Below are positions 1 through 37,334 of a stretch of 37,334 bases of DNA, one piece after another; position 1 is the stretch's first letter, and each line of letters begins with the position of its first letter. A program made the position numbers and the translations under genes. This stretch comes from Pseudomonadota bacterium (GTDB lineage Bacteria > Desulfobacterota > Syntrophorhabdia > Syntrophorhabdales > Syntrophorhabdaceae). The DNA is taken from assembly GCA_026388315.1 (NCBI GenBank), contig JAPLKA010000081.1, positions 1 to 37,334 on the forward strand. Reading direction: 5' to 3'. Below the pieces are notes generated by a model, which ran no database searches, was not told the DNA's origin, and saw only the letters and a program-made list of their open reading frames with translations.

Positions 1-160
1 CAATTGACTGGGCTGACCCCACCCCACTTGTAAGGGACTGTTGGTGAAATGCCAATATTTGCCTCCTTGAACAGGAGACATAATCAAATTTTGTGATGGA
101 CCACGGGCAAATCTCACTTCAAAATGCATCGTGACTAAATCTGAGCGTGAGGGGCGTACC

Positions 161-499
161 CTACGGACGCTCGAATACCACTATTACAGGCTCTTCACCG
201 TTGCCCGGTCTAACAGGCGTTTTCAGCTTCTTCACCGCTGTCCTCTTCACCGTCGGGGACTTCGCTGTCATTGTTTTAATTTTCGTTCCCAAACCTGTAA
301 GTTGCCTGGAAAGACGGCCGGCCGCAATCACCTGCACATCGTTGGCCACCATGGTTTTGAGTACCTCCAATTGCCGGTTTGCTTCATCGAGATGCTGTCC
401 TGAATCCTGAACTATATGCTGTTCGACACACAGGGTGATCTGCCTGGCGAGTGTCTCAATACTCTTTCTTACCTCAATAAACTCTGCTACGTTTGACAT
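161..499 (-). CDS. Small hypothetical protein (112 aa) near ParB-like gene
   Basis: I do not recognise a family. The 112-residue product has a helical N-terminal half (MSNVAEFIEVRKSIETLAR and on, with regularly spaced hydrophobics up to about residue 55) and a basic tail rich in Lys, Arg and Thr, so a small nucleic-acid or partner-binding protein is conceivable. The ATG at 499 is preceded by GAGGAAG about 7 nt upstream, a good ribosome binding site, which supports a real gene. It lies downstream of the ParB-like gene on the same strand, separated by about 550 bp of repeat-rich DNA, so co-function is only a guess. It stops at 161 close to the left edge. No membrane segment or signal peptide is visible. 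Confidence 0.55.
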   Translation of the reverse strand: MSNVAEFIEVRKSIETLARQITLCVEQHIVQDSGQHLDEANRQLEVLKTMVANDVQVIAAGRLSRQLTGLGTKIKTMTAKSPTVKRTAVKKLKTPVRPGNGEEPVIVVFERP

Positions 500-875
500 C
501 AGTCACTTCCTCTAAAAAGTTAGCGTTTAATCTGTCAGAAATCGAAAAGCGATTGTATTTCGTATCAGCCGATCCCGTGAGTAGCTGCGGAGCAAAGAAG
601 GTGAGATCAACCGTGTTCATAGTATACACATTTCTGAGGGAAATAACACTCACGATCTCATAAATGTGCTGCATTACGGCAGATACGGGAGGGTAAGCAG
701 GTACGGAGGACTTTTGGGGCCAGGTCTTGAAACAATACTTTCTTGCCCCATCCCTATTTGTTTTCCCTAACGCTGGGGGTGTCCGGTTTGATAGGGGCAA
801 CTCCACAATGGTTATTGATGATGAGATGCCGGTTACAAAATAGGGATTCACACCCCCTGCCCCGTTTGAAAAAAA

Positions 876-911
876 GTTCAAACCGTTTAATCCGCTCAAG
901 CCGCCCAATTC
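876..911 (+). repeat. 9-nt word array (GTTCAAACC type)
   Basis: Four consecutive 9-mers in register: GTTCAAACC, GTTTAATCC, GCTCAAGCC and GCCCAATTC. The same degenerate word fills the intergenic island at 1764-1962. Confidence 0.6.
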
Positions 912-949
912 TTTACAACTCCTTGACCCCTTATTTTCACCTTTCATTA

Positions 950-967
950 CGCAGGCTAAAGCCTGCG
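950..967. repeat. Palindromic intergenic element, copy 1
   Basis: CGCAGGCT-AA-AGCCTGCG is a perfect 8-bp stem followed by GGCTACC. A second copy with one compensated base pair lies at 6930-6947, followed by ACTACC. The conserved stem with covarying bases plus a fixed tail is typical of REP-like elements. No REP-associated transposase is present in the window. Confidence 0.65.
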
Positions 968-1045
968 GCTACCCGCTCTATGCTCCTTCCGCCTTTCAGC
1001 ATTCATTATTCACTGCCTTCATCACCGTTTCGCCGATACGCCGTC

Positions 1046-1741
1046 TCACCGGTTCGGTTCTTCTCGCATGCTTATACCTGTGGTGGCTTTTTCTTCTCCG
1101 GCGGAGGTTCCGGGGCAATCGAGGTTTGCAGCGAAGAGATATCCCTGGGAAACGGGGAGATTTCCTTGCCGGATAGCAGCCTGAATCTCATCAGGAAGTT
1201 TTAGAAGTGAAAGCCCGTTAAACAGCGTATTTATTGACTTTCCGGTGATTTCAACAATTGCCCCAACTGTTGGGGCAATTTTATCAGACAGATCCTCAGG
1301 TCTTCGTTTGTAACTTACCAAGTCGTTCATCACCCCATCCACATCATAGTTTTTATCAGGGAGTTTCGCTTGTACAAAAGAGAGTATTCCTTTGGCTTGA
1401 TCGATAGGATTCAAGTCTTCCCTCTGAAGGTTCTCTGTCAGTTGGAAGGCAAGTATTTCATCCTTCTGAGTGATCGCATCAAGTATGCGTGCCGGTATTG
1501 TCGGAAGCCCCAGCTTCTGGGCGGCAAGATAACGTCTCTCTCCGCAGAGGAGTAGATATTTGCCGTCTTTCGGCGTTACAAGAACAGGCTCCAGGACACC
1601 CCGGTCTTCAATGGACTCCATAAGGGCCTTGAAGGATTCACTCTCCGTGTCGATGCTTGACCTGATCTGTTCTTCAATAATGATATCCCCTAAGGATAGA
1701 TATAAAAACTCCGGATTCTCAACTGTTTTCTTCGTTGCCAT
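1046..1741 (-). pseudogene. ParB/Spo0J-family protein, C-terminus probably lost
   Basis: The first ~210 residues are a clear ParB-like protein. The nuclease-like domain has the LLCGERRYLAAQKLGL motif (about residues 64-79) and the TENLQREDLNPIDQAKGI motif (about 102-119), followed by a helix-turn-helix region ending in GNLPVSQGYLFAANLDCP. ATG 1741 has a purine-rich AAGGGGGA upstream. After LDCP the reading changes to low-complexity sequence and stops at 231 residues, shorter than the roughly 300 I expect for such proteins. In the +1 frame the next codons read PEPPPEKKKPPQV then stop, which looks like a natural hydrophilic ParB tail. I infer an internal deletion that joined the middle of the gene to its tail out of frame. 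It is a solitary accessory copy with no parA beside it, and not obviously the chromosomal ParB. Confidence 0.6.
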
Positions 1742-1763
1742 TTTAATCCCCCTTGTTTTAATA

Positions 1764-1962
1764 GTTCAAACTGCTATAAGAAAGAGTTCAAGCCGATCAA
1801 GCTGCTCAAACTGCTCAAACCGATAAAACCGCTCAAAGAAAAGCTAAATAAGTTCAGATAGTTATAACTGTTTGAACGGCTTAAACAGCTTGAACGGTTT
1901 GAGCAGTTTTTTACGAACCGATTAAGCTCTTTCATTTGAGCAGCTTGAGCAGCTTGAACTCT
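1764..1962. repeat. 9-nt word array, direct then inverted
   Basis: Direct words on the + strand occupy 1764-1839 (units such as GTTCAAGCC, GATCAAGCT, GCTCAAACT, GCTCAAACC). Inverted copies occupy 1868-1906 and 1935-1962. One perfect 15-bp inverted repeat pairs 1808-1822 with 1895-1909 and is followed by a T run. The island fills most of the space between the divergent ParB-like and acyl-CoA synthetase genes, and its last unit supplies the -35 hexamer of the latter. Confidence 0.7.
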
Positions 1963-1982
1963 CTTTTTATAACTGGTAGAAT
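1954..1982 (+). promoter_or_regulatory. Sigma70-type promoter for acyl-CoA synthetase gene
   Basis: TTGAAC (1954-1959), a 17-nt spacer and TAGAAT (1977-1982), with TGG just before the -10 as an extended -10. The start of transcription would be near 1989, giving a leader of about 43 nt before ATG 2032. Confidence 0.5.
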
Positions 1983-2031
1983 TGAATAATCAGGAATAAT
2001 GACAATAAAAGGATGAAGGGGGTCATGCACT

Positions 2032-4698
2032 ATGGGTGATATTAAAAAGATGTTTAATCCCGATGCAGTTGCACTTATCGGTGCGACCGATGAGACCGGA
2101 ACAGTCGGAAGGGCAACATTAGAGAACCTCCTCCTCTCTGAAAAGAGGAAGATATTCCCTGTTAATCCGAATCGAAAAACGGTCTTAGGTCGTGAATGTT
2201 TTCCTGATATTGGAAGCGTCCCTGAGCATGTTGATCTTGCCGTTATAACAACACCTGCAAAGACAGTGCCCGGAGTTGTTGAGGAATGCGGCAAAGCGGG
2301 GGTAAATGGCATAATAATAATTTCAGCCGGGTTCAAAGAGATTGGAGAAGAAGGGAAAAGACTGGAAGCGCAAATTATGGAGATCAGGAACAGATACGGC
2401 ATGAGGATTATCGGCCCCAATTGTATCGGCGTAATCAGGCCTAATATAGGGCTCAACACATCATTCCTCAGGGCAAACCCTGAAGCCGGGAAAATTGCCT
2501 TTATCTCCCAGAGCGGAGCCCTGGGCTCTGCCATTTTCGACTGGGCAATAGACGCACATATCGGTTTCAGCATGTTCGCCTCTCTGGGATCCATGATTGA
2601 TGTGGATTTCGGTGATCTAATTGACTATCTCGGCGATGACTATCAGACAAGGAGCATTATCCTTTACATGGAAGGCGTGGGAAATGCAAAAAAATTCATG
2701 AGCGCTGCACGGGGATTCGCACGGAGTAAACCCATTATAATTGTTAAACCTGGCAGATTTACAGAAAGCGCAAGGGCTGCCCACTCCCATACAGGCGCTA
2801 TGGCGGGAGACGATGATGTATATAGCGCCGCTTTCAAGCGGGTTGGAGTTATAAGGGTAAAAGAGTTTGCAGACCTTTTCAACGCAGCAGAAGTTCTCGA
2901 TTCCAAGTACCTGCCCAAAGGTCCCCGTCTTGCAATTATTACCAATGCAGGCGGCTTTGGAGTAATGGCAACGGACACCTTAATCAGCATGGGCGGCGAG
3001 CTTGCAAAAATCTCTGATGCAAGCATAGCAGCTCTTGATAACTGCCTTCCGCCGTTCTGGAGCAAAGGGAACCCTGTCGATGTGCTGGGGGATGCCGATG
3101 ACAAGAGGTATGTTGATGCAATCAGGGTATGTCTTGGTGACCGCGAAATAGACGGCATATTAGTTATCTACAGTCCACAGGCAACAACCAGTTCGGAAAA
3201 TGTTGCCGGCAAAATCAGCGAAATCGTAAAAGGTTCATCAAAGCCTGTAGTTACCGCATGGATCGGTGGCAAAAACGTTCAGAAAGGAAGGGAGGTCTTC
3301 TACCAGAACAGCATCCCCACTTATGATACCGCTGAAGATGCGGTAAAGACGTATATCAATATGTATAGATATTCAAGGAACCTCGCCCTCCTCTACGAAA
3401 CCCCTTCGGAACTGCCCCTCGAAGACGCACCCCCAAAATATCACCTGAAAGCATTAATCAAGCGGGTTGCTAAAGAAGGACGAATGCTTCTCACCGAAGA
3501 AGAATCAAAGGATTTTCTCAGCATCTACCGCATACCCGTTGCAACGCCCTATCTGTGCCGTGACGTGGATGATGCGGTGAGCACTGCAAAAAGAATTGAG
3601 TATCCTGTGGTTTTGAAAATTGTATCTCCGGATATTATCCATAAAAGCGATGTTGGCGGTGTTGTTGTGGGGATCAAGACTGAGGAGCAATTGAGATATG
3701 AATATTCGCACATGCTGAAGAACGTAAAAGAAAAGGCCCCTCATGCAGCAATCATCGGCATGACCCTCCAGAGAATGATTGAGGGCATCGATTATGAAGT
3801 TATCCTGGGTACAAAAAAGGATAAGGATTTCGGCTCGATCATTCTCTTTGGCATGGGTGGAATCGGTACGGAGATTTTTAAGGACATCTCTATCGGTATC
3901 CCCCCTTTAAACCAGACATTGGCAAGAAGACTCATGGAAGAAACGCAGGTTTACAAAATGCTCCAGGGGTACAGGGGGAAAAAGCCTGCTGATTTGATGC
4001 AGCTTGAACAAATAATTGTAAATTTTGCCAACCTCGTTGTCGATTTTCCTGAGATTGCAGAGATGGATATAAACCCCATCGCCATAGCCGGCGGCAAGGC
4101 TTATGCAATTGATGCACGGATAATTATTGATAAAGAATGTATAGAGCATGCATCTCAATACCCGCACCTTGTGATTACGCCTTATCCTGTACGATATATT
4201 ATGAACTGGAAGATGCCGGACGGCACAGAAGTAATGCTTCGGCCTATTAAGCCGGAAGATGAGCCTCTGGAGCTTGAGATGCTCTCCACCCTTTCTCAGG
4301 AGTCATTAAGGGTACGGTTTTTCTCCATAGTTAAGGACATCTCCCATGAAATGCTGGTCCGGTTCTGCAATATTGACTATGATAGGGAAATGGCGATCGT
4401 GGCTGAGTTAAAGGATGGCAACGAAAAGAGAATAATAGGCATAGGAAGACTGATAATTGAGTCCGGTACAAAAAGCTGTGAATATGCGGTGCTTGTTCAT
4501 GATCAATATCAGGGTAAAGGGTTGGGGTATAAACTGGTTGACCTTCTCATAGGGATAGCCCAGGACAAAGGGTTGGATGAAATTTACGGGACAGTGCTCT
4601 CGGAAAATGATAAGATGCTTCGCGTTTCGAAAAAATTAGGATTTAAATTGAGCCGCCTGCCTGAAGGATTGACAGAGGCAAGATTGGCGCTGAGGTAA
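2032..4698 (+). CDS. NDP-forming acyl-CoA synthetase fused to GNAT acetyltransferase
   Basis: An 888-residue three-part protein. Residues ~1-300 are the CoA-binding and ligase (succinyl-CoA synthetase alpha-like) region, with the phospho-histidine motif SHTGAMAG (His253). Residues ~480-705 are an ATP-grasp (beta-like) region with PDIIHKSDVGGV (His537). Residues ~725-888 are a GNAT domain with the acetyl-CoA loop QGKGLG near 827-832. The architecture matches ADP-forming acetyl-CoA synthetases and the protein lysine acetyltransferase Pat/PatZ (YfiQ). In PatZ-type enzymes the synthetase part is thought to be non-catalytic. Here both His motifs look intact, so acyl-CoA synthesis (energy conservation in an anaerobe), protein acetylation, or both are possible. 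ATG 2032 is preceded by AAGGGGG about 10 nt upstream. ligA follows after 38 nt and is probably co-transcribed. Confidence 0.88.
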   Translation: MGDIKKMFNPDAVALIGATDETGTVGRATLENLLLSEKRKIFPVNPNRKTVLGRECFPDIGSVPEHVDLAVITTPAKTVPGVVEECGKAGVNGIIIISAGFKEIGEEGKRLEAQIMEIRNRYGMRIIGPNCIGVIRPNIGLNTSFLRANPEAGKIAFISQSGALGSAIFDWAIDAHIGFSMFASLGSMIDVDFGDLIDYLGDDYQTRSIILYMEGVGNAKKFMSAARGFARSKPIIIVKPGRFTESARAAHSHTGAMAGDDDVYSAAFKRVGVIRVKEFADLFNAAEVLDSKYLPKGPRLAIITNAGGFGVMATDTLISMGGELAKISDASIAALDNCLPPFWSKGNPVDVLGDADDKRYVDAIRVCLGDREIDGILVIYSPQATTSSENVAGKISEIVKGSSKPVVTAWIGGKNVQKGREVFYQNSIPTYDTAEDAVKTYINMYRYSRNLALLYETPSELPLEDAPPKYHLKALIKRVAKEGRMLLTEEESKDFLSIYRIPVATPYLCRDVDDAVSTAKRIEYPVVLKIVSPDIIHKSDVGGVVVGIKTEEQLRYEYSHMLKNVKEKAPHAAIIGMTLQRMIEGIDYEVILGTKKDKDFGSIILFGMGGIGTEIFKDISIGIPPLNQTLARRLMEETQVYKMLQGYRGKKPADLMQLEQIIVNFANLVVDFPEIAEMDINPIAIAGGKAYAIDARIIIDKECIEHASQYPHLVITPYPVRYIMNWKMPDGTEVMLRPIKPEDEPLELEMLSTLSQESLRVRFFSIVKDISHEMLVRFCNIDYDREMAIVAELKDGNEKRIIGIGRLIIESGTKSCEYAVLVHDQYQGKGLGYKLVDLLIGIAQDKGLDEIYGTVLSENDKMLRVSKKLGFKLSRLPEGLTEARLALR

Positions 4699-4706
4699 AA
4701 CAGTAA

Positions 4707-6749
<2,043 letters not shown>

Positions 6750-6773
6750 CTCATGGCTCATAGCTGATAGCAA

Positions 6774-6844
6774 AAGCGGACAGCGGATAGCGTAGAGTTT
6801 TTAAGGTGAGTTCGTATCCGCTAAACGCTATCCGCTGTCCGCTT
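6774..6844. repeat. 20-bp perfect inverted repeat
   Basis: 6774-6793 pairs perfectly with 6825-6844; the core reads GCGGACAGCGGATAGCG on the left arm. The 31-nt loop contains a further partial copy (GTATCCGCT). It could form a stable RNA hairpin after ligA, but no T-tract follows, so I do not call it a terminator. Confidence 0.75.
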
Positions 6845-6929
6845 AGAAAACCCTTGACTCTCCAATCCTGTTAATAGTAAATAGTCATTCGTGTTTAAAA
6901 AAAGATTAATAATCCATCCCTCATTCACG

Positions 6930-6947
6930 CGCAGGTTAAAACCTGCG
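6930..6947. repeat. Palindromic intergenic element, copy 2
   Basis: CGCAGGTT-AA-AACCTGCG followed by ACTACC. It matches the copy at 950-967 with one base pair changed from C-G to T-A on both arms, so the stem is conserved by covariation. Confidence 0.65.
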
Positions 6948-6956
6948 ACTACCAGC

Positions 6957-7032
6957 TATTCACTATTCACTATTCACTATTCACTATCCGCTATTCCCCG
7001 GACAAAGGCGGTCCGGGACAGGCACTATTCAC
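6957..7032 (+). repeat. TATTCAC heptamer array with embedded hairpin
   Basis: Four exact TATTCAC units run from 6957 to 6984, followed by degenerate TATCCGC and TATTCCC units. A GC hairpin follows (CCCGGAC 6997-7003 with GTCCGGG 7011-7017, 7-nt loop), then one more TATTCAC at 7026-7032. The array ends 10 nt before the phosphorylase start codon. Confidence 0.7.
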
Positions 7033-7042
7033 TGGTTTCAAT

Positions 7043-7738
7043 ATGAATGGCATTATCGGCGGCACATCGCTCCTCGGTTCATCCGTTTTCGCCGGGTGGG
7101 ATGAAAAAAAGATAGCAACACCCTATGGCGACACATATGTAAAGATAAGCAACAACAACGTCTTTATTCAAAGACACGGCTCTCCGCCCGTACCTCCCCA
7201 TAAAATTAATTACAGGGCAAACATCTGGGCGCTTAAATACCTGAATGTTCAAAAAGTCATATCTGTTAACTCTGTGGGAAGCCTCAAGATGAAAATACCG
7301 CCGGGGACTTTCGTTATTCCCCGTGATTTTATATCTCTCTGGATTGCAGCTTCATTTTATGACAAGGAAATGAAGTTCATTATACCCGAGATGGATGCCG
7401 GACTCTTCAAGTACGTCTGTAGTCTTGCCAGAAAACTTAAAATGAAAGCGAAGTCCGGCGGTATATACATCCAGACGATCGGCCCGAGACTGGAAACAAA
7501 AGCGGAAATAAGACTGCTTAAACGGCACGGGGATGTTGTCGGTATGACAATGCCATCAGAGGCCACCCTGTGCATGGAATACGAGATTCCTTATGCCAGT
7601 ATATGTTCTGTTGACAATTACTGTAACGGAATTCTGAAAGAACCCCTTACCATGAAAGAGATAGGAAAAAGCTGGAAAAAAAACATGAAGGCCATTGAAA
7701 TATTCATCTCAACGCTGCTTGAAAGGAATTTTGCATGA
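7043..7738 (+). CDS. MTAP/PNP-family phosphorylase, probably 5'-methylthioinosine phosphorylase
   Basis: A 231-residue trimeric-type purine nucleoside phosphorylase. It starts with the phosphate loop MNGIIGGTSLL and has the purine/ribose site segment GMTMPSEATLCMEYEIPYA. The base-specificity segment reads SVDNYCNG, with Asn192 where adenine-specific MTA phosphorylases carry Asp; Asn there is typical of 6-oxopurine enzymes such as PNP and MTI phosphorylase. With an MTA/SAH deaminase directly downstream (stop and start overlap as ATGA), the simplest reading is phosphorolysis of methylthioinosine to hypoxanthine and 5-methylthioribose-1-phosphate. This specificity is inferred, and an MTA phosphorylase remains possible. 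ATG 7043 fits the family N-terminus, but no Shine-Dalgarno is visible. Confidence 0.82.
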   Translation: MNGIIGGTSLLGSSVFAGWDEKKIATPYGDTYVKISNNNVFIQRHGSPPVPPHKINYRANIWALKYLNVQKVISVNSVGSLKMKIPPGTFVIPRDFISLWIAASFYDKEMKFIIPEMDAGLFKYVCSLARKLKMKAKSGGIYIQTIGPRLETKAEIRLLKRHGDVVGMTMPSEATLCMEYEIPYASICSVDNYCNGILKEPLTMKEIGKSWKKNMKAIEIFISTLLERNFA

Positions 7739-8994
7739 ACATTTTGATAAGGGGCGTACAACTGAACGGCAGCATAAAAGACATTTTCATAAAAGACGGC
7801 ACCATCGAAGAGATTTCTGAAAAATGCACCCGCAAGGCAGATAAAATAATCAACGGAAAAGACAAAGCTGCCCTTCCCTCTTTCATCAACGGTCACACCC
7901 ATGCGGCAATGACACTCATGAGGGGATACGCCGATGACATGCCCCTCGAAGCCTGGCTCGAAAACAAAATATGGCCCCTCGAAGCCAAATTAACCGAGGA
8001 AGACATTTACTGGGGTTCAAAATTTGCCTGTCTTGAAATGATAAAAAACGGGATAACGGTATTTAACGACATGTACTGGTTCTGGGAGGCAACAGCAAAG
8101 GCAGTGTGCGATATGGGTGTGCGGGGTTTTATAAGCGCTGTTTTTATTGATATGTTTGATGAAAACAAAGGCAAAGAGCAGATCGATCTCAACCTGAAAC
8201 TTTTCGAATTATCCGAAAAATACAAACCCCACGTAACGTTTACTTTCGGTCCCCATGCCATTTACACCGTATGCAGGGAAAGTCTTCAGTGGATGAGCGA
8301 TTTTTCAAAAAAACATAATATCCTTATCCACATGCATCTTTCCGAAACAGAAGAAGAAACAAATTTTTCTCAGAAAAAATACGGTCTTTCCCCGACTGAA
8401 TTCCTCAACTCTACCGGCATTCTCTCGGACAGATTCATCGGCTGTCATGGTTGCTGGCTTGATGAAAAAGACTGTGTCATATTAAAAAGCAACAATGCAA
8501 AACTGGTTCACGTCCCCGTTTCTAACCTGAAACTCTCTGTAGGCAAAATATTCCCGCATCACCTCGTAAAAAACGGGCTGGACATACCCTTCTGTTTCGG
8601 TACAGACGGATGTGCATCGAATAATCATCTTGATATCATTGAAACGATGAAATATGCATCCCTTCTGGCAAAATTTTCTACTAATGACCCGACAATGTTG
8701 CCTGCAAGAGAAACATTCGATCTTGCCACGAAGACCGCTGCAAGCATATTTTTCCTGCCTGAATGGGAGATAAAGGCCGGAAATAGCCCCGATATTATCC
8801 TTGTTGATTTGAACCGCCCGGAGCTTAATCCTGGATTTGATATTTATTCTGATATCGTCTATGCATCGAACGGGTACATAGTTGACACCGTGATCTGTAT
8901 GGGCAAAGTCCTCATGGAAAACAGATACGTCCCCGGTGAAGAAGAGATAATAAGACAGGCCAAAAAGACGGCAAAATCATTAGTTGCGAGATGA
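7735..8994 (+). CDS. mtaD: 5-methylthioadenosine/S-adenosylhomocysteine deaminase
   Basis: A 419-residue amidohydrolase of the MTA/SAH deaminase (ATZ/TRZ) group, which converts MTA to methylthioinosine and SAH to S-inosylhomocysteine, releasing ammonia. Metal and catalytic residues are visible: NGHTHAAMTLMRG (His54, His56), HMHLSETEEE (His201, Glu204), GCHGCWLDEKD (His238) and GTDGCASNNHLD (Asp291). The N-terminal strand region (ILIRGVQLNG) and C-terminal return form the usual composite beta domain. The gene overlaps the phosphorylase by 4 nt and the next gene by 4 nt, so translational coupling is likely. Other amidohydrolases of this clade act on guanine or chlorinated triazines; the context favours MTA/SAH. 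Confidence 0.88.
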   Translation: MNILIRGVQLNGSIKDIFIKDGTIEEISEKCTRKADKIINGKDKAALPSFINGHTHAAMTLMRGYADDMPLEAWLENKIWPLEAKLTEEDIYWGSKFACLEMIKNGITVFNDMYWFWEATAKAVCDMGVRGFISAVFIDMFDENKGKEQIDLNLKLFELSEKYKPHVTFTFGPHAIYTVCRESLQWMSDFSKKHNILIHMHLSETEEETNFSQKKYGLSPTEFLNSTGILSDRFIGCHGCWLDEKDCVILKSNNAKLVHVPVSNLKLSVGKIFPHHLVKNGLDIPFCFGTDGCASNNHLDIIETMKYASLLAKFSTNDPTMLPARETFDLATKTAASIFFLPEWEIKAGNSPDIILVDLNRPELNPGFDIYSDIVYASNGYIVDTVICMGKVLMENRYVPGEEEIIRQAKKTAKSLVAR

Positions 8995-9455
8995 CATTTG
9001 TATGCGATGCAATGCTCGGCAAACTTGCAAAATACCTGAGGATGCTCGGCCTGGATACAGTTTTTATCACAAAAACAGATTATTTAAATAATTTCAAAAA
9101 CGAACCTGAAAAACCCATTTTTCTTACACGAAGGTCAATTGGAAGTATGCCGTACGATACATGCATCTCCATAAAATCAGAACATGTCGACGAACAGTTA
9201 AGGGAGATTCGAGACCTGATCAAACCCTTTATCCATGAAGATATGCTGATGAGCCGTTGTATAAGGTGCAACATGCCTCTCGATGATGCAAAAAAGATTG
9301 AAATCGAACAATTCGTACCTGAATACGTGTTCCACCATTATGACAAATTTAAAGCCTGTCCCTCATGCAAGAAGGTTTACTGGAAGGGATCACATACTGA
9401 GCATATGACAGAGTGGATGGAAGAGTTTTTAAAACCTGAAAAGGAGAAACAATGA
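8991..9455 (+). CDS. Mut7-C RNase-domain protein with zinc ribbon
   Basis: A 154-residue member of the Mut7-C (PIN-like) family. The N-terminus FVCDAMLGKLAKYLRMLGLD is the hallmark, with the acidic residue of CDAMLG in the presumed nuclease site. The C-terminal half holds a zinc ribbon with two Cys pairs (CIRCNMPL and CPSCKKVYW). Family members are predicted RNA nucleases. Biochemical roles are poorly established, so the substrate is unknown. The start overlaps mtaD by ATGA, and nth starts 4 nt inside its end. Its place between nucleoside salvage and DNA repair suggests a clean-up role for nucleic acids, but this is only context. Confidence 0.82.
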   Translation: MTFVCDAMLGKLAKYLRMLGLDTVFITKTDYLNNFKNEPEKPIFLTRRSIGSMPYDTCISIKSEHVDEQLREIRDLIKPFIHEDMLMSRCIRCNMPLDDAKKIEIEQFVPEYVFHHYDKFKACPSCKKVYWKGSHTEHMTEWMEEFLKPEKEKQ

Positions 9456-10114
9456 ACCGGTCTTCTTTCCCTTTTAAAGAAATGATCGAGACATTGCAGG
9501 ATACTTTCAAAGACGAAGTGCCTGTTGTAACGAAAATTTCACAAAGAGAAAACGGGAATCCTTTTCTTGTTCTCGTAAGCACGCTATTGAGCCTCAGGAC
9601 GAAAGATGAAACGACTGAAAAAGCAATGGAGAGGCTTACAAAAGAAGCAAAAACACCGGAAGATATTCTGAAAATTCCAATTAAAAGGCTACAGGAGTTG
9701 ATTTATCCGGTTGGATTCTATCGAAATAAATCAACAACCCTCAAGGACGTGTCCCATATCATTATTGACAACTATAATGGAAAAGTTCCTGATTCAATCG
9801 ATGAGCTGTTGAAAATTAAAGGCATAGGACGGAAAACAGCCAATCTTGTTATTACAGAAGGCTACGGAAAACCTGGAATATGCGTGGATACCCATGTGCA
9901 CAGAATATCAAACAGGATAGGAATCGTAAAATCAAAACACCCCCATGAAACAGAGGCATCTCTCAGAGAAGTACTGCCCAAAAAATACTGGATCATATAC
10001 AACACCCTTCTTGTTACATTCGGTAAAAATATATGCAACCCCGTCTCGCCGCGATGCAGCGTATGCCCGATAGCACACCTGTGCCGGCAAATCGGGGTAG
10101 CGAAGCATCGTTGA
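9452..10114 (+). CDS. nth: Endonuclease III (DNA glycosylase/AP lyase)
   Basis: Base-excision repair enzyme that removes oxidised pyrimidines and cuts the abasic site. The 220-residue protein has the helix-hairpin-helix KIKGIGRKTANLV with catalytic Lys128, catalytic Asp146 in VDTHVHRISNR, and the C-terminal 4Fe-4S ligands Cys195, Cys202, Cys205 and Cys211 in the classic C-x6-C-x2-C-x5-C spacing. Length and motifs are normal for Nth. ATG 9452 overlaps the preceding stop as ATGA and has AAGGAG upstream (in GAAAAGGAGAAACA). It is the last gene of the four-gene operon. Confidence 0.95.
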   Translation: MNRSSFPFKEMIETLQDTFKDEVPVVTKISQRENGNPFLVLVSTLLSLRTKDETTEKAMERLTKEAKTPEDILKIPIKRLQELIYPVGFYRNKSTTLKDVSHIIIDNYNGKVPDSIDELLKIKGIGRKTANLVITEGYGKPGICVDTHVHRISNRIGIVKSKHPHETEASLREVLPKKYWIIYNTLLVTFGKNICNPVSPRCSVCPIAHLCRQIGVAKHR

Positions 10115-10157
10115 TAGATTACTTTTTATATACTGTCAGTTTCAGAAAGATGGTCAC

Positions 10158-10217
10158 TATTGGTTCCATTGGTTCAATTGGTTCTAACCAATAAGACAAA
10201 TCAAACCAATCAAACAG
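10158..10217. repeat. 9-nt ATTGGTTC word array with inverted copies
   Basis: Three in-register 9-mers (TATTGGTTC, CATTGGTTC, AATTGGTTC; 10158-10184) are followed by inverted words AACCAAT at 10186-10192 and again at 10204-10210. The 9-nt period equals that of the 1764-1962 island, but the word differs. Confidence 0.65.
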
Positions 10218-10272
10218 ATTCTTAATAAAACAGGATTAAACTACCACCAAGCATCGAGGATCAAGATTTAGG

Positions 10273-10300
10273 ATAGTAACTGATGGATTACTATTTTTTA
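10273..10300 (+). terminator. Possible weak terminator after nth operon
   Basis: ATAGTAA (10273-10279) pairs with TTACTAT (10288-10294) around an 8-nt loop and runs into a T tract. The stem is AT-rich, so termination would be weak. Confidence 0.35.
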
Positions 10301-10310
10301 TAGATTTGAC

Positions 10311-10339
10311 TTGACAGTATTTATGAATAATCATAATAT
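10311..10339 (+). promoter_or_regulatory. Sigma70-type promoter for csp
   Basis: Perfect -35 TTGACA (10311-10316), 17-nt spacer and TAATAT (10334-10339). Transcription would start near 10346, giving a ~50-nt leader that includes the hairpin at 10346-10370. Confidence 0.65.
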
Positions 10340-10345
10340 ACCCTC

Positions 10346-10370
10346 TAAAGCGGCTTGTAGATTCGCTTTA
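10346..10370 (+). promoter_or_regulatory. Hairpin in csp 5' leader
   Basis: TAAAGCG (10346-10352) pairs with CGCTTTA (10364-10370) around an 11-nt loop at the very 5' end of the predicted mRNA. Cold-shock leaders are often structured. A role in stability or temperature response is possible but untested. Confidence 0.35.
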
Positions 10371-10396
10371 ATATTCAATGAAAGGAGTCAAGTGGT

Positions 10397-10600
10397 ATGG
10401 CAGTAGGTAAGGTAAAATGGTTTAACGATGCAAAGGGATATGGGTTTATTGAGCAGGACAATGGGGAAGATGTATTTGTTCATTTTTCAGCAATTAAGCA
10501 GGAGGGATTTAAAACACTCAAAACCGGTGAAAAGGTTGAATTTGAAATCACCAAAGGCCCAAAGGGTCCTCAGGCAGAGAACGTTATGAAGGCAGATTGA
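10397..10600 (+). CDS. CspA-family cold-shock protein
   Basis: A 67-residue single-domain OB-fold protein that binds single-stranded RNA and DNA and acts as an RNA chaperone. Both RNP motifs are visible: KGYGFIEQ (RNP1) and DVFVHFSAI (RNP2), preceded by the usual [11 protein letters not shown] start. AAAGGAG lies 9 nt before ATG 10397. It is monocistronic, with its own consensus promoter and a strong bidirectional terminator whose left arm contains the stop codon. Confidence 0.96.
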
Positions 10601-10633
10601 AAAGAAGGGGGGATCAGCCCCCCTTCTTTTCAA
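10597..10633. terminator. Bidirectional terminator shared by csp and mazG ends
   Basis: A perfect 16-bp stem (10597-10612 with 10618-10633) around loop ATCAG. Its core is GGGGGG/CCCCCC followed on each strand by TTCTTTT, so it can terminate in both directions. The csp stop codon (10598-10600) is in the left arm. The mazG stop (10614-10616) is in the loop, and the last mazG codons form the right arm. Confidence 0.85.
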
Positions 10634-11369
10634 TAATTTTTATCTCATTCCACAAGCTATCCATTTCGGAAAGCGATGATGTTTTTAATTCTATTTTCGA
10701 CTCAATATAACTAAAGCGTCTGATAAATTTGTTGCACGTCAGTCTCAATGCATCTTCAGGATCTACATTATAAAATCTCGACATGTTAACCACTGTAAAA
10801 AGAAGATCGCCGATTTCTTCCTTTATTGATACGGTATCGCCTGATTGCCCTGCCCTCTTCAGTTCTTCTATTTCTTCTGACATTTTTTCATAAATACCAT
10901 CGACACTTTCCCAATCAAAACCAACATGTGCAGCCCTTCTTGAAATAATATGGGCCCTTAGTAAGGCAGGCATTGCGGATGGGACATTGGAAAGCAGGGA
11001 ATAATCTTCTTTTTCATCCTTTTTGATTTCTTCCCATTTTTTCTCAATGGGTTTGTCGGAAGGTGCATCCATAAACACATGAGGATGGCGGTTATACATC
11101 TTCTTGTATACCGAACTTACAACTTCTTTAATATCAAATTGCTTCTCATCTTTACAGATCTGAGAGATAAAAACAATATGAAACAAAAGATCACCCAGCT
11201 CTTCTTTTAACGCCTTATAATCGTCCTTCTCTATGGCATCAATTAATTCATATACTTCCTCTAAAAGAAACGTTTTAAAGGCTTTCGTTGTCTGTTTTTT
11301 ATCCCATGAACAACCTTTTTCTCCACGTAACGTTGCCATAAGTTCAACCAGTTGAGTAAATTCTTCCAT
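10614..11369 (-). CDS. mazG: Nucleoside triphosphate pyrophosphohydrolase MazG
   Basis: Hydrolyses (d)NTPs to NMP and pyrophosphate, as house-cleaning or to lower ppGpp signalling in known cases. The 251-residue protein has two tandem MazG domains. In the first, EEVYELIDAIE and ELGDLLFHIVF supply the metal-binding EExxE and ExxD motifs. The second repeats them as EEIEELKRA and EEIGDLLFTVV. The invariant GCSWDKKQT segment is near residue 20. It starts 32 nt after waaA and is the last gene of the outer-membrane operon. Its final codons, IEKKGG and stop, are built into the shared terminator. Confidence 0.93.
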   Translation of the reverse strand: MEEFTQLVELMATLRGEKGCSWDKKQTTKAFKTFLLEEVYELIDAIEKDDYKALKEELGDLLFHIVFISQICKDEKQFDIKEVVSSVYKKMYNRHPHVFMDAPSDKPIEKKWEEIKKDEKEDYSLLSNVPSAMPALLRAHIISRRAAHVGFDWESVDGIYEKMSEEIEELKRAGQSGDTVSIKEEIGDLLFTVVNMSRFYNVDPEDALRLTCNKFIRRFSYIESKIELKTSSLSEMDSLWNEIKIIEKKGG

Positions 11370-11401
11370 CTTAACCTCTGTTTAAAATTACTTCTTACAT
11401 T

Positions 11402-12646
11402 CTATTTTTCTGCAATCGTCTCTAAAATGATGTTAACCGCCCTTTCCATTACCTCTTTCTGTGCCTCTATTATTCTGCGTCCCTGGTCTCCCATTCTTTC
11501 CCTTAATCCATCATTTTCAATGAGCAAGCTGATTTTTTCAGAAAGCCCTTCAGCGTTATTAACCATAATTCCTGCCCCATTCTCCAGTATAGTACCGGCG
11601 ATATCTCTGAAGTTTTCCATATAAGGGCCAAAAAGAACAGGGGTACCGAAGAATAACGGTTCGAGGACGTTCTGTCCGCCATATGGAGCAAGACTCCCGC
11701 CAACAAATGCAACCATGCTCTTCTTATACACATCCAGCAAATCTCCCACAGTGTCAACTACTACTGCTTCAACGGCTTGAATTGCCTCAACGGATGATTT
11801 TTTATACACAGAATATCTCATTGTATTAAGACGATTTGCCAGCCCATTTTCAATCATATCTACAAGATTCAGCTCTCTCGGTACAATAAAAAATCTAAAT
11901 AGAGAGAAACGTTTTTTTAACATATCAATAACCTGTAATATGATGTCTACTTCTTTTTCTTTTATACTTCCGAATGTTACTATGTTTTCTTTATGTATAT
12001 TATCACATGTTGTATCTACATCTCTGTAATATTTAATGTTACCAGTATTTATAACTTTCGTTGAATCCATGCCTAAGGATTTAAAACGTTTCGCATGTTC
12101 CCCTGATTGAGCAAGAACAAGGGTTATATCAGAAAAAACGTTTTTAAGAAAAAAAGAGAGAAACAGGTAAGCATTATAGGTTTTATCGGATATTCTTCCA
12201 TTAATGATGATAACAGGTATATTACGCTTTTTAGCTTGCCAGACAAGGTTCGGCCATATCTCTGTTTCCACGATGAGCAGGGACTTAAAGGTGGATGTGC
12301 TGATAAAGTGCTTCAAGGAATACGTTAAATCAAACGGGAGGGAATATACACTAATCCTGTTATTAAATTTCTTACGAAGCATATCCCTTGCATAGTATGT
12401 ATTTGTGGTAATGAGAAAATTATCAAAACCACTTCTGTTTCGCATGTAATTCACAATAGCTTCAGCAATAACCGCTTCGCCGATAGAGGCTGCGTGTATC
12501 CAGATGGCACCCTTTAAATCTGTATTCTTTGTACTTGACCACAAACGCTCAGATAGATTGTTCCTTATTTTCCTTTTTGTCAGCGAAAACAAGAGAAAAA
12601 ACGGCAGCAAAATGTGTAAAAGAATATTGTAGGCTATTTTCCACAT
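11402..12646 (-). CDS. waaA: 3-deoxy-D-manno-octulosonic acid transferase (KdtA/WaaA)
   Basis: Adds Kdo to lipid IVA at the inner face of the inner membrane. The 414-residue GT30 protein has an N-terminal membrane anchor (NILLHILLPFFLLFSL), then IWIHAASIGEAVIAEAIV with the catalytic-region Glu, the VPRELNLVDMI segment in place of the usual PRHxER, and the C-terminal nucleotide-sugar motif AFVGGSLAPYGGQNVLEP, where a His common at GGHN is Gln. Start ATG 12646 overlaps the frameshifted reading of the upstream DUF374 gene (ATG...TAG within 13 nt), suggesting translational coupling. The neighbouring lipid A genes fix the role. Confidence 0.93.
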   Translation of the reverse strand: MWKIAYNILLHILLPFFLLFSLTKRKIRNNLSERLWSSTKNTDLKGAIWIHAASIGEAVIAEAIVNYMRNRSGFDNFLITTNTYYARDMLRKKFNNRISVYSLPFDLTYSLKHFISTSTFKSLLIVETEIWPNLVWQAKKRNIPVIIINGRISDKTYNAYLFLSFFLKNVFSDITLVLAQSGEHAKRFKSLGMDSTKVINTGNIKYYRDVDTTCDNIHKENIVTFGSIKEKEVDIILQVIDMLKKRFSLFRFFIVPRELNLVDMIENGLANRLNTMRYSVYKKSSVEAIQAVEAVVVDTVGDLLDVYKKSMVAFVGGSLAPYGGQNVLEPLFFGTPVLFGPYMENFRDIAGTILENGAGIMVNNAEGLSEKISLLIENDGLRERMGDQGRRIIEAQKEVMERAVNIILETIAEK

Positions 12647-13301
12647 GCAATTTCATCTGCTTTTTCTGTTAATTGTATCAGTGTTGTTTCAAGCTCTATT
12701 CTTTTCGCTTCGGTTTCTTCCGGAGAGGCATCCCTGCTTATGTATATCGGGTCTCCCCACAGAAAAACAACCCTGGAAAAGGGGTATGGGAGAATAAAGC
12801 TATCCCATGATTTGAAAGTTTTTTTTTACTTGCGCCGTAGGTTAAAGGCATTATAGGTTTTCCCGTCAATTTCGCAAGTTCTATAATGCCCTTTTTTACG
12901 CTATATTTTGGCCCTTTAGGACCGTCAGGTGTTATGGCTACATCAAAACCATTTTTCAAATCAGATATTATTTCCCGGAGCGAAGAAATGCTTCCTTCTT
13001 TCCTGTAGGAACCCCTTATGGAGCCAAGACGGAAATAGGTCATGATCCGCGCAATAAACTCACCATCTCTGTGCCTGCTTATCAAGACCTTCCCCTTCCC
13101 CCTTCTGTTTGCAAAAGGCATCATAAGCAGTCTTCCATGCCAGAAACAAACAATAAATGTTTCGCCATTATCCCACATCTTGTAAGCGGTTTCGTGATAT
13201 ACATGGCGTACTTTTGTGGTCAATTTTATAAAGGTTATGAATACATAGACCAACGGGGGAAGTACATGTAACATAATAATATATTTTGCTTTTTTAAACA
13301 T
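12634..13301 (-). pseudogene. DUF374 lysophospholipid acyltransferase-family protein, frameshifted at A9
   Basis: LPLAT-like acyltransferase of the DUF374 family, often found next to msbA and waaA. It shows CFWHGRLLMMPF (active-site His region), SRHRDGEF and TPDGPKGPKYSVKKG. The frame as given stops at 12738 (187 aa), with an alien tail after ASKKK. At 12819-12827 the coding strand has nine A residues. Shifting to the -1 frame there continues with TFKSWDSFILPYPFSRVVF, then LWGDPIYISRDASPEETEAK, and ends at 12634-12636 for a total of 222 residues, normal for the family. Either the assembly lacks one A, the gene is broken, or slippage at A9 (ribosomal -1 or transcriptional) makes the full product. 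The start overlaps the msbA stop by 8 nt. Confidence 0.85.
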
Positions 13302-15057
13302 TTTTTACCTTTTTCGGAATTTTTATCACCTTTTTTGATGAAGTATCTCTAAATTGCAGTTCATACAGCTTCTGATAAGGTCCTTCTAACTCTATCAATT
13401 CTTTATGTGCTCCAGCCTGAACTATTGTTCCTCCTTCGAGGACAATAATCCTGTCTGCGTTCATTATAGTGGAGAGTCTGTGTGCAATGACAATCGTTGT
13501 CCTCCCCTTCATTAAATTATCAAAGGCCTTCTGCACCTCCACCTCTGAAGCTGCATCAAGAGAGCTTGTGGCCTCATCCAGGATAAGGATCGGGGTATTT
13601 TTATAGAGGGCTCTTGCAATAGCTATCCGTTGTTTTTGCCCACCCGACAAACGTATGCCCTTTTCGCCAACTACGGTATCATATTGTTTGGGAAGCTTCG
13701 TTATAAAATCACAGGCATACGCCATCCCGGCTGCCTCTTCGATTTTTTCCATATCCTGAGTCTCACCATAACATATATTTGACTTAATGGTGTCATTAAA
13801 GAGGATTACATCCTGTGTAACAAGGGCAATATTCCTTCTTAAAGAGTTAAGGGTTATATTCCTTATATCAATATTATCAACCTCTATGCATCCTCTTGTC
13901 ACATCATAGAAACGGGGGATAAGATTTGCCAGAGTAGTTTTTCCTACCCCGCTTTCTCCTACAATAGCAAGGATTTCGTTCTGGTTAATTTTCAAGTTTA
14001 TGTTATTCAGTATCATCTTATCGTCGTACCTAAAAAATACATCTTTAAAATCAATAATGCCTCTGACCTTTTCAAGGTTGATTGCATCGTCATGTTCAAG
14101 TATTTCTGGTTTGCGATCGATAACCTCAAACACCCTCTGGCTGGCGGCAAGTCCCTGTTGTATGTTGTGGTTTTCCCGGTTAAGCCTCTTGATCGGCTCA
14201 TAGAGCATTAAAAGAGCAGCCGTGAAGGAGAAAAAATTACCGGGCGTTGACTTACCGGATATAACCTCACTACCTCCATACCAGATTATAACGGCTATAG
14301 CGATCCCGCCAAGCACTTCCATTATGGGAGAAGAAAGCGCCCGTATTTTATAGCGCTTTAAGATAATATGAAATAGTGTTTCGTTTTCTTCCTTAAATCT
14401 CTTGCTCTCATATTCTTCCATGCAAAAGGCCTTAACAATGCGTTGGCCGGTGATGGTTTCGTGCAAAAAATTGGTTAATTTTGCCATCTCTTTTTGTGTT
14501 TTCGTACTTATCCTTCTCAATCTTCTCCCGAAGCTGACAATAGGGTATATCGCAAAAGGCAGGACAACAAAGGCAATGGCTGCAAGTTTCCAGTCCCTGT
14601 AAAAAACAACGAATATAAGGCCGATAATAGTAAAAACATCCTTCAGGATCGCCGTAAAAGCATCAGATACAGCACTTTGTACCAGTGTCACATCATTTAT
14701 TATTCTCGAAATTATCGTACCAGTTGGAGTCTTGTCAAAGTATGCTAAGGGCTGTTTCTGCAATGCGTTAAAAATTTCATCCCTTATATCTGTAATCACT
14801 TTCTGCCCTACAAAACCCATCAGGTATGCCTGGAAATAATCAAAAATACCCTTTAAAAGGTAGAGTATAACTACCCCGAAGGGGATTATGCTAAGCATTG
14901 TTGCATTTTTTTCGAAAAATATGTTGTCCAATACAGGTTTTACAATATATGCAGTCAAACCGTTTGTGGATGCCACAAGGGCCATAAAAATCATGGCAAA
15001 AACAAGTTTTGGCCAGTAAGGTTTTAGATACGTAAGGAGTCTAAGGTAGAGCGCCAT
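13294..15057 (-). CDS. msbA: Lipid A export ABC transporter MsbA
   Basis: A 587-residue half-transporter that flips lipid A-core across the inner membrane as a homodimer. The N-terminal ~310 residues form six membrane segments with the type-1 exporter fold. The ATPase domain follows, with Walker A GESGVGKTTLA, signature LSGGQKQRIAIARAL, Walker B ILILDEATSSLD and the H-loop His in IVIAHRLST. ATG 15057 overlaps the lpxB end. The lipid A context supports MsbA over other exporters. Confidence 0.93.
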   Translation of the reverse strand: MALYLRLLTYLKPYWPKLVFAMIFMALVASTNGLTAYIVKPVLDNIFFEKNATMLSIIPFGVVILYLLKGIFDYFQAYLMGFVGQKVITDIRDEIFNALQKQPLAYFDKTPTGTIISRIINDVTLVQSAVSDAFTAILKDVFTIIGLIFVVFYRDWKLAAIAFVVLPFAIYPIVSFGRRLRRISTKTQKEMAKLTNFLHETITGQRIVKAFCMEEYESKRFKEENETLFHIILKRYKIRALSSPIMEVLGGIAIAVIIWYGGSEVISGKSTPGNFFSFTAALLMLYEPIKRLNRENHNIQQGLAASQRVFEVIDRKPEILEHDDAINLEKVRGIIDFKDVFFRYDDKMILNNINLKINQNEILAIVGESGVGKTTLANLIPRFYDVTRGCIEVDNIDIRNITLNSLRRNIALVTQDVILFNDTIKSNICYGETQDMEKIEEAAGMAYACDFITKLPKQYDTVVGEKGIRLSGGQKQRIAIARALYKNTPILILDEATSSLDAASEVEVQKAFDNLMKGRTTIVIAHRLSTIMNADRIIVLEGGTIVQAGAHKELIELEGPYQKLYELQFRDTSSKKVIKIPKKVKNV

Positions 15058-16237
15058 ATGTATGTTCCAAAAACTCTACTATTATTTTTGCTGCCATCTT
15101 ATAAGAATTCTCTTTTCCAAGCTTTATTTTCATATTATCAATTTCGACTTTTATCTTTTCCTTACCATTACTTAACATATAGAGCGCTTTCTCTGCAATC
15201 TTTTCAACGTCGAATGTTTGAATAAATTCAGGGAAAACCTCTTTTCCGGCTATGATATTGGGCAAACTGATATAGTTAATCTTCACAAGCAGTCTCGCAA
15301 AAACATACGATAACGGTGATATCTTATAAATAACAATCGTTGGCGTTCCAAGGATTGCCGCCTCAAGGGTTGCACTGCCCGATGCAATGATCGCCAGGTC
15401 AGAATTCGCGAGAGCATCGTATGACAAGCCTTTTAAATACGTGATCTCTATATTTCCTTTCTGGTATTTCTCAATAATCTTCTGGTCAATGTTTTCAGCC
15501 AGAGGCAACAATATTTTCAGGTTTTCAACCCTTTTCTCAATCGCTTCGATTATGTCCATCAGGATGGGCATGTGCTTTTCTACCTCATTATCTCTGCTCC
15601 CGGGCATAATCGTTAAAACAGGAGCCTTTCCGTCAGTCCCTGCCATTCTTAAAAAATCCTCTCTCGTATGCAAAGGTTTAACAATTTCCATGTACGGGTG
15701 TCCTGCATAGGCTACGTCAATGGAATAATCTTCATATATTTTTTTCTCAAAGGGGAGGATACAGATTACCTTATTCACATATTTTTTTATTTTATATATC
15801 CGTTTCTTTCTCCATGCCCATATCTGGGGTGGGATGAAATAGATGACAGGAATACCGAGGTTATGCGCAAACCTGGCTATTCTCATATTGAAACCCGGAA
15901 AATCTACCAGAATAAGCAGCGATGGCCTTTTCTCTCTCAAATGCTTTTTTATTTTACTGAAGGCATCCCGAATATGGTGAAGCTTTGAAAATATTTCACT
16001 CAGGCCGGTTAATGATATATTTTTGTAATCGTAAACAATGTCTACGCCTGTGTCTCTGAGCTTAGTACTGCCAATTCCGCTGAATTGAAAATCAAAAGAA
16101 TGTTTTAACTCATCGATGAGGTGGGATGCATGAATTTCGCCAGAAAGCTCACCGGTTATGATGACTATCTTTTTATTAAACTTTCCGTTAAGCTTTGTTT
16201 CTGGCAATATATGCTTTGATTTGTTCGGCAATGACAA
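15041..16237 (-). CDS. lpxB: Lipid-A-disaccharide synthase
   Basis: Condenses UDP-2,3-diacylglucosamine with lipid X to form the lipid A disaccharide. The GT19 protein shows IITGELSGEIHASHL near the N-terminus, VDFPGFNMRIARFAHNLGIP, YFIPPQIWAW and the MPGSRDNEVEKH motif. The start is unusual. No ATG precedes the conserved region; the frame opens with TTG at 16237 (AAGGG upstream, with a second TTG at 16231), overlapping the oxidoreductase gene by 50 nt. The conserved part starts about residue 24, so an unusual start inside the upstream gene is likely. It overlaps msbA by 17 nt. Confidence 0.92.
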   Translation of the reverse strand: MSLPNKSKHILPETKLNGKFNKKIVIITGELSGEIHASHLIDELKHSFDFQFSGIGSTKLRDTGVDIVYDYKNISLTGLSEIFSKLHHIRDAFSKIKKHLREKRPSLLILVDFPGFNMRIARFAHNLGIPVIYFIPPQIWAWRKKRIYKIKKYVNKVICILPFEKKIYEDYSIDVAYAGHPYMEIVKPLHTREDFLRMAGTDGKAPVLTIMPGSRDNEVEKHMPILMDIIEAIEKRVENLKILLPLAENIDQKIIEKYQKGNIEITYLKGLSYDALANSDLAIIASGSATLEAAILGTPTIVIYKISPLSYVFARLLVKINYISLPNIIAGKEVFPEFIQTFDVEKIAEKALYMLSNGKEKIKVEIDNMKIKLGKENSYKMAAKIIVEFLEHTYGALP

Positions 16238-17111
16238 GGGCCCTTAATCCCTCTCTACCTCCGACACACAGTGTCTTATCACCCCTGATCGAATAAATAA
16301 ATTCTGACAATTCTTCTTTTACAGAATCTACCTTATCTGCTTCGTATTCGAGGGTCTCGATACTTCCATCCTGTTTTTTGGTTTTACCTGTTAATCTGCC
16401 ATTCAGCAAGTCTACAAAATATTGTTTATTCTTCTCAAATATTGTGATGTTCCTTTCTTTATTAACCGATACCCTGCTGGCAGTTATACAAGCAACGCAA
16501 CCCCCTGCAAACCCAAGCCATGCGCTCACCATATCCAGTTTATCAGAGGCAAAATGTAAGCCATGCGCCCTTATTTCCGTTACATCTTCTTTCACTATAG
16601 AAAGTGTCAAATCAATATCATGGATCATCAGATCCAACACTACATCGATATCCGTGGACCTGCCGGTGAAATTACTCATTCTCCGGGCTTCTATAAATAA
16701 AGGTTTTTTGATGTGAGATATTGCCTCCTTGTACGCCGGGTTAAATCTCTCCAAATGGCCAATCTGCAAGATTAAGCCCTGCTTTTCTGCAAGTTCAACA
16801 AGTTCTTCTCCCTGGCTTATTTCCGATGTTATTGGCTTTTCGATAAAAACATGGACTCCTTTTTCAAGGAAATATTTTGCAACTTCGTAGTGTGTCCCGG
16901 TTGAGCTTGCTATGACAACTCCTGCCTGACCATCAGGAATATCTCTATGGTCTGCAAATATTGGTACCTGATGCTTTTCAGATATATTATTTAATATATT
17001 CCTGTCAACATCAACCACCCCTCCGACTTCAACATCTTCGAAATCTATCAGTTTTCCGAGGTGTATCCTGCCCATATGACCAGCGCCGATAAGGGCGATT
17101 TTCAACGACAT
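16188..17111 (-). CDS. Gfo/Idh/MocA oxidoreductase in lipid A operon
   Basis: A 307-residue NAD(P)-dependent sugar oxidoreductase. It has the Rossmann start ALIGAGHMGRIHLGKL, the EKPITSE motif with the catalytic-region Lys (FIEKPIT) and DLMIHDIDLTLS with the conserved His. Lying between lpxA and lpxB, it resembles GnnA, which oxidises UDP-GlcNAc at C3 so that GnnB can install a 3-amino group for amide-linked lipid A. No GnnB-type aminotransferase is adjacent, so its substrate is open. ATG 17111 has GAGGGG upstream and overlaps the lpxA end by 10 nt. Confidence 0.85.
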   Translation of the reverse strand: MSLKIALIGAGHMGRIHLGKLIDFEDVEVGGVVDVDRNILNNISEKHQVPIFADHRDIPDGQAGVVIASSTGTHYEVAKYFLEKGVHVFIEKPITSEISQGEELVELAEKQGLILQIGHLERFNPAYKEAISHIKKPLFIEARRMSNFTGRSTDIDVVLDLMIHDIDLTLSIVKEDVTEIRAHGLHFASDKLDMVSAWLGFAGGCVACITASRVSVNKERNITIFEKNKQYFVDLLNGRLTGKTKKQDGSIETLEYEADKVDSVKEELSEFIYSIRGDKTLCVGGREGLRALVIAEQIKAYIARNKA

Positions 17112-17869
17112 ATTCCCCTCTTTGAGTTATTGATGAAATCTATCAATTCTTTTATCTTTTCACCATCCAATTCTTCCTGAATTATTTTAAGTGATGTACT
17201 GAGCGGCAAAGACGACCTGAAGAGAATTCTGTATGCCTTTTTTAATTTTAAGATTTCGTCCTTCGAAAAATTATGCCTCTCAAGACCCACAACGTTCAGT
17301 CCATAAGGCTTAGCCCTGCTCCCGGCAGCTATTATATAAGGGGGTATATCTTTTGGAACACCTGTAAGCCCGCTTATAAAAGCATATTTCCCAATTTTGC
17401 AAAACTGGTGTACTGCGCAAAGACCGCCAAAAATAACAAAGTCATCCACCTCTACATGTCCGGCAAGTGTTGCACAATTTGCCATAATGATATTATTCCC
17501 AACGACACAGTCATGGGCAATATGGGCATATGCCATAATGAAGTTGTTGTTTCCCACTTTAGTGACACCGCTGTCGTGTGGAGTCCCCCTGTTAATTGTC
17601 ACATATTCCTTTATAATGTTGTTATGCCCTACCACTACCGTGGTATCTTCGCCCTTATATGTAAGATCCTGTGGCGGACTGCCAATGGATGTGAAAGAGC
17701 TGATTGTACAGTTTTCACCAATCTCGGTACCATCCTGGATAATAACGTGTCCAAGGATTTTTGTTCCCTTTCCTATCTTCACCTTTTCTTCAATAATGCA
17801 ATAAGGGCCTACATGGACATCAGAATCGACATGCGCATTTTTATGAATGATTGCAGTTGGGTGTATCAA
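17102..17869 (-). CDS. lpxA: Acyl-ACP--UDP-N-acetylglucosamine O-acyltransferase
   Basis: First step of lipid A synthesis: transfers a 3-hydroxyacyl chain to UDP-GlcNAc. The 255-residue length is standard. A left-handed beta-helix of hexapeptide repeats begins IHPTAIIHKNAHVDSDVHVG. The catalytic His lies in MAYAHIAHDCVVGNN, followed by HQFCKIGKYAFISGLTG and the C-terminal helical domain (GLNVVGLERHNFS). Translation starts at TTG 17869 with AAGGAG about 7 nt upstream, 10 nt after fabZ. A nearby Gfo/Idh enzyme raises the possibility of a 3-amino sugar substrate. Confidence 0.95.
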   Translation of the reverse strand: MIHPTAIIHKNAHVDSDVHVGPYCIIEEKVKIGKGTKILGHVIIQDGTEIGENCTISSFTSIGSPPQDLTYKGEDTTVVVGHNNIIKEYVTINRGTPHDSGVTKVGNNNFIMAYAHIAHDCVVGNNIIMANCATLAGHVEVDDFVIFGGLCAVHQFCKIGKYAFISGLTGVPKDIPPYIIAAGSRAKPYGLNVVGLERHNFSKDEILKLKKAYRILFRSSLPLSTSLKIIQEELDGEKIKELIDFINNSKRGICR

Positions 17870-17879
17870 CGTATTCTCC

Positions 17880-18308
17880 TTATTCCTGTTTTAACATTGC
17901 CATAATTCTCGCTTCAGCAACAACTTCATTGTCAACATAGGCTTTACCCTCAAAAACCCATATTTCTCTTCTGTGTTTTATGACCTCTAAAACAAGTTTT
18001 ATCTGGTCCCCGGGAATCACAGGTTTTCTGAAACGTGCATCATCAATGCCTGTAAAAAATACCAGGCCTTTTTTCTCCGGAAAGCTTTTAAATGCAAGAA
18101 CCCCGCCTGTTTGAGCCAGGGCTTCAATAATGAGTACCCCGGGCATAATTGGTCTTTGCGGAAAATGACCTGTGAAATAAGGCTCATTAAAAGTCACATT
18201 TTTTATACCAACAATTCTTTTAGCAGGTTCGAATTCAAGAATCCTGTCTACAAGGAGAAAGGGATAACTATGAGGCATAAGTTGCATTATTTCATTAATA
18301 TCAATCAT
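17880..18308 (-). CDS. fabZ: 3-hydroxyacyl-ACP dehydratase FabZ
   Basis: Dehydrates 3-hydroxyacyl-ACP in fatty acid elongation. The 142-residue hot-dog protein shows LMPHSYPFLLVDRILE with the catalytic His, FTGHFPQRPIMPGVLIIEAL with the catalytic Glu, and AQTGG. Its placement between lpxD and lpxA is the common order and balances 3-hydroxyacyl supply between phospholipid and lipid A. ATG 18308 is one base away from the lpxD stop. Confidence 0.96.
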   Translation of the reverse strand: MIDINEIMQLMPHSYPFLLVDRILEFEPAKRIVGIKNVTFNEPYFTGHFPQRPIMPGVLIIEALAQTGGVLAFKSFPEKKGLVFFTGIDDARFRKPVIPGDQIKLVLEVIKHRREIWVFEGKAYVDNEVVAEARIMAMLKQE

Positions 18309-18309
18309 C

Positions 18310-19332
18310 TCAAGCCTCCAGATTGAGTCTTTTTTCTATTTTTTTCATCCTCTCATACAATTTTGGCAGGTTCTTAAGATAGCCTTGAAGCTTTAACCAT
18401 TCCTTATGCGGCATATGGGGCGTACCTGAGATGAGAGAATTATCAGGGACATCCTTTGTGATCCCCGTTCCTCCTGCTGCCATCACATTATTCCCGATGC
18501 TTACGTGATCCTTCACGCCAACCCGCCCCGCAAGAACCACATTGTTACCTACAGAGGAGCTTCCCGCAATTCCCACCAGAGCCACAATGATAGAATTCTC
18601 ACCAATGGACACATTATGTGCAATCTGAACAAGGTTATCAATTTTTGTGCCTTTTTTAATGATAGTTCTTCCAAGAGAAGCCCTGTCAATCGTTACGTTC
18701 GCTCCAATCTCCACCTCATCCTCTATTTCCACAATTCCGAGTTGGGGAATTTTCACATGTCTCGATCCATCCCATACATAACCAAACCCATCACTTCCCA
18801 AAACTGCACCACTGTGAATAATTACATTTTTCCCTATTATCACCCCATCGTATACCGTAACATGAGGATACATGATCGTACCCTCTCCGATTACTGCATT
18901 TTCACCTATATGAACAAACGGATAGAGAATGGCATTGCTTTGGACTACTGCCCCTTCGCCGATATACACATACGGGTAGACACTTGCTGTCTCTGATACT
19001 TCTGCACCCTTTGAAACAGAGGCTAAGGGGTTTATTCCCTTCGCTTCGGGATATCCTTTATGAAAAATCTGTGCTGCCCTGGCATATGCAAGCCCAGGAT
19101 TTTTCGCAATGATAAGGTTTTTATCGGAATAATCATCAGGATTTATATCCTCACCGACAATGATGGCCGATGCTTTTGTGTCTTTTATGTGTTTCCTGAA
19201 ACTTTTCTGGGAAAGAAAGGTTATATCGCCTTCCTGCGCTTCAATCATGCCTGAAATACGCGTTATGGCGATATTCCCATCGCCTGTTAAACGGCCCCCT
19301 ATTTTTTCAGCAATATCTTTTAATGTAATCAT
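18310..19332 (-). CDS. lpxD: UDP-3-O-acylglucosamine N-acyltransferase
   Basis: Third step of lipid A synthesis: adds the N-linked 3-hydroxyacyl chain. The 340-residue protein has the N-terminal LpxD nucleotide-binding domain (TLKDIAEKIGGRLTGDG), a long hexapeptide beta-helix, and the catalytic region LVQIAHNVSIGENSII with its His. The C-terminal helix is rich in Lys and Leu (LPKLYERMKKIEKRLN). The start overlaps the ompH stop as ATGA. Confidence 0.95.
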   Translation of the reverse strand: MITLKDIAEKIGGRLTGDGNIAITRISGMIEAQEGDITFLSQKSFRKHIKDTKASAIIVGEDINPDDYSDKNLIIAKNPGLAYARAAQIFHKGYPEAKGINPLASVSKGAEVSETASVYPYVYIGEGAVVQSNAILYPFVHIGENAVIGEGTIMYPHVTVYDGVIIGKNVIIHSGAVLGSDGFGYVWDGSRHVKIPQLGIVEIEDEVEIGANVTIDRASLGRTIIKKGTKIDNLVQIAHNVSIGENSIIVALVGIAGSSSVGNNVVLAGRVGVKDHVSIGNNVMAAGGTGITKDVPDNSLISGTPHMPHKEWLKLQGYLKNLPKLYERMKKIEKRLNLEA

Positions 19333-19874
19333 TTTTTAGGAGCTGGCTTCTTTTTCGCAAAATCATTATATTGGGCAATGACTTTATTCGTTATATCAAT
19401 TGAAGGACTTGCAAAGAGTATGCCTGCCTGACTTTTTTCGAGAATAAGGGTGTGCTTATCTTTTTCTCCTATGGTTTTGATTACCTGTTCAACATCTTTT
19501 AATATTCTCTGAGTAAACTCTCCATCTTTTTGCTGCAACTCAGTCTGGTAATCATTGGCTAATCTCTGATAATCTTTCTGTTTATTCTGAAAATCTTTTT
19601 CTTTTCCAGCCCTTGCATCCGGGGTAATTGTGGCGCTCTGTCGCTCTATTACATCCTTCATTTTTTGTAACTCTTCCTGTTTGCCGTCCAACAGCTTCTT
19701 TAATCTCTCGGCTTCGCCTGTCAGTGAATTTTTTGCTTCCTTGCCTTTGTCAGATTCAAGCATAACCCTCTGAAGATCAACGTAAGCGATGTTTAAATTC
19801 TGAGCATTAACCGGGAATGTCAAAGTAAATAGAGTAGAAAGAGCAACCAGGACAATAAAAATAAAATTCTTCAT
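19329..19874 (-). CDS. OmpH/Skp-family periplasmic chaperone
   Basis: A 181-residue secreted coiled-coil protein that escorts unfolded outer-membrane proteins to the BAM machine. It has a signal peptide (MKNFIFIVLVALSTLFTLTFPVNAQ), the family opening NIAYVDLQRVMLES, then long charged helices with Lys, Glu and Gln heptads (about residues 50-130) forming the tentacles. ATG 19874 has AAGGAGG well placed. It sits between bamA (11-nt gap) and lpxD, the usual arrangement. Confidence 0.92.
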   Translation of the reverse strand: MKNFIFIVLVALSTLFTLTFPVNAQNLNIAYVDLQRVMLESDKGKEAKNSLTGEAERLKKLLDGKQEELQKMKDVIERQSATITPDARAGKEKDFQNKQKDYQRLANDYQTELQQKDGEFTQRILKDVEQVIKTIGEKDKHTLILEKSQAGILFASPSIDITNKVIAQYNDFAKKKPAPKK

Positions 19875-19885
19875 ACTGCCTCCTT

Positions 19886-22150
19886 TTAATATTGTGTACC
19901 CATAGCAAAATCAAAAACGCTTCCTCGCTCATCCTGTCTTGGATTAAGATTAAACCCAAGTTCAAGACGAATTGGACCCATAGGAGAAAACCATCTTATA
20001 CCAAACCCTGCTGAGGTCCGGACACCGTTCAGCAGCCAACCGTTTGAATCGTCAAAGGCATGTCCCGCATCGAAAAACAGCACACCTTTAAACCCGGCAG
20101 GTTTATAAATGGGGAAAATCCACTCACAATTAAAAAACAATTGATTCTTGCCTCCGATAACTTCTCCGGTATTATCCAGTGGACCTGCTTCGCCGTATTT
20201 AAAACCCCTTACCGTTTGCAACCCGCCTACATAAAATTTTTCATAAACAGGCACTTCTTTTCCTCCATACCCTTGTATCGTTCCAGCGGTACCTCTTATA
20301 AAAAACGTGCTATCCCAGAAACCAGCAGGAATATATCTCCCATAAAAAGCTATGACCCTATAGAAAGAGTTATCGCCGGCGAATGGGCCACCTGCAAGCT
20401 CAAAGGATGTTTCTGTATTTATTCCTATGTGAGGGTTCATTATATCATCAATGGTGTTCTCTCCAAGGGAAAAAGTTACACTGCTTGTTGACAATGTGCC
20501 TGCCTGATCCTGTATATAAGTGCTTGCTGAAGCATCGATATTTGTTACACTGGTGGTCTCATACCTGTACCTGACGCTTCCTTTTACATCATCAGTCAGG
20601 GGCTTTATAAGGGATACACTTCCGCCCCATTTATTATAAGTATATGTATCCATAATTCTTCCAAAATTGAATACGCTTAACCCCGCATGCATGTTTAAAT
20701 CAAAAATATAAGGTTCTAAATACGAAAAATTATATTGCTGCGTAATAGCGCCCAAAGAAGCCGTAAGATAAAGTTTTCTTCCTGTGCCCAGGAAGTTTTC
20801 TTGAGATATACTTCCAGACAGAATGAGCTTATCATACGAACTGTAGCCAACCCCGGCACTCAAAGAACCTGTAGGTTTTTCTTCAACAGTAATATCCGTA
20901 TTGATCTTGTCCGGCTCATCTGTTTTTATAATCTTGAAATCGGCATTTTTAAAAAATGTGGTGTTTCTCAGGCGCTTCTGACTTTTTTTAAGGTTTGTTG
21001 CAGAAAACCTTTCACCCTCTACAATTCTCAACTCCCTTCGCACCACCTTGTCTCTTGTCTTCGTATTTCCCAATATATTGATTCTGTTGATAAATATCTC
21101 TTCGTTTTTCTTTATATCAAAAGTAATATTTACTTTTTGTGTTTCATCATCTATTAAAGTGAGGGGGGAGATTTCGCAGAAGGCATAGCCTTTATCCTGG
21201 TAAAAATCGTTAAGCCTCATAACATCCCGTTGAAACATGGTGGACCTGAAGGTATTATCAGTTTTACTTCTTAACTCTTTATTCATTACCTCTTTATCGA
21301 ATAAAATATCCCCGGAAAAATCTACTGAGCCTACTTTGTATAGATTTCCCTCCTCAACGGGTAATGTAAGGCTCATCGTTTTCCCATCCTGAGAAATTTT
21401 AACGTCAGGAACACCTACCTTTACCCTCACATAACCGTTGTCGTTATAAAAGGCTTCGATGTTTTTCCTGTCATCATCAAGCGCCTCTTCATCGAGAATA
21501 CCGGAACCATCAAACCAATAAAACATGTCTTTCTTTCTTGTTCTCATAAAATCTTTCAACTTACTGTCTTTAAATGTCTTATTCCCCGTAAAAGCAATTT
21601 TTGTAACATATGCCTTCTCGGGTTCATCAATTAAAAACTTTACGCTTGCCTCGTAGCCTTCCTCATAATCAATTTCGTAATTAACCTTTGTTGCATAATA
21701 ACCTTTGCTTGAATAAAACTTTCTGATTTCATCCATGCTTTCTTTTATCTTTTCAATATTAAGTACGGTGTTGGTTTTGATTTTAAGTTTTTCAGTGATT
21801 TCGGTTGTTTTGAGTTTTTTATTGCCTGACAATAAGATATTTTTGATTGGTGGTCTTTCAATAACCACAAAAGTTACGGTTTTCCCTTTATCGGTATCCT
21901 GAACGTCTATCTGGACATCGCTAAAAAAACCAGTTTTATAGATATTTTTCATGTCGTCCTGGATTTTATCAAGGCTGTATGGTTCGTTTTCCTTGATTTT
22001 TATGTTGTTCATTATAAAACCTGTGTCGATCCTTTCGTTTCCCGTCACGTTGATCTTTGCAATTTTATTTGGCTCATCGGCCCGGATAATACCCGGAAAC
22101 GCGCAGAAAACCACTAAAAAAATGACAATAATTGTCTTGAAAGTCCTCAT
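19886..22150 (-). CDS. bamA: Outer membrane protein assembly factor BamA
   Basis: Core of the machine that folds beta-barrel proteins into the outer membrane. The product (about 754 residues) has a signal peptide (RTFKTIIVIFLVVFCAFPG), five POTRA domains (to about residue 420) and a C-terminal 16-strand barrel with the VRGFKYGEAGP motif of the L6 loop and a Tyr-terminated last strand. I prefer ATG 22150 over the in-frame TTG at 22162, because the TTG lies inside the predicted -10 box and would be upstream of transcription start. It is the first gene of the 11-gene operon. Confidence 0.94.
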   Translation of the reverse strand: MRTFKTIIVIFLVVFCAFPGIIRADEPNKIAKINVTGNERIDTGFIMNNIKIKENEPYSLDKIQDDMKNIYKTGFFSDVQIDVQDTDKGKTVTFVVIERPPIKNILLSGNKKLKTTEITEKLKIKTNTVLNIEKIKESMDEIRKFYSSKGYYATKVNYEIDYEEGYEASVKFLIDEPEKAYVTKIAFTGNKTFKDSKLKDFMRTRKKDMFYWFDGSGILDEEALDDDRKNIEAFYNDNGYVRVKVGVPDVKISQDGKTMSLTLPVEEGNLYKVGSVDFSGDILFDKEVMNKELRSKTDNTFRSTMFQRDVMRLNDFYQDKGYAFCEISPLTLIDDETQKVNITFDIKKNEEIFINRINILGNTKTRDKVVRRELRIVEGERFSATNLKKSQKRLRNTTFFKNADFKIIKTDEPDKINTDITVEEKPTGSLSAGVGYSSYDKLILSGSISQENFLGTGRKLYLTASLGAITQQYNFSYLEPYIFDLNMHAGLSVFNFGRIMDTYTYNKWGGSVSLIKPLTDDVKGSVRYRYETTSVTNIDASASTYIQDQAGTLSTSSVTFSLGENTIDDIMNPHIGINTETSFELAGGPFAGDNSFYRVIAFYGRYIPAGFWDSTFFIRGTAGTIQGYGGKEVPVYEKFYVGGLQTVRGFKYGEAGPLDNTGEVIGGKNQLFFNCEWIFPIYKPAGFKGVLFFDAGHAFDDSNGWLLNGVRTSAGFGIRWFSPMGPIRLELGFNLNPRQDERGSVFDFAMGTQY

Positions 22151-22161
22151 TAAGAATAGCA

Positions 22162-22190
22162 AAATTAACAGAAAAATGCCTTATTGTAAA
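22162..22190 (-). promoter_or_regulatory. Promoter for bamA operon
   Basis: On the minus strand: TTTACA (22185-22190), 17-nt spacer and TAATTT (22162-22167). Transcription would begin near 22155, about 5 nt before ATG 22150, so the mRNA would be nearly leaderless. No Shine-Dalgarno is seen. Confidence 0.5.
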
Positions 22191-22224
22191 GGTAAAAAGT
22201 CAGACAGCTCTTTAAACAAATAAT

Positions 22225-22253
22225 TTGAATATACGTGCGTTCCAACGTATAAT
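22225..22253 (+). promoter_or_regulatory. Promoter for cobA-hemD
   Basis: TTGAAT (22225-22230), 17-nt spacer and perfect TATAAT (22248-22253). ATG 22263 lies only 9 nt beyond the -10, so the message should be leaderless or nearly so. Confidence 0.65.
22231..22250. promoter_or_regulatory. Inverted repeat in cobA-hemD promoter spacer, possible operator
   Basis: ATACGT (22231-22236) and ACGTAT (22245-22250) flank 8 nt within the promoter spacer, overlapping the first bases of the -10. The position suits a repressor site, but no regulator is known. Confidence 0.3.
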
Positions 22254-22262
22254 TTCACCTGT

Positions 22263-23747
22263 ATGTGCAAAGTATATCTTGTAGGAGCAGGACCAGGAGA
22301 TTTAAGGCTTATTACATTAAGAGGCTTTGAACTCATTCAAAAAGCAGACGTCATTATTTATGATTATCTGGTCAATAAAGATCTTTTAAGCTATTCCAGA
22401 AGTGAAGCTGAGCTTATATACGTTGGGAAACAGGCATCTCAACATGAATTGCCTCAATACGACATTAATAGTCTGTTAGTCGAGAAGGCAAAAAAAAGGG
22501 GAATTATAGTGAGATTAAAGGGCGGCGATCCTTTTATTTTTGGAAGAGGCGGGGAAGAGGCTGAGTTTTTATATGAACACGGGATAGATTTTGAAATCGT
22601 CCCCGGCGTCACATCTGCCATATCTGCACCAGCCTATTCAGGTATTCCCCTTACCCACAGAGATTATGCATCCACAGTCGCCTTTATTACAGGACACGAA
22701 GATGATAAAAAGGGACAATCCACAATCAAATGGGATGAGCTTGCCAAAGGGCCGGATACACTCGTATTGCTTATGGGCATAAAGAACCTGAAAGAAATTA
22801 AGGAAAAATTGATAAATGGAGGTAGAAATCCTCAGACTCCTTCGTGCATCATTCAATGGGGTACCCTGCCCGAGCAGAAAGTTGTTACAGGGCCACTACA
22901 TAAAATAGACACACTTGCCGAAAAAGAACGGATAAAACCACCGGGAATAATTATTGTTGGTGAAGTAGTAAATCTGAGAAAAAAACTGAAGTGGTTTGAA
23001 AACAAACCCCTTTTTGGAAGAAAAATAGCAGTAACAAGGGCGCCGCACCAATCAATAAAACTTGGGGGACTTCTCACTGAAAAAGGCGCACAAGTAATGT
23101 ATTTACCAACTATAGAGATCATACCTATAGAACCGAATGAACCCCTCGTGGAATCGATACATTTCATTGAGAAGTATTGCTGTATTATATTTACCAGTGT
23201 TAATGGTATCTCTGTATTTTTTGATAACCTTTTTAGATGTGGCAAGGATATAAGGGCTTTACATGGCATAAAGATCCTGCCTATCGGGGAAGCTACCGCC
23301 TCTCTTCTGAAATCTAAAGGCATTGTTCCTGACTTTCTTCCGGAAAAATTCATTTCGGAAGGAATCATAGACGTGCTTAAAGGCATGGAAATTAAGGACA
23401 AGCAGTTTCTTCATCCACGGGCAGAAGAGGCAAGGGATGTGATTGTCGAATATATCAGAAACCAGGGAGGACTGTGCGATGTAATCCCCATATACAAGAC
23501 TGCTTTACCGAAATCCCCTGCCTTACTTACAAAAAAACCTGACATCGTAACATTCACAAGTTCCTCGACAGTAAACAACTTTATCAAGCTATACGGAAAG
23601 AATGTCTTACAGAATACTTTAATCGCCTCAATAGGCCCCATCACAACAGAGACATTAAAAAACCACACTGTTGATGTTCATATAGAGGCTGAGCGGTATG
23701 ATATAAATGGTTTGGTTGAAGCCATAGAATCTTACTTTAAAAAATGA
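22263..23747 (+). CDS. cobA-hemD: Uroporphyrinogen-III C-methyltransferase / uroporphyrinogen-III synthase fusion
   Basis: A 494-residue bifunctional enzyme for siroheme and cobalamin precursors. Residues 1 to ~245 are the SAM-dependent methyltransferase (SUMT): VYLVGAGPGDLRLITLRG, VRLKGGDPFIFGRGGEEAEF and VPGVTSAISAPAYSGIPLTH. Residues ~250-494 are HemD (uroporphyrinogen-III synthase), starting FGRKIAVTRAPHQS with the later FTSSSTVNNF motif. HemD closes the ring that the SUMT half then methylates. Fusions of this kind are common in anaerobes. No Shine-Dalgarno is present; the promoter sits directly before the start codon. Confidence 0.94.
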   Translation: MCKVYLVGAGPGDLRLITLRGFELIQKADVIIYDYLVNKDLLSYSRSEAELIYVGKQASQHELPQYDINSLLVEKAKKRGIIVRLKGGDPFIFGRGGEEAEFLYEHGIDFEIVPGVTSAISAPAYSGIPLTHRDYASTVAFITGHEDDKKGQSTIKWDELAKGPDTLVLLMGIKNLKEIKEKLINGGRNPQTPSCIIQWGTLPEQKVVTGPLHKIDTLAEKERIKPPGIIIVGEVVNLRKKLKWFENKPLFGRKIAVTRAPHQSIKLGGLLTEKGAQVMYLPTIEIIPIEPNEPLVESIHFIEKYCCIIFTSVNGISVFFDNLFRCGKDIRALHGIKILPIGEATASLLKSKGIVPDFLPEKFISEGIIDVLKGMEIKDKQFLHPRAEEARDVIVEYIRNQGGLCDVIPIYKTALPKSPALLTKKPDIVTFTSSSTVNNFIKLYGKNVLQNTLIASIGPITTETLKNHTVDVHIEAERYDINGLVEAIESYFKK

Positions 23748-23789
23748 TGATGCTGGATGGCAATTAGCTGATAGCTGAAGGAGATGTTC

Positions 23790-24176
23790 ATGTACTCAAC
23801 ACGCATATACTACCAGGACACAGATGCCGGCGGTGTGGTCTATTTTGCTAATTATCTCAAATTTTTCGAAAAATCCTGGTTTGAATACCTGCTGTCAATC
23901 GGTATTTCTATCCCTGAATGGGAAAAACAGGACACATATATTATAGTCAGAACTGTAACTATGGACCTGCTCGAAAAATTAAAATACGGAGATATTATTC
24001 AAGTCGCTACATCTGTGACAGAGATAAAGAATTCCTACTTTATTCTCTCACATACAGTGTTCAAAGAAGGAAAACCCACCACAAAGGGCGAAACCAAAAT
24101 GGTCTGCATAAACATGGCCGGCAAACCCAAACGAATTCCAGATGAATTTAAAAATAAACTATTAAAAAATTCTTAA
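23790..24176 (+). CDS. YbgC/FadM-type acyl-CoA thioesterase
   Basis: A 128-residue hot-dog thioesterase with the signature YYQDTDAGGVVYFANYLKF (Asp in the active site). It resembles YbgC of the Tol-Pal cluster and 4-hydroxybenzoyl-CoA thioesterases; no tol genes are nearby, so the substrate is unknown. I chose ATG 23790 because AAGGAG sits 6 nt before it. The in-frame ATG at 23784 directly abuts the AAGGAG and is too close. It follows cobA-hemD by about 40 nt containing TAGCTGATAGCTG words. Confidence 0.88.
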   Translation: MYSTRIYYQDTDAGGVVYFANYLKFFEKSWFEYLLSIGISIPEWEKQDTYIIVRTVTMDLLEKLKYGDIIQVATSVTEIKNSYFILSHTVFKEGKPTTKGETKMVCINMAGKPKRIPDEFKNKLLKNS

Positions 24177-24200
24177 TTCTAAATTCACAATTCTAAATTG
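24167..24200. repeat. AATTCT word array between convergent genes
   Basis: Iterated words AATTCTTAATTCTAAATTC and CAATTCTAAATTG extend from the end of the thioesterase gene toward ctpA. The same words recur at 33700-33725. Confidence 0.5.
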
Positions 24201-24203
24201 CAA

Positions 24204-25544
24204 TTATTTCCCCCGCAGCGCTTCCCAGCTTTTCAGTATCTGGAGACCCATGGCAAGTTGAAAATCATCATCTGCGGTATTTTTGTTATTAGAATTATCT
24301 TTAGAATTATCTAATGTCTTTATTTGTTTTTCAGTTTTTCCTTGTTTGTCGGGTTTTTCCGGTTTATCAGTTTCAATATGTTTATTAAGGTCTTTTTCCT
24401 TCAGAACCATTCCTTTTTCTTTGCCCCGCACAATGTTACTATCAACGGCAATATCCGGTGAAATACCCTCTGCCTGGATCGAACGGCCCTTTGGTGTATA
24501 ATATTTCGCCGTAGTTAATCTTACAGCAGAACCGTCTCCGAGCGGAAAAATAGTCTGAACTGAGCCCTTACCAAAGGTCTTTGCGCCTACAATAATAGCC
24601 CTCTTATAATCCTGCAAAGCACCGGCAACAATCTCCGATGCGCTTGCGCTTCCTTCATTGACAAGCACTACAAGAGGACCAACATAATCACTTTTTTTAT
24701 GTGCATAAAACTTCATATTACTGTCCTCTTTCTTCTTGCCATCAATGGACACAATTAAACCATCTGTGAGGAATTTATCCGATATTTCAACAGCCTGCTC
24801 AAGGAGTCCACCAGGGTTATTTCTCATATCAAGAATAACACCCTTTAATGGTTTTTCCTTGTTACTCTGTTCTAACTCTTTCATGGCATTATCAAAATCC
24901 TTTGATGTCTTTTCCTGGAATTGCACTATTCGAATATACCCATAATTATCTTCAATCATTCTATACTTGACGCTTTTGACAACAATAACGTCCCTCACTA
25001 CTTTAAATTCCTGAGGAGTTGTAAATCCTTCTCTCATTATCGTTAATGCAACGGGTTTACCTTTGGTCCCCCGTATCATTTTTACAATATCAATAAGATT
25101 CATATTCTTTGTAGGTTTTCCATCAATCCTCACAATGTGATCCCCTGTTTTGACACCAGCCTTGTATGCAGGCGTATCTTCTATTGGCGTAATCACTACG
25201 GGAAAACCATCTTTTACGGTAATCTCAATGCCTATACCACCAAATTCGCCCTTCGTTTCTGTCTGCATATCCTTATACATATCGGGCGTCAAAAATGATG
25301 AATGAGGGTCAAGAGATTCAAGGATACCCTTGATGGCAGAATAGACAATTTCTTTATCCTTCACTTCATCAACATAATTTTTCTTAACAAGGTCTATAAC
25401 ATCAGAGAATGTTTTCAAATATTCATAGATCTCCTTGTTGTCATTGCTTGGATATACTCTTTTTCCCTGGGCACCCATAAGAAAACCAAGGATAAAAACA
25501 ATGACGAAAAACATGCTTAAAGACAGCTTCAGCTTTTTACTCAT
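24204..25544 (-). CDS. ctpA: C-terminal processing protease (S41 family)
   Basis: Periplasmic serine protease that trims C-termini of exported proteins. The product (about 446 residues) has an N-terminal signal anchor (LKLSLSMFFVIVFILGFLMG), a PDZ domain (GGIGIEITVKDG through GDHIVRIDGKPT), and the protease core with NEGSASASEIVAGAL (catalytic Ser) and TFGKGSVQTIFPL (catalytic Lys). The C-terminal tail is rich in Lys, Asn, Asp and Thr and probably flexible. ATG 25544 has AGGAGG 8 nt upstream; the GTG at 25550 is too close to it. It has its own promoter and converges on the thioesterase gene. Confidence 0.94.
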   Translation of the reverse strand: MSKKLKLSLSMFFVIVFILGFLMGAQGKRVYPSNDNKEIYEYLKTFSDVIDLVKKNYVDEVKDKEIVYSAIKGILESLDPHSSFLTPDMYKDMQTETKGEFGGIGIEITVKDGFPVVITPIEDTPAYKAGVKTGDHIVRIDGKPTKNMNLIDIVKMIRGTKGKPVALTIMREGFTTPQEFKVVRDVIVVKSVKYRMIEDNYGYIRIVQFQEKTSKDFDNAMKELEQSNKEKPLKGVILDMRNNPGGLLEQAVEISDKFLTDGLIVSIDGKKKEDSNMKFYAHKKSDYVGPLVVLVNEGSASASEIVAGALQDYKRAIIVGAKTFGKGSVQTIFPLGDGSAVRLTTAKYYTPKGRSIQAEGISPDIAVDSNIVRGKEKGMVLKEKDLNKHIETDKPEKPDKQGKTEKQIKTLDNSKDNSNNKNTADDDFQLAMGLQILKSWEALRGK

Positions 25545-25564
25545 ATACACATCCTCCTGACGTG

Positions 25565-25593
25565 ATAATACTACAATCCTTTTAAATTTTCAA
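25565..25593 (-). promoter_or_regulatory. Promoter for ctpA
   Basis: Minus strand: TTGAAA (25588-25593), 17-nt spacer and TATTAT (25565-25570). It is well placed just upstream of the AGGAGG ribosome binding site. Confidence 0.6.
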
Positions 25594-25680
25594 TGATTTA
25601 GCAAATAGCAATTAGCTTATAGTGTTTAGCCGTTAGTTATCAAAAATATTTTATAAGCTTCGAGGCGCTACAAAAGATAG

Positions 25681-25938
25681 TAGATTCCCACGGGCAAGCA
25701 CGTGGCACTGATATATACACGCGTTGCGTGAATAATAATGCATTCACCCACGCTTGAAAGCGTGATCCTCATACCTTGCGTCTTTGGTGGGTAAGAAGTA
25801 CCGCGAATGTAAGTGAGTGGCATCTACCCAGCGAGCACCGCGAGCGAGAGGGGGAGGCTCCGCGGGCCGGGGCACCCGCTTGCGGGTCGTGTGGAGGGGG
25901 CGACGCAAGCCCCTGCAATAGGTTGTCGCTAATAGCGA
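25681..25938. repeat. GC-rich cluster of short hairpins
   Basis: Six small perfect palindromes occur within about 260 bp: CCACG/CGTGG (25688-25705), CACGC/GCGTG (25718-25730), CACGCT/AGCGTG (25749-25764, TGAA loop), ACCCGC/GCGGGT (25874-25887), GGGGC/GCCCC (25897-25913) and TCGCT/AGCGA (25926-25938). The segment from about 25810 is far richer in GC than its surroundings and carries GCGAG words. No gene is supported. It may be a REP-type (BIME-like) cluster, a structured RNA, or imported DNA. Confidence 0.6.
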
Positions 25939-25950
25939 ATAATTTATGTT
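25923..25950 (+). promoter_or_regulatory. Possible promoter for mnmA
   Basis: TTGTCG (25923-25928), 16-nt spacer and TATGTT (25945-25950). ATG 25963 follows 12 nt later without a Shine-Dalgarno, so a very short leader is expected. Confidence 0.35.
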
Positions 25951-25962
25951 ATTCTTTACCTT

Positions 25963-27027
25963 ATGGAAACTGTTTTTGTTGCTATGAGTGGCGGTCTGGA
26001 CAGCTCATTCGCTGCGTACCTTTTAAAACAGAAAGGTTACAAAGTCGTGGGAGTTACCTTTCAACTCCTGCCGGAATCCATGAAAAGCGTAAGAAACCCT
26101 AAAGCTTGCTGCTCGAGCGAAACCATCAACAGGGCTAAAAAGATTGCCGATAATTTATCCATACCCCACTATGTGATTAATTTAAGAAGAGAATTCGAAG
26201 AACATGTGATAGAAAATTTTATACATGAATATAAGTCGGGGAGAACACCTAACCCGTGTATCCTCTGTAACCGATACATTAAATTCTCTGCCTTCCTGAA
26301 AATGGCCCTATCCATAGGGGCAGATAAGGTGGCAACAGGCCATTATGCGAACATTAAAGAAACAACCGGGGGATTCATTATACAAAAAGGGTTCGATACC
26401 GCTAAAGACCAGTCTTACTTCCTGTATCCCATTGCAAAAGAGTCCTTGAAATACATCCTCTTCCCTCTCGGCTTACAAACAAAGGCCAGCCTTAAAGAAA
26501 GAATGTATGAAATAAAGTGGGAGTATCAAAAAGTAAAAGAAAGCCAGGATATCTGTTTCATTCCGGGGAGTGATTACAGGGAGTTCATGTCCGGTTTAGT
26601 CGGTCTGCATAAAGGGCCGGTTTATTCCGTTGAAGGCAAGTTGTTAGGACATCACGATGGCATTCATCTTTACACAATCGGCCAAAGGAGAGGATTAAAA
26701 ATTCCTTACAAAGAACCTCTGTATGTGGTTGACATATTGGTTGAGGAAAACACCATTATTGCAGGGCCCAAAGAATCTCTTAAAAGAAAAAGGCTCCTTG
26801 CCAACAATATCAATATTTTACAAAAAACGACAAGCCAAATCACAGGCAAAATCCGATACAGGCAAAAAGAAGAACCCTGTACATACAGTGTTTCAGGGGA
26901 TTCGCTCGAAGTAGAATTCACAAACCCTGTCTATTCTATCACGCCCGGACAATCGGTTGTACTCTACGATGGGGATACAGTCGTAGGTGGAGGAATAATA
27001 AATAACAGTATCAGAGAAACCTGTTGA
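25963..27027 (+). CDS. mnmA: tRNA 2-thiouridylase MnmA
   Basis: Puts the 2-thio group on the wobble uridine of tRNA-Lys, -Glu and -Gln. The 354-residue protein has the PP-loop SGGLDSS (residues 9-15), the first catalytic Cys102 in NPCILCN, and the persulfide Cys198 in ESQDICFIPG, followed by the C-terminal barrel (HLYTIGQRRGLKI). Length is normal. ATG 25963 is fixed by the conserved VFVAMSGG start. It lies just after the GC-rich hairpin cluster; its stop codon is inside the -35 box of the next gene. Confidence 0.95.
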   Translation: METVFVAMSGGLDSSFAAYLLKQKGYKVVGVTFQLLPESMKSVRNPKACCSSETINRAKKIADNLSIPHYVINLRREFEEHVIENFIHEYKSGRTPNPCILCNRYIKFSAFLKMALSIGADKVATGHYANIKETTGGFIIQKGFDTAKDQSYFLYPIAKESLKYILFPLGLQTKASLKERMYEIKWEYQKVKESQDICFIPGSDYREFMSGLVGLHKGPVYSVEGKLLGHHDGIHLYTIGQRRGLKIPYKEPLYVVDILVEENTIIAGPKESLKRKRLLANNINILQKTTSQITGKIRYRQKEEPCTYSVSGDSLEVEFTNPVYSITPGQSVVLYDGDTVVGGGIINNSIRETC

Positions 27028-27050
27028 CAACAGAGAGCTGATGGTATAAT
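27024..27050 (+). promoter_or_regulatory. Promoter for GYD-protein gene
   Basis: TTGACA (27024-27029), a short 15-nt spacer and TATAAT (27045-27050) with a TGG extended -10. The -35 contains the mnmA stop codon. Confidence 0.45.
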
Positions 27051-27075
27051 TAATGAGAAAAAGGAGGGAAAAGCG

Positions 27076-27432
27076 ATGCCGATATACATAATGTTCAGTA
27101 AGTTAACGAACGAAGGTAGAGCAACGATTAAAAATCATGCGGAACGCATTAAAGAAGTTGATAAAGAAATTGAAAATATGGGCGCCAAAGTTCTTGTGCA
27201 GTATGCAACTCTTGGCTTTTATGATTTTATAAATATCCTCGAAGCGCCAAATAATGAAACCATAGCAAGGGTATCTATCGAGCTTGGTTCGAGAGGAACA
27301 GTTCAAATCGTAACCATGCCGGCTATTCCTATCTTCGAATTCATAGAAAAGATGGAAGGACCGTATATACCTCCCACTTACTCAAAGCAGCCCGAAATTC
27401 CTAAGGAATATGAAGATAAAATGTTCGGATAG
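27076..27432 (+). CDS. GYD-domain protein
   Basis: A 118-residue protein of the GYD family (named for a Gly-Tyr-Asp type motif, here LGFYDFINILEAP). It has an alpha/beta ferredoxin-like fold with the opening YIMFSKLTNEGRATIK. Function is not established for the family; proteins of this type are common in anaerobes. AAGGAGG lies 8 nt before ATG 27076, predicting strong translation. Its stop is only 8 nt from the stop of the convergent acyl-CoA dehydrogenase gene, with no obvious terminator between them. Confidence 0.85.
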   Translation: MPIYIMFSKLTNEGRATIKNHAERIKEVDKEIENMGAKVLVQYATLGFYDFINILEAPNNETIARVSIELGSRGTVQIVTMPAIPIFEFIEKMEGPYIPPTYSKQPEIPKEYEDKMFG

Positions 27433-27440
27433 CTCAGGGA

Positions 27441-28619
27441 TTAGCCCATAAATTTTCTGAAAATATCTCTTGCTATGACAATTCTCTGGATCTGGTTTGT
27501 ACCTTCATAAATCTGGGTCGCCTTTGCATCCCTCATCATTCTTTCCACGGGATATTCTTTCGTATAGCCACATCCTCCAAGAATCTGCACTGCATCGGTA
27601 GTGACCTTCATGGCCACATCCGATGAATAAACCTTCGCCATGGCCGATAGTTTATCCACACCGATGGCGCTCATTTTGTCCCTTTCATAGACCTTCATAT
27701 CAAGCAGATGAGCCGCATCGTAGACAAGCGCCCGCGCAGCCTCAACCTGAGTGGCCATATCAGCAACCATGAATTGAATACCTTCGAAATCTGCCAGTTT
27801 CTGTCCAAATTGTACCCTCTTCCAGGCATATTCTACTGCATAATCGAGGGCACCCTGGGCTATTCCTACTGCCTGTGCGCCTACGGCCGGTCTTGAAAGA
27901 TTTAATGTTGACATGGCAATATCCCAGCCGTCTCCTTCTTTGCCAAGCAGATTGTCCTTTGTGAGCCTTACGTTGTCAAATATCAGTTCAGTAATGTCGG
28001 AACCAATCATACCCATTTTCTCTTCACTCTTTCCTATGGTGACACCGGGATAATCTCTCTCAACATAAAACGCGGAGATACCTTGTGTCCTCAATTTCGG
28101 GTTTGAGTTGACAAAAACTGTGTATATCTGGGCATTAGCTCCATTCGTTATCATACATTTTTTACCATTTAAATAATAATAATGGCCGTCTTTTGTTACG
28201 CTCGTTCTCATGTGGGATGCATCAGAGCCGGCGTCAGATTCAGACAAAGCAAAGGCAACAAGGTATGGTTTATCCGGTTCTGTAATCTTGCTGTATATGT
28301 ACTCCTTCTGCTCTTCGTTTGCTGAAACCATAATGGGCATCAAGCCAACGTTGTGGGCAAGCGGTATAAGTGATGATGCACCGGATACCTTTGCAAGTTC
28401 CTCAATAACGAGGCAGAGAGAAGTAATATCTCCGTCAAGCCCTCCAAAACGTTCCGGGAGCATGAGATACAAAAAGCCCTGTTTTTTATATATATCCACA
28501 AGATCCCATGGAAATGCGCCTGTTGCATCTATTTCTTTTGCCCTTGGGGCAACCTTTTCATTTGCTATCTTTTCAGCAATCATTCGAATCATGCCATGCT
28601 TTTCAGAAAGATTCAGCAT
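27441..28619 (-). CDS. Acyl-CoA dehydrogenase
   Basis: A 392-residue flavoenzyme that introduces the alpha,beta double bond in acyl-CoAs, with electrons normally passed to ETF. Visible are the family segments LSESDAGSDASHMRT and NGKKCMITNGANA (FAD site), RVQFGQKLADFEGIQF, ILGGCGYTKEYPVERMMRDAK and IYEGTNQIQR with the catalytic Glu372. The chain-length or aromatic/alicyclic substrate cannot be told from sequence alone. ATG 28619 has AAGGAGG 8 nt upstream. No etfAB or other beta-oxidation gene adjoins it. Confidence 0.92.
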   Translation of the reverse strand: MLNLSEKHGMIRMIAEKIANEKVAPRAKEIDATGAFPWDLVDIYKKQGFLYLMLPERFGGLDGDITSLCLVIEELAKVSGASSLIPLAHNVGLMPIMVSANEEQKEYIYSKITEPDKPYLVAFALSESDAGSDASHMRTSVTKDGHYYYLNGKKCMITNGANAQIYTVFVNSNPKLRTQGISAFYVERDYPGVTIGKSEEKMGMIGSDITELIFDNVRLTKDNLLGKEGDGWDIAMSTLNLSRPAVGAQAVGIAQGALDYAVEYAWKRVQFGQKLADFEGIQFMVADMATQVEAARALVYDAAHLLDMKVYERDKMSAIGVDKLSAMAKVYSSDVAMKVTTDAVQILGGCGYTKEYPVERMMRDAKATQIYEGTNQIQRIVIARDIFRKFMG

Positions 28620-28638
28620 CCAGACAACCTCCTTTTAG

Positions 28639-28668
28639 TTGACAAAATCGCATTACTTCTAACATAAT
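28639..28668 (+). promoter_or_regulatory. Promoter for DUF362 gene
   Basis: TTGACA (28639-28644), 18-nt spacer and CATAAT (28663-28668), leaving a ~28-nt leader with AAGGAG before ATG 28703. Confidence 0.5.
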
Positions 28669-28689
28669 TTTCCTATAAATTAAATACAA
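28661..28689 (-). promoter_or_regulatory. Promoter for acyl-CoA dehydrogenase gene
   Basis: Minus strand: TTGTAT (28684-28689), 17-nt spacer and TATGTT (28661-28666). Its -10 overlaps that of the divergent DUF362 promoter, so the two may compete. Confidence 0.35.
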
Positions 28690-28702
28690 ATAAGGAGACA
28701 CC

Positions 28703-29806
28703 ATGTCTAAGGTATTTTTTACAGATTTAAGGACAAATCCGAAAAGAAACCTGTTGAATAAGATTGAGGATTTACTAAACAGAACAAAGGTAAACGAGAA
28801 AGTAAAGAAAAATGATATTGTTGCTATAAAAATACATTTTGGTGAACAGGGCAATACCTCATACCTGAGACCGGTCTTCCTGAGGACTATCGTCGAGAAG
28901 GTAAAAAGTGCAGGCGGGAAACCTTTTCTTACGGATACAAACACCCTCTACACAGGGTCAAGAAGCGATGCTATCAACCACATCACAACTGCAATACACA
29001 ATGGTTTTGACTATGCCTGCGTTGATTGTCCGATCATCATAGCCGATGGGCTTCGCGGGGCAAGCGGTGAAAAGGTTTCAATAAATGGAGAAATCCTTAA
29101 AGAAGTTAGTATCGCCAGGGAAATTGTCGAGGCAGACGCTATGGTTGTGGTCACCCATTTCAAGGCCCATGAGCTGTCAGGTTTCGGAGGCTCAATAAAA
29201 AACATGGGGATGGGCTGTGCCACACGCGAGGGGAAACTTGTCCAGCACAGCAACGTTGCACCAAAAATCAACGTTAATACCTGTAAAGGTTGCAAGACCT
29301 GCCTTGAATATTGCCCTGCAGAGGCAATTTCAATGTCATCAAAAAAGTCTTTCATCAATCCAGAAAAATGCATCGGCTGCGGTGAATGTATCATTATCTG
29401 CCCTTTCCATGCCATTGAGATCCAATGGAATGAATCACCGGATATTTTCCAGAAAAAGATGGTGGAATATGCCTGCGGCGCCTTAAAGGGAAAAGAGAAA
29501 AAGGCTATCTATATTAATTTTGTCATGCAGGTAAGCCCTGCCTGTGACTGTTATCCCAATAGTGATGCCCCCATCGTAAGAGACATTGGTATACTTGCAT
29601 CAACAGACCCCGTGGCTATAGATACAGCGTCATGCGATCTCGTGAACAATGAAAAATCTATTCCTAATACAGCAATAAAAAAACCCCTCAAGAAAGGGGA
29701 TGACAAATGGAGGGCAATCTACCCCACAATAGACTGGAATATACAGCTTGACCATGCGGAAAAGTTAGGACTGGGGGAACGAAAATATATACTGGTGAAG
29801 ATTTAA
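28703..29806 (+). CDS. DUF362 protein with two 4Fe-4S clusters
   Basis: A 367-residue soluble protein with a DUF362 domain (IVAIKIHFGEQGNTSYLRP, VVVTHFKAHELSGFGGSIKNMGMG) into which a bacterial ferredoxin module is inserted: CKGCKTCLEYCP from Cys194 and CIGCGECIIICP from Cys223, each with the C-x2-C-x2-C-x3-CP pattern. The role is unassigned, probably electron transfer in anaerobic metabolism. AAGGAG lies 5 nt before ATG 28703. It is divergent from an acyl-CoA dehydrogenase gene with overlapping promoters, but a functional link is not shown. Confidence 0.88.
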   Translation: MSKVFFTDLRTNPKRNLLNKIEDLLNRTKVNEKVKKNDIVAIKIHFGEQGNTSYLRPVFLRTIVEKVKSAGGKPFLTDTNTLYTGSRSDAINHITTAIHNGFDYACVDCPIIIADGLRGASGEKVSINGEILKEVSIAREIVEADAMVVVTHFKAHELSGFGGSIKNMGMGCATREGKLVQHSNVAPKINVNTCKGCKTCLEYCPAEAISMSSKKSFINPEKCIGCGECIIICPFHAIEIQWNESPDIFQKKMVEYACGALKGKEKKAIYINFVMQVSPACDCYPNSDAPIVRDIGILASTDPVAIDTASCDLVNNEKSIPNTAIKKPLKKGDDKWRAIYPTIDWNIQLDHAEKLGLGERKYILVKI

Positions 29807-29868
29807 GCTTAGTAATTGATTGTAATGTCAGGTAATTTTATTTTTTATTTACCGAATAAAATATTAAC
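29807..29868. other. Short AT-rich gap between convergent genes
   Basis: Contains ATTTTATT and AATAAAAT arms that could form a weak AT-only hairpin between the convergent genes. I would not call it a firm terminator. Confidence 0.3.
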
Positions 29869-30663
29869 TCACGTCATTTTTTTTGTAAGCAGGATATGAG
29901 TAAGGAAGGCACTGCTAAAGGAGATTATTATTGAAATTCCCGTACCACCCCACAGCCCAAGAGGAACAAAGGTATATCTTGCCGCAATCCCATAAATCAC
30001 AACGCTTATCGCACCAAAGATTGAAGCCTTCATTACCGCTGAAGAAAACCCGGCTCCATGGGAAAAATAGGTGATAAGCAGTGTTCCCAGAAACATTGCA
30101 GGAAACATAGTGAATACACCGCCCAGAAGAGGTCCGCCAATTCTTGTCATAACAACAGCGATTGTAACAATGAACCCGCTGATAAGACCCCGTATAACCA
30201 TAAGGGTAAAGGTAAGCTTTACCTTCCTGCTCGATTCAGATTTAACCTGTAATTTTTTTTCCACAAAATAAAAGGAAACCAGTAACAGGTCAATATAACC
30301 AACAACAGAAAAGACAAAGTTATTAAATTTGAAAATCACAAGCAAGAAAGAAAGAATAAACCATACAGCCAGCGCACCGGATAAAGCCAGCCAGAAATTG
30401 ATTCTAACAAGCAGGATATATGCCACGATAAAAAGACAATTTATCCCCCCGACTATGGGCACAACGGTTGTAGCTTCGGCAGCTACTTTTGTAGACTGTG
30501 TCCATGCAATAAAAAATAGTCCAAGCAGGATGGTTGATGGAAGCCCCGCCACAAGTCCACCCACTTTGCTGCCATATCGTTCAGCAACAATAGTCCCTGA
30601 TGTGACCCAGACACTCCCCACGACAAAAGACAATATAAGTTTTAATAAAAAGATGTTATCCAT
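29869..30663 (-). CDS. Polytopic membrane protein with internal duplication
   Basis: I cannot name a family with confidence. The 264-residue protein has about eight hydrophobic segments and almost no soluble part, except a short Lys/Ser-rich loop (KKLQVKSESSRKVK) near the middle. The two halves repeat a motif: GSKVGGLVAGLPSTILLGLF in the first and GGPLLGGVFTMFPAMFLGTL in the second. This suggests an inverted- or tandem-repeat transporter fold. ATG 30663 has no clear Shine-Dalgarno. The flanks give no clue. Confidence 0.7.
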   Translation of the reverse strand: MDNIFLLKLILSFVVGSVWVTSGTIVAERYGSKVGGLVAGLPSTILLGLFFIAWTQSTKVAAEATTVVPIVGGINCLFIVAYILLVRINFWLALSGALAVWFILSFLLVIFKFNNFVFSVVGYIDLLLVSFYFVEKKLQVKSESSRKVKLTFTLMVIRGLISGFIVTIAVVMTRIGGPLLGGVFTMFPAMFLGTLLITYFSHGAGFSSAVMKASIFGAISVVIYGIAARYTFVPLGLWGGTGISIIISFSSAFLTHILLTKKMT

Positions 30664-30931
30664 AATTTAAAACAAATTCAAAATTCCAAGCACCAAATCC
30701 CAAATAAGCACAAAAAAATATAATTAATAAGGATATTCAATAACCAATAATCAAATTACAATATACAAACAAATTACAAATTACAATAACCAAAAATGAT
30801 AAACTCGTAAAAAGTTGGTAAGGAAATTCTAAGCACTAATCTTTTGAATTTGTTTGGAATTTGGATATTGGAGTTTGGAATTTGCAAGCATAAATTTCAA
30901 ATATGTTTGGTTAGGATTTAGATACTCGGAT
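30664..30931. repeat. AT-rich word array with opposed halves
   Basis: The first half (about 30670-30780) is built of words like AAATTCCAAG, CCAAATCCCAAAT and CAAATTACAA. The second (about 30843-30945) is built of their complements, such as GAATTTGTTTGGAATTTGG. It could fold into a long imperfect hairpin. It has no gene. Confidence 0.55.
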
Positions 30932-32056
30932 TTAGGATTTTCTCCCACGATATTGATAATAATAGCATTTAATATCGCCATTATAAAGTTTACGATTGTT
31001 ATCGGCCTTTTTACTGAAGAATCTCTCAAACCCGGTGTGTGCTGTGAGAATAAAAAATGACCACGAATCAAGCCGTAAGAAGGCTTCACCCATAACCCTG
31101 TAAATGCTTTCTACCTCTTTCTCGTCCCCTACCCTTTCACCGTAAGGCGGATTGCAGATTACATACCCATGCTTTTTGCCGGATCGAAACTCCGATACGG
31201 GAAGCTTCTGAAAGGCAATGCAATCTTCCACACCTGCATTTTGTGCATTCGCTCTTGCCTTTTTCAAGACATAACCGTCAACGTCAGATGCAAGGATTCT
31301 AAAATCAGATTCCTTCACCAGGGCAGATGCATCATTCCTTACTTCATCCCAGGCCTGTTTCGGGATCTGATGCCACTCCTCGGAAACAAAGGTCCTTTTC
31401 AAACCAGGGGCAATGTTTTTTCCTATCATGGCAGCCTCTATGGGGATCGTGCCGGAACCGCAAAAAGGGTCTGCAAGCACAACAGAAGGATTCCACCTGC
31501 TCAACATGACCAGTCCTGCCGCAAGCGTCTCCCTGAGTGGCGCTTCTCCAGTGCCTTCCCGGTAACCCCTCTTATGGAGACCAGCCCCTGTTGTGTCTAT
31601 TGTAAGTGTTGCAATATCCTTTAATAAGGCTACCTCTATTTTGTAAACCGGTCCTGACTCTTCAAAATGTGAAGTCCGGTACTTCCTTTTCATGGCCTCT
31701 ACAACCGCTTTTTTGACTATTGCCTGACAATCTTTGACGCTGAACAGCTTTGATTTTATTGATTTGCCAGTAATGTGCATCTTCCCTTTGAGAGGGACAA
31801 TCTCCTCCCATCTGACCTTTAATGTCCCCTGGAAAAGCTCTTCAAAATCAGTTGCCTTGAATCGGGCAACTTCAATAAGCACCCTGTCTGCAACCCTGAG
31901 CCACACATTACATCGGGCAATATCCTTTTCATCGCCTTCAAAAGAGACCTTCCCATTCTCAGTAGCAAGAACGGAATAGCCAAGTAACTTTAGTTCGTAT
32001 GCTACCACAGATTCAAGACCAAAAGTAGATGTGGCAATGATTGTATATTTCGACAT
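30932..32056 (-). CDS. RlmL/YpsC-type 23S rRNA (guanine-N2) methyltransferase
   Basis: A 374-residue class I RNA methyltransferase. The N-terminal ferredoxin-like and THUMP domains cover about residues 1-155. The Rossmann domain carries the SAM motif LADPFCGSGTIPIEAA and the catalytic motif VICNPPYGERVGD. This matches the single-domain YpsC/RlmL family that methylates 23S rRNA (G2445 in E. coli RlmKL). The C-terminus (KLYNGDIKCYYYQYRG) is a normal family end. AGGAG lies about 12 nt before ATG 32056. It follows the mla operon by only 14 nt on the same strand and may be read through from it. Confidence 0.88.
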   Translation of the reverse strand: MSKYTIIATSTFGLESVVAYELKLLGYSVLATENGKVSFEGDEKDIARCNVWLRVADRVLIEVARFKATDFEELFQGTLKVRWEEIVPLKGKMHITGKSIKSKLFSVKDCQAIVKKAVVEAMKRKYRTSHFEESGPVYKIEVALLKDIATLTIDTTGAGLHKRGYREGTGEAPLRETLAAGLVMLSRWNPSVVLADPFCGSGTIPIEAAMIGKNIAPGLKRTFVSEEWHQIPKQAWDEVRNDASALVKESDFRILASDVDGYVLKKARANAQNAGVEDCIAFQKLPVSEFRSGKKHGYVICNPPYGERVGDEKEVESIYRVMGEAFLRLDSWSFFILTAHTGFERFFSKKADNNRKLYNGDIKCYYYQYRGRKS

Positions 32057-32070
32057 TTACAAAAAAACTC

Positions 32071-33006
32071 CTAACGTTCAATCAATTTCGTGCGGTACTG
32101 GATATAGATGTCGCGCATGGCCACATAAGGGTCGATGGCTGCCTCTTTGATCATCTCATATTCACCCAGATGGAATGAGGTGTCGTTGACCTTTTCGTGG
32201 ACGTATAGCCCTACGCTTTCCGGGCTGAACCATTCCGAACTGACGTAAGTTGTGGGCCTTAGCGTCCAGTCCACAAGCCATCCAAATCCGTCACGTGGAC
32301 TGGAAGGACCGAGGAAAGGCAATACAAGATAGAAACCGAAACCGACACCATATTTGCCAAGCGTCTGGCCGAAATCCGCATAGCGGCCGTTGATCCCGAA
32401 ACACTCTTTTGCGCAATCCCTTAAACCCCCTACTCCAAGAGTGGAGTTGATGAAAAACTTTGCAAGCTCAATCGCTGCAAACCGCGGCTTCCCTTGCAGC
32501 AAATTGTTCACGATGCGAATAGGCGCCTTGATGTTTTCGTAGAAGCTGCTGAAGAGACCCCTGACTTCTTCCGGCACAACATACTTATAGCCATGGGCAA
32601 GGGGTTTCCATACCCAGAAATAGACTTTATCGTTAAAGTGATATATAGCCATGTTAAAGGGCTCTATAGGATCGGCAATACGCAGCTCTTCGCCGGCGGC
32701 GGCTTCTTCTTCAGTCACATTGCCGTATTCATCGGAGGACTTTTCTGCGGCGGTAACCGGAACAGACCCGGCTTCTTCAGTCACATTGCCGTATTCATCG
32801 GAAGACTTCTCTGCGGCGGTAACCGGAACAGACCCGGCTTCCTCCGACTGTTCCCCTGCCGCCGGAACATTTATAACAGCGCTAATATTCGGATCGGGGC
32901 TATCAGAGGCTGCGTGCAGGGGTGGACAGCCGAGAAACAGAAAGAGCAGGAGAATCAGGCTTATTGTCGGTCTGAGAAAGTTTATCCTTTTCAAACACAG
33001 TGTCAT
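32071..33006 (-). CDS. mlaA: Outer-membrane lipid asymmetry lipoprotein MlaA (VacJ)
   Basis: Removes misplaced phospholipids from the outer leaflet of the outer membrane and hands them to MlaC. About 311 residues from ATG 33006: a hydrophobic signal ending in FLFLGC (lipidation Cys plausible though the lipobox is imperfect), an acidic low-complexity linker, then the MlaA core with DPIEPFNMAIYHFND, FINSTLGVGGLRD and YVVLPFLGP-like LVLPFLGPSSPRD. The linker contains a tandem 22-residue repeat (AGSVPVTAAEKSSDEYGNV and flanks, 66-bp unit). A GTG at 33021 overlapping the mlaC stop is an alternative start; GAGG upstream of the ATG favours 33006. Confidence 0.92.
   Translation of the reverse strand: MTLCLKRINFLRPTISLILLLFLFLGCPPLHAASDSPDPNISAVINVPAAGEQSEEAGSVPVTAAEKSSDEYGNVTEEAGSVPVTAAEKSSDEYGNVTEEEAAAGEELRIADPIEPFNMAIYHFNDKVYFWVWKPLAHGYKYVVPEEVRGLFSSFYENIKAPIRIVNNLLQGKPRFAAIELAKFFINSTLGVGGLRDCAKECFGINGRYADFGQTLGKYGVGFGFYLVLPFLGPSSPRDGFGWLVDWTLRPTTYVSSEWFSPESVGLYVHEKVNDTSFHLGEYEMIKEAAIDPYVAMRDIYIQYRTKLIER
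32705..32836. repeat. 66-bp tandem duplication inside mlaA
   Basis: Two nearly identical 66-bp units (about 32705-32770 and 32771-32836) differ at a couple of positions (GGAGGACTTTTC against GGAAGACTTCTC) and keep the frame. They lengthen the acidic linker between lipid anchor and MlaA domain. Confidence 0.85.
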
Positions 33007-33017
33007 ATCCTGCCGCC

Positions 33018-33611
33018 TCACTTCTTCCCGACCTTCTTGCGCAGGGTCTCGAGGAGCGTCTCCGGCGGGTTGTTTCCGAGTATCTCCCGGAACTGGGTGC
33101 GGTAGTTGTTAATCAAACTCACCCCTTCGATGACCACATCATATACCTTCCAGTTATTTTCCTTTTTCATAACTCTATAAAAAATGGGTGTTTCGCCGCC
33201 CTTTGACACGATTGTACTCTGGACCTCCACCGTAGTTTCAGAAAGAGGTACCTCCCTGGTAAAGTTTACCCGCTCATTGGTGTAAGCTGTGATTTTATCG
33301 ACGTAAGCGTTTTTGAGTATCGTCCTGTAAAGCTCAACGAATTCTTTTCGCTGCTCCGGGGTAAATTTGTTCCAGTTCAGGCCCAGGGTCCTCTTGGAGA
33401 GTTCCACATAATCGAAAAGCTTGTCAGCAGCGGCCTCAACTCTTTGCTCTTTTACCTTTTTGCCCGCTTCTCCTTTGAGCTTGGGGTCGCCGAGTATGTC
33501 GAGTACGCCGTTCACATTTGTTTTTACGGTCTCGAGCGGAACGCCTGCAAAGGTATGAATGGGGAGCATTAACATCACCACAAGCATGAGTCTACCAAAC
33601 CATCTTTTCAC
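33018..33611 (-). CDS. mlaC: Periplasmic phospholipid-binding protein MlaC
   Basis: Soluble carrier that shuttles phospholipid between MlaA and the MlaFED complex. About 197 residues from GTG 33611, which has AAGGAGG 5 nt upstream and opens a clear signal peptide (KRWFGRLMLVVMLMLPIHTF AG split). The mature part shows the family pattern TLGLNWNKFTPEQRKEFVEL, YRTILKNAYVDKI and KENNWKVYDVVIEGVSLINN. The longer frame back to 33746 runs over repeat words and is unlikely. Overlaps mlaA slightly if the latter uses GTG. Confidence 0.92.
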   Translation of the reverse strand: MKRWFGRLMLVVMLMLPIHTFAGVPLETVKTNVNGVLDILGDPKLKGEAGKKVKEQRVEAAADKLFDYVELSKRTLGLNWNKFTPEQRKEFVELYRTILKNAYVDKITAYTNERVNFTREVPLSETTVEVQSTIVSKGGETPIFYRVMKKENNWKVYDVVIEGVSLINNYRTQFREILGNNPPETLLETLRKKVGKK

Positions 33612-33749
33612 AATATCCTCCTTGGTCTTTATAAAGAAAGTGATGAAGAATGGCAATGTAAGGTAAAAGTGGAAACGTAAAACGCGCAACTGAAAAGTAT
33701 TCAAAATTCTTAATTCATAATTCTTCATTGTATTTGCATTTGACATTGC
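33612..33749. other. 138-bp gap in the mla operon with AATTCT words
   Basis: Between mlaD and mlaC. It holds AATTCTTAATTCATAATTC words near 33700-33725, also seen at 24167-24200. The frame is open through this DNA, so a longer MlaC could be mis-called. No promoter stands out. Confidence 0.45.
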
Positions 33750-34235
33750 CTACTTAGTCAGTTTTTCCGGGGCCTTGTCCGGCTCTTTTTTGGTGTCCCC
33801 GAATGCATACTTGCCTATCAGATCTTCGATGTCCGCCGGTACAGAAGTTTGCGTGATCATGCCGCCCGGCTTCAGAAGTTCGCCGGCTCCACCCGGGTCT
33901 ATTTTTACATATTTATCCCCGATGAGCCCGGAGCTCTTTATGGTGGCTGACGCATCATCGTAGACCTTCATTTCTTTTTTAATAGCCATTCCAACGACCG
34001 CCATCTGTCTCTCGGCGTCTATGCTCAGGCTCGTCACACTGCCCACTTCGATCCCGTAAATTTCAACTGTGCTGCCGGCTCTCAGTGCAGATACCGAGGC
34101 GAACCGGGCATAAAGCGGGTACGTGTCTTGTCCGAAGAGAGAAACCTTGCCGAACTTCACGGTCATATAGCCAACACATACGAGACCAATCACCACAAAA
34201 ACACCCACAGCCGTCTCTATGGAATACTTTTTCAT
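33750..34235 (-). CDS. mlaD: MlaD, MCE-domain phospholipid transport subunit
   Basis: Substrate-binding subunit of the Mla ABC complex; hexameric MCE rings hold the lipid channel. The 161-residue protein has one N-terminal membrane segment (TAVGVFVVIGLVCVGYMTV), the MCE domain (about residues 38-118: SVSALRAGSTVEIYGIEVGS, SSGLIGDKYVKIDPGG) and a short charged tail with VPADIEDLIGKY. Length is normal. Its ATG overlaps the mlaF stop as TAATG, suggesting coupling. Confidence 0.94.
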   Translation of the reverse strand: MKKYSIETAVGVFVVIGLVCVGYMTVKFGKVSLFGQDTYPLYARFASVSALRAGSTVEIYGIEVGSVTSLSIDAERQMAVVGMAIKKEMKVYDDASATIKSSGLIGDKYVKIDPGGAGELLKPGGMITQTSVPADIEDLIGKYAFGDTKKEPDKAPEKLTK

Positions 34236-35485
34236 TACGCACTACCTCCTGAATCGCATCGGTGTGTTGCAACAATCTCTTGTTTTGCCCGGGCATTCTC
34301 GATAATCTGATCGATGGTATCCGTGGGAGAGACCTCTGCAACCCCGGCACGGATGAAGATATCAAAACATGCTTCAGCGCCTATCTTCTCCGCGGCAATA
34401 TTCTCAATACTGTCCAAGGCCTTCAGCTTCAGCTCCTGCGCAAAATTAGATACCAGTTTCTGTGCCTTGTCAATGCTCGTGTGAGGAAATATCGTCAGAA
34501 TCTCATCCCTGCTGTGACGGGCAGAAAAACCCCCAATGGGGTTAAACCGCCTGTTGGTATATTCGCCGAGGGTCCTGAGGATTTCCATCGCTGCCTGTGG
34601 CCCTAACGCGTCATGCAGAAGATTCAGCCGAATGCTGAAAAGCGCCGCTGAAACGGCTGCTACCGTGGCCGTACCACCCAGCATAGCCGCATAATGGACT
34701 CTGAAGGCCTCCCGGGAAAGCAGACCCGTAAGTTCGTCCTCGAACCCTTCCAGGCTGCGGAGGAATTCATCGATAAGGGGAAGTTTCCGGTTGACGGCAT
34801 CTTCGTAAGTCCCCTCGAAGCCGACCGTTCCCTCCCAGAGGATGACAATCCGGTCCGAGATAAAAAAGACATCAGGAATGTCGTGGCTGATCATAACGGC
34901 GGTAAACCCGAACTTTCTCCGGTAATGGGTAATCATACTCAGAATCATGTTTTTCCTGATGGGGTCCTGACCCGTGGTCGGCTCGTCAAAAAGCACGATC
35001 TTCGGGTCCGTCACCAGCGCCCGTGCCAGGGCCACCCGTTTCTGCATCCCGCCGGAAAGCTCCGAAGGGTACTTATGAACCGCTTCGGTAAGCTCTAAGT
35101 CTTCGATCCTTTTCAGTACCCGTTTTTCAATCTCTTTCTTGCTAAGATTCGTCGTCTGCCGCAGAGGAAATGCCACATTGTCGAAGACCGTCATCGAGTC
35201 GAGGAGGGCATTGTTCTGAAACAGATAGGCGATCGCTCTTCTGTATTCCTCCCATTCACGCTTTTTCATTTTATCAATGGGTTGTCCCTCAAAGAGGATA
35301 GTGCCCTCATCCGGTTTGAGGAGTCCGATAATATGTTTAAGAAGCACGCTTTTGCCTGTGCCGCTCTTCCCGATGATCGTCGTAATCTGGTTTTCATAGA
35401 TTTTCAGGTTAACCTTGTCGAGCACGGTCTTTTCACCAAACCGCTTAGTGATGTTTCTGAATTCTATTAAAGGTGTTATCTCCAT
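34235..35485 (-). CDS. mlaF: MlaF ATPase with C-terminal degenerate GGDEF-like domain
   Basis: ATPase of the Mla phospholipid transporter. Residues 1-245 are a complete ABC domain: Walker A GKSGTGKS (39-46), Q-loop Gln90, signature LSGGMQKR (143-150), Walker B VLFDEPTTG (164-172) and H-loop His201. Usual MlaF proteins stop near 270 residues; this one has 416. The extension begins DELTGLLSREAFRVH (250-264), the standard opening of GGDEF domains, and holds SRDEILTIFPHTSIDKA (325-341) at the place of GG(D/E)EF and the following strand. The DxDxF metal motif and the GHxxGD loop are missing (SIRLNLLHDALGPQAAMEIL), so diguanylate cyclase activity is very unlikely. No mlaB is present; the domain may regulate the ATPase. 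It lies between mlaE and mlaD in one operon. Confidence 0.88.
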   Translation of the reverse strand: MEITPLIEFRNITKRFGEKTVLDKVNLKIYENQITTIIGKSGTGKSVLLKHIIGLLKPDEGTILFEGQPIDKMKKREWEEYRRAIAYLFQNNALLDSMTVFDNVAFPLRQTTNLSKKEIEKRVLKRIEDLELTEAVHKYPSELSGGMQKRVALARALVTDPKIVLFDEPTTGQDPIRKNMILSMITHYRRKFGFTAVMISHDIPDVFFISDRIVILWEGTVGFEGTYEDAVNRKLPLIDEFLRSLEGFEDELTGLLSREAFRVHYAAMLGGTATVAAVSAALFSIRLNLLHDALGPQAAMEILRTLGEYTNRRFNPIGGFSARHSRDEILTIFPHTSIDKAQKLVSNFAQELKLKALDSIENIAAEKIGAEACFDIFIRAGVAEVSPTDTIDQIIENARAKQEIVATHRCDSGGSA

Positions 35486-35492
35486 AAAATCC

Positions 35493-36335
35493 TTACATAA
35501 GAAATGACGTTACTACATAATCAGCAATCAGAATCATTACACATGAAAGCACAACAGCCGAGATAGTGGCAAGGCCTACCGACTTTGATCCATAACCATC
35601 GGTCCGCATATGGCAGAAATAGCCCTGAAAACAGCAGACGCAGGAGACAATGACAGCGAAAACCAGGGCTTTTATAAACCCACCCCTGACATCCACCATA
35701 TCGAGGGAAGATTGCACACGGTAAAAATATGTGCCTCCGCTCGTCCCCAACAGGAGAACACCGGTTATATATCCCCCTATGATCCCGATGAGGTCAAAAA
35801 AGGCAGTGAGCAGGGGAAAACTGATGATTGATGCGGCGATCCTCGGGCTGATAAGATACCGCACAGGATCAATCCGCATGGTATACAGGGCATCGATTTG
35901 CTCTGATATACGAAGGATCCCGATCTCCGCAGCCATCCCGGAACCGGCACGTGCAGTGATCATGACTGCCGTGAGGACCGGCCCCATTTCCCTGATAAGC
36001 GAGAGGGATACGGCAGATCCGAGCGCCCCTACAGAGCCGAACTTTACCAGAGTATGAAAAAGCTGCAAACCGAGCACCATACCCGTGAAAAGACCCACCA
36101 GCATCACGATTAAGGACGATGTGGCACCGATATAGTATACCTGGTTTACGATCTCGCGGAATTGTTTTCGCCGGAAGATATTGATAAATGCCAAGGAAAA
36201 GAAAACAACCATTGCGCCAAGATTACCCACCAGACTGATAGTCCTTTTACCGATGGCAGGAAAGAGGAGTGCTAAAGGGTTGTTCCACTGTGGTGATCCT
36301 GTGCCTTTCACGTGTTCACTTTTTTCCTTTCTCAT
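35493..36335 (-). CDS. mlaE: MlaE, Mla ABC transporter permease
   Basis: Membrane permease of the phospholipid transporter. The 280-residue protein has a charged N-terminal ~30 residues and then about five membrane helices with the MlaE/Ttg2B hallmarks LREMGPVL-like LIREMGPVLTAVMITARAGSGMAAEIG and MRIDPVRYLISPR. This short cytoplasmic loop contacts MlaF. ATG 36335 lacks a good Shine-Dalgarno, so a start further in is possible. First gene of the operon mlaE-F-D-C-A. Confidence 0.93.
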   Translation of the reverse strand: MRKEKSEHVKGTGSPQWNNPLALLFPAIGKRTISLVGNLGAMVVFFSLAFINIFRRKQFREIVNQVYYIGATSSLIVMLVGLFTGMVLGLQLFHTLVKFGSVGALGSAVSLSLIREMGPVLTAVMITARAGSGMAAEIGILRISEQIDALYTMRIDPVRYLISPRIAASIISFPLLTAFFDLIGIIGGYITGVLLLGTSGGTYFYRVQSSLDMVDVRGGFIKALVFAVIVSCVCCFQGYFCHMRTDGYGSKSVGLATISAVVLSCVMILIADYVVTSFLM

Positions 36336-36368
36336 TAAAGTGGTGACCCTGCTGAGGACGCTCGAAGT

Positions 36369-36397
36369 ATTCTAACTTCAACTGAATATGGATGCAA
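36369..36397 (-). promoter_or_regulatory. Promoter for mla operon
   Basis: Minus strand: TTGCAT (36392-36397), 17-nt spacer and TAGAAT (36369-36374). It lies about 35 nt before mlaE ATG 36335. Confidence 0.5.
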
Positions 36398-36469
36398 GTT
36401 GATTTTCTGTTTTTGGGGCCTGTCAAAGGGATACAACAGAGATATCGTGTATACTCATAATAATATTGT

Positions 36470-37334
36470 TTACCCGGGAGACGGTTCAAGAAGCCCCGCA
36501 TTTTTGATCAGTTCAAGAACGTGATCCACCTCTTCGGTTCTCCCCCTTTTTCTTGCCCCATTTATGAAAATACTGCATTTCATGTTCAATTCCTCTATTG
36601 CAGCCGTTTTCATGTCGCTGCTTAAAACACCACTTTTAAGGATTTTAACGAGACTTTCTATCCTGAACCGGTCTATCGCTTCAACGCTCTTTGAAAGCTG
36701 GTCCTCGTGGCCACCCTGTTTGATAATCAGAGGTGTTTCGATGAACAAAACCGGGTATTGCGCTGTAATCCTCAACCACATATCATAGTCCTCACATACA
36801 GGCATGGATTCATCAAACAATCCGACCTTGTCAAAAACTTCTCTTTTTATGACAACTGACGACGGGCTTATAATGCACAGGGGCAGACATCTCTCAAATA
36901 TATGACCTGAATATTTCTTGTGTCTCAATTTCTGATTCAGCCTTTTTCCGTTTCGTACCCATATTTCGTCTGTATATGATATAAAAAACCTTTCCCTTTT
37001 CATCAATTCCATCTGTGTGGAAAGCTTGCGTTTCAGCCACAGATCATCCACATCAAGGAACGAGATATACTCCCCTTTTGATATTGCAATGCCATAATTA
37101 CGTGCGCTGCTGATACCCCCGTTTGCCTTCCAGACATACCTTACCGGAAATCCCCTGATTGCCCCTCGTATCTCATACCCCGAAGCTTGCTTAGAAAAGA
37201 AAATCTGTTCAAAATTTCTTGTTGATGCCTCAAAGCTTACCTCGGGGTGATTCATTTCATCATATGAATTGTCAGAGGAACCATCATCAACAACAATGAT
37301 TTCTTTGTCTTGGTAGTCCTGATTAATGACTGAG
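36470..37334 (-). CDS. Family 2 glycosyltransferase (5' end off the window)
   Basis: GT-A fold transferase using a nucleotide sugar, likely for surface polysaccharide. The annotated-looking ATG at 37255 is internal: the same frame stays open to the edge and reads SVINQDYQDKEIIVVDDGSS (starting near 37333), the conserved start region of GT2 enzymes. The DxD-containing motif follows in GGISSARNYGIAISKGEY and ISFLDVDDLW. VFDKVGLFDESMPVCEDYDMWLR-type acceptor motif is present around the middle. The gene is partial; its first residues lie beyond the right edge. It ends 134 bp before mlaE. Confidence 0.88.
   Translation of the reverse strand, partial: SVINQDYQDKEIIVVDDGSSDNSYDEMNHPEVSFEASTRNFEQIFFSKQASGYEIRGAIRGFPVRYVWKANGGISSARNYGIAISKGEYISFLDVDDLWLKRKLSTQMELMKRERFFISYTDEIWVRNGKRLNQKLRHKKYSGHIFERCLPLCIISPSSVVIKREVFDKVGLFDESMPVCEDYDMWLRITAQYPVLFIETPLIIKQGGHEDQLSKSVEAIDRFRIESLVKILKSGVLSSDMKTAAIEELNMKCSIFINGARKRGRTEEVDHVLELIKNAGLLEPSPG

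Follow-up and report, generated by a model that had tools for sequence, protein, structure and literature searches.

A degenerate GGDEF domain at the C-terminus of the MlaF ATPase in an mla operon without mlaB

The assembly and regulation of the Mla transporter are known from a few proteobacteria, and in these both MlaB and the handshake tail of the ATPase MlaF are needed. In E. coli, the handshake extension (residues 247-269) wraps around the second MlaF of the pair. When it is deleted, MlaF and MlaB drop out of the purified complex, and growth is largely restored by fusing an artificial dimeriser, GCN4, to the shortened MlaF (PMC7367683). E. coli MlaB binds chiefly to the helical subdomain of MlaF. 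C-terminal domains that self-associate under the dimer are found in other ABC ATPases (PMC7367683). The MlaF described here shares its ATPase domain and its partners MlaE, MlaD, MlaC and MlaA with the MlaFEDB systems of E. coli, A. baumannii and P. aeruginosa. However, it ends in a GGDEF domain of some 165 residues instead of the 23-residue handshake extension of E. coli MlaF, and its operon differs in lacking MlaB, in including mlaA and in its gene order, E-F-D-C-A. No description of an MlaF with a GGDEF domain, or of ABC or MCE proteins with one, was found in a search of open-access papers.

The operon lies on the minus strand of the window (the whole stretch of 37,334 nucleotides that was analysed) and runs from 36335 to 32071 in the order mlaE-mlaF(GGDEF)-mlaD-mlaC-mlaA (E-F-D-C-A):

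35493..36335, minus strand: mlaE, permease without a STAS domain (Pfam MlaE, 5.8e-71)
34235..35485, minus strand: mlaF-GGDEF fusion gene, 416 aa (single ORF kept across 58 related proteins)
33750..34235, minus strand: mlaD, short MCE protein (Pfam MlaD, 2.6e-19; TIGR04430 above cut-off)
33018..33746, minus strand: mlaC (Pfam MlaC, 7e-47)
32071..33021, minus strand: mlaA (Pfam MlaA, 1.9e-65)

The fusion is a single ORF with an ATG start, and its stop codon shares one base with the start codon of mlaD. A plus-strand reading of 34235-35485 was ruled out by the stops present. Encoded with mlaE, a short mlaD, mlaC and mlaA, the fused MlaF has the gene context of an Mla ATPase; its position between mlaE and mlaD and the operon order are kept in almost all fused loci.

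Two other features of the window were recorded. Close to the start of mlaA, at 32706-32841, the 66-bp unit EEAGSVPVTAAEKSSDEYGNVT is repeated in tandem, in 2.1 copies with a 97% match. Farther away, positions 12738-22162 hold a putative outer-membrane/lipid A cluster which, as read from the translations only, includes BamA-like, Skp-like, LpxD-, LpxA-, LpxB-like and MsbA-like proteins.

Within the fused protein, the following parts can be distinguished:

34751..35485, minus strand: MlaF nucleotide-binding domain, residues 1-245 (NCBIfam PRK11831, MlaFEDB chains in the PDB, motifs)
34739..34777, minus strand: conserved junction helix, residues 237-249, LIDEFLRSLEGFE (helical in both models)
34292..34738, minus strand: degenerate GGDEF domain, residues 250-398, with the fold reaching to about 408 (Pfam, model, structure matches)
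34634..34636, minus strand: S284 in place of the lost metal-binding Asp (alignment with true GGDEF domains)
34499..34513, minus strand: SRDEI, residues 325-329, at the position of the GGDEF motif (alignment)

The first part is an MlaF-type ABC ATPase with intact motifs: Walker A (GKSGTGKS from residue 39), the signature (LSGGM from 143), Walker B (IVLFDEP from 163) and the H-loop (H201). The best NCBIfam match of the fused protein is the MlaF equivalog PRK11831 (6e-60), at 203 bits far under its cut-off of 441 bits, and the nearest solved relatives of the ATPase part are the MlaF chains in the MlaFEDB complexes of the PDB. A profile of the fused family aligns to residues 7-245 of E. coli MlaF, and the ATPase part ends at about E. 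coli residue 245-247. The full-length AlphaFold model was too poor in this part (mean pLDDT 65.5) to place the two domains, and a structure search with it was taken up by ABC ATPases; the tail was then modelled separately.

The remaining residues, 246-416, make up the tail. Its GGDEF-like nature, which had been proposed in the first-pass annotation together with the intact ATPase, was borne out by profile and by fold. Pfam GGDEF aligns to residues 250-398 with 24.4 bits (E 2.7e-5) for the tail alone, which passes the cut-off of 23.8 bits, and with 21.8 bits for the whole protein. The tail-only model, built with 21 relatives, reached a mean pLDDT of 81.6 and a pTM of 0.81. Its top Foldseek match is PleD (E 9e-7, probability 1.00), and a second structure aligner gave Z 15.6 against PleD over 149 residues at 2.6 A, with GGDEF-domain proteins in all of its best 50 rows. 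In a profile search of the PDB, the top solved relative of the tail is LapD (3e-6), which is itself degenerate. Profile match and fold together place the tail in the GGDEF superfamily. Pfam GGDEF scores among the fused relatives run from 75.2 bits in L177, a basal member from another family, through 56.5, 48.6, 35.9, 30.9, 28.5 and 23.4 down to 18.0 bits. This series is best described as a decay gradient from a true GGDEF domain, and it is by these relatives that homology is settled. Since the fold is confirmed by the model and the structure search, and the fusion is present in tens of genomes, the fusion is not a chance occurrence.

The residues required for catalysis are gone, again as the first-pass annotation had it. 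When 58 fused proteins were aligned with two canonical GGDEF proteins, none of the 58 was seen to retain the metal Asp (Ser in 22, Thr in 16, Glu in one), and neither the GG[DE]EF motif nor the Asp of GHxxGD occurs in any of them. The tail in the window and all 58 fused proteins thus lack both the metal Asp and GG[DE]EF, which mark an active diguanylate cyclase. Other elements persist: the LTG (within DELTGL, which begins at residue 250) and the Gly of GH are near-invariant, and R323, immediately before SRDEI, is found in 58/58. The best-conserved elements of the tail are DxLTG and beta2-beta3 with R323, and the junction helix also ranks among its best-conserved segments. The conservation of DxLTG and of beta2-beta3 with R323 marks no interface, because these elements belong in part to the core that every GGDEF fold has. 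Beyond the GGDEF core and close to the C-terminus, the Cys of HRC (residues 408-410, window 34256-34264) is kept in most fused proteins with a weighted share of 0.64. As judged from its residues, the tail is a predicted catalytically dead GGDEF domain.

Degenerate GGDEF domains are also known from LapD, FimX and CsrD. There, the fold without catalysis is used as a receptor or scaffold and sits with EAL and other signalling domains, whereas here it sits on a transporter ATPase. The tail could be read as a nucleotide sensor, in which c-di-GMP, GTP or another ligand would switch phospholipid transport. Consistent with this reading, the best PDB profile match, LapD, is a c-di-GMP receptor whose own GGDEF domain is degenerate. 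The second messenger is likely made in this organism, as its genome contains 14 GGDEF matches elsewhere (Pfam GGDEF search at E 1e-3, a threshold at which the fusion in the window is missing from the list). Furthermore, RxxD is kept at the I-site position in 6/58 fused proteins, all from basal branches. In the window, however, both I-site residues have been replaced (P316 and G319), so that the mark of a c-di-GMP I-site receptor is gone, as it is in most relatives, and the metal ligand of the GTP site is absent from all fused proteins. A sensor role is therefore rather doubtful. It was also considered in a bolder form, namely that MlaF-GGDEF is a pseudo-cyclase receptor coupling lipid transport at the outer membrane to nucleotide signalling in the cytoplasm. 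RxxD is kept in part of the basal branch, which would bind c-di-GMP, and the later branches would have switched to another ligand or to constant activity. This form is speculative and appears unlikely.

The fusion is old and common to many sulfate-reducing and syntrophic bacteria. A first scan gave 21 full-length relatives of 62-93% identity, and a whole-genome search found the tail in 29/46 genomes of the class. With a broader profile, full-length matches were obtained in 52/395 genomes of the phylum, from 18 families (as numbered by the search tool), and in 8/246 genomes of Nitrospirota. The named relatives are Syntrophaceae, Syntrophorhabdaceae and other Thermodesulfobacteriota. When a tree was built from the ATPase part, 49 fused proteins grouped into a single clade with SH-aLRT 92; the 23 plain Mla-type MlaF and the STAS-linked MlaF included in the tree fall outside it. 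Because the fused proteins stand together, apart from plain and STAS-linked MlaF, a single fusion explains all sampled cases, and the fusion looks like a single event. The sister to the fused clade is the plain MlaF L191, in which the tail could have been lost or could never have been present.

Additional copies were encountered in two genomes. In G176, the mlaA gene that closes a complete fused operon is followed directly downstream by another fused MlaF, of the basal type (L059:474-1829, minus strand), and the contig ends shortly after. In addition to a normal operon with the fusion on a different contig (L077), G044 has an orphan MlaF-GGDEF (L076:5432-6679, plus strand); no match to mlaE, D, C or A lies within 12 kb of it.

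Given the lost catalytic residues, the tail might be a neutral remnant without function, and it does evolve faster than the ATPase: dN/dS is 0.09-0.32 in the tail (eight pairs, the value of 0.32 coming from a nearly identical pair) and 0.03-0.08 in the ATPase part. The values for the tail nevertheless lie well under 1. In addition, the tail is full length in nearly all members, from at least 18 families, and it contains the invariant Arg and the near-invariant LTG and Gly residues. The tail is under purifying selection, and a functionless remnant is very improbable.

The operon contains no mlaB or other STAS gene by Pfam, which agrees with the first-pass annotation; in the narrow sense, with MlaB encoded alongside, it does not qualify as MlaFEDB. 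STAS matches are likewise absent from 43 fused loci (448 kb), as searched with the models PF13466 and PF01740, which a very divergent MlaB could escape. In one fused genome, G073, which is 99% complete, neither model gave a STAS match. The genome of the window does have such matches, namely a STAS-MlaE fusion of another system (contig C49), a stand-alone protein that adjoins another small regulatory-looking gene (C130) and one on C19, none of them linked to the mlaE-mlaF(GGDEF) operon.

In the first-pass annotation it had been proposed that the tail replaces MlaB; it would then bind MlaF, and activate it, at the place that the STAS protein occupies in E. coli. The loci without a STAS gene and G073 fit this proposal. 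So does the list of Coudray et al., in which Rickettsia alone among 13 'true Mla' species is without an MlaB-like gene (PMC7790496). The published pictures of MlaB occurrence differ by sample, however: in a broad bacterial survey, MlaEFD was described as the ancestral core, with MlaA, B and C narrower (PMC10665443). Moreover, the phylum also contains about 23 sampled mlaE-F-D operons (with C/A) in which a plain MlaF, mostly of about 250-277 aa, has neither a tail nor a nearby STAS gene; as the MlaE survey took high-scoring matches first, the proportions are rough. The genome of the window itself has another mlaE-F-D locus on contig C91, with plain MlaE, F and D and neither tail nor STAS. MlaB absence is therefore not tied to the fusion. 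For a replacement of MlaB by the tail there is no specific support. The tail is also C-terminal, whereas MlaB binds mainly to the helical subdomain. Altogether, replacement of MlaB is unlikely. An MlaB-like partner does occur inside the phylum: in family f39 (L140, L145, L195), a stand-alone STAS gene precedes mlaF-mlaE, with a plain MlaF.

The position of the tail points elsewhere. As the ATPase part ends at about E. coli residue 245-247, the GGDEF domain starts at the same point as the handshake, and for this reason the tail is better placed as standing in for the handshake than for MlaB. We lean, with moderate confidence, towards a dead GGDEF domain that has been recruited to dimerise or regulate MlaF from its C-terminus, at the site of the handshake. 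Within the phylum, an ancestral MlaF would have gained a diguanylate-cyclase-type GGDEF domain at its end in a single fusion. Catalysis would already have been gone by the oldest sampled branches, and the domain would since have been kept on the ATPase, taking the place of the short extension seen in E. coli. The most likely arrangement has the tail beneath the ATPase dimer, paired with the second tail or packed against the adjacent MlaF. There, it would hold the two ATPases together on MlaE and tune ATP hydrolysis, like the C-terminal domains of MetN and MalK. These transporters likewise have a folded domain after the ATPase, and by analogy the tail is expected below the dimer as theirs is; it differs from them in its GGDEF origin and in belonging to a lipid (MCE) transporter. 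The simplest inference is that the tail would do the work of the handshake as a folded domain, perhaps with added control. Dimerisation, regulation and an effect on transport are inferred, beyond the identity, fold, catalytic losses, single clade, conservation, operon context and position that the analysis established.

The fusion suggests a built-in dimerising or regulatory part that lies outside the standard models of the Mla transporter. A large bacterial group with a folded tail of signalling origin and no MlaB offers a natural experiment on the roles of MlaB and the handshake. It may also link nucleotide signalling to the lipid balance of the outer membrane.
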